Shown here: positions 1 through 64,000 of the stretch, piece after piece
Layout of the letters: the number at the start of each line of letters is the position of its first letter
Position numbering within the stretch: the first letter of the stretch is position 1
Source: an uncultured Draconibacterium sp.
Lineage (GTDB): Bacteria > Bacteroidota > Bacteroidia > Bacteroidales > Prolixibacteraceae
DNA length: 64,000 bases
Assembly: GCF_963677155.1 (NCBI RefSeq)
Contig: NZ_OY781884.1
Coordinates: forward strand, 3,592,501 to 3,656,500
Direction: 5' to 3'
Notes under the pieces: model-generated
Database searches by the model: none
Told to the model about the DNA's origin: nothing
Seen by the model: the letters and a program-made list of their open reading frames with translations, nothing else
Position numbers and translations under genes: made by a program

Positions 1-466
1 GATTTCGAATAAATTTGGCCACATTCTGTTAAATACAACAAACAAAAGCGAGTGCGCAGTTGGTTACGGAACGCTTTATGGCGATATGAACGGAGGATTG
101 GCAGTACTGGGCGATGTTTATAAACTTGACGTGTTCAAACTCTCGCGCTTTATGAATAAAGACGGAGAGGTAATTCCGGAGAATACCATTGTTAAACCAC
201 CGTCGGCAGAGTTGCGTCCCGACCAAAAAGATACCGATTCGTTGCCGGAATACGAAGATTTGGATACCATGCTTTTCAACTACATTGAGCTAAATAAATC
301 GCCAAAAGAAATTGCCGCTCTGGGCTATGACGAGGCTGTGGTTCGCAGAGTGATAAGAATGGTGAACATGAATGAATACAAGCGTTTCCAGGCAGCGCCT
401 ATTCTAAGAGTAAGTTCAAAAGCTTTTGGCTTTGGCCGAAAAATGCCGCTGGTTGCCCGTTACTAG
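1..466 (+). CDS. nadE: Glutamine-dependent NAD+ synthetase, C-terminal part (5' end outside window)
   Basis: Only the last 155 or so residues are present. The enzyme amidates nicotinic acid adenine dinucleotide to NAD+ using ATP, the last step of NAD synthesis in the cytoplasm. Visible family motifs are NTTNKSE close to the left edge (the family loop is usually STGNKSE), LYGDMNGG, and the block SAELRPDQKDTDSLPEYE, which is typical of NadE and its glutamine-dependent long form. The frame is open from the window edge to a TAG stop. The N-terminal nitrilase-like glutaminase domain would lie to the left and cannot be checked. No T-tailed hairpin is evident between this stop and the next gene. Confidence 0.93.
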   Translation, partial: ISNKFGHILLNTTNKSECAVGYGTLYGDMNGGLAVLGDVYKLDVFKLSRFMNKDGEVIPENTIVKPPSAELRPDQKDTDSLPEYEDLDTMLFNYIELNKSPKEIAALGYDEAVVRRVIRMVNMNEYKRFQAAPILRVSSKAFGFGRKMPLVARY

Positions 467-571
467 TCATGTAAATTTCTTATCAACAGTTTTAGGGTTT
501 GCTGTTAATGATATTAGTCAGTTGTGATGTAAAATAACTGTTAAAAAGGAGCCAATTTTAACTATTTTTTT

Positions 572-579
572 TAGCTTTG
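572..579 (+). promoter_or_regulatory. Bacteroidota -7 element upstream of the Crp-like gene
   Basis: TAGCTTTG matches the TAnnTTTG consensus of the Bacteroidota housekeeping sigma factor and lies 27 bases before the ATG at 606. No convincing TTTG at -33 is seen, so only the -7 half is supported. Confidence 0.4.
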
Positions 580-605
580 ATGCTGTAAAACATACAGACG
601 GATAT

Positions 606-1307
606 ATGTTAAATTCAAATATTGGGCTTCGAGACTTGGTTGACAATCAGAAATCAATATTTTATTTGTTGAGGCAGGAAGATAAAGACGATCTGCAACA
701 CCATATTTCTCTTTCGCATTACAAAAAGAATGAATTTATTTATAAAGAAGGAGATATACCAAATGGGTTTCTGGTTTTAATTGACGGAAAGGTTAAGATT
801 TTTAAAGAAGGAGTAGGAGGTCGAGAACAGATTATTCGTATGACGAAACCTTTGGGTTTAATCGGCTATCGTGCTTTATTGGCCGATGAAACACACAATG
901 GCTCGGCGGTAACGCTTGAAGAGTCGCTTGTTTGTACCATTGATCCTGACTTTATTTTTAACCGCGCTTTAAAAAACCCTGATTTCTCATTTAAGATTAT
1001 CAGTAAACTTTCGAAAGAACTGGGGTTTTCCAATGCCCGAACTGTTACTTTAACGCAAAAACATATTCGTGGTCGTTTGGCCGAATCGCTGATTTTGCTG
1101 AAAGATAAATACGGATTTGAAAACGATGGAACAACATTGAAAGCATTTTTGTCGCGCGAGGATATTGCAAACCTTTCGAATATGACAACATCGAATGCCA
1201 TACGCACCTTATCAACTTTCGCTAATGAAAAAGTAATTGCTATCGATGGACGAAAGATTCGGATTCTGGATGTTACACGTTTAGAGCGTATAAGTAAATT
1301 AGGATAA
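606..1307 (+). CDS. Crp/Fnr family transcriptional regulator
   Basis: 233 residues. The N-terminal half (about 25-145) has the cyclic-nucleotide-binding beta-roll pattern (KNEFIYKEGDIPNGFLVLIDGKVKIF). The C-terminal third has the Crp-type winged helix, with recognition-helix-like text LSREDIANLSNMTTSNAIRTL. There are no clustered cysteines, so nothing suggests an Fnr-type iron-sulfur cluster. The ligand is unknown. The gene stands alone with its own promoter-like element and a terminator after it. It differs clearly from the second Crp-like gene at 48381-49010. Targets cannot be told from the sequence. Confidence 0.88.
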   Translation: MLNSNIGLRDLVDNQKSIFYLLRQEDKDDLQHHISLSHYKKNEFIYKEGDIPNGFLVLIDGKVKIFKEGVGGREQIIRMTKPLGLIGYRALLADETHNGSAVTLEESLVCTIDPDFIFNRALKNPDFSFKIISKLSKELGFSNARTVTLTQKHIRGRLAESLILLKDKYGFENDGTTLKAFLSREDIANLSNMTTSNAIRTLSTFANEKVIAIDGRKIRILDVTRLERISKLG

Positions 1308-1332
1308 TAATTTCGATAAAAATATTGATAGT

Positions 1333-1361
1333 GCCACTTGATAATTCAGGTGGCATTTTTT
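1333..1361 (+). terminator. Terminator after the Crp-like gene
   Basis: The arms 1333-1341 and 1346-1354 form a 9-bp stem with one G-T pair and a TAAT loop, followed by a T-rich run. It separates this gene from the convergent murF-alr gene, whose stop codon overlaps the T-run. Confidence 0.75.
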
Positions 1362-3828
1362 ATTCTTGCAAATACACGCGTTTTACACGCTGCGAAATAC
1401 TTGTTAAAATCTCATAAGGAATAGTTTCAAGAAGTTGGGCCACCTTCGAAATAGAAATATTTGACCCAAAGATTTCAACTTTATCTCCCGGACTAACTTC
1501 GAGATTGGTGACATCGAGCATCAGCATGTCCATACAAATATTTCCAATCATTCTTGCTTTTTGTCCGTTAACAAAAGCGCTGCCTAGACCGTTGCCTAGT
1601 CGGCGGTTTATTCCGTCGGCATAACCCATTGGAACTACGGCTACCCGGCTTTGTTGCCTAATTTTCCCTTTACGGTTGTATCCTACAGTTTCGTCTGTAT
1701 TAACAGTTTTAACTTGTGATACAGTGGTTTTTAGCGTGCTAATTTGCTGCAATGCTAATCCGGTTTGCGAAATGCCGTAAAGGCCAATTCCAAGCCGAAC
1801 CATGTCCATTTGATGATTGGGGAAACGTTCAATGCCGGCCGAGTTTAAAATGTGTTTGTCGATTTTGTATGGGAAAGCATTTTCAATCAGGCCGGATAAA
1901 TCTGAATATCGCTTGAATTGTTCTTGAGTAAAATCATCGAGTTCCGGCTCATCGCTTCCTGCAAGGTGCGAAAAAATCGATTGTATTTTTAGGTGCTTAT
2001 TACTTTTAATAAAGGCAATGATTTCTTCAATTTCCTTTTTCGTTTTCAGGCCAAGGCGGTTCATTCCCGTGTCTATTTTAATGTGGATGGGGAAGTTATT
2101 TAAGCCAAATTCTTCCACAGCCTTTACAAACTGTTGCAGGAGTTGGAAACTGTAAATATTGGGTTCCAGATTAAAGTCAATGATGTTTTGGAAGCTGTCG
2201 TGTTCCGGATTCATCACCACAATTGGAATGGTGATACCGGCATTTCGTAGTTGAACACCTTCGTCGGCCACTGCAACTGCCAGGTAATCCACGTTTTGGT
2301 GCTGCAAAAGTTGCGCGATTTCCACATCGCCACTGCCGTATGAAAAAGCTTTTACCATCACCATTATTTTTGTTTCGTGGCGCAACAACTTTCGGAAAGT
2401 ATTCAGGTTGTGAACCAGTGCATTCAGGTTGATTTCAAGCACTGTTTGATGCGCTTTATGTTGCAGTAGTGCTGATATTTTCTCCAGTTCAAATTGTCGC
2501 GCACCTTTTAATAGAATTGCCGACGATGAATAGTTGCTTCGCACAAAGTGTTTTTCAAATGCGTTACGATCGGCATAGAACTCGCCTTCCAGTTGAAAAA
2601 TATGCTGGTGTTTGTATAGGTCTTTTCCAATTCCTGTGAGTTTATTGATTCCCCATTCCTTCAGAAGCTGGTTTACTTTGGAATAAAGTTCTGTTGTTTC
2701 AATACCTGTTTGTTGAATGTCGGACAGAATTACATGCTTAAACAAATGACTTTTGGCCGCTTGCTGTTTCAGCACTGACAGTACAATACTTAGCGAATTC
2801 AAATCCGAATTGTAATAGTCGTTAATTAGCAGGCAGTTGTTTATTCCCTGTTTAATTTCCATGCGCATGGCCACGGGTTGTAGCTTCCTGAATTGAACAA
2901 AGAAATCGTTAGGATCTTTTGCCAAAGCAATGAGCGTAGCAAAACAATGGCAGGCATTTTCAATCGCCGAATCATCGGTGAATGGAATTGACAATAAATA
3001 ATGCTTATCGTTAATTCTTGCCTCAATTTCAGTATCAGTCGATTTTACTTTGCTTTTAAACTGAATCGGTGCGTTATCATTTTCTAACGACCAGTTTATC
3101 GGTTCGATATTCTTTTGCGAGCAAAATGCTGCTATATTCTTTGAGTAGGAGCGATCAGAACGAAACACCAGCTTTTTTGAACCAATGAAAAGTTTTAGTT
3201 TCTCGTTCAGCTTCTCCTCCATCGAAGCGAAATTTTCCTGGTGAGCATCGCCTATGTTGTTTAAAATACCAATGTCGGGCTGAACGATTGGCGCCAGCTT
3301 TTGCATTTCGCCGGGCTCCGAAATTCCTGCTTCTAACAGAGCAAGGTCGTATTGATTGTCGATTAATAATGCCGATAAAGGAACACCTACCTGTGAGTTG
3401 TAGCTTTTCGGGCTTCGTATAATTTTTAGCTCAGTAGAAAGTAAATCGTAGAGCCATTCTTTAACTATGGTTTTTCCGTTGCTGCCGGTAATGCCAATAA
3501 CAGGTTGCGAAAACTGGCTACGGTTATAAGCTGCGAGTTGTTGAAGTGCAAAGCAAGTGTCTTTTACCAGAATGTAACAGGCTTTATCATCAATAAAATT
3601 CTTGTCGGAAACGATAAAAAACTGAACACCTTTTTTGTGGAGTTGTGCAACGTAATTATGTCCGTTAAAAACGGGGCCCGACAAGGCAATAAATACAACG
3701 TATGAACCACCGAAGAAAGTTCGGCTGTCGGTAATAATTTCAGAAACAGTAAAATCCTGAAACGATGAGGAAGCGAAAAGCTCACCATTTACTACGGCAC
3801 ATATTTGTTTTGCCGTCAGGTTGATCAT
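1360..3828 (-). CDS. murF-alr: Bifunctional MurF ligase / alanine racemase
   Basis: 822 residues, the fused form common in Bacteroidota. Residues 1 to about 450 are a MurF-type ligase (UDP-MurNAc-tripeptide:D-Ala-D-Ala ligase) with the ATP loop GITGSNGKT near residue 113. Residues of about 455-822 are a fold-III alanine racemase: the PLP lysine is K493 in KAFSYGSG (family KANAYGHG) and the second catalytic base is Y717 in GYNRKG. The protein couples making D-Ala with adding D-Ala-D-Ala to the peptidoglycan precursor. Its ATG overlaps the tdk stop by one base (TAATG), so the two genes are translationally coupled. The ligase half appears intact at the P-loop; whether both halves are active cannot be proven here. 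Confidence 0.95.
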   Translation of the reverse strand: MINLTAKQICAVVNGELFASSSFQDFTVSEIITDSRTFFGGSYVVFIALSGPVFNGHNYVAQLHKKGVQFFIVSDKNFIDDKACYILVKDTCFALQQLAAYNRSQFSQPVIGITGSNGKTIVKEWLYDLLSTELKIIRSPKSYNSQVGVPLSALLIDNQYDLALLEAGISEPGEMQKLAPIVQPDIGILNNIGDAHQENFASMEEKLNEKLKLFIGSKKLVFRSDRSYSKNIAAFCSQKNIEPINWSLENDNAPIQFKSKVKSTDTEIEARINDKHYLLSIPFTDDSAIENACHCFATLIALAKDPNDFFVQFRKLQPVAMRMEIKQGINNCLLINDYYNSDLNSLSIVLSVLKQQAAKSHLFKHVILSDIQQTGIETTELYSKVNQLLKEWGINKLTGIGKDLYKHQHIFQLEGEFYADRNAFEKHFVRSNYSSSAILLKGARQFELEKISALLQHKAHQTVLEINLNALVHNLNTFRKLLRHETKIMVMVKAFSYGSGDVEIAQLLQHQNVDYLAVAVADEGVQLRNAGITIPIVVMNPEHDSFQNIIDFNLEPNIYSFQLLQQFVKAVEEFGLNNFPIHIKIDTGMNRLGLKTKKEIEEIIAFIKSNKHLKIQSIFSHLAGSDEPELDDFTQEQFKRYSDLSGLIENAFPYKIDKHILNSAGIERFPNHQMDMVRLGIGLYGISQTGLALQQISTLKTTVSQVKTVNTDETVGYNRKGKIRQQSRVAVVPMGYADGINRRLGNGLGSAFVNGQKARMIGNICMDMLMLDVTNLEVSPGDKVEIFGSNISISKVAQLLETIPYEILTSISQRVKRVYLQE

Positions 3829-4406
3829 TATTCCTTATGTGCTTTGTTGTAACAGCTCCGACAAAGTGGCTCGTAAATGTCTTTTTCGCCGAGCAGAACC
3901 ACTTGCTCTTTTCCCGAAAGACGATGAGAGAATTGTGCAATGCTTCCGCACCGAACACAAATAGCGTGTACTTTGGTAATGTAGTCGGCAACCGCCATCA
4001 ATCCGGGAATAGGGCCAAAAGGTTCGCCTTTAAAATCCATGTCAAGTCCGGCAACAATAACGCGTATTCCCATGTTAGCCAACTGGGTTACCACATTTAT
4101 CAGACCTTTGTCGAAAAACTGGGCTTCGTCAATTCCAATTACATTAACGTCGCCGGCCAGCAACAAAATATTGGCCGAGTTTTCAACCGGAGTTGAATGG
4201 ATTGCATTTTCGTCGTGCGAAACCACTTCCGTTTCCGAGTAACGAATGTCAACCATCGGCTTATAAATCTCCACCTTTTGTTTGGCAATTTTGGCACGTT
4301 TCAGCCGCCTAATCAATTCTTCGGTCTTTCCCGAAAACATCGATCCGGCAACAACTTCAATGGTCCCAACTTTTTTATGACTGTTTACATCTCTTTCAAT
4401 AAACAT
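3828..4406 (-). CDS. tdk: Thymidine kinase, class II
   Basis: 192 residues, the usual size for the tetrameric bacterial/human TK1 type. It phosphorylates thymidine to dTMP with ATP in nucleoside salvage. The P-loop is GSMFSGKT at residues 21-28, followed by DEAQFF (Walker B with the catalytic acid), and the zinc lasso cysteines lie in VRCG and CRSC near the C-terminus. It is the first gene of a two-gene leftward unit with murF-alr, sharing a 1-base overlap. The promoter-like element at 4466-4473 lies about 60 bases upstream. Confidence 0.96.
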
Positions 4407-4465
4407 TTATCGTTACTCTTTTTAGTAATACTATTCTTACAGGGTATTTTTATTTACTACTTTTA

Positions 4466-4473
4466 CAAAAATA
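4466..4473 (-). promoter_or_regulatory. -7 element for tdk-murF/alr
   Basis: On the minus strand this reads TATTTTTG, a match to TAnnTTTG, 60 bases before the tdk start. There is no good TTTG upstream at the usual spacing. Confidence 0.4.
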
Positions 4474-4544
4474 AAATTTACAGGCTTTTTGAGGCACTGT
4501 AAAGCAGGATTAATTTACCAACATCGCGTTAAAAGCCTGTATGA

Positions 4545-5432
4545 ATGGATAATAGGAAGTTATTTAAATTTTTGCTTAAAGATATTTCGGAGATAGAAGA
4601 ATTGTTTGCCGAAAAAGGTATCGAAGGATTCGATGAATTGGAACTGGAATTTATCCGGACCCGTTTTAATGGTGCAAAACATATCATCCAACTGTTGAGT
4701 GATAAAGATGAGCCGGCACAAAGAGTGATGGTTTCTGCGCCCTCTACAACAAAGGTAGCTACAGGGGAGGAGACTGTGGAACCAACAAATTTAGTTAGAT
4801 CACAAGCGCAGTTCTCGGAGGAAGAAAAGGAGAGTTTAGCAGCCTTATCAGATTTTGAAGAGGAGTTAAAACAAGACGATAAGAAAACTGAATTGCTAGA
4901 AGAAGTGGAATCGGCAGCCTCCGAAAATGCACCTGAAATTGAAGACGAAACTTCATCAGAAAGAGAAGAGCCGGTTGCAGATGAGCAAGAGGAAGAGCAG
5001 AATAGTGTTCCTACTGATGTAGAGGAAGTAAAAGAAGAGCCTGTAAGCGGAGAAAAGCTTCAGAAAGAACACGAACCAGAAGATGATCCGGAGCCCGTTG
5101 CTGTAAGTAGCCGTATTGGTGATCGTGAGATAACAGAGAGATCGGTTAATGATCTGCTGAGTGGTAACGATGATAAAAAGCTCGAATATAAAATCTCGAA
5201 CAGTCCGGTGCAAAGCATTCAGGCTGCAATCGGAATAAACGACCGTTATCAGTACATTCGCGAGCTGTTTAGTGGCAATGCCGAAACTTTTGCAAAAACA
5301 GTTGCCGATCTCGATAATCTGGGAAATATTCAGGAGGCTGTAACTTATTTGCAGAAGAATTTTAAATGGAAAAAGAACGAAACCAGCCTGAAATTTGTAA
5401 ACCTTGTAAAGCGCCGGTTCCCCAATGGATAA
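4545..5432 (+). CDS. Conserved-looking acidic protein of unknown function
   Basis: 295 residues; not recognised. The N-terminal 55 residues are well-ordered and helical (starting MDNRKLFKFLLKDISEIEEL). Residues of about 75-190 are a low-complexity, strongly acidic Glu/Asp/Ser linker, and the C-terminal 90 residues (from about IGDREITERSVNDLL) look folded again and end in a helical segment rich in Lys and Trp. No signal peptide or membrane segment. The reading frame overlaps rsmI by 8 bases, so the two are co-translated. The layout suggests two interaction modules joined by a flexible acidic tether. A function would be a guess. Confidence 0.8.
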   Translation: MDNRKLFKFLLKDISEIEELFAEKGIEGFDELELEFIRTRFNGAKHIIQLLSDKDEPAQRVMVSAPSTTKVATGEETVEPTNLVRSQAQFSEEEKESLAALSDFEEELKQDDKKTELLEEVESAASENAPEIEDETSSEREEPVADEQEEEQNSVPTDVEEVKEEPVSGEKLQKEHEPEDDPEPVAVSSRIGDREITERSVNDLLSGNDDKKLEYKISNSPVQSIQAAIGINDRYQYIRELFSGNAETFAKTVADLDNLGNIQEAVTYLQKNFKWKKNETSLKFVNLVKRRFPNG

Positions 5433-6108
5433 CGAAGCAAAATTAATACTCGTTCCAACGCCCATAGGTAACCTACAGGATATCACTTTGCGGGCAGTTG
5501 AAGTTTTGAAAACAGCCGATATAATTTTGGCAGAAGATACTCGTGTATCGTCAAAGCTTTTAAAACATCTTGAAATTGAAAAGAAGCTGATTGCACATCA
5601 TAAGTTTAATGAGCATAAAACCACCGGCTCTATCGTTTCCAAAATTGAGCAGGGGAATACCGTGGCTTTAATTTCGGATGCCGGTACACCTGCCATCTCC
5701 GATCCCGGTTTTTTGTTGGTGCGCGCTTGCGTGGAGAAAAATCTGAAAGTGGAATGTTTGCCGGGAGCAACGGCATTAATTCCGGCTTTGGCCGTTTCGG
5801 GCTTGCCAACTGATAAATTTGTTTTCGAAGGATTTTTGCCTCAAAAAAAAGGACGACAAACACGTTTGAAAATACTGGCCGAAGAGCCACGGACGATAGT
5901 ATTTTACGAATCGCCATACCGTTTGGTTAAAGCCCTCGGTCAGTTTGCCGAATTTTTTGGCCCCGAACGAAAAGCCTGCGTTTGTCGCGAGCTAAGTAAA
6001 ATGTTCGAAGAAGTGAAGCGGGGAACTGTAACCGAGCTACAAGAATACTACACCGAACATACTCCCAAAGGCGAAATCGTGATTATTGTAGAGGGAAAAA
6101 ACGGTTAG
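5425..6108 (+). CDS. rsmI: 16S rRNA (cytidine1402-2'-O)-methyltransferase
   Basis: 227 residues of the tetrapyrrole-methylase fold. RsmI uses S-adenosylmethionine to 2'-O-methylate C1402 in the ribosomal decoding centre. Visible blocks: ILVPTPIGNLQDITLRA at the N-terminus, ILAEDTRVSSKLL, ISDAGTPAISDPG (SAM-binding loop) and PGATALIPALAVSGLPTDKF. It ends GEIVIIVEG as the family does. Slightly shorter than the E. coli protein, which has an extra C-terminal part. It overlaps the preceding acidic-protein gene by 8 bases. Confidence 0.95.
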   Translation: MDNEAKLILVPTPIGNLQDITLRAVEVLKTADIILAEDTRVSSKLLKHLEIEKKLIAHHKFNEHKTTGSIVSKIEQGNTVALISDAGTPAISDPGFLLVRACVEKNLKVECLPGATALIPALAVSGLPTDKFVFEGFLPQKKGRQTRLKILAEEPRTIVFYESPYRLVKALGQFAEFFGPERKACVCRELSKMFEEVKRGTVTELQEYYTEHTPKGEIVIIVEGKNG

Positions 6109-6146
6109 CCGTTTTCTTACTGAACAAATAACCTTGTCACAAAGTA

Positions 6147-6848
6147 ATGAGGAAAAAATACACACATCTTTTTTTTGATCTTGATAACACCTTATGGGAT
6201 TTTGAAACCAACTCAAGGCATGCCATGCAGGAGACTTTTGGAATTCTTCAGCTTGAAAAAACGGGTGTGGACTTCGATGAATTTTTTGAAACCTACAGCA
6301 AATACAACAGCGAGCTCTGGACGGCTTATCGAAAAAGAGAGGTAACAAAAAAGGAGCTTACCCGTCAGCGGTTTCAGCTAACATTCGACTTCTTTAATAT
6401 TAATAATCTGGACGCGCTGGCAATGAATGACCTATATCTACAGGAAATGCCTAAACAGTCGCATTTGATTGAGGGGGCTAAAGAAATACTGGATTATACC
6501 AAATCAAAAGGCTATCGGTTATTTGTAATAACCAATGGTTTTAAAGAAGTCCAACACGAGAAGTTAAAACAATCAGGGCTTCAAAACTATTTTGAAAAGG
6601 TATTTATTTCTGAAGAAATAAAAATGCCAAAACCCGGTCGCGAAATATTTGAGTATGCGATAAAATCATCTAATGCCAAAAAGAAAAACAGTTTAATGAT
6701 TGGTGATGATTGGGATGTTGATATATGTGGAGCCACCAACTTTGGGATTGATGCTGTTTATTATAATCGTTTAAAGCAGTCCATCCCCGAGTTGTTGGGT
6801 AAGGTTTCAGTCGTTAGTTGTCTTAACGAATTACAAGCGGTTTTATAG
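6147..6848 (+). CDS. HAD-family noncanonical pyrimidine nucleotidase, YjjG-like
   Basis: 233 residues. HAD motifs are all present: DLDNTLWDF (motif I nucleophile Asp and acid Asp), VITNGF (motif II), the KPGREIFEYA lysine (motif III) and MIGDDWDVDICGA (motif IV acids). The sequence matches the YjjG/YfnB subfamily of 5'-nucleotidases, which remove modified dUMP/dTMP-type nucleotides. It starts 38 bases after rsmI and may be transcribed with it. Confidence 0.88.
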   Translation: MRKKYTHLFFDLDNTLWDFETNSRHAMQETFGILQLEKTGVDFDEFFETYSKYNSELWTAYRKREVTKKELTRQRFQLTFDFFNINNLDALAMNDLYLQEMPKQSHLIEGAKEILDYTKSKGYRLFVITNGFKEVQHEKLKQSGLQNYFEKVFISEEIKMPKPGREIFEYAIKSSNAKKKNSLMIGDDWDVDICGATNFGIDAVYYNRLKQSIPELLGKVSVVSCLNELQAVL

Positions 6849-6853
6849 TTCAT

Positions 6854-6900
6854 CTCAAGGTTTTGTTATTCAAAGTAATATTTCACTTGAGCTTTACTTT
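6854..6900 (+). terminator. Possible terminator after the nucleotidase gene
   Basis: CTCAAG (6854-6859) and CTTGAG (6886-6891) can pair around a long loop, followed by a T-rich stretch. The long loop makes this weak. Confidence 0.3.
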
Positions 6901-6932
6901 TTGAGTATTAGTAGTTGAATTTTGAGATTAAC

Positions 6933-6965
6933 CGATAATACCACTTATTGAGAGCGGTATTATCG
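6933..6965. repeat. Perfect 10-bp inverted repeat
   Basis: CGATAATACC (6933-6942) and GGTATTATCG (6956-6965) are exact inverses with a 13-base spacer. No T-run follows, so it is not a standard terminator. It could be a regulator-binding site or an RNA hairpin. Confidence 0.7.
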
Positions 6966-7443
6966 AGCAGGTCTGCGACCATAATTACATTTGTTCAAAA
7001 GGAAGTCTAACTTCGCTACATATTTCTCAGAAGGCCTTTGTGAGGATGGAATGAGATATTTAAAAATGGTAATCTTCGTTTAAAATGACCCTCTTTTTTT
7101 GCAAAATAAGGATAGTAAAGTTTGTATTCGGGGTGTAAATATGATGGAAATCATAAAAGGCATATATTGATCATTGGATTTAAATTGTCACATGTAATGT
7201 GTTTATGATTAGCTGGTTAAGTCTTTGTTTGTGTTTGCTTTAAAATGCTGTTAGTTGCAAGTGTGTTATCTATTTGTCATAAATACATGAAAAAAGCTTA
7301 CATTTTCTTTAAAAAATCAAAACTTATTTTAATATTTGTAATTGTTAAAGAATATTAAGATTGTTCTTTTTCTAGTTAGAGGGTAATGCTGATAATTTTT
7401 GGGTTTGGGGGAACCTTTGTCAGTTATTGCAAAATAAATGCTG

Positions 7444-7474
7444 TTTAATTATTACTTAAAATTGTTTCTATGAA
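7444..7474 (+). repeat. Partial copy of the susC start region (duplicate at 7894-7925)
   Basis: Bases 7444-7474 and those ending at the susC start codon (about 7894-7925) align along about 31 bases with two 1-base gaps and two or three mismatches, including the final TTTCTATGAA. The upstream copy leads into a 23-codon ORF, then a stop. Confidence 0.55.
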
Positions 7475-7783
7475 GGGGGTAAATATTCATCTGATCATAA
7501 ATCAAAATTTTAGTTTTCTTACCAATCGTTATGGTGGTTAACCTTCAATTGGGGGTGCATTAGTGACATGGATAATGTTTGGAAATTGGTGTGGAAAATA
7601 TACTAAATTGTTAATGAAACTGACAGTTGTGAGTGCTTTATAGAGAACCCTATAATTATATTAAACAGGAACACCAGATTCGCTTTTAATGGTATTATAA
7701 TTTTTCTCGATGAAGGGAGTGGGAATGCTATTCGAAAACAAGTGTGTTAAGAAGTAAAACAATGATGTTGGTGAAAGGATTTG

Positions 7784-7848
7784 ACCGGGAGGTACTTACT
7801 CTACATTTACTCACAATTACCCTTCGTAGAAACTTAAATCCTCCCGGT
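7784..7848 (+). promoter_or_regulatory. 9-bp stem with long loop in the susC leader
   Basis: ACCGGGAGG (7784-7792) pairs perfectly with CCTCCCGGT (7840-7848) across 47 bases, followed by TTTTCTC. It is GC-rich in an AT-rich leader and lies 75 bases before the susC ATG. Possible mRNA leader structure or an sRNA terminator. Confidence 0.45.
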
Positions 7849-7922
7849 TTTCTCAAACATGGATAGATAAATGCTAAAAATGAATTTTATGCACTTTAAT
7901 TAATAACTTAAAAATTATTTCT

Positions 7923-10900
7923 ATGAAAAAAATTGCGATTTTTTTATCGATTCTCCTTTTCATGGGTAATTTGGTGTCCTTTGCTCAAACGAAGACTATA
8001 ACCGGTACGGTTACTTCGGCTGACGATGGAACATCGATACCTGGAGTTTCGGTATCTGTAAAAGGTACTACTGTGGGTACCGTAACTAACATTGACGGAG
8101 ATTATTCGATAAAAGTCCCTGATGATGCGCAGGTACTTATCTTTTCGTTCGTTGGTATGCGTACAGCAGAAACTACTATCGACGGAACTCAAATTGATAT
8201 TGCTTTAAGTTCCGCGATGATTGGTGTTGATGAGGTTGTTGTTACAGCTCTTGGTATTTCCAGAGAAAAGAAATCATTGGGTTACTCAGTTCAGCAAGTG
8301 AAAGGTGAAGAAATTAGTACCATTAAAGGAGCTGATTTTACGTCAGCTCTTTCAGGAAAAGTTGCTGGATTGGATATAAAAACCAATACGAACTTTGGAG
8401 GTTCTACTAATGTCATTGTTCGTGGTTCTGCTTCGCTAACTGGTAGTAATCAGGCATTATTTGTGGTTGATGGTGTGCCAATTGATAATACCATTATGAA
8501 TGATAAGTACCAGAAAAAAGGTGGGCGCGGATACGATTATGGTAGTACTGCTTCAGATATTAATCCAAATGATATTGAATCAATATCGGTACTAAAAGGT
8601 GCTGCGGCTACTGCACTTTATGGTTCGCGTGCTGCTAATGGAGTTGTTTTAATATCTACAAAAAGAGGCTCTAAAGGAAAAACTTTAGGCGTTTCTTATT
8701 CCGGTAACGTTACTCTTGGATATGTAGATAAAAGTACTTTCCCTGAATACCAAAAAGAATATGGATCTGGTTATGGTCTTGATTGGTACAGTAGTTCAGA
8801 TCGACCAGGTCTTGAATACTGGGATTGGAATGAAGATGGACAAGATGATTACATTGTGCCAACATATGAAGATGCATCAATGGGAGAACCTTTCGATCCT
8901 AGCTTAAATGTTTATCAGTGGAATGCATTTTGGCCAGGATTAGATACCTATGGTCAGGCAACTCCTTGGAAAGGAGCGAAAAACGATCCGGTTGAATTCT
9001 TCGAAACTGCAATGTCAACGTCTAACTCTATTCAGGTTACTGGTGGAACCGATGACGTAACCTATCGCTTTTCTTACCAGAATTTGCAACAAAATGGTAT
9101 CATGCCAAATAGTGAACTTGATAAAAATAATTTTAGCTTTTCAGGTAGTTATGACGTAACATCAAAGCTAACAGTTACATCTTTTGCCAATTTTATTAAA
9201 ACTGAAACTAAAGGTAGGAACATTACTGGTTATTCTGGTAACATTGTTTCAGGATTCCGTCAATGGTGGCAAACCAATGTTGACATACTTGAGCAAAAAC
9301 AAGCATATGAGCAATTGGGAGTAAATGCTACCTGGAACATCAATGAACCAAGTGACCTTAGTCCGGCTTATTGGAATAATCCATATTGGCAACGTTACAG
9401 AAACTACCAAACTGATACCCGTAATCGTTTTATTGGTTATGCAAAGTTCGATTGGCAGCTTGCTGATTTTGTTTCAATTACAGGACGTGCTTCTATAGAT
9501 CACTATTCATACATAGAAGAAGAAAGACTTGCAGTTGGTTCAATTGCAGAAGCCTTTGGTATTGGCTATAATGATGTTGCCTCAGGGTATTCTGTTAAGA
9601 GAGGTGAATTCTCTGAATATAACTTCGACTTAATGGCGAACTTTGATAAAGACCTGACTGAAACTTTGAATCTGGCTGGATTAGTAGGTGTTAATATCCG
9701 TAAACAAAATACATCAGACTACTGGGCATCAACAAACGGAGGATTAGCTGTTGAAGGAATTTACTCAATTGCGAACACTGCATCACCGCTGGAATTGCCA
9801 GAAGAAAATGCTGCGGAGATTCAGGTTAATGGATACTTCGCAAATGCATCGTTGGGCTACAACAATATGCTATTCCTTGAAGGTTCTGTTCGTGTGGATC
9901 AATCTTCTACTCTTCCAGAAAGTAATCGTACTTATTTGTACCCATCAGCTTCGGCTAGCTTCATTTTTACCGACTTGGTGGAACAAGATTGGCTTAGCTT
10001 TGGTAAAGTTCGTTTAAATTATGCTGAGGTTGGAAGTGATGCTCCATTCGCCAGCTTATATAACACATACGTTCAATCATATCCTTTCAGTGGAAATGGG
10101 GTTGCTTCGAATAGTAATACAATTAATAATCCTGAGCTAAAATCGGAAAGAACAAAAAGTATGGAAGCAGGTTTAACCTTAAACTTTTTGAATAATAGAT
10201 TGGGACTTGATATGGCTGTATATGACAACAGAACTGTTGACCAGATTATGCCGGCTGCAATTTCTTATGCAACAGGTTCTAGTTTTAAATATGTAAATGC
10301 AGGAGAAGTAAGCAATAAAGGTATTGAATTAATGGTTAATGCAACCGCTGTTAAACAAGGTGGGTTTTCTTGGGATGTCGCTGTAAATTGGTCGAAAAAT
10401 AAAAATAAAGTTATCGATCTTGCCGAAGGTTTAGAGAAACTTCAATTGGCCGACTTGCAGGGGGGCGTTACCGTTAATGCACAAAAAGGTTATCCAATGG
10501 GAACAATTCATGGTACCGACTTTGTTTATTACGGTGGTATTAAAGATGATGCTCACAGAATTATTACCGATGGTTACTACGATGTCAGTGCGTCTGATCA
10601 GATTATTGGTGATGTAAACCCCGATTGGATTGGTGGTCTTAGAAATTCATTCAGTTATAAAAACCTTCAACTTAGTTTCTTAATCGATTGGAAGCATGGA
10701 GGAGATGTATTTTCGTTAGACCACTGGTATGGAGCTTCAACAGGTTTATATAAAGAAAGTGTTGGATTAAATGAATTAGGTAATCCGATTCGCAACTATG
10801 CATCTGATGGTGGTGGGGTAATACTTACAGGTGTAACTGCAGACGGAGAGCCGAATACAGTACGTTCAGATGAAATGGGAACCTATTATACTCCAATTGG

Positions 10901-11180
10901 ATCTTATTATGCCCCCAATGCCTTGTTTGTTTACGATGCCAGTTATGTCAAATTAAGAGAATTGTCGCTAACTTATAGTTTGCCGGCTTCAATTTTTGAT
11001 AACTCATTCATTCAGGATGCTTCTATTACAGTGGTTGGTTCTAACCTGTGGATTATCCACAAGAATCTACCTTATGCTGATCCGGAAACTTCTCAAGGTG
11101 CTGGAAATATTCAAGGTTGGCAAAGTGGAGTAATGCCATCAACCCGGAATATTGGTTTTACATTAAATGTTAATTTTTAA
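7923..11180 (+). CDS. SusC/RagA-family TonB-linked outer-membrane transporter
   Basis: 1085 residues. A signal peptide (about 1-22, ending FAQ) is followed by a carboxypeptidase-D-like beta domain (TITGTVTSADDGTSIPGVSVSVKG), the SusC signature region (VVVTALGISREKKSLGYSVQQV), a plug with VIVRGSASLTGSNQALFVVDGVPIDN, and a C-terminal 22-strand-type barrel ending in an aromatic residue (NVNF). SusC proteins import large nutrients through the outer membrane with TonB energy, capped by the SusD partner encoded 12 bases downstream. There is no glycoside hydrolase or regulator beside it, so the substrate cannot be inferred. No STN domain is seen, so FecI/FecR-type signalling through this protein is unlikely. 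Confidence 0.95.
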   Translation: MKKIAIFLSILLFMGNLVSFAQTKTITGTVTSADDGTSIPGVSVSVKGTTVGTVTNIDGDYSIKVPDDAQVLIFSFVGMRTAETTIDGTQIDIALSSAMIGVDEVVVTALGISREKKSLGYSVQQVKGEEISTIKGADFTSALSGKVAGLDIKTNTNFGGSTNVIVRGSASLTGSNQALFVVDGVPIDNTIMNDKYQKKGGRGYDYGSTASDINPNDIESISVLKGAAATALYGSRAANGVVLISTKRGSKGKTLGVSYSGNVTLGYVDKSTFPEYQKEYGSGYGLDWYSSSDRPGLEYWDWNEDGQDDYIVPTYEDASMGEPFDPSLNVYQWNAFWPGLDTYGQATPWKGAKNDPVEFFETAMSTSNSIQVTGGTDDVTYRFSYQNLQQNGIMPNSELDKNNFSFSGSYDVTSKLTVTSFANFIKTETKGRNITGYSGNIVSGFRQWWQTNVDILEQKQAYEQLGVNATWNINEPSDLSPAYWNNPYWQRYRNYQTDTRNRFIGYAKFDWQLADFVSITGRASIDHYSYIEEERLAVGSIAEAFGIGYNDVASGYSVKRGEFSEYNFDLMANFDKDLTETLNLAGLVGVNIRKQNTSDYWASTNGGLAVEGIYSIANTASPLELPEENAAEIQVNGYFANASLGYNNMLFLEGSVRVDQSSTLPESNRTYLYPSASASFIFTDLVEQDWLSFGKVRLNYAEVGSDAPFASLYNTYVQSYPFSGNGVASNSNTINNPELKSERTKSMEAGLTLNFLNNRLGLDMAVYDNRTVDQIMPAAISYATGSSFKYVNAGEVSNKGIELMVNATAVKQGGFSWDVAVNWSKNKNKVIDLAEGLEKLQLADLQGGVTVNAQKGYPMGTIHGTDFVYYGGIKDDAHRIITDGYYDVSASDQIIGDVNPDWIGGLRNSFSYKNLQLSFLIDWKHGGDVFSLDHWYGASTGLYKESVGLNELGNPIRNYASDGGGVILTGVTADGEPNTVRSDEMGTYYTPIGSYYAPNALFVYDASYVKLRELSLTYSLPASIFDNSFIQDASITVVGSNLWIIHKNLPYADPETSQGAGNIQGWQSGVMPSTRNIGFTLNVNF

Positions 11181-11192
11181 TACTTTTTAAAA

Positions 11193-12638
11193 ATGAGAAA
11201 TAGAAAATTATATATAGTTATACTTCTTCTGGGGTTTCTGTTTGCATGTACTGACGATTTTACAGAAATGAATATTGATAAAACCAGCCCGGAAGCGGTA
11301 AGTGCAGATGTTTTACTTACAAATGCACAAATAGAAATTATTGATCAGATATCGAGCACAAACGTTAATTATAATATCTGGAAGCTAATGGCCCAATATT
11401 GGACGGAACGTTCGTACAGAGATGAAGCGAATTATAATATTACAAGCCGAGAAATCCCGGAACAAATATTCCGAGTTTATTATGCTGCTTTATATGATCT
11501 GAAAGATGCCTACGAAATTATTGATGCTCAAACACCTGTTGCGCCAAATCTGGAATTTAAGCAAAAAACAAAGGCGAATCAGCTTGCGATTATTGATTTA
11601 ATTAATGTTTTCGTATACCAGCGTCTTGTAGATATCTTCGGAGATATTCCTTACAGTGAGGCTTTAGACAAGGATAATTATACACCAGCATACGACGATG
11701 CGCAAACAATTTATAAAGATTTAATTAACCGTGCAGAAAATGCTGTTGCAGTTCTTGATGAAGATGGAGAGAGCTTTGGTACTGCTGATTTGATTTACAG
11801 CGGAGATATACCGTCATGGATTAAGTTCGGAAAATCTTTATTGGTAAAAATGGGGATAGGAATTGCCGATGGTCCGTTGTCTGCTTTGGGGCAGTCAACT
11901 GTTGAAGCACATTACGACGGTGTTTTTGCCAATCAAACAGAGAGCGCATTTTTCCCTTACGAGAAGTCATTGCCATATGTAAATGAGCTTTATGATGATT
12001 TGGTAGCAAGTGGACGTACTGACTTTGTTATGGTTACCGGAATGGTTGAACTAATGGATTCAATCAGCGATCCAAGAATTGATAACTATTTTGATGATCT
12101 AGATGGTATAACAACTGATTATGGTGCATCAGGTGGATCGTATAGTACTAAAGTGCATTATGACGCAGCCTTGAATGAACCTGATTTTACGGGTTTCTTC
12201 CTGACTTATGATGAGGTTCAGTTTTACCTGGCCGAGGCTGCTGCTCGTGGGTGGGCCGTAGGTTCATCTGCTGAAGAGTATTACAATGCAGCTGTTACCG
12301 CTTCCATTGTTCAGTGGGGTGGAACAGTAGCCGAAGCCGATACTTATTTGGCTGCACAATCGTATTCTTCGTATGATGTATGGAAAGATGCTATTGGTAC
12401 TCAGGCTTGGTTATCCATGTATACTCGTGGATTTATTGGTTATACTTTCTGGAGAAGATTGGATTATCCTTCAGTTCTCGTTATGCCTCCAAGTCCTCCA
12501 ACAGGTGTTACGTCAATTCCGGTTCGTTTTACCTATCCTACAAATGAAAAACAGTATAATTCAGTTAATTGGTCGGCGGCATCGGAAGCTATCGGTGGCG
12601 ACGAGCTTAGTACAAAACTGTTCTGGGATATTTATTAA
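11193..12638 (+). CDS. SusD/RagB-like nutrient-binding lipoprotein
   Basis: 481 residues. Lipoprotein signal with the lipobox LFACTDD (Cys at about 19). The body resembles the SusD-like_2 subfamily: MNIDKTSPEAV near the N-terminus, the early helical repeats (YYAALYDLKDAYEIID, NQLAIIDLINVFVYQRLVDIFGDIPYSEAL) and a conserved end with WRRLDYPSV and RFTYPTNE. It would sit on the cell surface as the lid of the SusC barrel encoded just upstream. It shares the operon and ends at a strong terminator. Confidence 0.92.
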   Translation: MRNRKLYIVILLLGFLFACTDDFTEMNIDKTSPEAVSADVLLTNAQIEIIDQISSTNVNYNIWKLMAQYWTERSYRDEANYNITSREIPEQIFRVYYAALYDLKDAYEIIDAQTPVAPNLEFKQKTKANQLAIIDLINVFVYQRLVDIFGDIPYSEALDKDNYTPAYDDAQTIYKDLINRAENAVAVLDEDGESFGTADLIYSGDIPSWIKFGKSLLVKMGIGIADGPLSALGQSTVEAHYDGVFANQTESAFFPYEKSLPYVNELYDDLVASGRTDFVMVTGMVELMDSISDPRIDNYFDDLDGITTDYGASGGSYSTKVHYDAALNEPDFTGFFLTYDEVQFYLAEAAARGWAVGSSAEEYYNAAVTASIVQWGGTVAEADTYLAAQSYSSYDVWKDAIGTQAWLSMYTRGFIGYTFWRRLDYPSVLVMPPSPPTGVTSIPVRFTYPTNEKQYNSVNWSAASEAIGGDELSTKLFWDIY

Positions 12639-12690
12639 AGTAAAAAGTGAAACATATAAGAGTTGTTAGCACAAGTTAACAACTTGTAAA

Positions 12691-12728
12691 AATAAAGAAA
12701 GCTGTCCATTCGGACAGCTTTCTTTATT
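12691..12728 (+). terminator. Strong terminator of the susCD operon
   Basis: A perfect 17-bp stem (12691-12707 with 12712-12728) with an ATTC loop. The A/T-rich base of the stem supplies U residues in both directions, so it may work on both strands. Confidence 0.9.
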
Positions 12729-12989
12729 GTCAATAATGTATCCCCTAAATTTTGTGTTGCAATTAGTTGAATAGTGCCGATGGTGGGTTAGGCTTTTCTT
12801 TTTTGGCGTTTATCTGAGAACAGGCTGTTCTTTGATTAAGCTAAATATGATGCTGGTTAAAGAGATCCTTGGCATTCTTATTAACTATATTCAAAGAGTA
12901 CTTTGTAGTTATTGAAATGGGGTATGAATATCCATGGTTCCCAAAATGCCTTTTTTGTGTACTGAAAGAGATATAATGGAATAGGGTAT
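12729..12989. other. Gene-free spacer downstream of susCD
   Basis: No supported gene. Frames are interrupted on both strands. The stretch TGTATCCCCTAAATTTTG at 12737 resembles an element end but no matching partner is found. Probably plain spacer between convergent genes. Confidence 0.5.
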
Positions 12990-14255
12990 TTATGTCTTCC
13001 GTTTCTTTTTCTTCGCTGCCGGGAACAATACATTATTTAAAATCAGCCTATAACCCGGAGAGTTGGGATGCAGGCTTAGATCGGTTGGCGGGTCGCCAAT
13101 CAGATGACGGTAATCTTCCGGATCGTGGCCGCCGTAAAAGGTCCAGAATCCTTTGCCTTGCTCGCCATGTATATAACGCGCTTCGTTGGCCGGTTTGTTT
13201 TCGCCAAGTACCAGTACGTTCGATTTTAGCACCTCTTTACGATAAGCGGTTGTTTGCCCCATAAAACCTTTTATCAGGTTGCGGTGGTTTTGACAAAGCA
13301 TAGTAGGAATCGGGTCCCACTTGGCCGAAAAATCAAACAGGGTAAAGAAGTCGTTTTCGCGGGCAACATGCCGGTGGTCGGTGGCATCAATATTCGAAAA
13401 CTCATAAACATACGGGCTTTTCTCCAGCTTAAAATTCTCGAAAGCAAAGGTGTTGTGAAAATCGAGCTTTTCATCAACGTTTGCTTCCATAGGGTCTCCA
13501 TCGAACATGCTCTCGCAAATATCAACACCCACTGCTGCCAGCGAAATATCGTAGGTATCGGTAGCTGCACACATGGCAAACAGGAAACCGCCGTTTTGCA
13601 CGTATTTCTGTATCTCGCGCGTAACAAACGATTTCATTTCAGACACCTTCATAAACCCCAGCTTTTGGGCTAGCTGTTTATTAATGGTTACTTCTTCCTG
13701 GTACCACGGCATGTGCTGGTACGAGCGCCAAAATTTCCCAAACTGACCGGTAAAATCTTCGTGGTGCAAGTGCAGCCAGTCGTAATCTTTCAGCTTGCCG
13801 TTTAGTATCTCTTCGTCGTAAATTATATCGTAGTTAATTTCGGCGTAGGTTAATACCATGGTTACTGCATCGTCCCAGGGTTGTTTGTTGGGTGGCGAAT
13901 ACACCGCAATTTTCGGCGCTTTATTCATTGCCACGGCATCTTGGTTTACATCGGGCTGGGCAATTTCGTTTAAAATTCCCGAAGCCTGTGTATCGCTTAT
14001 CACCTCGAAACTAACGCCACGTATCACGCACTCATTTTCAATTTCGGGGTAATGCTGCATTAAAAAACTTCCGCCACGGTAGTTGAGCAACCATTTTACT
14101 TCGATGTTTTGTTCCAGCACCCAATAGGCAATGCCATACGATTTCAGGTGATCTTTTTGCATGTCATCCATGGGAATGAGCAATGAAACGGCTCCGGAAT
14201 GCAATGCCATAAAGAGCAATACTGGCAAGAGGGATATTTTTATGAGTGTGCGCAT
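12990..14255 (-). CDS. Secreted protein with amidotransferase-like fold, function unknown
   Basis: 421 residues with an N-terminal signal peptide (MRTLIKISLLPVLLFMALHSGAVS). Proteins of this kind in Bacteroidota often bear the product name 'asparagine synthetase B'; that is recollection, and the sequence lacks the AsnB domain structure. It has features of a class I glutamine-amidotransferase-like Rossmann fold: KIAVYSPPNKQPWDDAV near residue 115, and GGFLFAMCAATDTYD with a Cys in a nucleophile-elbow-like position. His and Asp clusters follow (HHEDFTG, YGGHDPEDYRH). The tail is very basic (KKKKRKT). It is monocistronic. An enzyme in the periplasm is plausible; the substrate is unknown. Confidence 0.72.
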   Translation of the reverse strand: MRTLIKISLLPVLLFMALHSGAVSLLIPMDDMQKDHLKSYGIAYWVLEQNIEVKWLLNYRGGSFLMQHYPEIENECVIRGVSFEVISDTQASGILNEIAQPDVNQDAVAMNKAPKIAVYSPPNKQPWDDAVTMVLTYAEINYDIIYDEEILNGKLKDYDWLHLHHEDFTGQFGKFWRSYQHMPWYQEEVTINKQLAQKLGFMKVSEMKSFVTREIQKYVQNGGFLFAMCAATDTYDISLAAVGVDICESMFDGDPMEANVDEKLDFHNTFAFENFKLEKSPYVYEFSNIDATDHRHVARENDFFTLFDFSAKWDPIPTMLCQNHRNLIKGFMGQTTAYRKEVLKSNVLVLGENKPANEARYIHGEQGKGFWTFYGGHDPEDYRHLIGDPPTDLSLHPNSPGYRLILNNVLFPAAKKKKRKT

Positions 14256-14422
14256 GTTGTTTTTGTATTATTACAGCAAAACAGGCAATTGGTTCATATT
14301 GAATTTCGAATGAAGATTATAATCAGCGCTAAATTTAAAACTCTGGCTTAACTAGTTTATTGTTTGGCTGAAATATCTGCGTTATTCAACATTTATCCTA
14401 CTTTATTTATCCTTCATCCTTT

Positions 14423-15955
14423 CTAAAACGGTGCGTCGCTGGTTGACGAGCGCTGACTGTCGAATCCACTGTTAGTAGAGATTCCTGCCGCAAGGCTGTC
14501 TTCGTCTTCATTCATCGATGAGCCAAAAGTTTGAACTTCTTGCGAAAAATCGCCCGAATCGAATTGCGGATCGAGATCGGAGAAGCGCGCCATTTCTTTC
14601 TGGAAACGTAACGGAACATCGGCAGTGGCACCGTTACGGTGTTTTGCAATAATGAGTTCCGCAATTCCCAGTAGCGAATTTCCTGATTCATCTTCGGTTA
14701 TACCAAAGTATTCCGGACGGTGAATAAAGCAAACAATATCGGCATCCTGCTCAATCGCTCCTGACTCACGAAGGTCGGACAGCTGCGGGCGTTTGCCTTC
14801 GCGTGATTCAACAGCACGGCTCAACTGCGACAGTGCAATAATTGGTACGTCCAGCTCCTTGGCAATGGCTTTTAACGATCGCGAGATCATACTTACTTCC
14901 TGCTCACGACTTCCGCGTGTGTCGGTTCCGGCTGTCATTAGCTGAAGGTAATCGACAATAATAATGTCAACATCGTGCTGCATTTTCAAACGGCGGCACT
15001 TAGCCCTGAACTCAAAAATTGAAAGGGCCGGTGTATCGTCGATAAAAATGGGGGCTTCATCAAGCGTTTTAATTCGCTGGTTTAGCTGTGCCCATTCGTA
15101 ATCTTCCAGTTTCCCGGTTTTTATTTTCTCACCACCCAATTCCGACTCTGCAGAAATTAGACGGTTAACCAACTGCAACGACGACATCTCGAGCGAAAAA
15201 ATAGCCACTCCCTGGCGGTGATCAACAGCCATATTTCGGGCCATCGATAACACAAATGCTGTTTTACCCATTGCCGGACGTGCAGCCAGAATAACCAGTG
15301 CCGAGCGTTCCCAGCCCGAAGTAATCCGGTCGACAGCAGTAAATCCAGATGGTACACCGCTTAATCCGTCGGGTTTGCTACGTGCAGCTTCAATTTGCAG
15401 CACTGCCTGATTCAGTATGGGTTTAATCGGTACGGTCTCTTTCTTTATGTTTCCTTCAGATACCTGGAACAATGCCGATTCTGAAAAATCGATCAGGTCA
15501 TCAACATCGATGGTATCGTCGTATGCTTTTGTCTGAATTTCGGAAGAAACACGAATCAACTCACGCTGCATAAATTTTTGAGCAATAATACGCGCGTGAA
15601 ATTCGATGTGGGCAGCGGAAGCAACGCGGCGGGTAAGCTGCGTAATGTAACCCGGGCCACCAACCTCGTCAAGCTGGTCGCGATCCTTTAATTCCTGTGT
15701 TACCATCAGCAGATCGACAGGTTTTTCTTTTCCTGAAAGGGTTTTAATCGCGTCGAATATTTTTCGGTGTTCCTCTTTATAAAAACTGTTTGAATCAATA
15801 GTATCGGCAACCGTAACATATGCGTCGCGCTCAAGCATTAGCGCTCCAAGTACAGCTTCCTCAACATCTACTGCCTGAGGCGGAAGTTGTCCGTATTGGG
15901 CGTTGATCTGTTCTACCGTACTTTGTTGTTGATTGGTTTTTTTTCGTTGTGCCAT
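14423..15955 (-). CDS. dnaB: Replicative DNA helicase DnaB
   Basis: 510 residues. An N-terminal DnaB domain (PPQAVDVEEAVLGALMLERDAY) and a RecA-like helicase domain with Walker A ARPAMGKT near residue 230, Walker B IIIVDYLQLM, and the DnaB motifs SLEMSSLQLVNRLI and SQLSRAVESREGKRPQLSDLRESGAIEQDAD. The tail after about residue 460 is hydrophilic and Ser-rich. The hexamer unwinds DNA at the replication fork. No intein or truncation is seen. It has its own promoter (16008-16038) and a hairpin in the 5' leader. Confidence 0.97.
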   Translation of the reverse strand: MAQRKKTNQQQSTVEQINAQYGQLPPQAVDVEEAVLGALMLERDAYVTVADTIDSNSFYKEEHRKIFDAIKTLSGKEKPVDLLMVTQELKDRDQLDEVGGPGYITQLTRRVASAAHIEFHARIIAQKFMQRELIRVSSEIQTKAYDDTIDVDDLIDFSESALFQVSEGNIKKETVPIKPILNQAVLQIEAARSKPDGLSGVPSGFTAVDRITSGWERSALVILAARPAMGKTAFVLSMARNMAVDHRQGVAIFSLEMSSLQLVNRLISAESELGGEKIKTGKLEDYEWAQLNQRIKTLDEAPIFIDDTPALSIFEFRAKCRRLKMQHDVDIIIVDYLQLMTAGTDTRGSREQEVSMISRSLKAIAKELDVPIIALSQLSRAVESREGKRPQLSDLRESGAIEQDADIVCFIHRPEYFGITEDESGNSLLGIAELIIAKHRNGATADVPLRFQKEMARFSDLDPQFDSGDFSQEVQTFGSSMNEDEDSLAAGISTNSGFDSQRSSTSDAPF

Positions 15956-15980
15956 GTTGTTTCTGTGTGCATAAAAATTT

Positions 15981-16006
15981 TACCGCGCCATACTGTATTC
16001 GCGGTA
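15981..16006 (-). promoter_or_regulatory. Hairpin at the start of the dnaB transcript
   Basis: TACCGCG (15981-15987) and CGCGGTA (16000-16006) form a perfect 7-bp stem with a 12-base loop, directly after the -7 element on the minus strand. It would form the 5' end of the dnaB mRNA or mark an operator at the start point. Confidence 0.45.
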
Positions 16007-16007
16007 T

Positions 16008-16038
16008 CAAAAATAGAAATTTACCTTGCCTGATACAA
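16008..16038 (-). promoter_or_regulatory. dnaB promoter
   Basis: On the minus strand TTG (16036-16038) is followed by 20 bases and TATTTTTG (16008-16015), matching the Bacteroidota consensus TTG-N17-23-TAnnTTTG. The leader before the ATG is about 50 bases. Confidence 0.65.
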
Positions 16039-16091
16039 GATATTAAGCGCTCTATTATCAACCAGCGCTATTCACAATTGTTGATAGTTTT

Positions 16092-17081
16092 CTACCCTAA
16101 TTTTTTCTCAATGATTTGAGTAATAATACTTTTTAGCGTACTTCCCATTGCTTCAATTTGTTGAGGGATAAAGCTGGTAGCTGTCATTCCTGGCGTAGTA
16201 TTTACCTCAAGAAAATAGAATTCTTCACCCTGTAAAATGAAGTCGATTCGTACGATTCCTGAGCATTCGCACAAGTCGTAGATTTTGGAAGTCAGCTTTT
16301 GGCATTTTTTGAAAAGTGCTTCGGGTAACCTTGCCGGTGTAATTTCCTGCGTAGCTCCCGGGGTGTACTTGGCCTCGTAATCGAAAAATTCATTTTGCGG
16401 AATTACTTCAGTAATCGGGAAAACCACTTTTTCATCATTCAGGCGAACGGCACCGCAGGTAAACTCGTGTCCGTCGATAAATTGTTCAACCAGCGCTTCT
16501 TCGCTTTCTTTCCATGCCTTTTCAATGGCAGATTTTACTTCGCTGGTTTCTTTTACTTTGGTAATTCCAAAGCTTGAACCGCCGGCATTTGGTTTTACGA
16601 AAATGGGTAATCCTAAATCTTTAACAATCGCTTCGGCATCAATTGCTTCGCCTTTTGTGTATTTTTTCGAGATTGCCATTTTTATGCCGTGCGAGCGCAG
16701 GTAATTGTTGCAAAACCACTTGTTGAAAGTAAGTGACGACGAGTGGACGTTGCAGGTAGAGTAGGGAACATTCAGCAGTTCGAAATAAGCTTGTAAAATC
16801 CCGTCTTCGCCCGGTGTTCCGTGAATTGTGATGTAGGCAAAATCAAATTTTATTTTGTCGTTGTTTACGGTAAAACTAAAATCTGATTTATCGATGTCGG
16901 CAATTTTCTCTTCGTTCTGAAAAACTTCCCAGTTTAGTCCTTGCATTTGTACTAACCAGGGGGAAAATTTTTCGCTATCGACAGCTTTTAAAACATTGGC
17001 TCCGCTTTTTACCGAAACCACAAATTCCGATGAATCGCCTCCGGCAATTACTGCTATATTGGGTTTGTTGTTGTTACTCAT
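16092..17081 (-). CDS. ddl: D-alanine--D-alanine ligase
   Basis: 329 residues of the ATP-grasp family, joining two D-Ala with ATP for the peptidoglycan stem. Visible: NIAVIAGGDSSEFVVSVKSG at the N-terminus (family GG.S.E..VS..SG), GLPIFVKPNAGGSSFGITKV in the ATP-grasp domain, VRIDFILQGEEFYFLEVNTTPGMT with the Mg-binding Glu/Asn. It overlaps the rluD gene by 8 bases, so it is translationally coupled as the third gene of a leftward operon. Together with murF-alr and murA in the window it covers D-Ala metabolism. Confidence 0.95.
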   Translation of the reverse strand: MSNNNKPNIAVIAGGDSSEFVVSVKSGANVLKAVDSEKFSPWLVQMQGLNWEVFQNEEKIADIDKSDFSFTVNNDKIKFDFAYITIHGTPGEDGILQAYFELLNVPYSTCNVHSSSLTFNKWFCNNYLRSHGIKMAISKKYTKGEAIDAEAIVKDLGLPIFVKPNAGGSSFGITKVKETSEVKSAIEKAWKESEEALVEQFIDGHEFTCGAVRLNDEKVVFPITEVIPQNEFFDYEAKYTPGATQEITPARLPEALFKKCQKLTSKIYDLCECSGIVRIDFILQGEEFYFLEVNTTPGMTATSFIPQQIEAMGSTLKSIITQIIEKKLG

Positions 17082-18114
17082 TTCTGTTTGCTATATAATT
17101 TTCCCATTTTTCAATTCCGTTAGCCATGTCTTCAGGCAGTTCCGAATTGAATAATATTTTCTCTCCTGTTGTTGGATGAATAAATCCGAGTGTTTTGGCG
17201 TGCAGTGCCTGGCGAGGTAATACTTTAAAACAGTTTTGTACAAATTGCCTGTATTTGCTGAAAGTAGTACCGCGCAAAATTTGATCTCCACCATAGTTGC
17301 TGTCGTTAAACAGCGTGTGGTTAATGTGTTTCATGTGCACCCTTATCTGATGGGTGCGCCCGGTTTCCAGACGGCATTCAACCTGGGTAACATAACCAAT
17401 GCGGCGTAATACTTTGTAATGCGTAACGGCGTGTTTCCCGTAATCACCTTCAGGGAATACGGTAAAAACCTGCCTGTTTTTCAGGCTGCGACCGATGTGT
17501 CCGGTAATTGTTCCTTCGTCTTCTTTTACACTTCCCCAAACCAGTGCATGATAACGGCGCTCGGTGGTTTTCTCGAAAAATTGCAACGCCAGCTTATTTT
17601 TTGCCATTTCGGTTTTGGCAACTACCAGTAGTCCCGATGTATCTTTATCGATACGGTGAACCAGCCCCGGGCGCGGATCTTCGCTGTTAAACAAAGGAAG
17701 GTCGCGGAAATACCAGGCAAGCGCATTTACCAATGTTCCGGTGTAGTTGCCATGTCCGGGATGTACCACAAGGCCCGGTGGTTTATTTATTACAATCAGC
17801 TGATCGTCTTCGTAAACAATATCTAAGGGGATATCTTCAGGGATAATTTTTAGTTCGCGCCGTGGAAAATCCATTACGATCAAAATCTCCTCATTGGGTT
17901 TTATCTTGTAATTCGGCTTAACCGCTTTTCCGTTTACACGAATATTTCCGGCATCGGCAGCAGCCTGAATGCGGCTTCGCGAGGCGTTGTCTATCCTGTT
18001 CGAAAGAAACTTATCGATACGCAAGGGAGATTGCCCCGGATCGACAGATAAACGGTAATGTTCGTACAACCCGTTTTCTTCCAGTTCTTCGTTTTCCTGA
18101 TTGTAATCTTCCAT
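17074..18114 (-). CDS. rluD: RluA-family 23S rRNA pseudouridine synthase (RluD-like)
   Basis: 346 residues. An N-terminal S4 RNA-binding domain (LRIDKFLSNRIDNASRSRIQAAADAGNIRVNGK) is followed by the catalytic domain with GLVHRIDKDTSGLLVVAK, which carries the nucleophilic Asp, and the RTHQIRVHMKHINH motif. The RluD class modifies U1911/1915/1917 in helix 69 of 23S rRNA. The S4-plus-RluA layout and the motif fit RluD best, but RluA-type specificity cannot be settled by eye. It begins 3 bases after the PASTA-protein gene and overlaps ddl by 8 bases. Confidence 0.9.
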   Translation of the reverse strand: MEDYNQENEELEENGLYEHYRLSVDPGQSPLRIDKFLSNRIDNASRSRIQAAADAGNIRVNGKAVKPNYKIKPNEEILIVMDFPRRELKIIPEDIPLDIVYEDDQLIVINKPPGLVVHPGHGNYTGTLVNALAWYFRDLPLFNSEDPRPGLVHRIDKDTSGLLVVAKTEMAKNKLALQFFEKTTERRYHALVWGSVKEDEGTITGHIGRSLKNRQVFTVFPEGDYGKHAVTHYKVLRRIGYVTQVECRLETGRTHQIRVHMKHINHTLFNDSNYGGDQILRGTTFSKYRQFVQNCFKVLPRQALHAKTLGFIHPTTGEKILFNSELPEDMANGIEKWENYIANRNE

Positions 18115-18117
18115 TGC

Positions 18118-18924
18118 TTAAAAATTTCTTTCGTATGCCTGATTAATAATTGTAGTGTCGGTGGTTAGCCATATATCAACCGGTGATCCCAGGTTGACTT
18201 GTTTGGTAAACTTCGGGTTGGGGAGTTGTTTCCATATTTTTGCACTTGCCGAGTCTTCGGCAGTTTTTGTCGTTTCGTCGTAAATAACCGAGCCCGTATT
18301 TAGCATTGCGTCGGTAATGGTTGCTTGTGCTTCTTCCAGTGAAAATCCTGTGAGGTTGGGCAACGATGTTTGCATATTACCCTGGCTACGCCCTACAACC
18401 AGATCAACTTCAGAGTCTTTTATGATTTTGTCGCCTTCAAAAATTTCAACCGAATCCTGTAGCGATTTTAGTACCAGGTCATTGTACTCCGATGGTTGGT
18501 AAGAAATGTTTCCCACTTTTAATCCGGTGCTTTCAATAAGTACTTGGGCCTGACGGAAAGAAATATCGGTTAAACGGGGCAGAATAACTTTTTCGGGGTC
18601 GATTGAGTTTATAGTAATGCGAATCACACGGTTTTCCTTTACATGTGAATTGGCCAGTGGCAACTGATCGACCACAGTGCCCGGCTCGAAGTTTTTGTTG
18701 TAAACCGAATCGATTACTTCCACCCGGAGTTTGTTGGCTTCGGCGCTGGCAGTTGCTTCTGGCAAACTCAAACCTGTTAAAGCCGGAACCGGATAGGAAA
18801 CACCGTGTTGGGTATATCGTTTCAAGCCTTTAAAGGTTATAAAAAGGAGAAGCGCCACAAGCCCAATGGCAATTAACAGGTGCTTCAAAAAAGCACGGCT
18901 GGTGATAAATTTTCCTAAACTCAT
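18118..18924 (-). CDS. PASTA-domain membrane protein
   Basis: 268 residues. One transmembrane segment near the N-terminus (about residues 13-32, LLIAIGLVALLLFITF), then three PASTA repeats outside the membrane (starting near VPALTGLSLPEATA, LPRLTDISFRQAQV and LPNLTGFSLEEAQA). PASTA domains bind peptidoglycan fragments or act as structural repeats on kinases and penicillin-binding proteins; here there is no catalytic domain. It is the first gene of the operon with rluD and ddl, which fits a role near the cell wall, but the exact role is unknown. Confidence 0.88.
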   Translation of the reverse strand: MSLGKFITSRAFLKHLLIAIGLVALLLFITFKGLKRYTQHGVSYPVPALTGLSLPEATASAEANKLRVEVIDSVYNKNFEPGTVVDQLPLANSHVKENRVIRITINSIDPEKVILPRLTDISFRQAQVLIESTGLKVGNISYQPSEYNDLVLKSLQDSVEIFEGDKIIKDSEVDLVVGRSQGNMQTSLPNLTGFSLEEAQATITDAMLNTGSVIYDETTKTAEDSASAKIWKQLPNPKFTKQVNLGSPVDIWLTTDTTIINQAYERNF

Positions 18925-18951
18925 TTTTTCTACAGTACTTGTTTAAAAGAA

Positions 18952-18959
18952 CAAAAATA
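18952..18959 (-). promoter_or_regulatory. -7 element for the PASTA-rluD-ddl operon
   Basis: TATTTTTG on the minus strand, 27 bases upstream of the PASTA-protein ATG. No clear -33 TTTG is seen. Confidence 0.4.
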
Positions 18960-19071
18960 AGTCAAAAAAAGTATGATGAAAGGATTTCGATGATAAACAA
19001 ATTTCAAATACGAAATAAAATGATTTTGGGAGATTAGTTTGGAGAAGCTGCTTTGCAAACATGCATAAACA

Positions 19072-19106
19072 CGGGAAGGTAAAGAACTGAATTCTTTACC
19101 TTCCCG
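19072..19106 (-). terminator. Terminator of rpmH
   Basis: Perfect 15-bp stem, 19072-19086 with 19092-19106, with a 5-base loop. It lies 24 bases past the rpmH stop on the minus strand; a moderately T-rich stretch follows. Confidence 0.8.
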
Positions 19107-19130
19107 CAAAATGTAACAAGATAAAATAAA

Positions 19131-19289
19131 TTATCTCTTATGTCTTGGCTCGTCTGAGACGCTAAGTTTTTTTCTACCTTTTGCTCTACGGGCTTTTAAT
19201 ACTTTACGACCGTTTGCAGTCGACATTCTTTCTCTAAAGCCGTGTTTGTTCTTTCTTTTTCTATTCGATGGTTGAAATGTACGTTTCAT
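19131..19289 (-). CDS. rpmH: 50S ribosomal protein L34
   Basis: 52 residues, translated by hand on the minus strand from ATG at 19289 to TAA at 19131. It begins [18 protein letters not shown] and continues [22 protein letters not shown], the conserved L34 sequence, with a short acidic-basic tail. L34 is a small basic protein of the large ribosomal subunit. It is usually next to rnpA and dnaA; here rnpA does not follow it. It has its own consensus promoter and terminator. Confidence 0.97.
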
Positions 19290-19332
19290 TTCTATAAAGT
19301 TTTACTTGTTTCTATTTTGAATTTTCGGACTG

Positions 19333-19363
19333 CAAAAATAGTGCTTTTTTTAATTCTTCCAAA
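19333..19363 (-). promoter_or_regulatory. rpmH promoter, full consensus
   Basis: On the minus strand TTTG (19360-19363) is followed by exactly 19 bases and TATTTTTG (19333-19340). This is the best match in the window to the Bacteroidota housekeeping promoter and fits a highly expressed ribosomal gene. Confidence 0.75.
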
Positions 19364-19532
19364 AAGTTAAGCGCTTTTTTCAGTAAAAATGCACTTTGCA
19401 TGTTTATTTCTAAAAATCAATGTCTTATCTGTGCAAAGAAAAGCATTTTTTAGGAGGTTTGTGTTCTTTCTCAATAAATCTATTCTGAAAGCTTTTGAGT
19501 GTAGGTGTGACGCCTTGTGCAGCCTGATTCTG

Positions 19533-20240
19533 TTATTTATCCCTTTTTACCGAGAAACGGAATCCGATTCCATGCAGGTTGATGATTTTTACCGAAGCAT
19601 CGGCTTTAAAATATTTCCGTAGTCGGGAGATAAAAACATCGAGACTGCGCCCCAGGAAATAATCGTCGGAGCCCCAAACATTCTCCAGTATTTCGTTTCT
19701 GCTAAGCACCTTATTGGCGTGCTGTGCAAAGTAGCGAATCAGTTCAGCCTCTTTTAGTGTAAGGTTGCGGGCCTCGCCATTTAAGGTTAGCGAGAGGTCA
19801 TCGAAATGAAAATCGAACTTTCCGATTTTTAAAACTGACGACGATTCGCTATCAACGGGTAGCGACTGGCTACGTTTTAAGAATATCTTGATTTTTAAAA
19901 GCAGCTCTTCCATACTAAATGGTTTTGGAATATAATCGTCGCCGCCAATGGTGAGCCCGGTAATTTTGTCTTCGGTCATACTTCGGGCCGTTAAAAAGAT
20001 AATAGGTATTTGGTCGTTGGTTTTTCTTATGGTTTCGGCTACCTGAAAACCATCTATTTTCGGAAGCATTACGTCGAGCACAATCAGGTCGAAATTGTTT
20101 TGCCCGAAAAGTTCGAGTGCAATTTCTCCGTCGGCTGCTACTTCAACGTTGTAGCCATGCTCCATTAAATTATCTTTTACTATAAAACGAAGCGCTTCAT
20201 CGTCTTCAACCAATAATATTTTAAATGAATTGCTGCTCAT
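19533..20240 (-). CDS. OmpR-family response regulator (RprY-like)
   Basis: 235 residues. A receiver domain (about 8-122) with acidic pocket EDDE, phospho-acceptor Asp in LIVLDVMLPKIDGF, TAR and the switch lysine in YIPKPF. An OmpR/PhoB winged helix follows (about 135-233), with LTLKEAELIRYFAQHANKVLSRNEILENVWGSDDYFLGRSLDVFISRLRKYF spread over its recognition helix. It is 3 bases behind its kinase gene, forming a two-component system with it. Sequence style resembles the Bacteroides RprXY system, whose signal involves redox and oxidative stress; that link is by family resemblance only. Confidence 0.9.
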   Translation of the reverse strand: MSSNSFKILLVEDDEALRFIVKDNLMEHGYNVEVAADGEIALELFGQNNFDLIVLDVMLPKIDGFQVAETIRKTNDQIPIIFLTARSMTEDKITGLTIGGDDYIPKPFSMEELLLKIKIFLKRSQSLPVDSESSSVLKIGKFDFHFDDLSLTLNGEARNLTLKEAELIRYFAQHANKVLSRNEILENVWGSDDYFLGRSLDVFISRLRKYFKADASVKIINLHGIGFRFSVKRDK

Positions 20241-20243
20241 AAT

Positions 20244-21509
20244 TTACTTCGGTATAATTAGGCTAAAAATGCTTCCCCCTTTTGGGTTATCGTTTACTTT
20301 TATTTTCCAGTTATGCGTTTTTACAATTTTGTATACATAGTCGAGTCCAAGCCCAAAACCTTTTACATTGTGCACATTTCCGGTCGGAATTCGATAGAAC
20401 TTTTTAAAAATCCGCTTGCGGTATTCGTGCGGAATTCCAATTCCGTTGTCGATAAAATTAAGCTCGTAATTATTCTGTTTTTGTAAAAGTTCAATCTCAA
20501 TCACCGGCGTTTTTTCGCAGTATTTTGCTGCATTTTCAAGAATATTCGATACCAGGTTTGCAAAATGAAAACGATCAGCTAAAATGGTGCAATCACTGAT
20601 ACTTGTTTTGATTTTAACTGTTGCATTTTGCCCGGCTTTCGATTCTCGAAAACGATCACTGGCCTCTTGTAGAAACTCTGTGAGATTTACCTTTTCCAGG
20701 TTAAGCAGGATTCGACTTTTCTCGAGCGATGCTAAGTTAAGCACTTTTTCAACATTCTTCGATAGCCGTGTTGTTTGTTCCTGTATAATATGTGTGTAAT
20801 TGAAAAGGCGATTGGGTGAGTTCAAAATCTTTTCGTCGTTAATAACATTTGCTGCCAGCGAAATCGACGAAATGGGGGTTTTTAATTCGTGAGTGAGGTT
20901 GTTAATGAAGTTCTTCTGTATTTCGGATAATTGCCTTTGGCGAATGATTACCCACAGCGTGTATCCAAAAAAGAAGATAACCAATACCAACAGTGCGGTT
21001 AAGAAATACCAGATGGAAAGTTGGTTTAAAAAGTAAGGCGACCGGTTGGGGAAATGAATGCCAAAATAATTGGAGTATTCCTCATTTCGCGGGAAGTCAA
21101 AATCCGATGGCTCCTCGTTTTCGTCGATACGAACAAGTGTGGTTTCATCCATTTGTTCGTGTATAGGGCTGTAAATGGAGAATTCGTAATCGAAATAAAT
21201 ATCGTGTCTTTTAAGCTGGGTGGTAAGGTTTTGTTTTAGTAGTTCTTTGTCAATAGCTACACCAACATTTACCAAATAGGTGTTGTTCGAAATCACTTCA
21301 ACTGGCGTAATACTATCGAATGTTTCTGTAGTTCCGGTTGCCAGCATTACTTGCCAGGCAACTTCTTTTAACGCCACACTGGCACTTTCCTGAAACTGTG
21401 TTTCTGAAAGATTATAAGAACTGCGTATGAAAGCAAACTGCACCAAAAAAACGCCAACTATTGATACAGTTGCCAGCATTATTATGTATTTAAGTGCTTT
21501 CCCTTGCAT
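20244..21509 (-). CDS. Sensor histidine kinase (RprX-like)
   Basis: 421 residues. Two membrane segments (about 9-27 and 170-190) frame a roughly 140-residue periplasmic sensor region. Behind it lie a HisKA domain with phospho-His in NFINNLTHELKTPISSIS and a HATPase_c domain with the N box (SNILENAAKYC), FIDNGIGIP, and GFGLGLDYVYKIVK. It would phosphorylate the regulator encoded 3 bases downstream. The gene and the response regulator form an operon whose promoter is not clear. Confidence 0.92.
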   Translation of the reverse strand: MQGKALKYIIMLATVSIVGVFLVQFAFIRSSYNLSETQFQESASVALKEVAWQVMLATGTTETFDSITPVEVISNNTYLVNVGVAIDKELLKQNLTTQLKRHDIYFDYEFSIYSPIHEQMDETTLVRIDENEEPSDFDFPRNEEYSNYFGIHFPNRSPYFLNQLSIWYFLTALLVLVIFFFGYTLWVIIRQRQLSEIQKNFINNLTHELKTPISSISLAANVINDEKILNSPNRLFNYTHIIQEQTTRLSKNVEKVLNLASLEKSRILLNLEKVNLTEFLQEASDRFRESKAGQNATVKIKTSISDCTILADRFHFANLVSNILENAAKYCEKTPVIEIELLQKQNNYELNFIDNGIGIPHEYRKRIFKKFYRIPTGNVHNVKGFGLGLDYVYKIVKTHNWKIKVNDNPKGGSIFSLIIPK

Positions 21510-21619
21510 TGATTTTAATTCAAAAGCTAAACTATATATTTTATTGATTGCCAGTTTTAGTTAACAACTCATTAACAAAATATTGAATTCAATTAACAGC
21601 AAAACTAGTCAAGCATCAA

Positions 21620-21627
21620 TACATTTG
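21620..21627 (+). promoter_or_regulatory. -7 element for the DUF1573 gene
   Basis: TACATTTG matches TAnnTTTG, 42 bases before the ATG. No TTG lies at a proper distance upstream. Confidence 0.45.
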
Positions 21628-21669
21628 TTTTATAAATTTCGATAAAAGACAAATTTAATTAAATAAATT

Positions 21670-22767
21670 ATGAAAAGCATTCTACAATTATTAGCAGTTT
21701 TCGCACTGGTAGTTGCTGTTAATACAGCCATGGGGCAGGGACAAGCAAAAATTGTTTTTGACAAACAGGCGCACGATTTTGGTTCGTTTAAAGAATCAGA
21801 CGGAGTGCAAACAACAACTTTTACGTTTACAAACAAAGGAGATGCGCCACTTATACTTTCAAATGTTCGTGCATCATGCGGTTGTACAACTCCAAAATGG
21901 ACACGCGAACCGGTTGCTCCGGGAGGAAGCGGAAGTATTGATGTGAGTTATAATCCTAAAAACCGTCCGGGGTCGTTTAATAAATCGGTAACGGTTAGCT
22001 CAAATGCCGAGAACAGTACTGTTATTTTAAGAATTAACGGGAAAGTTGAGCCACGCGAAAAAACACTGGCCGAAAAATATCCTAGAAAAATTGGAGATCT
22101 TCGGGTAAAATCAAACTATCTGGCGTTTGCAAAAATTACAAAAGGCGAAAAAGTAACCAAAGAACTGGAATTGGTAAACGATTCGGACAAACCGGTTGAA
22201 GTTGGTTTCCGTACAGTACCGAGTCACCTTACTGCTAAAGTTGAACCGGAATCTATTCCGGCACACGGCACAGGAAAACTGATTGTTACTTACGATTCGG
22301 ATTCTGCAAACACATACGGGTTTGCATCGCACCGTATTTACTTGTCGTTAAACGGAAGTAACGATTATAAAAACTCAGTGGGTGTAAGTGCTACAATCGA
22401 AGAGGATTTTTCACACCTTTCAGCTGAAGAGTTAGCAAATGCTCCGGTTGCTGAATTCACAGAGAAATCATTCGATTTTGGAGAAATGAAACAAGGCGAC
22501 AAAAAGGAGCATACTTTTTCTTTAACCAATAATGGTAAAACTGATTTAATGATCAGGAAAGTTCGTTCATCTTGTGGATGTACAGCAGTAGCTCCTTCAA
22601 AAAAAGTAATTGCGCCAGGGGAAACCGCGCCTATTAAAGTTACTTTCGACTCACGCGGAAAGCGCGGCCGTCAGAGTAAATCGATTACGGTTATTACCAA
22701 CGATCCCAAAACACCAACATCAACGTTGCGTATTTCAAGTCAGGTTGTTGTTCCTAATGCAGGCTAA
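21670..22767 (+). CDS. DUF1573 repeat protein, exported
   Basis: 365 residues with a signal peptide (ending AMGQG). Two DUF1573 (ASPM/SPD-2/Hydin-like) beta-sandwich units are seen, each with the family signature FDFG..K.G and SCGCT: FGSFKESDGVQ...RASCGCTTPKW at about 35-75 and FGEMKQGDKKE...RSSCGCTAVAP at about 270-315. A middle unit lacking the CGC motif lies between them. The cysteines may form disulfides or bind a metal. Function is unknown; the family is abundant in Bacteroidota envelopes. The gene is monocistronic. Confidence 0.85.
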   Translation: MKSILQLLAVFALVVAVNTAMGQGQAKIVFDKQAHDFGSFKESDGVQTTTFTFTNKGDAPLILSNVRASCGCTTPKWTREPVAPGGSGSIDVSYNPKNRPGSFNKSVTVSSNAENSTVILRINGKVEPREKTLAEKYPRKIGDLRVKSNYLAFAKITKGEKVTKELELVNDSDKPVEVGFRTVPSHLTAKVEPESIPAHGTGKLIVTYDSDSANTYGFASHRIYLSLNGSNDYKNSVGVSATIEEDFSHLSAEELANAPVAEFTEKSFDFGEMKQGDKKEHTFSLTNNGKTDLMIRKVRSSCGCTAVAPSKKVIAPGETAPIKVTFDSRGKRGRQSKSITVITNDPKTPTSTLRISSQVVVPNAG

Positions 22768-22793
22768 GTTTATTTAAAGTCAATATTTCAAAG

Positions 22794-22829
22794 GGTGTTG
22801 CAGGGGAAACTTGCAGCACCTTTTTTTTT
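22794..22829 (+). terminator. Terminator after the DUF1573 gene
   Basis: GGTGTTGCA (22794-22802) pairs with TGCAGCACC (22812-22820), one G-T pair, followed by nine T residues. Confidence 0.85.
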
Positions 22830-22833
22830 GCTG

Positions 22834-22841
22834 TATTTTTG
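22834..22841 (+). promoter_or_regulatory. meaB promoter (-7 with TTG 20 bases upstream)
   Basis: TATTTTTG lies 19 bases before the ATG, with TTG at 22811-22813. The -33 part falls in the terminator of the previous gene. Confidence 0.5.
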
Positions 22842-22860
22842 AACGATAAAATTTATTTGG

Positions 22861-23973
22861 ATGTCAGAAAAGGATAAACACCATATAGAAAACGATCCGA
22901 AGTACAAAGGATTGATTGTAAACGCAGGAGTTGAAAAACCAGATGTGGTAAACAACGACTCAATTCAGCGCTTTTTGAAAAAGAAAAGAAAATTGCTGTC
23001 GGTTGACGAGTATGTAAATGGTATTTTAAAGGGAGATATCACTCTTTTAAGTAAAGCTGTTACTTTGGTTGAAAGTTCAAAATCAGAACATCAGCAATTG
23101 GCCCAGCAGATCATCCAAAAGTGTTTGCCACACAGCGGTAATTCGGTTCGTATTGGAATTACCGGAGTGCCGGGAGTTGGCAAAAGTACCTTTATTGAAG
23201 CACTTGGAAAATACCTTACCAAAAAAGGCGAGAAACTGGCTGTGTTAGCTATCGATCCGAGCAGCGAACGCACAAAAGGCAGTATTTTAGGTGACAAAAC
23301 ACGCATGGAAGAATTAGCTAGCGACAACAATGCATATATTCGTCCCAGTCCGTCTGCCGGATCGCTGGGAGGCGTTGCACGAAAAACCCGCGAAACCATT
23401 ATTTTATGCGAAGCTGCCGGTTACAAAAATATTTTTATTGAAACCGTTGGGGTAGGGCAAAGCGAAACTGCAGTTCATTCCATGACTGATTTTTTCTTGC
23501 TGTTAATGTTGGCCGGAGCGGGTGATGAACTTCAGGGAATAAAACGTGGAATTATGGAAATGGCCGATTTGATTACCATTAATAAAGCCGACGGTAATAA
23601 TATCGAAAAAGCCGAAATGGCAAAAGTTCAGTACCGTAATGCCATTCATCTGTTTCCGGCTAAAGATTCGGGGTGGGCAGCTAATGTAGTTACCTGTTCG
23701 GCCTATAAAAAAATCGGAATTGATACCATTTGGGAGCAAATTGAAAAATACCGCAAACAAACGGTTGAGAACGGATATTTTCATAGGAAACGAAACGAGC
23801 AAGCTACATACTGGATGTACGAAACCATCGAAGAACAGTTAAAACGAAACTTTTATGATAATCCCGAGATTAAAACGAAAATAAAAATGCTCGAAAATTA
23901 TGTACTTACCGATCAGATGAGCTCGTTTGTAGCTGCTACAGAGTTATTGAATACGTATGCAAAATTAAAGTAG
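22861..23973 (+). CDS. meaB: Methylmalonyl-CoA mutase-associated GTPase MeaB
   Basis: 370 residues of the G3E/ArgK family. The P-loop GITGVPGVGKST lies near residue 98, followed by AIDPSSERTKGSILGDKTRM (switch region), SPSAGSLGGVARKTRE, ETVGVGQSE and the base-specificity motif NKADG. MeaB loads and protects adenosylcobalamin on methylmalonyl-CoA mutase. The mutase subunits usually lie beside it; none is in this window. It has its own promoter and terminator, so it is expressed alone here. Confidence 0.93.
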   Translation: MSEKDKHHIENDPKYKGLIVNAGVEKPDVVNNDSIQRFLKKKRKLLSVDEYVNGILKGDITLLSKAVTLVESSKSEHQQLAQQIIQKCLPHSGNSVRIGITGVPGVGKSTFIEALGKYLTKKGEKLAVLAIDPSSERTKGSILGDKTRMEELASDNNAYIRPSPSAGSLGGVARKTRETIILCEAAGYKNIFIETVGVGQSETAVHSMTDFFLLLMLAGAGDELQGIKRGIMEMADLITINKADGNNIEKAEMAKVQYRNAIHLFPAKDSGWAANVVTCSAYKKIGIDTIWEQIEKYRKQTVENGYFHRKRNEQATYWMYETIEEQLKRNFYDNPEIKTKIKMLENYVLTDQMSSFVAATELLNTYAKLK

Positions 23974-24007
23974 CTGCGGCTGTTTACTATTATAAATAGT
24001 AACGAAC

Positions 24008-24051
24008 AAATCAGGCAAAAAATAGAGTTTCTCTATCCTTTTGCCTGATTT
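24008..24051 (+). terminator. Terminator after meaB
   Basis: 13-bp perfect stem (24008-24020 with 24039-24051), with a smaller inner hairpin in its loop, then T-rich sequence. Confidence 0.8.
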
Positions 24052-24104
24052 GTTTTATGAGAACTTTCATGTAGTTAGCATTTTCAATTGCACCTTAAAA
24101 GAAG

Positions 24105-24112
24105 TAAATTTG
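24105..24112 (+). promoter_or_regulatory. -7 element for lpdA
   Basis: TAAATTTG, a TAnnTTTG match, about 65 bases before the ATG. The -33 element is unclear. Confidence 0.4.
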
Positions 24113-24177
24113 TTAGAACCTTTCTTTAGGTAAGGTGTTAATTACATAAATCAAATATCAATAAATTTCAAAATACA

Positions 24178-25569
24178 ATGAATTACGATGTAATAGTGAT
24201 AGGTGGTGGCCCAGGCGGATATGTAGCAGCAATTCGTGCTTCTCAGCTCGGATTTAAAGTTGCCGTTGTTGAAAAAGAAAGCCTGGGCGGAATTTGTTTA
24301 AACTGGGGGTGTATTCCAACAAAGTCGTTGCTTAAAAGTGCACAGGCATTTGAATATGCTACCCACGCTGCCGATTATGGTGTAGCCATTGAAGGAGAAG
24401 TGAAACCCGATTTTGGTGCAATGGTGAAGCGCAGCCGCGATGTTGCCAACGGAATGAGTAAGGGAGTTCAGTTCTTGTTTAAGAAAAATAAAGTTGAATC
24501 GATTTTTGGCTGGGGGAAATTGGCAGGGAAAAATACGGTTGAGGTAACCGATGACAACGGCCAAAAGTCGTCGTACACAGCTAAACACATTATTCTGGCA
24601 ACAGGTGCCCGCTCGCGCGAATTGCCAAATTTGCCGCAAGATGGTGAAAAAATTATCGGATACCGCAAAGCACTTACGCTTGATAAGCAACCTGAAAGTA
24701 TGGTTGTTGTTGGATCGGGTGCTATCGGTAGCGAGTTTGCGTATTTCTACCACACCATCGGAACCAAAGTTACACTGGTTGAATTTATGCCAACGCTGGT
24801 GCCGAACGAGGATGCGGAAGTTGCCAAACAGCTGGAACGTAATTTCAAAAAATCGAAAATGAAAGTGATGACCGGTTCGTCGGTTGAAAGCGTGGATACT
24901 TCGGGCGATAAGTGCAAGGTTACCATTAAGACTAAAAAAGGCGAAGAAGTAGTTGAAGCCGACATTGTTCTTTCTGCGGTGGGTATTGCTCCAAATACCG
25001 AAAATATTGGCTTGGAAGACTTAGGTGTTGAAACTGAAAATGGCCGTGTAAAAGTTGATGAATACTACAAGACCAACGTTGAAGGCGTTTACGCCATTGG
25101 CGATATTATTGCCGGCCCGGCATTAGCTCACGTAGCATCGGCCGAAGGTGTTACTTGTGTTGAAAAAATTGCCGGACAGAATCCGGAACCTATTAATTAC
25201 GGAAATATTCCGGGATGTACTTATACCAGCCCCGAAATTTCGTCGGTTGGGCTAACTGAAGCAAAAGCCAAAGAAGCGGGCTATGAAGTTAAAGTGGGTA
25301 AGTTTCCCTACTCGGCCAGTGGAAAAGCAAGTGCTGCCGGACAAAAAGATGGTTTTGTTAAATTGATTTTCGATGCCAAGTATGGTGAATTACTTGGTGC
25401 ACATATGATTGGTGGAAATGTTACCGAAATCATAGCCGAAATGGTTGTTGCGAAGAAACTGGAGATTACAGGTCACGAGTTGATTAAGGCTATCCACCCG
25501 CATCCTACAATGAGCGAGGCAGTGATGGAAGCTGCAGCTGCAGCTTACGACGAGGTGATACATATTTAA
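24178..25569 (+). CDS. lpdA: Dihydrolipoyl dehydrogenase (E3)
   Basis: 463 residues of the flavin disulfide reductase family. An N-terminal FAD dinucleotide fold VIVIGGGPGGYVAAIRA, the redox disulfide GGICLNWGCIPTKSLL, an NAD-binding fold VVVGSGAIGSEFAYF, the FAD loop YAIGDI and the C-terminal catalytic HPHPTMSE His-Glu pair are all visible. E3 reoxidises lipoyl groups for 2-oxo-acid dehydrogenases and the glycine cleavage system. No E1/E2 genes are beside it; the gene is monocistronic with a terminator after it. Confidence 0.96.
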   Translation: MNYDVIVIGGGPGGYVAAIRASQLGFKVAVVEKESLGGICLNWGCIPTKSLLKSAQAFEYATHAADYGVAIEGEVKPDFGAMVKRSRDVANGMSKGVQFLFKKNKVESIFGWGKLAGKNTVEVTDDNGQKSSYTAKHIILATGARSRELPNLPQDGEKIIGYRKALTLDKQPESMVVVGSGAIGSEFAYFYHTIGTKVTLVEFMPTLVPNEDAEVAKQLERNFKKSKMKVMTGSSVESVDTSGDKCKVTIKTKKGEEVVEADIVLSAVGIAPNTENIGLEDLGVETENGRVKVDEYYKTNVEGVYAIGDIIAGPALAHVASAEGVTCVEKIAGQNPEPINYGNIPGCTYTSPEISSVGLTEAKAKEAGYEVKVGKFPYSASGKASAAGQKDGFVKLIFDAKYGELLGAHMIGGNVTEIIAEMVVAKKLEITGHELIKAIHPHPTMSEAVMEAAAAAYDEVIHI

Positions 25570-25592
25570 ACAAAAAAAAATATAAGATAAAG

Positions 25593-25622
25593 AGCCCGAG
25601 GTATTTAACTTCGGGCTTTTTT
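25593..25622 (+). terminator. Terminator after lpdA
   Basis: AGCCCGAGGT (25593-25602) pairs with ACTTCGGGCT (25608-25617), with one G-T pair, then a T-run. Confidence 0.85.
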
Positions 25623-25696
25623 ATGTAGTATGTATCGAATAGACGACGTTTTTGTTCGAAAAAATCATAAAAAGCTGAAAATCAATAGAGAAGTTT

Positions 25697-25724
25697 TTGT
25701 ATTTAAGAATAAGTTTTAAATTTG
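25697..25724 (+). promoter_or_regulatory. Promoter of the FadL-like gene
   Basis: TTG (25697-25699), 17 bases, TAAATTTG (25717-25724), within the Bacteroidota spacing range. The leader before the ATG is about 85 bases. Confidence 0.55.
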
Positions 25725-25813
25725 CCGCTCAGGCATCAACTACAGTAACCGCAAATTTCTCGGAATACTATTGTTAAATAAAGGGAAAAACTCTTTACTA
25801 AAACTTGAAATAA

Positions 25814-27454
25814 ATGAAGAAACTGACATTGGTAGTGGCATTTTCTATGCTACTTCAGCTTGCTTTTGCAGGAGGCTTATTAACGAACTACAATCATAGT
25901 GCTCAATATATTCGTATGTTGTCGCGAAATGCAGCTCTGGAAATTGATGCTGTTTTTTACAATCCCGCAGGACTGGTGAAAATGGAAGATGGCTGGTATT
26001 TTGCTTTTTACAGCCAAACAATTTTCCAAACCCGTGATATCGATACTCAGTTTCCTACCCTGAATTCAGGACATTATGAAGGAGAAACTACAATTCCTGT
26101 TTTTCCTGATGTTTATGCCGTTTATAAAAAGAATAACTGGGCCTTCTCATTAGGAATTGGTCCGGTAGGAGGCGGTGGAACAGCCAAGTTTCCGTCTGGT
26201 ATTCCAACATTGGAAATACCTTTTTCGCTGATTCCTGGTCAATTGGCTGCGTTGGAGCAAATCGATCCGGCACTGGCAGTAGATAGTTATGATCTTGAAA
26301 TGGCTTTGGAAGCTTCTTCAACGTTCTGGGGAATTCAGTTGGGAGCTTCTTATGCTGTAAACGATAAGTTTTCGTTTTATGGCGGTTTTCGTTTAGTTCC
26401 GTCAATAAATAGATACGAAGGAGCAATTCGTAATATTGAGCTTAATGGAGTGGATGCGGCAACCTGGTTAAATGGAGCATCTAATCAAGTAACTACAATG
26501 GCAGGGAACTTAAACGCTCTAGCTGGTGTTCCTGATGTATTAGCGCCAATTCTTCCTACTGCTGGTGAGTATACTTTAGATCAGTTGGTTGGTGCCGGAC
26601 AAATGGATCCGATACAGCAAGGACAAATTGAGGCTGGTCTGCAATTGATGGGACTTTCATCGGCACAAATTTCGGGAATGAACCTGAATCAAATTAACGG
26701 AGCGTATGTGCAAGCCGCTCCTGAATTTATTGTAAAAGCCGAAACATTAAACACTACTGCCCAAAACCTTGCCGGAACAGCGACGAAAATGGAGGACAAA
26801 GAAGTAAAAACCAAACAAAAGGGAATGGGGTTTACCCCTATTGTTGGTTTCAACTTCTCGCCAAACGACGACTGGACACTGGCTTTTAGATATGAGTTTG
26901 AAACCAAATTGACTTTGGAAAACGAAACCGACGTTGACGATATGGGCTTATTCCCCGATGGAGCAGAATCGTCGAATAATATTCCTGCAATCTTGGCTGC
27001 GGGTGTAGGTTATCGTGGTTTAGATTGGCTGGAAGCACAATTTTCATTCAATATGTATTTCGATAAAGCTGTTGACTATGGTAACAATATTCGTTATTCT
27101 ACTCTGGACGAGCAGGTACATCGCGATATTGAAAGTAACTACATAGAGCTGGCACTTGGTTTGCAGTTTAATGTAGCTGATAATTTTGCATTTAGTGTTG
27201 GCGGAATGCGCTCGGAAAATGGTGTTCCATCACAGTACCAAAGCGATTTTAGTTACAGTAATTCATCTTATACCATGGGAGGTGGAATTATGTGGAATAT
27301 TACTGATAAACTAACTTTTGATGCAGGTGTTTCAAATACTTTTTACGAAGATGATACCGTAACTTTTACACATGTGGGTATTGGAAGCTATGATGAAACT
27401 TATGCTAAAACTACACTTAGCCTGTCGGCTGGTATTTCATACAGCATTTTTTAA
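25814..27454 (+). CDS. FadL/OmpP1-family outer-membrane protein
   Basis: 546 residues. Signal peptide MKKLTLVVAFSMLLQLAFAG, then a long outer-membrane barrel. The family fingerprint NAALEIDAVFYNPAGLVKM, close to the mature N-terminus (usually with a nearby NPAG motif), the internal GIGPVGGGGTAKFPSG, and the C-terminal strand ending YSIF fit the FadL/toluene-transporter superfamily, which takes up hydrophobic compounds. An insertion of low-complexity Ala/Gly/Asn-rich residues (about 215-330) makes it longer than typical FadL. The substrate is unknown. It is alone between promoter and terminator. Confidence 0.85.
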   Translation: MKKLTLVVAFSMLLQLAFAGGLLTNYNHSAQYIRMLSRNAALEIDAVFYNPAGLVKMEDGWYFAFYSQTIFQTRDIDTQFPTLNSGHYEGETTIPVFPDVYAVYKKNNWAFSLGIGPVGGGGTAKFPSGIPTLEIPFSLIPGQLAALEQIDPALAVDSYDLEMALEASSTFWGIQLGASYAVNDKFSFYGGFRLVPSINRYEGAIRNIELNGVDAATWLNGASNQVTTMAGNLNALAGVPDVLAPILPTAGEYTLDQLVGAGQMDPIQQGQIEAGLQLMGLSSAQISGMNLNQINGAYVQAAPEFIVKAETLNTTAQNLAGTATKMEDKEVKTKQKGMGFTPIVGFNFSPNDDWTLAFRYEFETKLTLENETDVDDMGLFPDGAESSNNIPAILAAGVGYRGLDWLEAQFSFNMYFDKAVDYGNNIRYSTLDEQVHRDIESNYIELALGLQFNVADNFAFSVGGMRSENGVPSQYQSDFSYSNSSYTMGGGIMWNITDKLTFDAGVSNTFYEDDTVTFTHVGIGSYDETYAKTTLSLSAGISYSIF

Positions 27455-27473
27455 AGCAAGAATAATATAATGT

Positions 27474-27506
27474 AAAACGGGGAGCATTTTTGTTCCCCGT
27501 TTTTGC
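27474..27506 (+). terminator. Terminator after the FadL-like gene
   Basis: 13-bp stem, 27474-27486 with 27491-27503, one G-T pair, followed by T residues. Confidence 0.85.
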
Positions 27507-27570
27507 GTTAGAAATATGTCTCGTCTCGAAATTGTATTACACCAAAAAACTAACCTAATGAAAGCAAAAA

Positions 27571-27597
27571 TAAAGGGCCGGTTAAACAACCAACCCT
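27571..27597 (-). terminator. Terminator of the serpin-lipoprotein unit
   Basis: 10-bp stem, 27574-27583 with 27588-27597, with two wobble pairs that are G-U on the minus-strand transcript, followed on that strand by CTTTATTTTT. Confidence 0.7.
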
Positions 27598-27634
27598 CTG
27601 GAGAACTAACTAAGCAGCAAAATTAGTGGAATAC

Positions 27635-28288
27635 CTAATCTAGCTGAAATATTTTGTTGTACACTTCGTCGCCAATAAGTTTGGCGGTAAGTACAAATTC
27701 GGTTTTTCCTTCGGCTTTTAGCTTCGAAAGATCGAAACGGAACTCGCGGGTAAACCAGGCTTCGCACAAGTCGCCCTTTGCATTGTGCCTGATCTCAAAA
27801 GTAGGAACAGTTGAGCTATTGGTTGTGCGCGGATGGATGCGCGCCAAATCGATGGTGTGATCCTGGCAACCTCCACTGTACGATAGTTTAAAATAGAGGC
27901 AGTCGCCGTCTATGTAGGCCTCGTGTAAATGCACGGGATCGTGGCCCAGGCTATCGTAATTCTCAAAATAAATATCAACATAAGGTGAGCACGATAACTC
28001 TTCAGCATACGTTATCTCGCAAGGCACGTCCCGGTCGGAGCTAGTGTAAACATTGTGTAGTTCGGTGTAAGTAATAAGTACACGCTGTCCCTGCGAAAAG
28101 GTAAAATGGTCGGGATAGTATAAGGGCTGAACTTTATTGCCGTTATCGAGTTCAATTATAAAACCGCAATCGCCGGCACCGGCACAATCAATTACAGTAC
28201 CTTTTGCGTCAAACGATACAGGGTCATCGTCCTGGCAACTGGTAAATACAATAAGAAATACAGAAAGTATTACGACTAATCGTTTCAT
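27635..28288 (-). CDS. Hypothetical lipoprotein downstream of the serpin gene
   Basis: 217 residues, not recognised. Lipoprotein signal MKRLVVILSVFLIVFTSCQDDD, Cys in the lipobox FTSC. After the anchor comes a short beta-rich segment with two cysteine pairs (DCAGAGDC and PCEITY/SCSPY), then GHDPVHLHEAYIDGDCLYFKLSYSGGCQDH, a conserved-looking core, with alternating hydrophobic strands to the C-terminus. It begins 49 bases past the serpin gene on the same strand with only a 6-bp intercistronic hairpin (28310-28328), so it is probably co-transcribed and under the same ECF-type promoter. Confidence 0.75.
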   Translation of the reverse strand: MKRLVVILSVFLIVFTSCQDDDPVSFDAKGTVIDCAGAGDCGFIIELDNGNKVQPLYYPDHFTFSQGQRVLITYTELHNVYTSSDRDVPCEITYAEELSCSPYVDIYFENYDSLGHDPVHLHEAYIDGDCLYFKLSYSGGCQDHTIDLARIHPRTTNSSTVPTFEIRHNAKGDLCEAWFTREFRFDLSKLKAEGKTEFVLTAKLIGDEVYNKIFQLD

Positions 28289-28309
28289 GGCTTTTTTTAT
28301 TTTATGTAC

Positions 28310-28328
28310 AACGCAGGTTGTTTGCGTT
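28310..28328 (-). repeat. Small hairpin between serpin and lipoprotein genes
   Basis: AACGCA (28310-28315) and TGCGTT (28323-28328) form a 6-bp stem with a 7-base loop. Too short and lacking a T-run to be a terminator; an mRNA processing or stability element is possible. Confidence 0.35.
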
Positions 28329-28337
28329 TATTTCACT

Positions 28338-29573
28338 TTATTCTTCACTTTTAGGGTTTTTAACAGTTCCCATAAATAGTATGGCATCCGTATCTTTTTC
28401 GGTAATGGCATATAAAAACGAGCGGTTTACATTAAACTGCATATTACTTGGTCCTACACTTGTATTTTCAAATGCTACAACAGTTACCGCAGCAGCTTCT
28501 GTCCCTTTTTCATTTACTTCAATAAAGGTTTTGTGTTTTACGTAATCGATGTTCAGGTGCCCATCTCTATTGATTCGTGTAAAATCGGCCACATCTCGCT
28601 CAAACGCAACTCCCATACCCATATCGGAGAGTACTTTGTTTAATTTAATTTCGTATTTGTATTTAAGGCGAGGTAACTCTATGTCTATATTTACCGAGTC
28701 GGTAAAACTTTCCATCCAGCTTTTCCAGTTGTCAACGTTCAGTTCATTCACAATATTTTTAACTGAATTTTCTTCGTGCGGAAGAAAAACAAACATGTTG
28801 TAATTTCCTGCGCCATAAGCCAGTTTTACAGCGCGAAATACATTGTTTGAATAATAAGGTAACGACTCGGTTTTTTGCATGGTTGGTACTTGCACTGTAG
28901 AGCCGTTTTCGAGATAAAAAGGTAAATCTTCGGTGTCGTCCTCATTAAATTCCGATTGCCAGATTCCTTTAAAGTAAATAGCATTCAGCAAAAACATTAC
29001 ATGGTTAGGGCTGATGTTATCGATTATCCTATCAATCTTATCGTGAGTTTTATCAGCCACCCAGTCATTAATAGTATTCACCGCTTGCGAAGAACTAAAA
29101 TCCAGCGCTTCCACTTTAGCGTCATAATAATTTTGGTTGGTGGTAATAAAATCTTGTTCAACGGGAAAGCCTTCGCGGGAATATATGGCATTGGCAATTT
29201 CGAGTATAACTTTTGGATCGAGCGATTTTAATGCAGCTACAAGCGAAGCATACGATTCATTAATTTCTTCGGGCGAAAGTCCGTAAACTTTCAAAGTTTC
29301 TTCCATGGCTGTTTTGGTTTCACCGTTGGCTCCGTTATAAGTCATGGCCAATGCCAGGCTTACACTCAGTGGCGATACCATAATGTTATCTGCCTTGTCT
29401 TCTCCTGCGTAAATTTTCTGAAAAAGCTCCAGTCCGAATTTGTTCTCTGCTTCAATTAAATCAGCCGATTTCTCATTAAGCGTAATTGAACGCGGAGGTG
29501 TATAATCATTCTGCTTACACGAACTGGCAAACAGTAGAAACAGCGCTAAAAGGATAAACAATGAAGATTTCAT
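28338..29573 (-). CDS. Serpin-family protease inhibitor, lipoprotein
   Basis: 411 residues. Lipoprotein signal ending LLFASSCKQND, then a full serpin domain: VSPLSVSLALAMTYNGANGETKTAMEETL, the shutter strand IYFKGIWQSEF, and the hinge and reactive-centre region EVNEKGTEAAAVTVVAF...NRSFLYAITEKDTDAILFMGTVKNP. The hinge (GTEAAA) has the small residues needed for strand insertion, so an inhibitory serpin is likely; the bond cleaved lies within about 15 residues after it and the target protease cannot be named. Anchored to a membrane, it would defend the envelope. It is preceded by an ECF-type promoter shared with the divergent sigma-factor gene. Confidence 0.93.
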   Translation of the reverse strand: MKSSLFILLALFLLFASSCKQNDYTPPRSITLNEKSADLIEAENKFGLELFQKIYAGEDKADNIMVSPLSVSLALAMTYNGANGETKTAMEETLKVYGLSPEEINESYASLVAALKSLDPKVILEIANAIYSREGFPVEQDFITTNQNYYDAKVEALDFSSSQAVNTINDWVADKTHDKIDRIIDNISPNHVMFLLNAIYFKGIWQSEFNEDDTEDLPFYLENGSTVQVPTMQKTESLPYYSNNVFRAVKLAYGAGNYNMFVFLPHEENSVKNIVNELNVDNWKSWMESFTDSVNIDIELPRLKYKYEIKLNKVLSDMGMGVAFERDVADFTRINRDGHLNIDYVKHKTFIEVNEKGTEAAAVTVVAFENTSVGPSNMQFNVNRSFLYAITEKDTDAILFMGTVKNPKSEE

Positions 29574-29597
29574 AATAAAGGTTTTACAAATTTACCC

Positions 29598-29629
29598 GAT
29601 AGATGCATTTGTGCAAGTTAAGGTTGCGT
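29598..29629 (-). promoter_or_regulatory. ECF-sigma promoter of the serpin gene
   Basis: On the minus strand ACGCAACCTT (29620-29629), 14 bases, CATCTATC (29598-29605). The same two blocks with the same 14-base spacer stand before the ECF sigma gene at 30029-30060. The -10 block ends 25 bases before the serpin ATG. The AAC core of the -35 resembles other ECF promoters. Confidence 0.72.
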
Positions 29630-29639
29630 AATAAATGTT

Positions 29640-30028
29640 AATTGATATTTTGCCGATCCTGGTCTTACTTTTAGTAATGGTTTTTTAGGACAGATGAGAG
29701 TTGGTGGTTCGATTGCTTTAGTGGCTTTTGTCTTGAAGGCAGGCGGGTTTTTTCTTTTGCAATCGATCAAAAGAAAGCAATCCTGTCGGCCCGTAGGTGG
29801 AATCTTATAATAAACAACCTTTGCGTTTTTTCAATGAGTTGGTTTAGTTCGATTGGCAGATTTTTGACTGGTCCGCACAAAAGTTTTTTGTGCCTCCGAA
29901 ATACCTTGAGCTCGGAAATGTCTTCCTCGTGCTCCGTTCTTGTATACGTTGAAGCAAAGCGGAAGTCGTTGGACATAAAAATAGATCAGCCGCAAAATAA
30001 CCGGCTTGTATAAAGAATTTCCAAGTTA
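29640..30028 (-). other. Unexplained 390-bp segment between the divergent ECF promoters
   Basis: Between the two outward promoters lies sequence with no assigned gene. On the minus strand all three frames are unusually open: 69-codon ORFs at 29767-29976 and 29844-30053, and a third frame that stays open for nearly 60 codons to the left of about 29840. A 9-bp inverted repeat GATTGCTTT/AAAGCAATC (29711-29719 with 29774-29782) and the short CTTTTG-CAAAAG pair beside it suggest folding. Similar sequence seems familiar from other Bacteroidota, but this is recollection. It could be a noncoding RNA, a dispersed repeat, or a decayed gene. Confidence 0.4.
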
Positions 30029-30060
30029 ACGCAACCTTTTCAATAAGCATCACATCTATC
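30029..30060 (+). promoter_or_regulatory. ECF-sigma promoter of the sigma-factor operon
   Basis: ACGCAACCTT (30029-30038), 14 bases, CATCTATC (30053-30060), identical in both blocks and spacing to the serpin promoter. It implies autoregulation of the sigma factor. The leader to the assigned start is about 90 bases. Confidence 0.72.
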
Positions 30061-30153
30061 CAATGATTTTAGCTTGAGAGAACTGACTATAAAAGCAGAT
30101 ACCAAAAAGAAAGATGAAACCAGTTCGTTTTTATCAGTACTTTTGGATGTTGT

Positions 30154-30729
30154 TTGCGAAATATTTTGGAAGACCTGAAAAAAATAATAAACGGTTGTGC
30201 TTCGGGGAAGAAACGTGCACAGGAAGAATTATACCAATTATTTGCACCAAAGATGTTTGGGGTTTGTTTGCGCTATGCCAAAGATCGTACCGAGGCCGAA
30301 GACAATCTACAGGAAGGGTTTATAAAGGTATTTCAGAATATTGGCCGGTTTAGGCACGAAGGTTCTTTGGAAGGGTGGATAAGGAGGATAATGGTAAATG
30401 TTTCGTTGGAGAAATTCAGGAAACAGCATGTTATGCATCCGGTGGAGGATGTGAGTATTTACGAGAGGCAAAATGTATCGGATGATATTCTGTCCGAAAT
30501 TTCAGCAAAAGAACTGATTGCAGTAATACAACAGTTACCACCTCGTTACCGGATGGTTTTTAACCTTTTTGTAATTGAAGGAATGAACCACCAGGAAATT
30601 AGTGAAGAGATGAAAATTACCGTGGGCACATCAAAATCGAATCTGGCACGCGCCAGAGACATTTTGAAACGCAGGGTAAAAGAGCTTTATGGAGATATTG
30701 AGAAAACAAGTAATTATACAGCCGGATGA
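30154..30729 (+). CDS. ECF (extracytoplasmic function) RNA polymerase sigma factor
   Basis: 191 residues with sigma region 2 (YQLFAPKMFGVCLRYAKDRTEAEDNLQEGFIKVFQNIGRFRHEGSLEGWIRRIMVN split over about 25-85) and region 4 (LPPRYRMVFNLFVIEGMNHQEISEEMKITVGTSKSNLARARDIL, about 125-170). The start is uncertain: no ATG is in frame, so TTG at 30154 (or TTG at 30166) is used. An out-of-frame ATG at 30114 opens a 79-codon overlapping ORF. The next gene overlaps by 4 bases (ATGA), the usual sign of a sigma/anti-sigma pair. Together with the matching promoters it defines an autoregulated unit that also drives the serpin gene. Confidence 0.92.
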   Translation: MRNILEDLKKIINGCASGKKRAQEELYQLFAPKMFGVCLRYAKDRTEAEDNLQEGFIKVFQNIGRFRHEGSLEGWIRRIMVNVSLEKFRKQHVMHPVEDVSIYERQNVSDDILSEISAKELIAVIQQLPPRYRMVFNLFVIEGMNHQEISEEMKITVGTSKSNLARARDILKRRVKELYGDIEKTSNYTAG

Positions 30730-32153
30730 GTAAGAAACTAAATATTGACGATTCGATCCGAGAAAAGCTTGATGGCTTTTCGGCTGCGCCACCGTCGCAT
30801 GTTTGGGATACTATCCAGTCGCAACTCGATGGGCAGCGGAAAAAACGACGCATGGCCTATGTTGGTTGGATATCGGCAGCGGCAGTTGTTGTGCTGGCCT
30901 TTATTGCCGGATGGTACTTCAACGGAAAAACTGTTGTTGAAGAGCCAGTTATGGTTCAGAAACAAACTGCACCTGAAAAAACGCAGAAACCTACCGTTTG
31001 GTCAAAAGATAACAGTATTGATATAACGGTTGACCAATTGGCCGGAGCGCAGGAAATAAATTCTACGGATAAAAATACAACCCATACAATCTCAGTTGAT
31101 GAAATGTTGGCGGAAACAGAACTTTCTGCTGAAGAAAATAAGTCTCAATCTGAGCAGCTTGTTGCAATACGCACCGAGGAGAACTACAGTTTGTTAAAAC
31201 GTATTGAGGCAATATTTACTACGAAACAATCCAACATTTCTTTAGTTAAAAAGAGCAATAAAACTCAGGTTGAAGAACGTTTTGCTGCCGATGAAATGCT
31301 GATTGCTGCCAATCTTCGGAATTTGAACAAACAGAAACTGCAGGAACACGGATGGATTGTTGGAGCACAAATTTCTCCCGGATATTCGTCGCACTCGGCA
31401 AGTCTCAACGATACTTATGCCCAAGATATGGCTTCCAATAGCGATAATGGCGGAAGTAATGTTGGGGCAGGTATTTCGGTACAGTACAAAACCAGTAAAC
31501 GCTTGCGGGTGGAGACTGGAATTTATTATGCAAAAGATGGTCAAAAAGCTAATAACTCGTTTAATTTATTTGGCGGTAATGACGATTTGATGTACAGCTA
31601 TACTCCTAGTGCATCGGACGATGGAGTCACTCCCGGCTTCTCAAATGTGGTTCAAACTGGAAGCAACGGTAGAGGAATTGCGATGAACAGTACAGCTGGT
31701 GTAATTAAAATGGAATCGGCTCCGCGAGGTGCCAATATTTCGGCAGATCTTGAAAATTCGAACATAGCTTCGGCGAAACGATTATATTCTGATGGCGAGT
31801 TTTCGCAGGTATTCGAGTTTGTTGAAGTGCCATTGTATTTGCGTTACAGCGTACTTGATAAAAAGGTTGGAGTGGAGTTGCTAGGAGGAATTAACGCTGG
31901 TTTTGTAATTGGTAACAATGCTTATCTGGATAATGATTACGGCCTGCAAAACATTGGAAGTACTGCCGATATTTCAACGCTTAATTTCTCAGGAACGATT
32001 GGTGTAGGGCTAAATTATGCATTGGGAAAACACTTCTCTTTTGCATTGGAGCCTCGCCTGAATTACTACCTTAGTTCGATAAACTCCAACCCCGATGTTG
32101 ATTATCGTCCGTACAGGATTGGGGTTTACACCGGAGTTTATTACGAGTTTTAG
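30726..32153 (+). CDS. Membrane-anchored protein with C-terminal outer-membrane beta-barrel, probable anti-sigma partner
   Basis: 475 residues. Residues 1-42 are cytoplasmic-type, with the PPSHVWDTIQSQLDG helix seen in Bacteroidota sigma-partner proteins. One transmembrane helix spans about 44-65. Residues 66-200 are a polar linker, and from about 206 a beta-barrel-like stretch (GWIVGAQISPGY, GAGISVQYKTSKRLRVETGIYYAKDG, FEFVEVPLYLRYSVLDKKVGVELLGGINAGFVIG) runs to the final ...YTGVYYEF, with the terminal Phe typical of outer-membrane proteins. The start overlaps the sigma gene by 4 bases. A protein that reaches from cytoplasm to outer membrane is inferred; it would let the cell sense the envelope directly. 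Confidence 0.8.
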   Translation: MSKKLNIDDSIREKLDGFSAAPPSHVWDTIQSQLDGQRKKRRMAYVGWISAAAVVVLAFIAGWYFNGKTVVEEPVMVQKQTAPEKTQKPTVWSKDNSIDITVDQLAGAQEINSTDKNTTHTISVDEMLAETELSAEENKSQSEQLVAIRTEENYSLLKRIEAIFTTKQSNISLVKKSNKTQVEERFAADEMLIAANLRNLNKQKLQEHGWIVGAQISPGYSSHSASLNDTYAQDMASNSDNGGSNVGAGISVQYKTSKRLRVETGIYYAKDGQKANNSFNLFGGNDDLMYSYTPSASDDGVTPGFSNVVQTGSNGRGIAMNSTAGVIKMESAPRGANISADLENSNIASAKRLYSDGEFSQVFEFVEVPLYLRYSVLDKKVGVELLGGINAGFVIGNNAYLDNDYGLQNIGSTADISTLNFSGTIGVGLNYALGKHFSFALEPRLNYYLSSINSNPDVDYRPYRIGVYTGVYYEF

Positions 32154-32407
32154 AGCTGTTGTTTGCTCTTGAATTTTGCTAAAACAAAGCCTTAAACCGC
32201 ATTAATCTGAAGATTCGTGTCAGATCTTTATTCTTGCTGCTTTGTATTTTTTTAATTCCCCAGTCGCTATATTTCGGCCAAGCTGATTCGATAAATTCAT
32301 TGTTGAAAAGAAAAAAACTCTGATAATTAATTAGGGATTCCCCAGTTTATTAAACGAAAGATCAAAAAAATGCTTCCTACAAGAGTAGTAGTTGAGGGCT
32401 GTTAGTT

Positions 32408-32446
32408 TTGAAATTAGTACATTATAATGATTATCACTAATTTCAA
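32408..32446. repeat. Perfect 11-bp inverted repeat upstream of pta
   Basis: TTGAAATTAGT (32408-32418) and ACTAATTTCAA (32436-32446) pair exactly over a 17-base centre. No T-run follows. Its place about 70 bases before the pta -7 element suggests a regulator site rather than a terminator. Confidence 0.6.
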
Positions 32447-32516
32447 CGAAATGTGAAATTTTGTACTGTTAACAGTTAATTAAGACACTTGGTGAATGAC
32501 AAGAAAATTTCTTTTA

Positions 32517-32524
32517 TACTTTTG
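32517..32524 (+). promoter_or_regulatory. -7 element for pta-ackA
   Basis: TACTTTTG, a TAnnTTTG match; the nearest TTG (32489-32491) is 25 bases upstream, longer than usual. Leader about 90 bases. Confidence 0.45.
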
Positions 32525-32622
32525 CCAACTATTCAACGCAACCTGAACGATTCATCAAATAACCCAATGGTGTTCGTTAATACAAGAAAATTAATAATAT
32601 ACGGAGTTTTTAAATTTTTCGA

Positions 32623-34716
32623 ATGAAAACTGGAATTTATATCACAAACACCGAAAGCAACACAGGAAGATCGCTTGTAACGCTGGGTGTTTTAAAAGTA
32701 TTACTTTCAAAAGTAACAAAGGTCGGTTATTTCCGGCCAATCATTAACGATTATCCAAAGGGAGTTCGCGATAATCATATCGAAACCATGTTGTCGTATT
32801 TTAACCTCGATATGGAGTATAAAGAAGCATACGGCTTTACCATGTCGCAGGTTGTTAAATACAAAAACATGGGACAGGAATCGCGTCTGATCGATCAGAT
32901 TATCGATCGCTACAAGCAGCTAAAAGAGAAGTTTGACGTGGTTGTGGTTGAAGGTTCGGATTTCGACAATAAAGGCGTTACTTTTGAGTTAGACCTGAAT
33001 ATTGAGTTTGCTAAAAACCTTTCGATTCCTACCATTTTGGTTAGCTCGGCAAAAGATAAAAATATGGGGAGCGCTATTGCTAATATCGACCTGGCCATAA
33101 AATCATTTGCTGAAAGAGATGTTGTGGTGCAGTCGGTTGTAATGAACCGTGTTGAAGCCGGAAATTGTGACCAGATGCGCAACGAATTGAGCAAGGTTGT
33201 TCCTGCCGAGACTTCGATTGAAATCATTCCTGAAATTAAAAAACTGGGAAGCCCTACAATAAAAGAAATTAACGACGAACTGGGTGGCACCGTGCTGCTT
33301 GGCGAAAACCTGTTGTGCAAACAGGCCGATCGCTACGATGTTGGAGCAATGCAGTTGCGCAACTACCTCGACAGGGTAGAAGAGAACAGCCTGATTATTA
33401 CTCCGGGCGACCGCTCTGATATTATTCTGGCGGCACTTCAGGCCAATGCATCGGCAAATTATCCAAGCATTGCCGGTATTGTGGTTACCGGAGGTATTGC
33501 TCCCGAGCCGCAAATTGTACGACTGATTGAAGGGTTGCCAAATATTGTTCCTATTATCTTGGTTGATGATGTAACTTTTATTGCGGCCAAAAAAATATCG
33601 GATGTAAAACCTAAATTACATCCGGGCTTACCACGGAAAATCGATTTAAGTATTTCTACCTTCGAGAAATATGTGGACACCGACTTTCTGATTGATAAAT
33701 TCAGAAGTTTTAAAACCGATGTGGTAACACCACATATGTTCCAGTATAACCTGGTTGCAAAAGCTAAATCGAAAAAGCAACATATTGTTTTACCTGAAGG
33801 TACCGACCCACGTGTTTTGCATGCCGCTTCAAGTTTGGTTGACCAGGGTGTGGTTAATATTACTCTTTTAGGAAAGCGCGATGAAATTATTGCTAAAGCT
33901 ACTGAAATAGGTGTGATAATCAACGGTAATATAAAAATCATCGATCCGGTAGAATCGGAGTATTACGAAGACTACTGGAGAACTTACCACGAACTGCGTA
34001 AGCACAAAAATATTCCTGAAGATATGGCTCGTGATGCCATGGCCGATGTTTCGTATTTCGGAACGATGATGGTTTACAAAGGGCATGCCGACGGTATGGT
34101 TTCAGGTGCTGCACATACTACCGCACACACCATTATTCCGGCGCTTCAGTTTGTAAAAACCAAACCGGGCGTTAAAACGGTTTCGTCTGTTTTCTTTATG
34201 TGTCTCGACGACCATGTTTCGGTAATGGGCGACTGTGCTGTAAACGTTAGTCCAACTGCCGAACAGTTGGCTGAAATTGCTGTTACCTCGGCTGATTCGG
34301 CAATTGCTTTTGGTATCGATCCGAAAGTGGCGTTGTTGTCGTATTCGTCAGGTACATCCGGATCAGGTGTTGAGGTTGATAAAGTTCGCAGTGCTACTGA
34401 GATAGCTATTGCTGCACGTCCTGATCTGAAGATTGAAGGACCTATCCAGTATGATGCTGCCGTTGATCCGAGTGTAGGGAAAAGCAAAATGCCCGATTCG
34501 CAAGTGGCAGGGCAAGCCAATGTGCTTATTTTCCCCGATTTGAACACCGGAAACAATACATATAAAGCCATCCAGCGCGAAACCGGAGCACTGGCAATTG
34601 GGCCTATGTTACAAGGCTTAAATAAACCGGTTAACGACCTTAGTCGTGGTTGTACTGTCGACGATATTTTTAATACTGTTGTAATTACAGCTATTCAGGC
34701 TCAGGAAGGGTTTTAA
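32623..34716 (+). CDS. pta: Phosphate acetyltransferase
   Basis: 697 residues, the long form. The N-terminal part (about 1-230) resembles the BioD-like P-loop ATPase domain (GIYITNTESNTGRSLVTLG), a DRTGG regulatory domain follows (about 215-340, ITPGDRSDIILAALQ), and the C-terminal 330 residues are the catalytic PTA domain (HIVLPEGTDPRVLHAA; DGMVSGAAHTTAHTI; LSYSSGTSGSG; VAGQANVLIFPDLNTGN). It interconverts acetyl-CoA and acetyl-phosphate. With ackA downstream it makes ATP and acetate, as expected for a fermenting Bacteroidota cell. Confidence 0.96.
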   Translation: MKTGIYITNTESNTGRSLVTLGVLKVLLSKVTKVGYFRPIINDYPKGVRDNHIETMLSYFNLDMEYKEAYGFTMSQVVKYKNMGQESRLIDQIIDRYKQLKEKFDVVVVEGSDFDNKGVTFELDLNIEFAKNLSIPTILVSSAKDKNMGSAIANIDLAIKSFAERDVVVQSVVMNRVEAGNCDQMRNELSKVVPAETSIEIIPEIKKLGSPTIKEINDELGGTVLLGENLLCKQADRYDVGAMQLRNYLDRVEENSLIITPGDRSDIILAALQANASANYPSIAGIVVTGGIAPEPQIVRLIEGLPNIVPIILVDDVTFIAAKKISDVKPKLHPGLPRKIDLSISTFEKYVDTDFLIDKFRSFKTDVVTPHMFQYNLVAKAKSKKQHIVLPEGTDPRVLHAASSLVDQGVVNITLLGKRDEIIAKATEIGVIINGNIKIIDPVESEYYEDYWRTYHELRKHKNIPEDMARDAMADVSYFGTMMVYKGHADGMVSGAAHTTAHTIIPALQFVKTKPGVKTVSSVFFMCLDDHVSVMGDCAVNVSPTAEQLAEIAVTSADSAIAFGIDPKVALLSYSSGTSGSGVEVDKVRSATEIAIAARPDLKIEGPIQYDAAVDPSVGKSKMPDSQVAGQANVLIFPDLNTGNNTYKAIQRETGALAIGPMLQGLNKPVNDLSRGCTVDDIFNTVVITAIQAQEGF

Positions 34717-34803
34717 AAGTAAATTAATACTTTTTACGATAACAGGCTCACTGTCATGAGAATGGTTGGCCTGTTACCAAAATTTTAATCGATATATTTT
34801 AAA

Positions 34804-36000
34804 ATGAATATTTTAGTAATTAATGCAGGTAGCTCGTCAATTAAATATCAGTTGATTGATATGAACACCGAGTTGCCTTTGTCGAGTGGTATTGTAGAAC
34901 GGATCGGTCTGGAAATGGGACTGATCAAACACAAAACATTCCTCAACGGTTCGGAAGAAAAAACGCTTGAAGAATTCCCTATTCCCGATCATGGAATTGG
35001 ATTGAAACGTGTTGCCGAATTGCTTATTGACGAGAAAGTTGGCGTTATCAGCGATCCTTCAGAAATTAAAGCTGTTGGTCACCGTTTGGTTCATGGTGGC
35101 GAAACTTTTACCGAAACTGTGGAGATTACTGATGAGGTAAAAGCAAAAGTACAGGAATTATTTCCTTTGGCACCGTTACACAATCCTGCCAACCTGATTG
35201 GTGTTGAAGTGGCTGAAAAAGTATTTCCGAATGCCAAACAAGTGGGAGTATTCGATACCGCTTTTCACCAAAGCATTCCTGAAAAAGCATTCCGTTATGC
35301 TTTGCCTGAGAAATTTTACAGCGAATTACGTATTCGTAAATATGGTTTCCACGGAACTTCTCACAAATTTATTTCAGAGAAAGCAGTTGAGTATTTAGGA
35401 AATCCTGATGCAAAGATTGTAACCATTCACCTGGGTAACGGTGCTTCAATGGCAGCTGTAAAAGGAGGTGTTTGTGTTGATACAACGATGGGAATGGGAC
35501 CGTTAAGCGGATTGATTATGGGAACCCGTTCGGGCGACATCGATCCGGCCATTATTTTCTACCTGGCACAACAGAAAGGTTATTCTGTTCAGGAAATTTC
35601 TGATTTGCTGAATAAAGAGAGTGGAATGAAAGGCCTAACCGGTTTAACCGATATGCGCGATGTTGAGAAACTGCAACGCGAAGGAGATCCTGTAGCTATT
35701 CTTGCCCTTGAAATGTATGCTTACCGTGTAAAACAATATATTGGAAGTTATGCGTCGGCCATGAATGGTGTTGATGCCATTGTATTTACTGCAGGTATTG
35801 GCGAAAACAAAACATTGGTTCGCGAGATGGTATGTGAGGATATGGACTACCTTGGAATTACATGGGACGAAGAAAAAGATAAGAACCGAAAAGGTGACGT
35901 TCACGAAATTAACGAGGATGGCGCAAAAGTTAAAGTTCTTATTATTCCTACCAACGAAGAGTTGGAGATTGCAAAACAATCGTTGGCACTTGTAGAATAG
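34804..36000 (+). CDS. ackA: Acetate kinase
   Basis: 398 residues of the ASKHA fold. Visible: ILVINAGSSSIKYQL (N-terminal phosphate loop), FDTAFHQSIP, RKYGFHGTSHKFIS, HLGNGASMAAVKGG, DTTMGMGPLSGLIMGTRSGDIDP and FTAGIGENKTLVR. It transfers phosphate between acetyl-phosphate and ADP. The gene starts 87 bases after pta and is closed by a clear terminator. Confidence 0.97.
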   Translation: MNILVINAGSSSIKYQLIDMNTELPLSSGIVERIGLEMGLIKHKTFLNGSEEKTLEEFPIPDHGIGLKRVAELLIDEKVGVISDPSEIKAVGHRLVHGGETFTETVEITDEVKAKVQELFPLAPLHNPANLIGVEVAEKVFPNAKQVGVFDTAFHQSIPEKAFRYALPEKFYSELRIRKYGFHGTSHKFISEKAVEYLGNPDAKIVTIHLGNGASMAAVKGGVCVDTTMGMGPLSGLIMGTRSGDIDPAIIFYLAQQKGYSVQEISDLLNKESGMKGLTGLTDMRDVEKLQREGDPVAILALEMYAYRVKQYIGSYASAMNGVDAIVFTAGIGENKTLVREMVCEDMDYLGITWDEEKDKNRKGDVHEINEDGAKVKVLIIPTNEELEIAKQSLALVE

Positions 36001-36022
36001 AGTGTTAAAAGATAATATTGAG

Positions 36023-36055
36023 AAAGGCGTATCCGGTTGTGGATACGCCTTTTTA
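36023..36055 (+). terminator. Terminator of pta-ackA
   Basis: 12-bp perfect stem, 36023-36034 with 36041-36052, GGTTGT loop, followed by TTAATTTG. Confidence 0.85.
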
Positions 36056-36080
36056 ATTTGTTTGTTCCCGAACTTAAAAA

Positions 36081-39000
36081 TCAAAAAAGGTTGTTTATTA
36101 TTGCCCCCAGATTGTTGGCATTAATTGGTTTTGTTATATAACTATTGCATCCTGCTTTGGTGGCATTTATAATATCTTGCTCTTGAGCAAAGGCTGTTTG
36201 TGCAATAATTTTTACGTCGTTATTAAACTCTCTAATCCGTTCAGTAGCTTCTATACCATCCATTATCGGCATTCTTATATCCATTAATATTAAGTCAATA
36301 TCAGGATTAGCTTTTGCTATATCAACGGCTTCTTTCCCATTGTCAGCTACAAGAACTTCGTTAGTGGTTTTTTTCAGAATAATCTTGAGTAAACTAACCG
36401 AGACCGGATCGTCTTCGGCTATAAGTATTTTTAAATTCTTCGATACCAATTTAGGTTTAGTTTCTATCGTATCAGCAGGAAGGGAGGCTTGGGATGGTTG
36501 TTTATAGGGGAAAGTAACGAAAAAAGTTGTTCCCTTGTTTGTTTCTGACTCCAGATGAATCGAACCTCCAAGCATTTCTGTGTACGATTTACTGATGGAT
36601 AGCCCCAACCCCGAACCTTCATAAACTCTAGAGCTAGCAATATCAGCCTGTACAAACCGGTGGAAAATGGCTTGCTGTCGGTTTTGGGGAATCCCGACAC
36701 CTGTGTCTTTTACAAAAAACTGTATAGAGTCGTCGATGATTTGATAACCAAATGATATACCTCCTTTGTCTGTAAATTTGATTGCATTTTTAATTAGGTT
36801 GGTGATTATACCGTTTAGTTTGATTGCATCGGAATTTATTTTGGGAGAAATCGTATCTTCACTATTTGTGAATTTCAGATAAAGCTGCTTTTGTGTTGCT
36901 TCCGGAGTGAAGAATAATTTTATTTCATTTAGAAATGATTTCAGCTCGAAAGTTGATAGCTCTACAGTAACCAGTCCCGACTCAATTTTTGAAATATCAA
37001 TAATGTCGTTTATGGTGGATAGCATTCGGTTGCCACTTTGTTGAATTATTGAAATAAAATTATTTTGTTGTTCTCCGCTTAAATTGGGATCTTTTAATAA
37101 TTCGGTAAAACCTATAATTCCATTCATGGGAGTTCTTATTTCATGGCTCATATTTGCCAAAAATGCAGATTTCAATTTATCACTCTTTTCTGCTTCTTCT
37201 TTAGCTTTTTTTAGGTCGAGCAGGATTTGTCGCTGCCCGGTAATATCTTCTTTTATTGCAATAAAATGGGCAATTTCTCCACTATTATCAGTTACCGGAG
37301 AAATGATTCCTTTTTCCCAATATATTTCTCCGTTTTTCTTTTTATTCTGGAATTCACCGCGCCATATTTTACCGCTTAAAATGGTGTTCCACATATTAGT
37401 GTAGTAACTTATGGATTGTTTGCCCGATTTTAAAATGCGTGGATTTCCTCCGATAACCTCTTTTAAGGTATATCCGGTTTTCTCTTCGAAGAAAGGATTT
37501 ACATACTCAATGTTGCCTTTTATGTCGGTAATTACCACACTAACGGGGCTGGCTTCAATAGCTTGCGATAGCATGGTGTTTCTGCTTTCCAGTTGTTTAC
37601 GCTCGGTTATGTCTATTGAGATACCGCCGAGCAGTTTTTTATCGTCGCCAATGGTAAACTTATAGGTCAGAAAATCGCGCATTCCTCTACCAATCACCGG
37701 AAACTTTTCTTCGTACTTGTGCCGCCCCTGTCGAAAAGCCAGTTCATCATCTTTTAATACATTATCAACTATATCCGGATGGACTACATCTTTAGTGTGT
37801 TTTCCAATCCATTGTCCGGCCTCCATATTTCGCTCCATAAATTGGTTTACGTATTGGAAATTAAAGTTTTTGTCTTTTATAAAAGCAGATCCCGGTAGCG
37901 AGTTCATAAAAGCTGAAAATTTTTGTTCGCTCTCCTGTGCACGTATTTTTGCTTTTATCAATTGTTGCTTCGCAATTTTCCACTGTGTAACATCTTGGAA
38001 ACTTTCAAGAATGAATCTTTTGCCATTGATAACAATGGATTGAACGTTTTTAAGTACGGCTGTTTGCGAATTGCCATTACATTTTACAAATGTGTCTATT
38101 CCTGTGACCGATTTCATTTTCTGATTGCAAACCGGGCAATGTTTTAAATCTTCTGCCAGTGGGCAGATAATATTACATTGTTGGCCTTCAAGTTGTTCGC
38201 GCCGGTAGCCAGTTATCTGGCAGGTTTGCTCGTTTACTCGTATGATACGACCTTTTTCATCAAGCATTACAAAACCGCTTGGCATACTCTCTAAAATGGT
38301 ATCAAGCAAGTGTTCTGAGTCGGAAAGTTTTTTCTCAGCTTCTTTTCGTTGGCTAATGTCGCGAATCATCGACATAACCATTCGGTCGTTACCAATTTTA
38401 AAGATGCTGGAGTTTACTTCAACCGGTATCGTATTTCCGTCGGCTTTTAAATGTTTTGTTTCGTATAGCTTTTCGGCATTGTTTTTCAGGTCGGTAGCGT
38501 ACGAGACTGAAAGTTTTTTTATGCTTTGTGTTATTAGTTGATCGCGTTTATAGCCATATAACTGGCAAGCGCGGTCATTTACTTCAACAATTGGCAGGTC
38601 TTCTTTTTCGTAATCATGAATAACAACTGCATCGTTAATGGCATTAAACAGGGTGCGGTATTTGGTTTGCGATTGCATAAAAGCTCTGGCTGCTTTTTTG
38701 CGCTCGGTAATATCGGTAATAAAACCTTCCAATACTTCCTGATTGTTTTGTGTCGTTTTTCGGCCGCGTTCCCAGACCCATTTTTCCTGGCCATTTTTGC
38801 AAATTATTCGGTATTCGAGCTCAAACGATTTATTGTTTGCAATAGCTTCCTGCGCTTTATTCCAAATTTTCTCGCGGTAGGCCGGATGTATAATATCGCT
38901 GTAGCTTAATAGCTGGTTGTTTATAAATTTGTTGGGTGAGTAACCGGTTAGAGCAGTACAGCCTCCACTCATAAATATCATTTCCCAGCTTTTATTATTT

Positions 39001-40661
39001 AAACAGGTGTAGGCCATTCCGGGCAGGTTGTTAAGCAAGTTGTTAAGGCTGTTTTTTGTATCGCGTAGATTTTGGTTAAGTTGTTGCCGTTCGGTAACAT
39101 CTTTTACGCCGGCAATACGTACTTTCTCACCATTGTATTGCATGGTTTTACTTTCAATTTCAATGTAAACAAGTTTTCGGGCTTTGGTAACAGCCTTTAC
39201 AACGTAGGGCACATTGCTTTTATTGGCCATATGTGTTTGCATTAGTTTGACATCATCTTCCGATTTAAGGAAGCGAAATATATTTTGCCCTATAATCTCT
39301 TTTTTAGTATAACCCGAAAGCGTTGTCATTGCTTCATTTACATCTACTATGGTTCCATTTTTATGAATAAGAATGCCCTCGAAACCCGATTCGGCCAGAA
39401 AACGATACCTTTCTTCACTTTCTTTTAGCTTTTGCATCGTATTTTGCCTGATGGTAATATCGTGTAGTATTATTTGATGGGCAGGTCTGTCTTCAAATTC
39501 AACCGGAATAACCTTAACTTCAACCGGTATTTCTTTGCCTTGTTTGTTAATAGCTGCCGATTGGTATACCGAGTCTACCTTTTTGCCTTTAAGTCGTTTT
39601 ATGTATCTATCCTGAATCTTTTCAATTTCCGATTGAGCAATAAAATTGGTGAATGGCTTATTTAATAGTTCCTGCTCGGTATACCCCGATAAACTGCATA
39701 ACGAGCGATTTACAAATTTTACCACTCCATCTTGTAAAATGAACAATGCGTCGTTTAGCCCTTCAACAAGGGTTCTATATTTGGTTTCACTTTTTTGCAG
39801 AATGATTTTTTCTGTTTGTTCGCGGGTAATGTCTTGTATGCGGAAAATGCGGTAGTTTTTTAGTTCGTATACTTGTGTTTCTACACGAAATATCTTGCCG
39901 TTTAAAGTAAATTCCAGGTTTTTTATGTCGTGTCCTTTTGTAATTTCGTTTAATCCCGAATATAGATGCTTGTGTGTGTTTTTGTCGATGTTGTTTTTAG
40001 CTAAATCTGATAAGCTTTGCCCCACTATTTCATCCTCGTTACAATTAAACAGTTCGCAAAAGCGCTTGTTAATTGATACCACATTTAAATCGTAGTCGAA
40101 AGTAATTATTCCATCGCTTGATGAGCCCAATAGCCAGGCCATATCGTTTTTCTCTTGTATCCCATTTAAGGCAAAGCCAATGTTTTTGGCAATGTCGGTG
40201 TAGTTTTCAGCTTCTTTTGGGTGTTGGGCATCAGCAACAGGTACAGCCGAGCACATAATACCGTATTGGTTGGCATTAACTTGTATTGGGGCAACAAACC
40301 AGGTAAATTCCTCATCGCTTTTGCCCATCGGACAATCGTGGTCTTGGGAATTTAATTGCATAAATTGTTGGTTTTGTATAGCCAATTGAAAATTTTGGGG
40401 AAGATTATTTTTTAGCAAATCGTTTTTCATGCTATCAAAACCTTTCAGTTTTCCCGAGCTTTCAATGCTATACAGCTTATTTTCCTGGTTGAAAAGGCCT
40501 ATCCACGAGAAATAATAGCCGCGGGTTTGTGTGAGTACCTGGCAGGTTTTTTTTATAAGCGAATCGACTTCACTTTCATTAACCATTATTTTATTAATGG
40601 CTTTTAACGTATTGATGATACGGTGAAAGTGAGCGATTTTTGTTTCAGTTAAATTGTTCAT
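36081..40661 (-). CDS. Multi-PAS hybrid sensor histidine kinase (GAF-PASx8-HisKA-HATPase-REC)
   Basis: 1526 residues. An N-terminal GAF-like region (about 1-165) is followed by about eight PAS/PAC modules, each closed by a D[IV]TERK-type end, then HisKA (LANMSHEIRTPMNGIIG), HATPase (VKDTGVGIP, GSGLGLSI) and a C-terminal receiver with Asp in LILMDIRMPIMDG and KPIN. No membrane segment or HTH is seen, so it is a cytoplasmic sensor passing phosphate to an unknown partner. One PAS (about residues 850-910) carries a cysteine cluster CNIICP...HCPVC, which may bind a metal or Fe-S. It is the tandem paralogue of the next gene to the right, with which it shares the N-terminal region. Confidence 0.93.
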   Translation of the reverse strand: MNNLTETKIAHFHRIINTLKAINKIMVNESEVDSLIKKTCQVLTQTRGYYFSWIGLFNQENKLYSIESSGKLKGFDSMKNDLLKNNLPQNFQLAIQNQQFMQLNSQDHDCPMGKSDEEFTWFVAPIQVNANQYGIMCSAVPVADAQHPKEAENYTDIAKNIGFALNGIQEKNDMAWLLGSSSDGIITFDYDLNVVSINKRFCELFNCNEDEIVGQSLSDLAKNNIDKNTHKHLYSGLNEITKGHDIKNLEFTLNGKIFRVETQVYELKNYRIFRIQDITREQTEKIILQKSETKYRTLVEGLNDALFILQDGVVKFVNRSLCSLSGYTEQELLNKPFTNFIAQSEIEKIQDRYIKRLKGKKVDSVYQSAAINKQGKEIPVEVKVIPVEFEDRPAHQIILHDITIRQNTMQKLKESEERYRFLAESGFEGILIHKNGTIVDVNEAMTTLSGYTKKEIIGQNIFRFLKSEDDVKLMQTHMANKSNVPYVVKAVTKARKLVYIEIESKTMQYNGEKVRIAGVKDVTERQQLNQNLRDTKNSLNNLLNNLPGMAYTCLNNKSWEMIFMSGGCTALTGYSPNKFINNQLLSYSDIIHPAYREKIWNKAQEAIANNKSFELEYRIICKNGQEKWVWERGRKTTQNNQEVLEGFITDITERKKAARAFMQSQTKYRTLFNAINDAVVIHDYEKEDLPIVEVNDRACQLYGYKRDQLITQSIKKLSVSYATDLKNNAEKLYETKHLKADGNTIPVEVNSSIFKIGNDRMVMSMIRDISQRKEAEKKLSDSEHLLDTILESMPSGFVMLDEKGRIIRVNEQTCQITGYRREQLEGQQCNIICPLAEDLKHCPVCNQKMKSVTGIDTFVKCNGNSQTAVLKNVQSIVINGKRFILESFQDVTQWKIAKQQLIKAKIRAQESEQKFSAFMNSLPGSAFIKDKNFNFQYVNQFMERNMEAGQWIGKHTKDVVHPDIVDNVLKDDELAFRQGRHKYEEKFPVIGRGMRDFLTYKFTIGDDKKLLGGISIDITERKQLESRNTMLSQAIEASPVSVVITDIKGNIEYVNPFFEEKTGYTLKEVIGGNPRILKSGKQSISYYTNMWNTILSGKIWRGEFQNKKKNGEIYWEKGIISPVTDNSGEIAHFIAIKEDITGQRQILLDLKKAKEEAEKSDKLKSAFLANMSHEIRTPMNGIIGFTELLKDPNLSGEQQNNFISIIQQSGNRMLSTINDIIDISKIESGLVTVELSTFELKSFLNEIKLFFTPEATQKQLYLKFTNSEDTISPKINSDAIKLNGIITNLIKNAIKFTDKGGISFGYQIIDDSIQFFVKDTGVGIPQNRQQAIFHRFVQADIASSRVYEGSGLGLSISKSYTEMLGGSIHLESETNKGTTFFVTFPYKQPSQASLPADTIETKPKLVSKNLKILIAEDDPVSVSLLKIILKKTTNEVLVADNGKEAVDIAKANPDIDLILMDIRMPIMDGIEATERIREFNNDVKIIAQTAFAQEQDIINATKAGCNSYITKPINANNLGAIINNLF

Positions 40662-40860
40662 TTTAGCAGTATCCCTTTTTTGTTGTAAACAATGAGGGCA
40701 GAAATTAAATAAAAATAGCGGGTATGGTTATTTGAGTTATATGTTATTTTCAGATTTTCCATATAAATTAAGCCTATAACCTTCAATAAGCGTTTTAGTT
40801 TGCTTAAAGTTAAGTATATTTTATGAAAGCGTCCTTTTCAAATTATTCAACGGGGCTGTG

Positions 40861-43800
40861 CTACTCTGTTTTGAACAGCTCCTTAATTACTTCAAACAAA
40901 TTTTTCCTGTTAATTGGTTTCGAAACAAAATGATTACATCCTGAAGTAATTGCTTCCTTTATATCATCTTGTTGTGCAAATGCAGATTGTGCGATAATTT
41001 TCACCGATTTATTAAACTCCCTTATTTTCTTGGTTGTACTATAGCCATCAAGCACCGGCATTTTAATATCCATTAAAATTAAGTCAATATTGGTTGTTTT
41101 TTCTGCAATGTCAACAGCCTCTTTTCCGTTTCGGGCAACAAATATTTCTGAAGCGACATCGTTAACCAGCAATTTTAATAATTCAACAGATACGGGATCA
41201 TCTTCAGCAATCAAAATTTTAAGGCGATGATTCAGGCGATCTTCAACTTTGTGTTCAACTTTTTCAGTATTGGTGCCTTTTGTATTTTCAAACCGGGGGA
41301 TTGGCAAGCTAACTTTAAATGAACTGCCTTTTCCTAATTCTGATTTTAAACTGATTGAGCCATTTAGCATTTCGGTGTACGATTTTGTAATTGCAAGCCC
41401 TAATCCTGAGCCCTCGAATACTCTCGAATCGGCAATATCGGCTTGTACAAATCGCTCGAAAATCGCTTTTTGTCTGTCTTTCTGTATGCCTACACCTGTG
41501 TCGGTTACGTAAAAGCTAATGGTACCTCCGGCAACTATGTAGCCAAACTCGATAGTGCCCGATGCGGTAAATTTATAAGCATTTTTAATCAGGTTTGTTA
41601 AAATAGAGTGCAGTTTGTCCGGGTCGGTGTGGAATATGCTTATAGGGAGTCCGTTGTTTGAATTTACTTTAAAGTCGATATTTTTCTTTTGCATCATTGG
41701 CTGAAAGAAATAATGCAGGTCGTTGATAAATGCATTCAGATTTATATCCTGCATATTAAGCACTACCATTCCCGATTCAATTTTTGAGATATCGATAATA
41801 TCGTTTATGGTGCTTAGCATTCGCTCGCCACTGGTTTGGATGGTTTCAATAAATTCGGTTCGTTGTTGTCGCGACAAATCGGGTTCTTTAAGCAGTTCTG
41901 TAAAGCCCAGAATTCCATTCATTGGAGTTCTTATTTCGTGGCTCATATTAGCCAAAAACGACGATTTGAGTTTGTCGGTTTGTTCCGCCCTCTCTTTTGC
42001 CAGTATCAATTCTTTTTCTATCCTTTTTTGTTCGGTTATGTCTCTGAACTCTACTACGCGAACTTGTTTGTTGTTGTACGGAATCATCCTTCCTTCAATA
42101 CGTAATGGGTAGTTCTCTCCATTTTTTCGAAGCCCAAAAGCCTCATATGGTTTTTCGTATTGTCTCTCAATATTCTGTCTTGTCAGTTTGCGGTAGTCTT
42201 TTGCAATTAGTAGCAGGCCATCGATGCCAATCAGTTCTTCATACGAATATCCTGTAATTCGGCTTAAACCTTCGTTGCAATCTAAAATTTTTCCTTTATC
42301 GTGTATGGCAATCCCACCGAACGAGGCATTGTGTAGGGCTTTAAAACGAGCTTCGTTTTGTTCTGCTCTTAACTTGGCTTTTTTTAGTGCTTTTAGTGTG
42401 CGGCGCTTTTCTGTAATGTCTTCTTTTACAGCAACGTATTTTATAATCTTTCCATGTTTGTCGAAGATTGGTGAAATACTCACCTGTTCCCAATATGATT
42501 GCCCGTTTTTCTTCTTGTTTTTAAATTCTCCCTTCCATATTTTTCCCGTGCTTATGGTTTCCCACAGTTGTTTGTAAAAATGATAATCGTGTTTTCCCGA
42601 TTTGAGTATACTTGGTTTTTTTCCAAGAACTTCCTCTCTTTTGTATCCCGTTTTTTCTTCGAAGTAGGGATTTACATATTCTATTTTTCCGTTTATATCG
42701 GTTATTACAATACTTGTGGAGCTGGATTCAACAGCTTTTGACAACATTTCGTTCCATCTCTCCAGTTTCTTTCTTTGGGTAATGTCAGTAATAAATCCTT
42801 CCAGAACAAAATTGTTTTGGTTAGAAATTGGTTTGCCACGTTCCCATACCCATTTTATTTCATTTTGCTGGGTTATTATCCGGTATTCTAACTCAAAGGT
42901 TTCTTTGTTGTCGATGGCTTTTTGTATAATATCTCTGCCATTATCTCTGTCATCAGGGTGAACTAAATCTCTGTACATTACTGTACCTCCCGTTGTTATC
43001 TCATTTGGGTGGTAACCAAAAAGCTGAAAACTTCCCTCGCTCACAAAATGCATACTCCAATTCTCATCGTTTAGGCAATTGTAAGCAACTCCTGGCAAGT
43101 TATCGAGAAGGCGATTTATGCGCTCTTTATTTCTTTTTAATTCTAGTTGTAGTTCAAAGCGCTGCGATACATCGCGAATAGCGGCTATTCGCACCAATTT
43201 TCCTTTGTAAGTTATGCTACGGGCTTCAATTTCGGCATAGCCAATAGTGCCATCTTTTTTTTGAACACCAGCAACATAAGGTTGGGATATTTCTTTTCGG
43301 ATACTTTCAATCGCTTTTTTCCGGTAGTTTTCAGTAATAAAAACCGATAACATATTTTCTCCAATCAAATCCTCGCGCGAATAACCGAATATATCGAGTA
43401 ATTGTTGGTTTACATCCAGTATTACTCCATTGTTGTGAATAATTATACCTTCAAAAGATGCGTCGGAAAGGAAATGAAAATATTCTTCTCTTTCTTTGAG
43501 TTGTTCGAGCGATCTCTTTAACTCCGAGTTGTTGTGCAGGATGACCAGAAATGCCGGACGATTATTAAAATCAGTAGATACGGCAGTTATTTCAACAGAA
43601 AATGTTTGGCCCTGTTTGGTTATCGCGATCGAATCGTAATTCTTGTTGTTTTCTTTGCCTTCTAAAATAGCTGTATAAACCATTTTTACCCTTTCTAATT
43701 CTTCGGGGGCAACAAGCATGGTAAATTCTTTGTCAAGTAATTCTTGTTCTGAATAACCGGTTAATTTGCTTAACGACTGGTTAACAAATTTCATTACGCC

Positions 43801-44391
43801 ATCCTGTATTATCAGCAATCCATCGTTTAGGGTGTTAACCAGATTTTTGTAGCGTAATTCATTTGATTTTAATGTATTATGTTGTTCTATTTTCGACAGT
43901 GCAAACGCAATATTATTCGATATATCGATGAGGCAGAGTTCTTCTTTCGGATGTTTAGCATCTTTGGCCGGAACAGCAACGCTCATTACTCCCAGTATTT
44001 GGCCGTTTTCCTGTATTGTAGTAACAAATGGAATCCAGCATTCAGTATCAACATTTTTCAGATACTTTTGGGGAAGCTTGTATGCAACTGTTTGCGGCTT
44101 TTCTTTTATGTTGTGCCAGAATTTTTTGTCCGTTTCGTTTGCGAATACCTGATGTTTAATGTCTTCTCCCAGAGTCGTATCGCCATGACTGGAAAAATAG
44201 CTTATATTTTGGGTGTCATCAATAAGTGCAATCCATGCAAATTTGTATCCGCGGGTTTTTACTAATATTTTGCACGTTTTATCTATTATTGCTTCAGCTT
44301 GATCCTGTGAAGTTATCAGACGTTGAATTTGACGAGTAGTATCAATGATTTTGTGCAGATGTGCAATTTTTTGGTGAGTTTGATCATTCAT
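40861..44391 (-). CDS. Multi-PAS hybrid sensor histidine kinase (GAF-PASx5-HisKA-HATPase-REC)
   Basis: 1176 residues. A GAF-like N-terminus (about 1-175, IAHLHKIIDTTRQIQRLI...TRGYKFAWIALI) is followed by about five PAS modules, HisKA (LANMSHEIRTPMNGILG), HATPase (VTDTGVGI, GSGLGLAITKSYTEML) and a receiver with LILMDIKMPVLDG. The kinase core and N-terminus match the neighbouring 1526-residue kinase closely, and three of its PAS modules pair with modules there, so the two arose by duplication with PAS gain or loss. It lies 199 bases upstream of that gene on the same strand. Signal and output are unknown. Confidence 0.92.
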   Translation of the reverse strand: MNDQTHQKIAHLHKIIDTTRQIQRLITSQDQAEAIIDKTCKILVKTRGYKFAWIALIDDTQNISYFSSHGDTTLGEDIKHQVFANETDKKFWHNIKEKPQTVAYKLPQKYLKNVDTECWIPFVTTIQENGQILGVMSVAVPAKDAKHPKEELCLIDISNNIAFALSKIEQHNTLKSNELRYKNLVNTLNDGLLIIQDGVMKFVNQSLSKLTGYSEQELLDKEFTMLVAPEELERVKMVYTAILEGKENNKNYDSIAITKQGQTFSVEITAVSTDFNNRPAFLVILHNNSELKRSLEQLKEREEYFHFLSDASFEGIIIHNNGVILDVNQQLLDIFGYSREDLIGENMLSVFITENYRKKAIESIRKEISQPYVAGVQKKDGTIGYAEIEARSITYKGKLVRIAAIRDVSQRFELQLELKRNKERINRLLDNLPGVAYNCLNDENWSMHFVSEGSFQLFGYHPNEITTGGTVMYRDLVHPDDRDNGRDIIQKAIDNKETFELEYRIITQQNEIKWVWERGKPISNQNNFVLEGFITDITQRKKLERWNEMLSKAVESSSTSIVITDINGKIEYVNPYFEEKTGYKREEVLGKKPSILKSGKHDYHFYKQLWETISTGKIWKGEFKNKKKNGQSYWEQVSISPIFDKHGKIIKYVAVKEDITEKRRTLKALKKAKLRAEQNEARFKALHNASFGGIAIHDKGKILDCNEGLSRITGYSYEELIGIDGLLLIAKDYRKLTRQNIERQYEKPYEAFGLRKNGENYPLRIEGRMIPYNNKQVRVVEFRDITEQKRIEKELILAKERAEQTDKLKSSFLANMSHEIRTPMNGILGFTELLKEPDLSRQQRTEFIETIQTSGERMLSTINDIIDISKIESGMVVLNMQDINLNAFINDLHYFFQPMMQKKNIDFKVNSNNGLPISIFHTDPDKLHSILTNLIKNAYKFTASGTIEFGYIVAGGTISFYVTDTGVGIQKDRQKAIFERFVQADIADSRVFEGSGLGLAITKSYTEMLNGSISLKSELGKGSSFKVSLPIPRFENTKGTNTEKVEHKVEDRLNHRLKILIAEDDPVSVELLKLLVNDVASEIFVARNGKEAVDIAEKTTNIDLILMDIKMPVLDGYSTTKKIREFNKSVKIIAQSAFAQQDDIKEAITSGCNHFVSKPINRKNLFEVIKELFKTE

Positions 44392-44493
44392 CGTTTTAGA
44401 CCTGGTTTTTTATAAAGAGTACGATAATTTAATTGGTATGCAGGAGCTAATATAGCAAAATATGGCCCATAAACGGAGGGGTAGTGATCAAAA

Positions 44494-44523
44494 AAAAAGG
44501 TGCTCCGATTGAAGCACCTTTTT
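44494..44523 (-). terminator. Terminator of tkt
   Basis: 11-bp stem, 44494-44504 with 44513-44523; on the minus strand the T-run is TTTTTTTT right after the stem. Confidence 0.85.
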
Positions 44524-44543
44524 ACGTATGATTATTGTTTTTA

Positions 44544-46559
44544 CTATGCCAATAATTCTTTTACCTGGTTGTATACATTTTCTCCTGTATAACCCAGTTT
44601 TACATCCAATACTCCGGCAGGTGCAGAAAACCCGAATGATCCAAGACCAAACACTTTTCCGTCCATTCCAACCAGTCCTTCAAGTGTTACAGGCAATCCG
44701 GCAGTTAAACCGAATTTAATAACTCCTGCAGGAAGAACTTCTTTTTGGTATTCGGCACTTTGTGTGCGGAATAAACCTTCAGAAGGAACAGAAACGATAC
44801 GGCTTTTCACACCATCTTTTTCCAATAACTCGGCACCGGCAACCAAAGTACTTACTTCCGAACCGCTGGCCAACAGAATTACATCTGGTGTACCTTCGCA
44901 ATCCTGAAGGATGTATGCACCTTTTGTCGCTCCCTGGGCAGTTTCGTAAGTAGTAACATCTTTAATTCCCTGGCGCGAAAGGATAAGCGCTGTAGGTGTA
45001 TCGGTATTTTCCATAGCCATCTTCCAGGCAACGGTAGTTTCGTTACCATCGGCGGGGCGCAATACCAACATTGAGTTTTTGTGGCTGTGGTTTTGCAATT
45101 TTTCCAATAAGCGAATTTGCGCTTCCTGCTCAACCGGCTGGTGAGTAGGACCATCTTCTCCAACACGGAATGCATCGTGAGTCCAGATATATTTAACCGG
45201 TAACTCCTGCAATGCTGCAATACGTGCGGCTGGTTTCATATAGTCGCTGAATACGAAGAAAGTACCACAAGCAGGAATAACTCCTCCGTGCAGTGCCATA
45301 CCGTTCATAATGGCAGCCATTGTTAGTTCGCAAACACCTGCCTGCAGGAATTGGCCGCTAAAATCACCTTTTTTAAAGGATGTTGTATTCTTTAGGAAAC
45401 CATCAGTCTTATCCGAGTTTGAAAGGTCGGCAGACGACACGATCATATTCTCGACCTCGTTGGCAAATACTGAAAGAACAGTTGCTGAAGCACCACGTGT
45501 TGCGATACCTGCTTTTTGTTCAATTTTGCTGTAATCGATTTTCTGAACTTCTTTAGAGAAGAAAGCTTTCAGTTTTGCTGCTAATTCAGGATTTGCGGCT
45601 TCCCATTTCTCTTGCTCAGCTTTTTTCGCTGCAGCAGCTTCAATCAGCTCAGCTTTACGTTTTTCGTAGTATTCTTTTACATCGTCGAAAATTACGAATG
45701 GGTTTTCAGGATCTCCACCCAAATTCTCGATTGTTTTTGCAAATGAAGCTCCGGCACCTGATAATGGCTGTCCGTGTGTTGAACACTGACGTTCGAAATT
45801 AGCACCATCTTCAGTAATGGCACCTTTACCCATAATTGTTTTACCAATAATCAGGGTTGGTTTTTCAGTTTCAGCCTGTGCATCTTTTAACGCTTTACGA
45901 ATGGCATCAGCATCGTTACCAGCAATGGTTACAACGTTCCATCCCCAGGCTTTATATTTCATTTCAGTGTCTTCATTGGTAACCTCGTCGGTTTCTGTCG
46001 ACAGCTGGATGTCGTTTGAATCGTAGAACATGATCAGGTTGCTCAATCCCAGGTGTCCGGCAATTCTCCCTGCACCTTGCGAAATCTCTTCCTGAATACC
46101 ACCATCAGAAATAAATGTGTATGTTTTATGCGCCATCCACTCGCCAAAACGAGCAACCAAAAAGCGCTCGGCAATGGCTGCACCAACTGCCATAACATGG
46201 CCTTGTCCGAGTGGGCCTGATGTGTTTTCAACACCACGCTCCACGTCTACTTCGGGGTGTCCCGGAGTTACGCTTCCCCACTGACGGAAATTGGCAACAT
46301 CTTCCATGCTGTAAAAACCTGCCAACGATAAAATTCCGTAAAGCATTGGAGACATATGGCCCGGATCGAGGAAAAAACGGTCGCGGTTTGCCCATGTCAT
46401 ATCCGATGGATCGTAATTAAGGAATTCAGAATAAAGGATGTTTACAAAATCTGCTCCGCCCATTGCTCCGCCAGGGTGGCCCGATTTTGCTTTTTCAACC
46501 ATTGCGGCAGCCAGAATGCGAACATTATCAGCTGCTTTAACTTCAATACTTTTACTCAT
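44544..46559 (-). CDS. tkt: Transketolase
   Basis: 671 residues with the three thiamine-enzyme domains. N-terminal DNVRILAAAMVEKAKSGHPGGAMGGADF and the thiamine-pyrophosphate region GPLGQGHVMAVGAAIAERFL...TYTFISDGGIQEE; middle domain with PACGTFFVFSDYMKPAARIAALQ, HDAFRVGEDGPTHQPVEQEAQIRLL; C-terminal domain ends GYTGENVYNQVKELL. It moves two-carbon units in the pentose phosphate pathway. Monocistronic, with a -7 element at 46605-46612. Confidence 0.97.
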   Translation of the reverse strand: MSKSIEVKAADNVRILAAAMVEKAKSGHPGGAMGGADFVNILYSEFLNYDPSDMTWANRDRFFLDPGHMSPMLYGILSLAGFYSMEDVANFRQWGSVTPGHPEVDVERGVENTSGPLGQGHVMAVGAAIAERFLVARFGEWMAHKTYTFISDGGIQEEISQGAGRIAGHLGLSNLIMFYDSNDIQLSTETDEVTNEDTEMKYKAWGWNVVTIAGNDADAIRKALKDAQAETEKPTLIIGKTIMGKGAITEDGANFERQCSTHGQPLSGAGASFAKTIENLGGDPENPFVIFDDVKEYYEKRKAELIEAAAAKKAEQEKWEAANPELAAKLKAFFSKEVQKIDYSKIEQKAGIATRGASATVLSVFANEVENMIVSSADLSNSDKTDGFLKNTTSFKKGDFSGQFLQAGVCELTMAAIMNGMALHGGVIPACGTFFVFSDYMKPAARIAALQELPVKYIWTHDAFRVGEDGPTHQPVEQEAQIRLLEKLQNHSHKNSMLVLRPADGNETTVAWKMAMENTDTPTALILSRQGIKDVTTYETAQGATKGAYILQDCEGTPDVILLASGSEVSTLVAGAELLEKDGVKSRIVSVPSEGLFRTQSAEYQKEVLPAGVIKFGLTAGLPVTLEGLVGMDGKVFGLGSFGFSAPAGVLDVKLGYTGENVYNQVKELLA

Positions 46560-46604
46560 TTTTTTGTACTTTTTTTCAATTTACTTTAGGCAAGACAGGA
46601 ACGC

Positions 46605-46612
46605 CAAAAATA
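46605..46612 (-). promoter_or_regulatory. -7 element for tkt
   Basis: TATTTTTG on the minus strand, 45 bases before the ATG. No -33 element recognised. Confidence 0.4.
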
Positions 46613-46684
46613 GTAAAAAAGAGGGACTTGGAAAGGTGAGGTGGTGGTTATTAATAATAATTTAGCACTAAGCTTGCGTATAAA

Positions 46685-46720
46685 AAAAGGAGAACCAGAT
46701 ATAAACCCGATTCTCCTTTT
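46685..46720 (-). terminator. Terminator of serA
   Basis: AAAAGGAGAA (46685-46694) pairs with TTCTCCTTTT (46711-46720); on the minus strand a run of T follows. Confidence 0.8.
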
Positions 46721-46750
46721 GATAGAATATTTCTTTAAACCGATGTTGCT

Positions 46751-47923
46751 TTACGCATTTATCAAACGAACCATAAAGATTCCGTCGATAGCCAACAGTT
46801 TTTCTTTTACGCTGTCGTTAATTTTATCGGCATCAACGTCGATAATGTTATAGGCAATGTCGTCGCGTTTTTTGTTCAACATATTGTCAATGTTCAATCC
46901 CTCAGCAGCCAATACCGTTGAAATCTGGCTTACCATATTCGGCACATTGCGGTTGGCAATCAGAATACGGCTTCCACCGTTGCGCTCTAGTTCGGCAGCA
47001 GGGAAATTCACCGAGTTTTTAATGTTACCGTTTTCCAGGTAGTCGCGCATTTGTTCAACGGCCATGATGGCGCAGTTGGTTTCCGATTCTTTTGTTGAAG
47101 CTCCTAAGTGAGGAATTGAAATTACATTATCCAGTTTCAGGCATTCTTCATCAGGGAAATCAGTAATATATTTGGCTACTTTACCCGATTCAATCGCATC
47201 TTTCAAATCACCGTGATCTACGAGGCCTCCACGTGCAAAGTTCAGAATTTTAACGCCATCTTTCATCATGGCAAATTTGTCTTTGTTGATGTATCCTTTG
47301 GTATCGGGCAACAAGGGAATGTTGATGGTAATAAAATCGGCTTGTTGCAACAATACCTGAATACCTTCAACTACTTGCACTTCGCGGCTCAATTTCAGTG
47401 CGTGTTTTACCGACATGTATGGATCGTAACCAATAACGTTCATGCGCAGTGCCGATGCTGCATTTGCAGCTAAAACACCAATGGCACCTAATCCAATTAC
47501 GGCCAGTGTTTTCCCTTTAATTTCCTCTCCGGCAAAGTTTTTCTTGCCTTTTTCAACTAATGCAGGAACGTTGTCACCTTCGCCAATTAGAGTTTTTGCC
47601 CAGTTTGCTGCTCCAATATAATCGCGTGAAGCCATTAACATTCCGGCGATAACGGCCTCTTTTACCCCATTGGCATTAGCGCCCGGAGTGTTAAACACTA
47701 CGATTCCTTTTTCAGTACATTTTTCAATAGGGATATTGTTTACACCCGCTCCGGCTCTTGCTACTGCTTTTACCGACGATGGAATTTCAACATCGTGCAT
47801 TTTAAAACTGCGCAAAACAATAGCATCCGGATTTGGAAGCTCGCTTGCAATCTCGTAATTGTCGAGCGGGAATAATTTAAGACCATCGGGGTCAATCTTA
47901 TTCAGAGTTTGAATTTTAAACAT
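46751..47923 (-). CDS. serA: D-3-phosphoglycerate dehydrogenase with ACT domain
   Basis: 390 residues. Substrate-binding and NAD-binding halves of the D-2-hydroxyacid dehydrogenase fold: TLAVIGLGAIGVLAA (Rossmann loop), NFARGGLVDHGDL (catalytic Arg), FPDEE (Glu) and IPHLGASTKES (His). The last about 80 residues are an ACT domain, the site where serine may inhibit. It makes 3-phosphohydroxypyruvate, the first step to serine, and thus to cysteine. serC is not adjacent. No TAnnTTTG lies just upstream; the ends of the 5' leader contain a small ACCCAA/TTGGGT palindrome (47970-47989). Confidence 0.94.
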   Translation of the reverse strand: MFKIQTLNKIDPDGLKLFPLDNYEIASELPNPDAIVLRSFKMHDVEIPSSVKAVARAGAGVNNIPIEKCTEKGIVVFNTPGANANGVKEAVIAGMLMASRDYIGAANWAKTLIGEGDNVPALVEKGKKNFAGEEIKGKTLAVIGLGAIGVLAANAASALRMNVIGYDPYMSVKHALKLSREVQVVEGIQVLLQQADFITINIPLLPDTKGYINKDKFAMMKDGVKILNFARGGLVDHGDLKDAIESGKVAKYITDFPDEECLKLDNVISIPHLGASTKESETNCAIMAVEQMRDYLENGNIKNSVNFPAAELERNGGSRILIANRNVPNMVSQISTVLAAEGLNIDNMLNKKRDDIAYNIIDVDADKINDSVKEKLLAIDGIFMVRLINA

Positions 47924-48118
47924 GTAGCTTGTTTTTTAATTGATATTCTCTGTAGCTGATAACGCTAACCCAAAATGCAAAATATTGGGTAGCATATGTT
48001 TTAATGACAAATATCAGCATTATATCTATAAATTATAAGCGATTGCGGGGATTAATTTTCAATATGAAATTAACATTAATGATTCGCTGCTGAAAAGAGC
48101 ATGAGGTTTTAGATAAAT

Positions 48119-48137
48119 TGAAACGATAATCATTATT
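48119..48137. promoter_or_regulatory. Fur-box-like sequence
   Basis: GATAATCATTAT (48125-48136) matches 12 consecutive bases of the classic 19-bp Fur box; the left third matches poorly. About 200 bases before serA. It may be chance in AT-rich DNA. Confidence 0.25.
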
Positions 48138-48222
48138 GAGTGATTGGTGCAAATAAATGGTAGAGAGAGGATAAGGATTTTGAGATTTTTACTGCCACCA
48201 GAATATTTTTCGTTTAAGAGCC

Positions 48223-48251
48223 AAAAAAAAGCCAGACTCTCCAGCCTGGCT
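48223..48251 (-). terminator. Terminator of the second Crp-like gene
   Basis: AGCCAG (48230-48235) pairs with CTGGCT (48246-48251); on the minus strand the stem is followed by a run of eight T. Confidence 0.75.
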
Positions 48252-48380
48252 CATCAACCTTCAACTACTAACCGATTTTATAACCCAAAAAATTATGAAA
48301 CAATAGTTATGAACTATTATGTCTTTAGATTTTATATGTGCAAAGAAAATAATAGAATACAAATAGGTATGTAATGTAAG

Positions 48381-49010
48381 TCACAAAAGGCCAGAAAAAT
48401 CAATAAAATTTCGTGAAAGTGAAACTTTACCATTTTTTTCCAGCTTTTTCAAGAGACGCGATATTACTTCGCGCGATGAATTAAGTTGAAGAGCCAGATC
48501 CTGATGTGTGCCGGAATAGGTCTGAACACCCGATTTTTTGTGGCGGTCGATAAAAAATTTGACCAAACGCTCATCGAGTTTTAAAAAGGCAACAGCATCA
48601 AGAGTATTTATTAGTTCGCGAAACCTGTTTTGGAAGGTTTGCATTACGTATTGTTTCCAGAGGGGATATTTGCTTGTCCAGGTATCCAGCATTTCAACCG
48701 GAATCATCAGTACTTCAGTATCCACCTCGGCAACGGCATTTACTTCGCTAATTTGGCGAGCCATGCAGCAGGTTAACGACATGGCACAAACTTCGTCGGC
48801 CTGCAGGTAATAAAGCAGCAATTCGTTGCCAGCCTCGCTGGTGCGCGAAACCCGAATCAGTCCTTTTAGCACCATCGGGAAACTGGAAATAAACTGTCCT
48901 TCGCGGATTAAAGTTTCGTGTTGTGTATATTTTTTTCTTACGGCAACCTGCAGAATTTCTTCCTGTAGCTCGGGTTCAAGAAAATTGTATCGGGTATAAA
49001 AATCTTCCAT
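48381..49010 (-). CDS. Crp/Fnr family transcriptional regulator
   Basis: 209 residues with the cyclic-nucleotide-binding-type beta-roll (about 20-125; HETLIREGQFISSFPMVLKGLIRVSR) and a C-terminal winged helix (HQDLALQLNSSREVISRLLKKLEKNGKVSLSRN). The Cys pair in MSLTCCMAR lies near the end of the sensor domain, as in many FLP-like Bacteroidota regulators. It is distinct from the regulator at 606-1307. It has a full-consensus promoter and its own terminator; targets are unknown. Confidence 0.9.
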   Translation of the reverse strand: MEDFYTRYNFLEPELQEEILQVAVRKKYTQHETLIREGQFISSFPMVLKGLIRVSRTSEAGNELLLYYLQADEVCAMSLTCCMARQISEVNAVAEVDTEVLMIPVEMLDTWTSKYPLWKQYVMQTFQNRFRELINTLDAVAFLKLDERLVKFFIDRHKKSGVQTYSGTHQDLALQLNSSREVISRLLKKLEKNGKVSLSRNFIDFSGLL

Positions 49011-49029
49011 GCTAGTTGTTCAATTTCAG

Positions 49030-49060
49030 CAAATTTAATGTTGTGCCGCATTTCTGCAAA
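49030..49060 (-). promoter_or_regulatory. Promoter of the second Crp-like gene
   Basis: On the minus strand TTTG (from about 49057-49060), 19 bases, TAAATTTG (49030-49037). Leader about 15 bases. Confidence 0.7.
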
Positions 49061-49154
49061 AAAAATCAACGAAATACGCTACTTGTGTAATTTTTTCTAA
49101 TTGAAATGGTTATACATTTTTTTCTAGTTATTTCGAATCAGGTTGCCGGAAACA

Positions 49155-49188
49155 AAAAAAGATTCCAAATCAATAAGGAATCTTTTTT
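49155..49188 (-). terminator. Terminator of grpE-dnaJ
   Basis: 12-bp stem, 49155-49166 with 49177-49188, T-rich flank on the minus strand. Confidence 0.8.
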
Positions 49189-49210
49189 GTTTTATGGTCG
49201 TCAAATAGAT

Positions 49211-50377
49211 TTACTCAAACATGTCTTTCATTTTCTGAAAGAATGATTTTTCCTGTGCAGAAGGTCCGTCCTGAAACCCAGGCGAGTCCTGAAGTTTTTC
49301 CAGCGCACGTTTTTCTTCGTTGCTCAGTTTTTTAGGAATCCAAACATGCACACGAACCAATAAATCGCCGCGTCCGTAACCATTTACATCAGGAATACCT
49401 TTTCCGCGCAGGCGAAGTATTTTTTCGGGTTGTGTACCTGCTTCTATTTTTACTTTTACTTTGCCATCAACTGTTGGAATTTCGGCTGTGGTACCCAATG
49501 TAATTTCGGGGAACGATAAGAAGAGGTTGTAAATCAGGTTATTTCCGTCACGAACCAATTCCTGGTCATCTTCTTCGGTAATTACAACCAGCAAGTCGCC
49601 GTTTATGCCGCCACGTCGTCCGGTATTTCCTTTTCCCGAAACATTAAGCTGCATGCCTTCGCCAACGCCTGCCGGAATTTTAATATTAATTACTTCTTCC
49701 TCGCGAATAACTCCTTCTCCGGCACAGTGGTTACATTTGTCGGTAATCATTTTCCCTTCGCCTCCGCAGGTTGGACAAGCCGAAGTGGTTTGCATTTGCC
49801 CCAGCAAAGTATTCTGTACACGTGTTACCTGGCCGGCTCCACCACAAGTTCCGCAAGTAGAGTACGACGAACCGTTCTTAGCTCCGGTTCCGTTACAATG
49901 CTGGCAGGCTACGTATTTTTTTACCTTTATTTTTTTCTCAACGCCGTTAACAATTTCCTGGAGGTTCAGCTTTACTTTTACACGCAAATCGGAACCACGG
50001 CTCACTCTTCGGCCACCTCTGCTACGGCCTCCGCCGCCGCTAAATCCACCGAATCCGCCAAAATGTCCGCCAAAAATGTCGCCAAAAGCTGAGAAGATAT
50101 CTTCAATGTCAGAGAAACCACCTCCGCCAAATCCGCCACCACCGGCAGCGCCGCTCATTCCGGCATGACCGAACTGATCGTAACGTTGTTTTTTCTCTGG
50201 GTTGCTGAGTACTTCGTAGGCTTCAGCTGCTTCTTTAAACTTCTCTTCAGCCTCCTTGTTATCCGGGTTTTTATCCGGGTGATATTGGATTGCCTTTTTA
50301 CGATAAGCTTTTTTTACTTCTTCGGGAGACGCATTTTTGCCAACTCCTAATACTTCGTAATAATCTCTTTTTGCCAT
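49211..50377 (-). CDS. dnaJ: Chaperone DnaJ (type I Hsp40)
   Basis: 388 residues. J domain at 4-66 with the HPD motif in YHPDKNPDN, a Gly/Phe-rich stretch (about 75-130), four zinc-finger repeats ([32 protein letters not shown] at about 150-215) and a C-terminal substrate domain. It delivers unfolded proteins to DnaK and stimulates its ATPase. It follows grpE by 18 bases in one operon; dnaK is elsewhere. Confidence 0.97.
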
Positions 50378-50395
50378 TCTTCCTCCTCTGAATTA

Positions 50396-50986
50396 TTATT
50401 CTCCGATTACAACTTTGGCAAACCGGATTACCTTTTCATTTAAGCAATAACCTTTTTGAATTACATCAACTACTTTTCCTTTTAATTCCTCGCTTGGCGC
50501 CGGAATTTTTGTAATGGCTTCGTGCAGGTCAACATCAAAATCAGCATGTTGAGCTTCAATTTCTTTTACATTGTTTTGTTTCAGAAACTCCTGAAATTTT
50601 TTGTATATCAGTGCTGTTCCGTTTTTTCCTGCATCTTCGTCCTCAAGGTGTTTCATCGAGTCAAGCGCACGTTCAAAATCGTCGATAACCGGAAGTATAT
50701 TAACGATAACCGATTCGCCTCCTGTTTTAATCAGGTCGGCTTTTTCTTTCATTGTTCTTCTTCTGAAGTTATCAAATTCAGCTTGCAAACGCAGGTGTTT
50801 GTCCTGAAGTTCTTGAAGCTTCTCGCCCAATTCCTCCAGCTGCTCTTCCTTTTTATCTTTTTTCGATTTTTTCTTTTTTTCTTTTTTGTCGTCCGCTTTC
50901 TCCTCCTTTTCGGTAGCAGTATCTTCAACCTGAGTTGCTTTATCTTTTTCTTCTTCTGTTTCCTTGTTTACTTTTTCTTCCGCCAT
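50396..50986 (-). CDS. grpE: Nucleotide exchange factor GrpE
   Basis: 196 residues. A charged, low-complexity N-terminus (Glu/Lys-rich, about 1-50) precedes the coiled-coil (LEELGEKLQELQDKHLRLQAEFDNFRRR) and the C-terminal beta-wing (ADFDVDLHEAITKIPAPSEELKGKVVDVIQKGYCLNEKVIRFAKVVIG). It releases ADP from DnaK. No CIRCE-type inverted repeat is seen upstream, so HrcA control is not supported here. Confidence 0.95.
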   Translation of the reverse strand: MAEEKVNKETEEEKDKATQVEDTATEKEEKADDKKEKKKKSKKDKKEEQLEELGEKLQELQDKHLRLQAEFDNFRRRTMKEKADLIKTGGESVIVNILPVIDDFERALDSMKHLEDEDAGKNGTALIYKKFQEFLKQNNVKEIEAQHADFDVDLHEAITKIPAPSEELKGKVVDVIQKGYCLNEKVIRFAKVVIGE

Positions 50987-51064
50987 TTTACCTAATTTTT
51001 CAGTATAAATAATTAACTGTAAGCCTTTTTTATGCTACGCTGACATAGCAAAAATTTTGCCATG

Positions 51065-51072
51065 CAAATATA
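51065..51072 (-). promoter_or_regulatory. -7 element for grpE-dnaJ
   Basis: TATATTTG on the minus strand, about 80 bases before the grpE ATG. -33 not clear. Confidence 0.45.
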
Positions 51073-51078
51073 AACGAC

Positions 51079-51114
51079 AAATTGGCACCCGAATATGATT
51101 TCAAGTGCCAATTT
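51079..51114 (-). terminator. Terminator after the thioredoxin-like gene
   Basis: AAATTGGCAC (51079-51088) and GTGCCAATTT (51105-51114) form a perfect 10-bp stem; T-rich sequence follows on the minus strand. Confidence 0.65.
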
Positions 51115-51145
51115 GAACGATTTATACTATTTTTAAAGTAGTGTC

Positions 51146-51667
51146 TTACATCTCTTCCTTGAGAATTTTGTGCAGAGCAGCGTCGAGTGACGGTCCACGC
51201 AACTTTTTGGCAATAATTACCCCTTTTTCATCGATGAGATAATTATCCGGAATACCACGAACCTGGTAAATTATACGGTATTTTGAATTCCACTTTTTGA
51301 AATCACAGATGTGATTTGGCCATTCTAAACCATCTTGTTTAATGGCAGCTTTCCATCTTTCAGGAGAATCGTCGAGCGATACGCCAAAAACGGTAAATCC
51401 CTTACCTTTAGTAAATTTGGCGTCTTTATATTTATTGTAGTTGGCCACTACGTTTGGATTTTCACGGCGACATGGGCCACACCACGATGCCCAAAAATCA
51501 ATCAGCACAACTTTGCCTTGCAAGTCGGATAATTTAATGATTTCACCATCTGGGCTTTTTCCAATCAGTTCGGGTGCTTTGTTGCCAATGTTTAAACCAA
51601 GTTCCTGGGCATTAATAAAAGTAGTGCCCATAAAAATGATCGCTGCCAATAAAATAAGTCTTTTCAT
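51146..51667 (-). CDS. TlpA-like secreted thioredoxin-family protein
   Basis: 173 residues. Signal peptide MKRLILLAAIIFMGTTFINAQ, then a redoxin fold with APELIGKSPDGEIIKLSDLQGKVVLIDFWASWCGPCRRE; the WCGPC active site is intact. It likely works in the periplasm on disulfides, for example in c-type cytochrome maturation or peroxide defence. It has its own consensus promoter and terminator, between murA and grpE. Confidence 0.9.
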   Translation of the reverse strand: MKRLILLAAIIFMGTTFINAQELGLNIGNKAPELIGKSPDGEIIKLSDLQGKVVLIDFWASWCGPCRRENPNVVANYNKYKDAKFTKGKGFTVFGVSLDDSPERWKAAIKQDGLEWPNHICDFKKWNSKYRIIYQVRGIPDNYLIDEKGVIIAKKLRGPSLDAALHKILKEEM

Positions 51668-51696
51668 TTTTTGCGTATTGATATTTCTAAAAAAGT

Positions 51697-51726
51697 CAAA
51701 TATAGAATTTTATGTAGAAACACAAA
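51697..51726 (-). promoter_or_regulatory. Promoter of the thioredoxin-like gene
   Basis: TTTG (51723-51726), 18 bases, TATATTTG (51697-51704) on the minus strand, 30 bases before the ATG. Confidence 0.65.
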
Positions 51727-51753
51727 GCTCCAAATAATGTTTTAACAACGCGT

Positions 51754-53058
51754 TTACATTCTTGAGATACGAGCTCCGAGGGCATTTAACCGGCCATCGA
51801 TGTTTTCGTAACCGCGGTCTATTTGCTCGATGTTATCAATGGCGCTGGTTCCCTTTGCAGACATGGCAGCGATTAAAAGTGCAATGCCTGCACGAATATC
51901 GGGCGATACCATTTTTGTGGCTCGCAATGTATTTTTCCGGTCGAGGCCAATAACAGTGGCGCGGTGTGGATCGCAAAGAATAATTTGCGCTCCCATATCA
52001 ATTAGTTTATCGACAAAGAATAATCGGCTTTCAAACATTTTCTGATGAATAAGCACACTTCCTTTGGCTTGTGTGGCCACTACCAGGAAAACACTCAGCA
52101 GGTCGGGAGTAAGTCCCGGCCAGGGCGCATCCGAGAAGGTCATTATCGATCCATCGATGTACGAATCGATTTCGTAATGTTCAGTATCTTTTATCAGCAG
52201 GTCGTCGCCATTTTGTTCTACATTAATTCCCAGCCGACGAAATGATTCGGGGATAATTCCCAGGTGCTCAATACCTACATTTTTAATGTTGATTTCGGAA
52301 GCTGTCATGGCTGCGAGGCCAATAAAACTTCCGACTTCAATCATGTCGGGAAGTATACGGTGTGTGCATCCTGTTAACGATGAAACACCTTCTATGGTAA
52401 GCAGGTTGGAACCAATTCCTTCAATTTTTGCCCCCATGGAAACCAGCATCTTACACAATTGCTGCAGATAAGGTTCGCAGGCTGCATTGTAAATTGTGGT
52501 GGTTCCTTCGGCTAAAACGGCGGCCATTACAATGTTTGCCGTTCCGGTAACTGAAGCTTCGTCGAGCAACATATAAGCACCGGTAAGTTTTTCGGTTGAA
52601 ACGGAGTACCATTTGTTTTCAATATCGAAATCAAAATGGGCTCCCAGTTTCTGAAGACCAATAAAGTGAGTGTCAACTCTGCGGCGGCCAATTTTATCGC
52701 CACCCGGTTGCGGAATAAATCCTTGACCGAAACGAGCCAAAAGTGGGCCTATAATCATTATCGAGCCACGAAGTACGGCTGCCTGTTTGGCGTATTCAGG
52801 ACTTTTTAGAAAGTTGATGTCTACTTCGGAGGCGTCGAAACTATATTGACCTTTCGATAGGCGTGTTACCTGAACCCCCAATCCTTTCAGAATTTCAATT
52901 AATTTCAGGACATCCCGAATTTCAGGAATATTCTCAATGATCGTTTGTTCGGCAGTTAACAGGGTGGCACATATTATTTGAAGCGCCTCGTTTTTTGCTC
53001 CTTGTGGCTCAAGGTCTCCTTTTAATTTAAAACCACCTTCAATTTTGAAAGTCGACAT
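51754..53058 (-). CDS. murA: UDP-N-acetylglucosamine 1-carboxyvinyltransferase (Asp-type)
   Basis: 434 residues of the EPSP-synthase-like family, making enolpyruvyl-UDP-GlcNAc, the first step of peptidoglycan synthesis. Visible: KNEALQIICATLLT (usually KNAALP), RGSIMIIGPLLARFGQGFIPQPGGDKIGRRRVDTH, and the C-terminal FESRLFFVDKLIDMGAQI. The active-site loop usually has PGGCTIGARPVD; here Asp121 (codon at 52696-52698) stands where the fosfomycin-binding Cys115 of E. coli is. Enzymes with Asp there, as in Mycobacterium and Chlamydia, work but resist fosfomycin. Fused closely (25 bases) behind the DUF4290 gene in an operon. Confidence 0.93.
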   Translation of the reverse strand: MSTFKIEGGFKLKGDLEPQGAKNEALQIICATLLTAEQTIIENIPEIRDVLKLIEILKGLGVQVTRLSKGQYSFDASEVDINFLKSPEYAKQAAVLRGSIMIIGPLLARFGQGFIPQPGGDKIGRRRVDTHFIGLQKLGAHFDFDIENKWYSVSTEKLTGAYMLLDEASVTGTANIVMAAVLAEGTTTIYNAACEPYLQQLCKMLVSMGAKIEGIGSNLLTIEGVSSLTGCTHRILPDMIEVGSFIGLAAMTASEINIKNVGIEHLGIIPESFRRLGINVEQNGDDLLIKDTEHYEIDSYIDGSIMTFSDAPWPGLTPDLLSVFLVVATQAKGSVLIHQKMFESRLFFVDKLIDMGAQIILCDPHRATVIGLDRKNTLRATKMVSPDIRAGIALLIAAMSAKGTSAIDNIEQIDRGYENIDGRLNALGARISRM

Positions 53059-53083
53059 GGAGTGTAATCTTAAAACGTATTAC

Positions 53084-53668
53084 CTATTTTTTCTTCTTTA
53101 TTTTTTTCTTTTTGGGAGCACTAACCAATGTTTTGGCGTCGGCTAGTTGAGTTCCCTCAGGTACTTTTAATTTGCCGTGCGACATTTCCTCCAGATCGTT
53201 AAAAATCATATGGTCCTCAACTGCATCTTTATTCCACGACAGATACGACTTTTTCATGTGGTTGGCCAGTTGTTCGATAATGATATCGCGCTCTTCACCT
53301 TCAAAGTTATCGGCTTCCTGAATCAACAGTTCCATGGTGCGCCCATAGTGTTTGTGTTTTATGCGGTGTTTAGTGTAAGGTACTGTATTGGGACGTTCTT
53401 TTAACGATTCCGGCGATGGCGGATCGTAAGGATAATCAATGTCAAGTTGAAAATCGGACATAATGGCCAGGTGATCCCAGAGTTTGTGTCTGAATTCCTG
53501 AACATCGCGAAAATGAGGAAAAAGGTTGCCCATAACATCGATAACCGTTTGTGCCGATTTATTTCTTTTTTCGCGGTCTTCGATGGTTAGCAGGTAATCA
53601 ACCATGTTTTGTATATTTCTTCCATATTCAGGAAGGGCCATTTTTTTTCTCTTGGTATTATAATCCAT
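53084..53668 (-). CDS. DUF4290 protein
   Basis: 194 residues, a conserved Bacteroidota protein. It starts MDYNTKRKKMALPEYGRNIQNMVDYLLTIEDREKRNKSAQTVI, the DUF4290 N-terminus, and ends in a Lys-rich tail (KKKKIKKKK). No signal peptide or membrane segment. It lies 25 bases before murA on the same strand. The tight link with murA suggests a job in growth or the cell wall, but no function is known to me. Confidence 0.85.
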   Translation of the reverse strand: MDYNTKRKKMALPEYGRNIQNMVDYLLTIEDREKRNKSAQTVIDVMGNLFPHFRDVQEFRHKLWDHLAIMSDFQLDIDYPYDPPSPESLKERPNTVPYTKHRIKHKHYGRTMELLIQEADNFEGEERDIIIEQLANHMKKSYLSWNKDAVEDHMIFNDLEEMSHGKLKVPEGTQLADAKTLVSAPKKKKIKKKK

Positions 53669-53734
53669 CTGTAAATGTTTAATGCTAAAAATCTAACTTT
53701 CAAGTAAATTGGATTTATTTGCGAAATGATGTTG

Positions 53735-53742
53735 CAAAACTA
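53735..53742 (-). promoter_or_regulatory. -7 element for DUF4290-murA
   Basis: TAGTTTTG on the minus strand, 66 bases before the ATG. Spacing to an upstream TTG is too short, so the call is weak. Confidence 0.35.
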
Positions 53743-53827
53743 ATCATTTCCCGACAATTCCCGAAGTTTTATTTTTTGTTCGTTTTTATTTGGTATTTGA
53801 TTCTTGATACTCGCTTATCGAATCTGT

Positions 53828-56158
53828 TTATCCTTTAATTTTTAGTTTGGCGAATTTTAGCAGCAACTGCTTCTGTGTACCCGATTTAAAAAACACGGTA
53901 GCTTTTATATTTGGGGCAGCGCCTTCAATATTAATTACTTTTCCTTCGCCAAAACGTTGGTGTTCTACAACCATCCCTGTCTGTATTTTTTCCGGTGCAT
54001 CGCCCTGAAAAGTGTTTTGCGCTCTGCTACTTTCTTTTAATGAAACGAGTTTTTTATTGAAAAAGTTTTGCGACTCGGGTGTTTTAAATGCTCCGGGTGG
54101 CTGACGACGAACAGAATTTTTGTGATAGCGTTCGGGTTGAATGTCGTCGTTTTGCTGTGCCCGGCGTGTTGGAGAGGAGGACGCTGCAATTCCCGAAGTA
54201 TCAAGAAACTGCTCATCAATTTCTTCAAGAAAACGACTTGGCGTGCAAAAATCAAGGTTTCCCCAACGGTAGCGCTGGTTGGCATACGAGAACCATGCAT
54301 TTTCTTCGGCGCGGGTTAGTGCCACATAAAATAGTCGGCGTTCTTCTTCCAGTGTTTCTGGTTTGTTATCGCCATTTTGGTTTGATGGGAAGAGGTTTTC
54401 TTCCATCCCTACAACAAACACATTTTTAAATTCCAGACCTTTTGATGAGTGTACCGTCATCAGTGTCACTTTATCGCGGTCTTCTTCTTTTTCGCTATCC
54501 TGGTCGGTAAGCAGAGCCACATCTTCAAGGTAGTTTTCCAATTTCTCGGGTTCGCCGGTTTCTTTGGCGTTTATGCTAAATTCCTGAATACCATTCAACA
54601 ATTCCTGAATGTTTTCGTGGCGGCTCAAGCCTTCGGGTGATTTGTCGGTATACAATTCTTTCAGGATACCAGTTTGTTCGGCAATGGTTTTGGCTGTATC
54701 AAAAGCATCGCTGTCTTCTGACAGTTGCATAAACTTCTGAATTAATCCCACAAAGTTCAGAATTTTTCCAGCGGTTCCTTTATTTAAATTGGCATGATTA
54801 ACGGTAGGTAAATCGCTAACAATTTTCCAAATCGATGTTTCGTTATTTATGGCTGCTGCCTCCAGTTTCGCAAGGGTGGTGGCTCCAATTCCACGCGCCG
54901 GGTAATTGATAATACGTTTTAGCGCTTCGTTATCGGCCGGGTTGATCGTCATTCGGAAATAGGAGATAAGATCTTTAATTTCCTTGCGTTGGTAGAAACT
55001 TAAGCCACCATAAATTTTGTAGGGAATGTTTCTTTTTCGCAACGATTCCTCAAAAATTCTTGATTGCATGTTGGTGCGGTATAAAATCGCAAAGTCTTCG
55101 TATTTGTAATGATCGCGCAACTGCAACTGTGCAATTTCCTGCGCTACCAAAAAACCTTCTTCGTTATCGGTTAAAGCCGAAATTAACTTTATGGGTTTTC
55201 CGGTGGCATTTTCAGAAAAAACCTTTTTCGGAATTTGCCGTTTGTTTTTGGCAATTATACTGTTGGCAGCATTTACTATGGTTTGTGTTGAGCGGTAGTT
55301 TTGCTCCAACTTAAACACCTTATGCTCCGGATAATCCGATTTGAAATTCAGAATATTTTCGATACGTGCTCCACGAAAGGAGTAAATACTCTGTGCATCG
55401 TCGCCTACCACACAAATGTTTTTATGCCCGGCAGCCAATTTTTTTACAATCAGGTATTGCGAGTAGTTGGTATCCTGATACTCGTCAACCATCACGTAAC
55501 CAAAACGCTCCTGGTATCTTTTTAACACCTCAGGATGATCGCGAAACAATACGTTTGTTTTCAGCAGCAAATCGTCGAAATCCATAGCTCCTGAAAGCAA
55601 ACAGCGTTTGGCATATTCTTTATAGATTTGTGCAATTTGTGGCATACGCATGCTTTTATCCGCTGTGCGAATTTCGGCAGAGTTTTCGTACGCATTTGGT
55701 GTAATCAGATTATTTTTTGCCATCGAAATACGGCTGGCAACCACGCCCGGTTTGTAAATTTTATCGTCGAGCTGAAAAGTTTTAATAATCGTTTTTATCA
55801 GGCTTTTACTGTCGGCACTATCGTAAATGGTAAAGTTTGCCGGGTAGCCGATGGTTTCGTGTTCAAAGCGCAAAATACGCGCAAAAATACTGTGGAAAGT
55901 ACCCATCCACAGGTAGCGGGCGGTGTTTTCGCCTACCACGCTGGCAATACGTTCTTTCATTTCACGGGCAGCTTTGTTGGTAAAAGTCAGCGATAAAATG
56001 CTTGACGGCTTAGCACCCTGTTTTAGCAAATTGGCAATACGATACGTTAATACACGCGTTTTCCCCGACCCGGCTCCTGCAATAACCAGAGCAGGTCCTT
56101 CGGTACGAAGAACAGCCTCTCGTTGGGCTCCGTTTAAATTTTGAAGATAATCAAACAC
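53828..56158 (-). CDS. UvrD/PcrA-type ATP-dependent DNA helicase
   Basis: 776 residues, superfamily 1A. GTG start at 56158 with LNGAQREAVLRTEGPALVIAGAGSGKTRVLTYRI (motif I) right behind it; further motifs are MVDEYQDTN (II), CVVGDDAQSIYSFRGA (III), LEQNYRS (IV), TVHSSKGLEF (V) and EERRLFYVALTRAEE (VI). The tail has the Tudor-like GMVVEHQRFGEGKVINIEG typical of PcrA. It acts in repair and in clearing recombination and replication blocks. Monocistronic, with a TATATTTG element at 56182-56189 on the minus strand. Confidence 0.95.
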   Translation of the reverse strand: MFDYLQNLNGAQREAVLRTEGPALVIAGAGSGKTRVLTYRIANLLKQGAKPSSILSLTFTNKAAREMKERIASVVGENTARYLWMGTFHSIFARILRFEHETIGYPANFTIYDSADSKSLIKTIIKTFQLDDKIYKPGVVASRISMAKNNLITPNAYENSAEIRTADKSMRMPQIAQIYKEYAKRCLLSGAMDFDDLLLKTNVLFRDHPEVLKRYQERFGYVMVDEYQDTNYSQYLIVKKLAAGHKNICVVGDDAQSIYSFRGARIENILNFKSDYPEHKVFKLEQNYRSTQTIVNAANSIIAKNKRQIPKKVFSENATGKPIKLISALTDNEEGFLVAQEIAQLQLRDHYKYEDFAILYRTNMQSRIFEESLRKRNIPYKIYGGLSFYQRKEIKDLISYFRMTINPADNEALKRIINYPARGIGATTLAKLEAAAINNETSIWKIVSDLPTVNHANLNKGTAGKILNFVGLIQKFMQLSEDSDAFDTAKTIAEQTGILKELYTDKSPEGLSRHENIQELLNGIQEFSINAKETGEPEKLENYLEDVALLTDQDSEKEEDRDKVTLMTVHSSKGLEFKNVFVVGMEENLFPSNQNGDNKPETLEEERRLFYVALTRAEENAWFSYANQRYRWGNLDFCTPSRFLEEIDEQFLDTSGIAASSSPTRRAQQNDDIQPERYHKNSVRRQPPGAFKTPESQNFFNKKLVSLKESSRAQNTFQGDAPEKIQTGMVVEHQRFGEGKVINIEGAAPNIKATVFFKSGTQKQLLLKFAKLKIKG

Positions 56159-56531
56159 TATAGATTCTTTTTTTCTGCTTGCAAATATAAAATATTGATT
56201 GTTTTGAATGTTATCCCGGCTTGGTATGGGTAGGTTTTAGTAAAACATTCAGCATTCAATCGTAGTAAAACAACAACCGGCGAACCAGGATGTTTGGTCT
56301 GCAAAATTAATGATGTCGGGTGGAATCTTTTCTATATTGCTGGTGTTTTATTAACAAATTATTGAAGGCTTCTGTATTTCGGTGCAGGTTCGCTATTTTT
56401 GCGTACACCGCCGATGGTTAACCGTTGTAACTTCAGAGTTTAGCTTAAGGCTCACGTTGAAAAACAATTGGTAGATCACGCAATTAAATGAAATTTATAC
56501 GTTAATATTGTATCTAAAAGAGCAATAGTTT
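56159..56531. other. Spacer between divergent uvrD-type gene and T9SS protein gene
   Basis: No gene supported. It holds the minus-strand TATATTTG (56182-56189) for the helicase and TATTTTTG (56394-56401) on the plus strand for the next gene, giving a leader of about 120 bases. No strong hairpin was found. Confidence 0.5.
56394..56401 (+). promoter_or_regulatory. -7 element for the T9SS protein gene
   Basis: TATTTTTG, about 130 bases upstream of the ATG at 56532. The -33 element is not clear. Confidence 0.4.
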
Positions 56532-57824
56532 ATGAAGCGAAGTCTTTTTATTGTAATTATTCTGGTATTTTCAATTTCTGCTCTCCAGGCACAAATCTCT
56601 TCGCCCGGAGCCGATGCCAACGATGTAACACAATATCCGGTATTTCCGGAAACTGACGATATTTTTATTTTCTGTGTTAACGATTCCTCTGCCGAAGTTG
56701 GTACTTTAACCGCCACTACCACACTAACAGGAACGAAAAACTGGTTGTGGGAAAAGTACGACGAAACAACCGGAGCTTTTAGTTCGGAATACGAGGAAAG
56801 TACCGACGCCGCTTCGTCGCAGATAAATGCACTGGCTGATGGTTGCTACCGTGTAACTATTACACAGGGGGCTACAACGGAGATTGACCGTGCGTGGGTT
56901 TTTAACAATTGGATGTATGCCGGAGGAGAAGTTACCGTCTCAGATTGCGAACATTTTGTGATTACTGGCGAAATGAATTCGGCGGTGTTAACATATTTTG
57001 ATTTAAGCAACAATGCACCTGTTTTTGTAAATAAAGATGTACAGGTGGAATGGCTGGAAGATGGCGACCGAATTGCATCGGTAATTAACCTAACGGTTTA
57101 TGATCCGCCAACTGAAAATACCAACTATACTTTGCGTGTTTACGATAAATTTGGCTGCGAGGCACAGGCAACCGTTTTGTACGAATCGATTGTTACTAAA
57201 GCCAGTTTTGCTGCTAGCCCGATGAAGGGGGAAGCACCGCTTGAGGTTACTTTTTCGAATAACTCTGAAAATGGGACAGCGGGTTATTACGAGTGGTTTT
57301 TCTATCGCGATTTAAATGAGATTAAAGAGGAGGTTGAAGGGGGAGCAACAGGCGAAATTGACAGTATAATGCTTGTTGCTTACGATGATGCTCCGGTATA
57401 TACTTTCGAAAATTCAGGAATTTATATGGTGAAGTTGGTTGCCAAACATCTTTCTGATTCGTTAACCTGTGTTGATACTACTTATCTGGATGATTACATT
57501 GATATTGAGCCTTCGTTAATTGAAGTTCCCAACGTCTTTACGCCTAACGGAGATCTCTTGAATGATGAATTTGTGGTGAATTTTAAATCGATGCAAAGTC
57601 TTGAAATAAATATTTTTAACCGCTGGGGCAAACGTGTCCATTATTGGAAAAGCGGAGATGTGCGTGGTTTTGAGGATACCTGGGCCGAAACCGTTTGGGA
57701 TGGTAAAATTGGTGGACGTTATGCCAGCCCCGGAGTTTATTTTTATGATGTTGTAGGCACTGGCCGTGATGGTGAAAAACACAAAAAGCATGGATTTGTG
57801 CATTTGTTCCGCGATAAGGATTAG
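56532..57824 (+). CDS. Secreted protein with PKD-like region and T9SS type B sorting domain
   Basis: 430 residues. Signal peptide ending SALQAQ; beta-rich repeats; a PKD-like segment (APLEVTFSNNSENGTAGYYEWFF) at about 235-300; and the gliding-motility-type C-terminal domain beginning VPNVFTPNGDLLNDEFVV with INIFNRWGKRVHYW and a final YASPGVYFYDVVGTG region. That domain directs export by the type IX secretion system and attachment at the surface, so the protein is extracellular. No enzyme domain is recognised. T9SS machinery genes are not in the window. Confidence 0.88.
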   Translation: MKRSLFIVIILVFSISALQAQISSPGADANDVTQYPVFPETDDIFIFCVNDSSAEVGTLTATTTLTGTKNWLWEKYDETTGAFSSEYEESTDAASSQINALADGCYRVTITQGATTEIDRAWVFNNWMYAGGEVTVSDCEHFVITGEMNSAVLTYFDLSNNAPVFVNKDVQVEWLEDGDRIASVINLTVYDPPTENTNYTLRVYDKFGCEAQATVLYESIVTKASFAASPMKGEAPLEVTFSNNSENGTAGYYEWFFYRDLNEIKEEVEGGATGEIDSIMLVAYDDAPVYTFENSGIYMVKLVAKHLSDSLTCVDTTYLDDYIDIEPSLIEVPNVFTPNGDLLNDEFVVNFKSMQSLEINIFNRWGKRVHYWKSGDVRGFEDTWAETVWDGKIGGRYASPGVYFYDVVGTGRDGEKHKKHGFVHLFRDKD

Positions 57825-58214
57825 TCTTTTTCGCAGAAATTCATTTTAAATTTACTCGGTATTTGTGAAAAAATGCCATCTTAATTCACCATTCAATCAT
57901 ACCTCTGTTTACTCTCTGTGTCGGCAGTTATCGTATGTCATTTTTGTCAGGCATTTCTGGTTTGGTAAAATTTTAAACTTCAGGTTGGCATTAGTTTATT
58001 TCTATTCTTATATTTGCGCTCTCAGGCAAACCTTTATTATATTGTGCGTATATTCACGGAGTGTATGTGTTGTAAGTGTACATTTCGTATTTATTTTTGC
58101 AGTTGAAATAACAAGTGTAAGGATTCTGCGTTACGTTGAATAGTTATTGAATTTATTACAGATATTGGGTCATTGGTAAAAGGTCTGGCTATTAAATCGA
58201 AAATTGTTTGTTAT
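57825..58214. other. Leader region with two promoter-like elements
   Basis: No gene supported. Two TAnnTTTG matches, TATATTTG (58009-58016) and TATTTTTG (58092-58099), precede the next gene; the second has TTG at 58070-58072, 19 bases away. A leader of about 110 to 200 bases follows. Confidence 0.5.
58070..58099 (+). promoter_or_regulatory. Promoter of the coiled-coil membrane protein gene
   Basis: TTG (58070-58072), 19 bases, TATTTTTG (58092-58099). Leader to the ATG at 58215 is about 110 bases. Confidence 0.6.
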
Positions 58215-58817
58215 ATGAAAAGGATATTTGCTGTAGTTGTATTGGTTCTTGTTGTTTTTAACACCTTCGCAAAAAAGGATGTAAATGCCTGGAAACAGGA
58301 ACAATCCTTAGCCCGCCAATACGAAGTTTTTAAAGAAAATCTTAATTTCTGGAATGGATCTTATTTTTTGAAAGAAGTTCAGTTGGATGATTTATATAAC
58401 GCACTTACCGATACCATTGAAGTGTTGGGAAAAAGTGCGGAGCAGAAAGATGCAAAGATAAGAGACCTAAACAGCGAAATAAGCTCGAAAGCTGTTCAAA
58501 TGGATACATTGCAGGAGGAACTAGACGAGAGTTTGAAGTTGCAGAATTCAATCGTGTTTTTAGGCATGAAAATAGACAAGAGTGCTTATTCGGTAACCAT
58601 GTATTTGCTTATTGCCGGAGTTTTGGTATTGGCCGGTTTTGTTTTCCTTTTATACAAACGAAGTCTTTCTGTTATGCGCCGTACCAAAAAAGATTATGAA
58701 GAGTTAAAAGAGGAATACGAAACGCACAAAAAGAATGCGCTGGAGCGTTACACCAAAATGAATATGGAGTTGCATCAAACGCGTCTGGAGCTGAAAAAGG
58801 GCTCGATAAAATCGTAG
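58215..58817 (+). CDS. Coiled-coil membrane protein, function unknown
   Basis: 200 residues from the ATG at 58215; an in-frame ATG at 58173 adds 14 residues but would hide the signal peptide, so the later start is preferred. Signal peptide (MKRIFAVVVLVLVVFNTFAK), a Glu/Lys helix from about 25-110 with heptad patterns, one transmembrane helix at about 125-148 (MYLLIAGVLVLAGFVFLLY) and a second basic coiled coil to the end. Such proteins in Bacteroidota sometimes carry a misassigned tRNA-methyltransferase name; there is no methyltransferase motif here. Confidence 0.72.
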   Translation: MKRIFAVVVLVLVVFNTFAKKDVNAWKQEQSLARQYEVFKENLNFWNGSYFLKEVQLDDLYNALTDTIEVLGKSAEQKDAKIRDLNSEISSKAVQMDTLQEELDESLKLQNSIVFLGMKIDKSAYSVTMYLLIAGVLVLAGFVFLLYKRSLSVMRRTKKDYEELKEEYETHKKNALERYTKMNMELHQTRLELKKGSIKS

Positions 58818-58841
58818 AGAATTGAATTGTCAGAAAATATA

Positions 58842-58873
58842 AAAACAGCCGGACTATTAAGTTCGGCTGTTTT
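58842..58873 (+). terminator. Terminator after the coiled-coil protein gene
   Basis: 13-bp stem with one G-T pair, 58842-58854 with 58861-58873, then TGTTTGT. Confidence 0.8.
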
Positions 58874-58924
58874 TGTTTGTATTGTTAAAAGTAAATTTGA
58901 TCTTCCTGTATATTAAAATAAAAC

Positions 58925-58949
58925 CCCGATCCGTTAAAAACGAACCGGG
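58925..58949 (-). terminator. Terminator of the EF-G paralogue gene
   Basis: 11-bp stem with two G-U wobbles that pair only on the minus-strand transcript (58925-58935 with 58939-58949), followed on that strand by TTTTATTTT. It fits a minus-strand terminator. Confidence 0.65.
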
Positions 58950-58985
58950 ATTTATTAGTTATAGTAAAATGGATTAGAAAATGGT

Positions 58986-61142
58986 CTATTCTTCTTCCTG
59001 TTCGGCTTCGTAAGCTTTCAGTAGTTCTTCCTGTACATCCGAAGGTACTTTTTCGTATCCGTCGAAACTTATTTTAAACACGCCTCTTCCGCCGGTAATT
59101 GAGCTCAGCGCAGTGGTGTATTTGTACATTTCCTTTTGTGGTACTTTGGCTGTAATTTTCTCCATGCCTTTTTCCGAGCCCATGCCCATAATCATGGCGC
59201 GTCGTCCCTGCAGGTCACTCATGGCATCACCCATGCGGTCTGATGGTACCCACACTTCAAGATTTAAGATTGGTTCAAGAATTTTAGGTCCGGCATTTTT
59301 AAAGGCCATGCTGAAGGCATTACGTCCGGCCAATTTAAACGAAATTTCGTTCGAGTCAACCGGGTGCATTTTTCCGTCGTAAACATAAACGATAATATCG
59401 CGGGCATACGAACCGGTAAGCGGACCCTCCTCAATTTTTTCCATAATTCCTTTCAGAATCGCCGGTAAAAAACGGGCGTCGATCGATCCCCCAACAATAC
59501 TATTTACAAAAACCAGTTTGCCACCCCAGTCCAATTTGTGTTCTTCAACGGCACGAACTGAAATTTTCTGTTCTTTATCGCCAAATTTGAACATCTTTTT
59601 AGGCTCTGCACCTTCTTCGTATGGTTCAATAATCATGTGCACTTCACCAAACTGACCGGCACCACCTGATTGTTTTTTGTGACGATAATCTGCTTGTGCT
59701 GGTTTTGTAATTGTTTCGCGATATGGAATTTTTGGTTTCAGGTATTCCACGTCAACTTTATGCACGTTGTCGAAATACCATTTTAACACATTCAGGTGGT
59801 ATTCGCCTTGTGCGTGTATTAGTTGTTGTTTTAACTCTTTCGAATACTCAATTACGTAGGTTGGGTCTTCGTATTTGATTTTGCTTAAAATTTCACCTAC
59901 TTTTTCATCGTCAGCGTCGGCAATAGCTTTGGCTGCTACTGTATGGCGCGGGGTAGGGAATACGATGGGGGCAAACTCAGTTCCTATTTCTTTTGCTGCC
60001 AGCGTTTGGTTAAACCTGGTTTCTTTTAATTTAACAGTACAGCCCAGGTCGCCTGCATGAAGTTCATCTACCTTCTCGCGGCTTTTTCCATCGGGTACAA
60101 ACACTTGCGATAAACGTTCTTTATTACCTGTTTTCGAGTTGATGAGATCAATGCCTTCTTTTGCAACTCCCGACATCACTTTAAAATAAGTGATTTCGCC
60201 AACATGTGGCTCAACAGCTGTTTTGAAAACAAAAAGGCTGGTTGGTTCCGATGCATCCATTTTTACTTCTTTACCAGAAATGATTTCAGTCATCTTCTTT
60301 TCCTTTGGTGCCGGAGCAATGTTGGTAATAAACTCCATTAAACGACCAACACCAATGCTTTTCTTTGCCGTGGTACAAAATACAGGGTAAAGAGTCAGCT
60401 CTAGCATTCCCAGCTTAATACCTTTACGCATTTCGTCTTCGGTAAGTGTTCCTTTATCGAAATACAATTCCATTAAAGCTTCCTCGTTTTCGGCGGCTTT
60501 CTCTACCAATTCGTTGTGCAGTTCTTCTGCTTTTTCAAGCTCCGACTCTGGAATGTCAGAAATCTCAGGTTTGCCACTTTCATCTTTATAAGTGTACATT
60601 TTCATTTTAAGTACATCTATAATTGCCGAAAAACCTGTGCCAGCGTTAACAGGGTACTGGATAATAGTGATTTTATTACCAAAGGCAGTTTTGCATTCTT
60701 CCAGTGTGCTCTCGTAATTCGAGTTTTCGTGATCGAGTTGATTAAGAACCACAACAAGTGGTGTGTTTGCTTTGTCTGCATGGCGGGCAGCAGCTTCAGT
60801 ACCGGCTTCAACTCCATTTGAAGCGTTTATGGTTAATAAGCCAAGTGCTGTAACACTTAACGACGATACAACACCACCACAAAGATCGTCCATCCCGGGG
60901 GTGTCCATAATATTTATTTTTTTTCCGTTGTATTCAGTGTGCATTAAGGTCGAAAAAACAGAATTGCCATAATCCTGCTCAATCGGGTTGTAGTCTGATA
61001 CGGTATTTTTTGCACCAACATCACCCTTGCGATTAATAACTCCACCCTCGAACAGCATAGCTTCTGCAAGGGTGGTTTTCCCACTGCCAGCATTACCAAC
61101 TAACGCAATGTTCCGAACTTCATCGGTTTTATAAACTTTCAT
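58986..61142 (-). CDS. fusA2: EF-G2-type elongation factor G paralogue with altered GTPase motifs
   Basis: 718 residues with the five-domain EF-G layout. The G1 loop is GNAGSGKTT (16-24) instead of the usual GHIDAGKTT. Switch I reads EQDYGNSV (55-62), where normal EF-G has ERGITI. The G3 motif is DTPGM (80-84), with Met84 where the catalytic His of DTPGH stands (codon at 60891-60893, ATG on the minus strand). G4 is NQLD (134-137) in place of NKMD. Domain IV, which enters the ribosomal A site, is retained (YDGKMHPVDSNEISFKLAGRNAF). Bacteroides EF-G2, a paralogue described as lacking GTPase activity, fits this picture. The canonical fusA should be elsewhere. Monocistronic with a consensus promoter. 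Confidence 0.9.
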   Translation of the reverse strand: MKVYKTDEVRNIALVGNAGSGKTTLAEAMLFEGGVINRKGDVGAKNTVSDYNPIEQDYGNSVFSTLMHTEYNGKKINIMDTPGMDDLCGGVVSSLSVTALGLLTINASNGVEAGTEAAARHADKANTPLVVVLNQLDHENSNYESTLEECKTAFGNKITIIQYPVNAGTGFSAIIDVLKMKMYTYKDESGKPEISDIPESELEKAEELHNELVEKAAENEEALMELYFDKGTLTEDEMRKGIKLGMLELTLYPVFCTTAKKSIGVGRLMEFITNIAPAPKEKKMTEIISGKEVKMDASEPTSLFVFKTAVEPHVGEITYFKVMSGVAKEGIDLINSKTGNKERLSQVFVPDGKSREKVDELHAGDLGCTVKLKETRFNQTLAAKEIGTEFAPIVFPTPRHTVAAKAIADADDEKVGEILSKIKYEDPTYVIEYSKELKQQLIHAQGEYHLNVLKWYFDNVHKVDVEYLKPKIPYRETITKPAQADYRHKKQSGGAGQFGEVHMIIEPYEEGAEPKKMFKFGDKEQKISVRAVEEHKLDWGGKLVFVNSIVGGSIDARFLPAILKGIMEKIEEGPLTGSYARDIIVYVYDGKMHPVDSNEISFKLAGRNAFSMAFKNAGPKILEPILNLEVWVPSDRMGDAMSDLQGRRAMIMGMGSEKGMEKITAKVPQKEMYKYTTALSSITGGRGVFKISFDGYEKVPSDVQEELLKAYEAEQEEE

Positions 61143-61204
61143 AGTATATAAGTTTTATTGATTTATTTATACTCGTTTTCTTCATCATTTTGAAGCGAGG
61201 TCAT

Positions 61205-61234
61205 CAAAAATAGTAATAATTTATTAACAATCAA
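61205..61234 (-). promoter_or_regulatory. Promoter of the EF-G2 gene
   Basis: On the minus strand TTG (61232-61234), 19 bases, TATTTTTG (61205-61212), about 63 bases before the ATG. Confidence 0.6.
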
Positions 61235-61517
61235 GAGGTCGAAATCAGGTGGAAATAATATATTATCCGACCCCTGTTTGTAGTGGAATTTAATTTGCAA
61301 TCGTACAGCCTTTTAGGTGCTATTGTTAATAATTGTTATAGTCTGAAATCATTATAAATAAGGGGGTGTGGCGAATTATCAGAATAGCGTAACAATTATA
61401 TCAATTAAAAAACATATGTCCTGTTTTTGGCTCTTTTAAGCCCTTTTGGGTTTGTTAATTAATTTAGAATAAATAAAAATTAGTGATTAAAATTCTTTTT
61501 TGTCTGAAATTTTCATT

Positions 61518-61525
61518 TACATTTG
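61518..61525 (+). promoter_or_regulatory. -7 element for the sulfite-reduction operon leader
   Basis: TACATTTG, TAnnTTTG match; the TTG upstream (61500-61502) is 15 bases away, a little short. It precedes the Cys/Met leader ORF by about 45-70 bases. Confidence 0.5.
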
Positions 61526-61530
61526 TGGTG

Positions 61531-61546
61531 TGTGATAAAAGTCACA
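61531..61546. promoter_or_regulatory. Crp/Fnr-type palindrome
   Basis: TGTGA (61531-61535), six bases, TCACA (61542-61546), an exact match to the TGTGA-N6-TCACA consensus. It lies at the expected start point of the cys-leader transcript, where binding would repress; it could also act on the divergent EF-G2 promoter about 300 bases away. Two Crp-like genes are in the window. Confidence 0.5.
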
Positions 61547-61567
61547 TAGGAATAATTTTAAAGCACA

Positions 61568-61657
61568 ATGGTTAATACTTTCTCTAAAATAACAATGATG
61601 AAAATGACATGTATGATGTGTATGTGTTGTGATGTTATTGTTGTGCAGAGGAACTGA
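61568..61657 (+). CDS. Cys/Met-rich leader peptide
   Basis: A small ORF with three in-frame ATGs (61568, 61595, 61598) ending at TGA 61655-61657. From the second ATG it is 20 residues, beginning MMKMTCMMCMCC: six Met and four Cys in the first 12, an extreme use of these two amino acids. The downstream genes make siroheme and sulfite reductase, which supply sulfide for cysteine and methionine. The coding end (61643-61652) can pair with the 5' arm of the terminator behind it. The peptide itself need not act; the stalling of ribosomes on the Cys/Met codons would be the signal. Confidence 0.72.
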   Translation: MVNTFSKITMMKMTCMMCMCCDVIVVQRN

Positions 61658-61701
61658 CCGTAGATTGAAAATATTACTCGATTTGAAAGGCTCTTCTGTA
61701 T
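61643..61701 (+). promoter_or_regulatory. Possible antiterminator pairing in the cys leader
   Basis: Bases 61643-61652 (end of the leader ORF) can pair with 61692-61701, the 5' arm of the terminator, by about 10 bp with three G-U pairs. This competes with the terminator. Paired by hand; energies were not calculated. Confidence 0.45.
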
Positions 61702-61722
61702 TTGCAGAAGGGCTTTTTTTTT
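61686..61722 (+). terminator. Attenuator terminator before the sulfite-reduction operon
   Basis: 13-bp stem with two wobble pairs (61686-61698 with 61705-61717), 6-base loop, and a run of nine T (61714-61722). It stands upstream of the first operon gene, not after a gene, so it is an attenuator candidate. Confidence 0.75.
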
Positions 61723-61768
61723 GAGATTGATCCAGAAACAGATTGATATTTAAACGGGAATATGGCGT

Positions 61769-62020
61769 ATGGCAAAAGAAAATGGAGATATAGTTGAGCG
61801 TAAACGAAGGAGTATCGTAAAAACGATCTCCTGGCGTACGATTGGCACCATCGATACCATTCTGATTTCGTGGTTTGTGGTGGGCGATATAAATTTTGCA
61901 GTTACCATCGGCGGTGTCGAGCTCTTTACAAAAATGACATTATACTTTTTTCATGAACGTGCCTGGAACAAAATCAGCTTCGGAAGGGTTAAATATACAC
62001 CAATTGAATACGAAATTTAA
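61769..62020 (+). CDS. DUF2061 membrane protein
   Basis: 83 residues. KRRSIVKTISWRTIGTIDTILISWFVVGDINFAVTIGGVELFTKMTLYFFHERAWNKI is the DUF2061 core, with two short hydrophobic segments (about 26-42 and 43-60). These small proteins often sit at the front of cysteine or sulfate-assimilation operons. The function is unknown. It is the first gene after the attenuator and ends 5 bases before the siroheme-synthase gene. Confidence 0.85.
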   Translation: MAKENGDIVERKRRSIVKTISWRTIGTIDTILISWFVVGDINFAVTIGGVELFTKMTLYFFHERAWNKISFGRVKYTPIEYEI

Positions 62021-62025
62021 ACAGT

Positions 62026-62475
62026 ATGGCAGACAAGAATTTTTTACCAATAGCAATTGATATTACCAACCAGAAAATACTGATTGTTGGTGGCGGAAAG
62101 AGTGCTTACAGCAAGCTGAAGATTTTGCAGCGCCACAATGCCGAGGTTGAAATACTGGCCATTGATGTATGCGACGAAATAAAAAACAGCGGAGTGAAAT
62201 ATATTGAAGTACCATACGACAGAAAGTATTTAAAAGACTATTTAATGCTTTATTCCTGCTCGAATAACGAAGAGCTCGACCGGCAAATTGAAAGGGACTG
62301 CCGCGAAGAAAAGGTATTAGTTAATATTCATGATAAACCATCTCGCTGTCAGTTTGTTTCTCCTGCTATCTACCGACATGGAAAAATTTCGGTGGCGGTA
62401 AGCTCGAATGGCGAGAATGTTTATGAATCGATAAGAATACGAAATTTAATAAAAGATAAGTTGCAACTAGATTGA
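62026..62475 (+). CDS. Precorrin-2 dehydrogenase / sirohydrochlorin ferrochelatase-type protein (CysG N-terminal part)
   Basis: 149 residues. An NAD-binding Rossmann start (KILIVGGGKSAYSKLKILQRHNAEVEIL) followed by the family core (VNIHDKPSRCQFVSPAIYRHGKISVAVSSNGENVYESIRIR), typical of the Met8/CysG-B domain, which oxidises precorrin-2 and may insert iron to give siroheme, the cofactor of sulfite reductase. It stops after about 150 residues, so the uroporphyrinogen methyltransferase and the C-terminal helix domain of longer relatives are absent. In an operon with the CysJ-like gene below. Confidence 0.88.
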   Translation: MADKNFLPIAIDITNQKILIVGGGKSAYSKLKILQRHNAEVEILAIDVCDEIKNSGVKYIEVPYDRKYLKDYLMLYSCSNNEELDRQIERDCREEKVLVNIHDKPSRCQFVSPAIYRHGKISVAVSSNGENVYESIRIRNLIKDKLQLD

Positions 62476-62516
62476 TTTGAATTTATTCAATTCGGTCTTC
62501 TAATTAAAAATCAAAA

Positions 62517-64000
62517 ATGAGTTTAAAAACAAATCCATTAAATGATGCACAGTTGAGTGCTTTAGGCCAGTTGGTTGAAGGCTTGAATAAGGAGCAGACT
62601 GTATGGTTGAATGGTTATTTTGAAGGGCGGTTGGCAGCCCTGGGAGGCGTAGACGTGCCAGGTGTTGGAGGTACAACAGTAAGTGCAGCGGCGGCCCCAC
62701 CACCCCAAAGTGCTATTAAGCTTACCATTTTATATGGTACCGAAACCGGACATTCGCAGGGACTGGCCGAAAAATTAGGAGAGAAAGCTTCGTTTAAAGG
62801 AATTGATGCCCAGGTTTTGAGTTTGTACGATTACAACTACAAAAAGCTGAACGAAGAAGATAATGTAGCCATAATTGTTAGTACGCATGGCGAGGGCGAT
62901 CCGCCGGATATGGCTGAAGATTTTTACAAATATGTAACCGGGCCGCGCGCGCCTCAGCTTGATGGAGTAAACTATTCGGTGCTGGCGCTTGGAGATAAAA
63001 CGTATAAACATTTCTGTAAAACCGGCGAAGAAATTGATGAGGCTTTAAAAAGCCGCGGTGGTTACCGCGTTACGCAAGCTGTAAAATGCGATGTGGATTA
63101 CGAACAGCCATCGGAAACGTGGATGAACCTATTTTTATTGAATCTTACACCGGCCGAAACATCGGAGCCTGTTGTTGCAGGAGCGTCAACAGCATCAGTG
63201 TCGGGTAATGGAGCCGGAGGATTTGGCGAAGAGTTTTCGAAATCAAATCCATACATGGCAACGGTGTTGGAGAAAGTTCGGATTACCGGAAGTGATTCAG
63301 ATAAGGAAGTGTATCATGTTGAACTTTCGCTGGAAGGATCGGGATTGGAATACGAACCGGGCGATTCATTGGGGATTTTTACCAAAAACCCCGAAGCACT
63401 GGTGGGAGACATTTTGGCCTTTACCGGTTTCGACCCGGAGCAGAAAGTTGATATTGAAGAGGAGGAGTATAGCATAAAGGAAGCTTTGTCTCACCATCTT
63501 GAAATTACATTGTTGACTTTTGATCTGCTGAATAAATATCAGGAGAAAACAAAGAATGCTGAACTCGCCAAATTGCTTGCCGACGATGAAGCGCTCGATG
63601 CATATTTGTATGGCCACGATGTGCTCGACTTGCTGGAAGATTATCCGTACGAGTGGAATGCGCATAAGCTGGTTGAAGTGTTGCGCCCTATTCCGCCACG
63701 TTTGTATTCCATCTCATCAAGTATGGAAAGTGTGGGAGAAGAAGTTCATGTAACCGTTTCGGTTGTGCGCTACGAGCGTAAAAACCGCAAACGCAACGGA
63801 GCATGTTCGTCGCACCTGGCCGACAGTATTGAGATTGATGAACAAATACCGGTTTATATCGATAAAAATCCGTCGTTTAAATTGCCTGCCAACGGATCGA
63901 AAATTATTATGGTTGGTGCCGGAACGGGTGTCGCTCCGTATCGTGCTTTTATGCAGCATCGCGAGAGTTTGGGGATTAAAGGGGAGTCGTGGTTGTTCTT
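62517..64000 (+). CDS. cysJ: Sulfite reductase flavoprotein subunit (alpha), 3' end outside window
   Basis: 494 codons are visible, and the frame runs open to the window edge. A Thr/Ala/Pro-rich N-terminus leads into a flavodoxin domain (ILYGTETGHSQGLAEKLGEKA; STHGEGDPPDMAEDF; LALGDKTYKHFCKTGEEIDEAL) and an FAD-binding domain with RLYSISSS (about 400) and CSSHLAD, then GAGTGVAPYRAF of the NADPH-binding part begins near the edge. It passes electrons from NADPH to the sulfite-reducing hemoprotein, presumably encoded further right. Starts at ATG 62517, 41 bases after the siroheme gene. Confidence 0.94.
   Translation, partial: MSLKTNPLNDAQLSALGQLVEGLNKEQTVWLNGYFEGRLAALGGVDVPGVGGTTVSAAAAPPPQSAIKLTILYGTETGHSQGLAEKLGEKASFKGIDAQVLSLYDYNYKKLNEEDNVAIIVSTHGEGDPPDMAEDFYKYVTGPRAPQLDGVNYSVLALGDKTYKHFCKTGEEIDEALKSRGGYRVTQAVKCDVDYEQPSETWMNLFLLNLTPAETSEPVVAGASTASVSGNGAGGFGEEFSKSNPYMATVLEKVRITGSDSDKEVYHVELSLEGSGLEYEPGDSLGIFTKNPEALVGDILAFTGFDPEQKVDIEEEEYSIKEALSHHLEITLLTFDLLNKYQEKTKNAELAKLLADDEALDAYLYGHDVLDLLEDYPYEWNAHKLVEVLRPIPPRLYSISSSMESVGEEVHVTVSVVRYERKNRKRNGACSSHLADSIEIDEQIPVYIDKNPSFKLPANGSKIIMVGAGTGVAPYRAFMQHRESLGIKGESWLF

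Follow-up and report, generated by a model that had tools for sequence, protein, structure and literature searches.

How is the synthesis of sulfide and siroheme controlled in Bacteroidota, where, to our knowledge, the control of sulfur assimilation is poorly described? The question is raised by a 64,000-nucleotide stretch of DNA from an uncultured Draconibacterium sp. (hereafter the window). Near its end, a preliminary description had noticed a short ORF with Cys and Met codons and a hairpin in front of genes for DUF2061, siroheme synthase and a sulfite reductase flavoprotein. We examined this locus, its counterparts in the family Prolixibacteraceae, and similar leaders in the class Bacteroidia.

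A leader ORF and terminator before sulfite reductase genes

The gene assignments of the preliminary description held. The first structural gene encodes a DUF2061 membrane protein (61769-62020; PF09834, 1.8e-21; this and all other stranded features of the window are on the forward strand). It is followed by cysG(N), the siroheme synthase N-terminal domain of the precorrin-2 dehydrogenase type (62026-62475; TIGR01470, 1.1e-25, above the cut-off), and by cysJ for the sulfite reductase flavoprotein (62517-64000; TIGR01931, 8e-153, below the model cut-off), which is cut by the window end. The complete cysJ encodes 607 aa and is followed past the window end by cysI (locus L158; TIGR02041, 804 bits), then by a gene whose only matches are weak and epimerase-like, and by cobA for uroporphyrinogen-III C-methyltransferase. 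The operon is thus one of assimilatory sulfite reduction plus its cofactor, making sulfide and siroheme.

The promoter-like sequence noted earlier is present as TACATTTG (61518-61525), a candidate promoter of the leader transcript read from the sequence, which we take to be a −7 box of the TAnnTTTG type used in Bacteroidota. It lies 42 nt before the ATG of the leader ORF, MVNTFSKITMMKMTCMMCMCCDVIVVQRN (61568-61657), whose 29 codons include four for Cys and seven, the start counted, for Met. The Cys codons (61610-61612, 61619-61621, 61625-61627 and 61628-61630), with Met codons interspersed, make up the putative control codons at 61610-61630. The TGA stop was read at 61655-61657, as described before. 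An internal ATG at 61598 would give a 20-aa version of the peptide, and the earlier account had left the length at 20 to 29 residues; the ORF stood, and the conserved start proved to be ATG 61568, giving 29 aa.

An intrinsic terminator, GAAAGGCTCTTCTGT-ATTT-GCAGAAGGGCTTTTT (61685-61718, T-run 61714-61722), follows the ORF stop after a gap of 27 nt. A consensus terminator scan of the window returned 0 terminators and missed this hairpin at 61685-61722. Folding of the terminator region gave −24.5 kcal/mol (z −3.8; 0/200 shuffles equally stable), in agreement with the T-tailed hairpin first placed at 61686-61722. The 5′ arm GAAAGGCTCTTCTGT (61685-61699) is designated segment 3, and the 3′ arm with the T-run (61704-61722) segment 4. 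Segment 2, GTGCAGAGGA at the end of the ORF (61643-61652), is the 5′ strand of an antiterminator, pairing with TCTTCTGTAT (61692-61701) in a duplex of 10 pairs, 3 of them G.U; this pairing had been worked out by hand and was correct. RNA truncated before the 3′ arm folded into the antiterminator (−19.7, z −3.7; 1/200 shuffles equally stable). To the two states first proposed we add segment 1, TTTCTCT early in the ORF (61579-61585), for which 7 pairs are possible with AGAGGAA (61647-61653) in the antiterminator strand. Segment 1 of the window is weaker than elsewhere in the family, being matched by 34/200 codon shuffles, and its pairing was not used in the ribosome-free fold of the window leader.

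Our main reading, to which we give a probability of about 0.8, is that of a ribosome-mediated transcription attenuator sensing cysteine supply, and it presumes translation, stalling, a response to Cys and kinetic trapping. RNA polymerase would start just 3′ of TACATTTG, with a ribosome following on the leader ORF. When Cys-tRNA is scarce, the ribosome would stall at the MCMCC codons and leave segment 2, about 14 nt ahead, free to pair with segment 3 while segment 4 has yet to be transcribed; with 2:3 formed, the terminator would not arise and the sulfite-reductase/siroheme operon would be transcribed. With ample Cys, the ribosome would reach the stop and cover segment 2, and the 3:4 terminator would form. 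If the ORF were untranslated, segment 2 could, in much of the family, be sequestered by segment 1, a step that is unsupported for the window's leader.

Conservation of leader and pairings in the Prolixibacteraceae

The preliminary description had proposed a search upstream of cysJ/cysG-type genes in related genomes. When the DUF2061 protein was searched against 140 family genomes, a match was found in 68, and 64 orthologue-like DUF2061 loci (L082-L144 and L013), the window's own included, formed the family set. A leader was present in 57 of the 64. One script applied to 60 of these loci yielded 53 leaders with terminator, and L091-L093 and L140 were added separately. L140 carries a poly-Cys leader, MNIQKLHTASCCSCTFMCMMCCCCCM, with a terminator and no clear segment 2 visible. 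No leader was found within the 400 nt inspected upstream at the other seven loci (L114, L138, L139 and L141-L144); Cys-containing frames that the script put out for L138 and L142-L144 were judged non-leaders. None of the seven distant DUF2061 paralogues (L145-L151) had a leader. At L005, L006 and L091-L093 the operon has an additional first gene, whose end directly adjoins DUF2061, and the leader is located ahead of that gene, at a distance of about 1 kb.

Among the named carriers are the two nearest named relatives found, D. mangrovi and D. sediminis, and also D. aestuarii, D. orientale, Maribellus sediminis, M. maritimus and Mariniphaga sediminis. The genes cysG(N) and cysJ lie 3′ of DUF2061 in 13/13 named carrier loci, and cysI lies there too in 12/13, the contig ending first in the remaining one. 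In D. orientale (G041; L013, 5001-5250) the DUF2061 match is split into two overlapping pieces, residues 1-65 and 53-83, so that the gene may be frameshifted there; the leader and cysG(N)-cysJ-cysI are present despite this split.

Both the Cys/Met codons and the hairpin were conserved across the family, features whose loss among relatives had been named as speaking against the preliminary description. Three consecutive Met/Cys residues occur in all 53 leaders, MCMC in 44/53 and CMCC in 34/53. The mean Cys content is 3.8, with just 1 or 2 in 5/53 leaders; internal Met number 3-8 in all 53, and the mean for Met is 5.3. Cys is encoded by 178 TGT and 26 TGC codons. The distance from ORF to terminator is 19-36 nt across the 53 listed leaders. 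A TAnnTTTG box lies 24-46 nt 5′ of the leader ATG in 46/53 loci, compared with 11 such boxes in a total of 7950 nt lying further upstream.

We scanned 1.6 Mb, both strands of the window plus 80 named loci, for the combination of ORF and terminator. The 14 matches (the window and 13 named loci) all stood before DUF2061-cysG(N)-cysJ, with 0 off target and 0 on reversed sequence; the remaining 67/80 named loci, with titles mostly of Campylobacterota, Flavobacteriaceae and other groups, had no such leader. On this specificity, a plain terminator accompanied by a chance ORF was rejected.

The stretch between promoter box and ORF offers a further element. A perfect CRP/FNR-family-like palindrome, TGTGATAAAAGTCACA (61531-61546, no strand assigned), lies 5 nt 3′ of the −7 box across the presumed start site and is a candidate operator outside the attenuator. 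It was kept at a match of at least 12/15 in 21/53 leader loci. Such conservation could favour a reading in which the ORF is incidental, the hairpin a plain terminator or an attenuator controlled by protein or RNA, and the CRP-like site the real regulator. However, the ORF is retained in the 32/53 loci where the match falls below 12/15, its Cys codons include both TGT and TGC in the family and class-wide (97 and 59, respectively), and the 1.6 Mb scan found ORF and terminator together nowhere but in front of sulfur genes. We therefore hold an incidental ORF to be very improbable and retain the ribosome-mediated attenuator; the palindrome points to an additional control of the operon, at the level of DNA, in the window's group. 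TGTGAN6TCACA occurs at only 3 sites genome-wide, this one included (backward pattern 0), and of the other two, one is inside an open frame and one is upstream of a gene adjoining a cytochrome-oxidase-like frame, named by eye.

Many family ORFs end in codons such as ATG CAG AAG G, the letters of the terminator 3′ arm, which makes the ORF end and this arm alternative partners of the 5′ arm CCTTCTG. In these leaders TCTTCTG, complementary to the ORF end, is found near the ORF start (codons of SSE/TSV), and the best segment-1 site has the same ORF position in 47/53 leaders. Segments 1 (early ORF), 2 (late ORF), and 3 and 4 (terminator) would thereby make up a trp-like arrangement. These pairings also bear on whether the ORF product could have a function of its own, for instance as a small Cys-rich peptide that binds metal, as its conserved Cys-rich sequence might indicate. 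The conserved QK/QR end is accounted for by RNA pairing, the length and flanks are variable, and each of the 53 ORFs has, 19-36 nt on, a terminator pairable with its coding RNA; we give a functional peptide hardly any credence.

Of two leader alignments, A1 holds 42 of the 53 leaders after a redundancy filter, and A2 holds 22 of these with one codon spacing of segment 2, the window's genus being left out; A2 was aligned by MAFFT without structure information. In A2, 96.5% of cells were paired for 2:3 vs 29.8-60.7% when slid, and 91.3% for 1:2+3:4 vs 37.2-60.3% when slid; 1:2 alone was paired in 89.9% of cells in these 22 leaders outside the window's genus group. Cells changed on both sides numbered 11 (2:3) and 24 (1:2+3:4), numbers that 0/500 shuffles reached in either case, with independent events being fewer than cells since related sequences share changes. 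Counted as pairs, changes on both sides amounted to 2 for 2:3 (reached by 410/500 shuffles) and 6 for 1:2+3:4 (15/500), and further pair types were reached by 328/500 and 101/500 shuffles, respectively. In the covariance check proposed at the outset, the antiterminator pairing is maintained, in some places through compensatory changes; the number of 2:3 pairs changed on both sides does not go beyond shuffles. Much of the signal lies in column 102, which covaries with both its partners: U there faces A in segment 1 and G/A in segment 3, and G faces C/U in either segment. In the anchored 2:3 count of all 53 leaders, the window's genus included, the position beside CAG was G with C/U in 34 and U with G/A in 17; because segment 2 was anchored on an in-frame CAG-like motif, the core pairs are partly true by construction, and the flanking positions are not.

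Ribosome geometry and comparison with known attenuators

Segment 2 begins a median of 14 nt after the last Cys codon in the 53 leaders (14 in the window), and its end lies a median of 11 nt before the stop (2 in the window). The RNA left uncovered by a ribosome was folded, on the assumption that coverage ends 12 nt beyond the first base of the A-site codon. For a ribosome holding the last Cys codon in its A site, and with segment 4 absent, the 2:3 antiterminator formed in 51/53 leaders; for one that had reached the stop codon, the terminator folded in 53/53. In this folding, the geometry that had been supposed for stalled and terminating ribosomes fits. When the whole RNA was present, the terminator was still more stable in 53/53 under a stalled ribosome; the antiterminator must therefore form first and persist, and the switch must be kinetic. 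With neither ribosome nor segment 4, 1:2 formed in 24/53 and 2:3 in 28/53, the window among the 28. Because 1:2 formed in only 24, an untranslated ORF need not mean termination, and the folding model does not support here the textbook step of no readthrough in the absence of translation.

The trp and his attenuators of Proteobacteria consist of a short ORF with control codons, followed by antiterminator and terminator before the first pathway gene. Similarly, the present leader has a short ORF with codons for the product amino acid, here Cys, before cysJI and siroheme genes, an intrinsic terminator between ORF and first gene (61685-61722 in the window, and in each of the 53 leaders), and an antiterminator exclusive with the terminator. 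It differs in its Cys (with Met) codons and its host in the Bacteroidota, in having the control codons between segments 1 and 2 with segment 2 inside the ORF, and in the weakness of the protector 1:2 pairing in the window's genus. Except for a clear protector hairpin in the window's genus, those features of the trp/his logic first suggested that sequence can test are present. Cysteine-responsive attenuation has reportedly been found in mycobacteria, with leaderless ORFs (Canestrari et al. 2020). In contrast to those leaderless polycysteine ORFs, the leader in the window has a putative −7 box 42 nt before the ATG and a strong terminator.

Cys-codon leaders are known in other phyla. The uORFC-8-2 upstream of cysS in Rhodobacterales is a conserved uORF with tandem Cys codons, two of them conserved and usually at positions 14-15, and a terminator, for which Cys-tRNA sensing was proposed (PMC8632094). 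It precedes a cysteinyl-tRNA synthetase gene in Alphaproteobacteria, unlike the window leader, which precedes DUF2061-cysG(N)-cysJ-cysI and is of other structure. Runs of Cys codons in leader peptides before cys genes are described for Mycobacterium, Propionibacterium and Bifidobacterium, the mycobacterial leaders showing no conserved terminator hairpin (PMC1262725). Within Bacteroidota, leader-peptide attenuation was suspected before amino-acid operons of Flavobacterium psychrophilum (PMC9723704) and leader-peptide attenuators were suspected in Bacteroides (PMC7366714); the accessible parts of these two sources do not name Cys attenuation and Cys leaders, respectively.

At the gathering score, Rfam 15 gave 0 matches in the window, and the best weak match in the leader region scored 25.3 bits vs a gathering score of 54; a described Rfam element (riboswitch, T-box or known leader) was rejected on this ground. 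The preliminary description knew of no widely described Cys/Met attenuator in Bacteroidota, and the matches listed from the open literature likewise included no Cys attenuator in this phylum. Lopatovskaya 2010, said to compare attenuators across bacteria, could contain this case. The mechanism is classical; its Cys version in Bacteroidota is without earlier report among the matches listed.

Cysteine-rich leaders in the class Bacteroidia and the nature of the signal

We extended the search to 395 genomes of the class with covariance model R1, and inspected 30 fetched loci and three more stretches. The class-wide R1 E-values were not trusted, since a limit of 0.01 makes 130/395 genomes "match", in many cases through plain terminators. 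The pattern ATGTGYATGTGYTGY gave 54 matches in 49/395 genomes, compared with 10 for the backward pattern. Cys/Met leaders were found ahead of metY, of metZ (identified from a 60-residue fragment only) and of NirA-type genes, which are sulfite/nitrite reductase-like. Candidates in the window's own genome were not borne out: TGYATGTGYTGY, a pattern for other MCMCC-type leaders, had 6 matches vs 5 backward, the remaining five being no leaders on inspection, and a second R1 match (49.6 bits) was an ordinary terminator.

A census of NirA-type genes gave 95 places in 94 of the 395 genomes. Five were dropped as contig-edge, partial or distant, and 90 were examined, two of them with an upstream stretch shorter than 900 nt. 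Within 900 nt, 28/90 had a Cys-rich leader and a terminator, in tandem in nine cases, and 62/90 had no leader within that distance; reversed sequence of the loci gave 0 leaders. The figure of 28/90 misses some, since G332 was scored as a miss though a tandem Cys leader sits further up, before an aldo/keto reductase gene. A script was used to call the class-wide leaders, of which at least the one at L255 (54 aa) is a doubtful ORF. From the Cys leaders we infer that the NirA-type reductases act on sulfite, not nitrite; the models show the shared family only.

The region after the Cys codons was compared with the terminator arm of the same leader, one L309 leader with ambiguous bases being left out of the swap test. 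Pairing was better with the own arm, at a mean of 16.6 vs 12.35 with arms swapped in from other loci (p 1.3e-6), and vs 11.2 when shuffled (p 8e-10). For individual leaders, segment-2/3 complementarity beat at least 95% of shuffles in 17/36 and did not in 19/36, the poly-Cys leader of L310 being among the latter; some of the best duplexes fall in the spacer, not the ORF. The four-segment logic is therefore well supported in the family and only partly in the wider class.

These leaders bear on the signal, for which the preliminary description had named Cys and Met together. Both kinds of codon are conserved, and the poly-Cys leaders elsewhere point to Cys over Met. CCC occurs in 17/28 class-wide leader loci, which makes Cys rather than Met the likely signal. 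The same attenuator sensing Met-tRNA, or both, instead of Cys-tRNA would agree with the alternating MCMC core, the internal Met of all 53 family leaders, the five with only one or two Cys, and the related leaders ahead of metY and metZ. Against this, some of the loci with CCC are poor in Met (e.g. CCCMCCCC, MCCCC), and in the window the CC pair lies closest to segment 2, where it is best positioned to decide its fate. A role of Met in place of, or alongside, Cys thus appears unlikely to us.

Stalling might also reside in the peptide itself, a Cys/Met-rich nascent chain arresting the ribosome by sensing metal, redox state or a sulfur metabolite in the tunnel. MCMC is indeed retained in 44/53 family leaders, and a peroxiredoxin gene lies downstream of one class-wide leader; outside the family, however, the residues around Cys vary widely while Cys richness persists, which fits codon sensing and not a tunnel-binding sequence. 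We judge an arrest peptide to be quite improbable, and cysteine sensed through its codons remains the likely signal.

We lean slightly towards a broader view, that sulfur assimilation in Bacteroidia is under a general, hitherto undescribed control by Cys-codon leader attenuators, often in tandem pairs, which would serve both kinds of sulfite reductase, metY and metZ and fill the role that CysB, T-boxes or S-boxes have elsewhere; tandems may give steeper or graded control. A cysteine attenuator readable from sequence would make sulfur-assimilation control directly testable and would explain where the sulfite-reductase operon is switched. Annotation gains a recognisable family, a short Cys-rich ORF with a terminator, and the many copies and tandem arrays are a good natural series for attenuator evolution. 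The leaders are also further evidence for an origin or spread of Cys attenuation in Bacteroidota, besides Actinobacteria and Alphaproteobacteria.

Tandem Cys leaders, each with its own terminator, were seen at L222, L226, L239, L254, L258, L260, L269, L270 and L309, the nine census cases, and further tandems at L166 and L169, where the gene that follows is an aldo/keto reductase gene in one case and metY in the other. At L187 (position 1320, reverse strand) a Cys-rich leader ORF ending in SNCCCMMCV is followed by a terminator and the peroxiredoxin gene. When 20 leader loci were searched with Rfam, the only match was a SAM-II riboswitch (RF01726) away from the leader, at L168 (978-1084, reverse strand). 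It lies on the opposite strand, within the 1 kb that precedes a metY gene with a Cys/Met leader, so that two kinds of sulfur RNA control adjoin at this locus.
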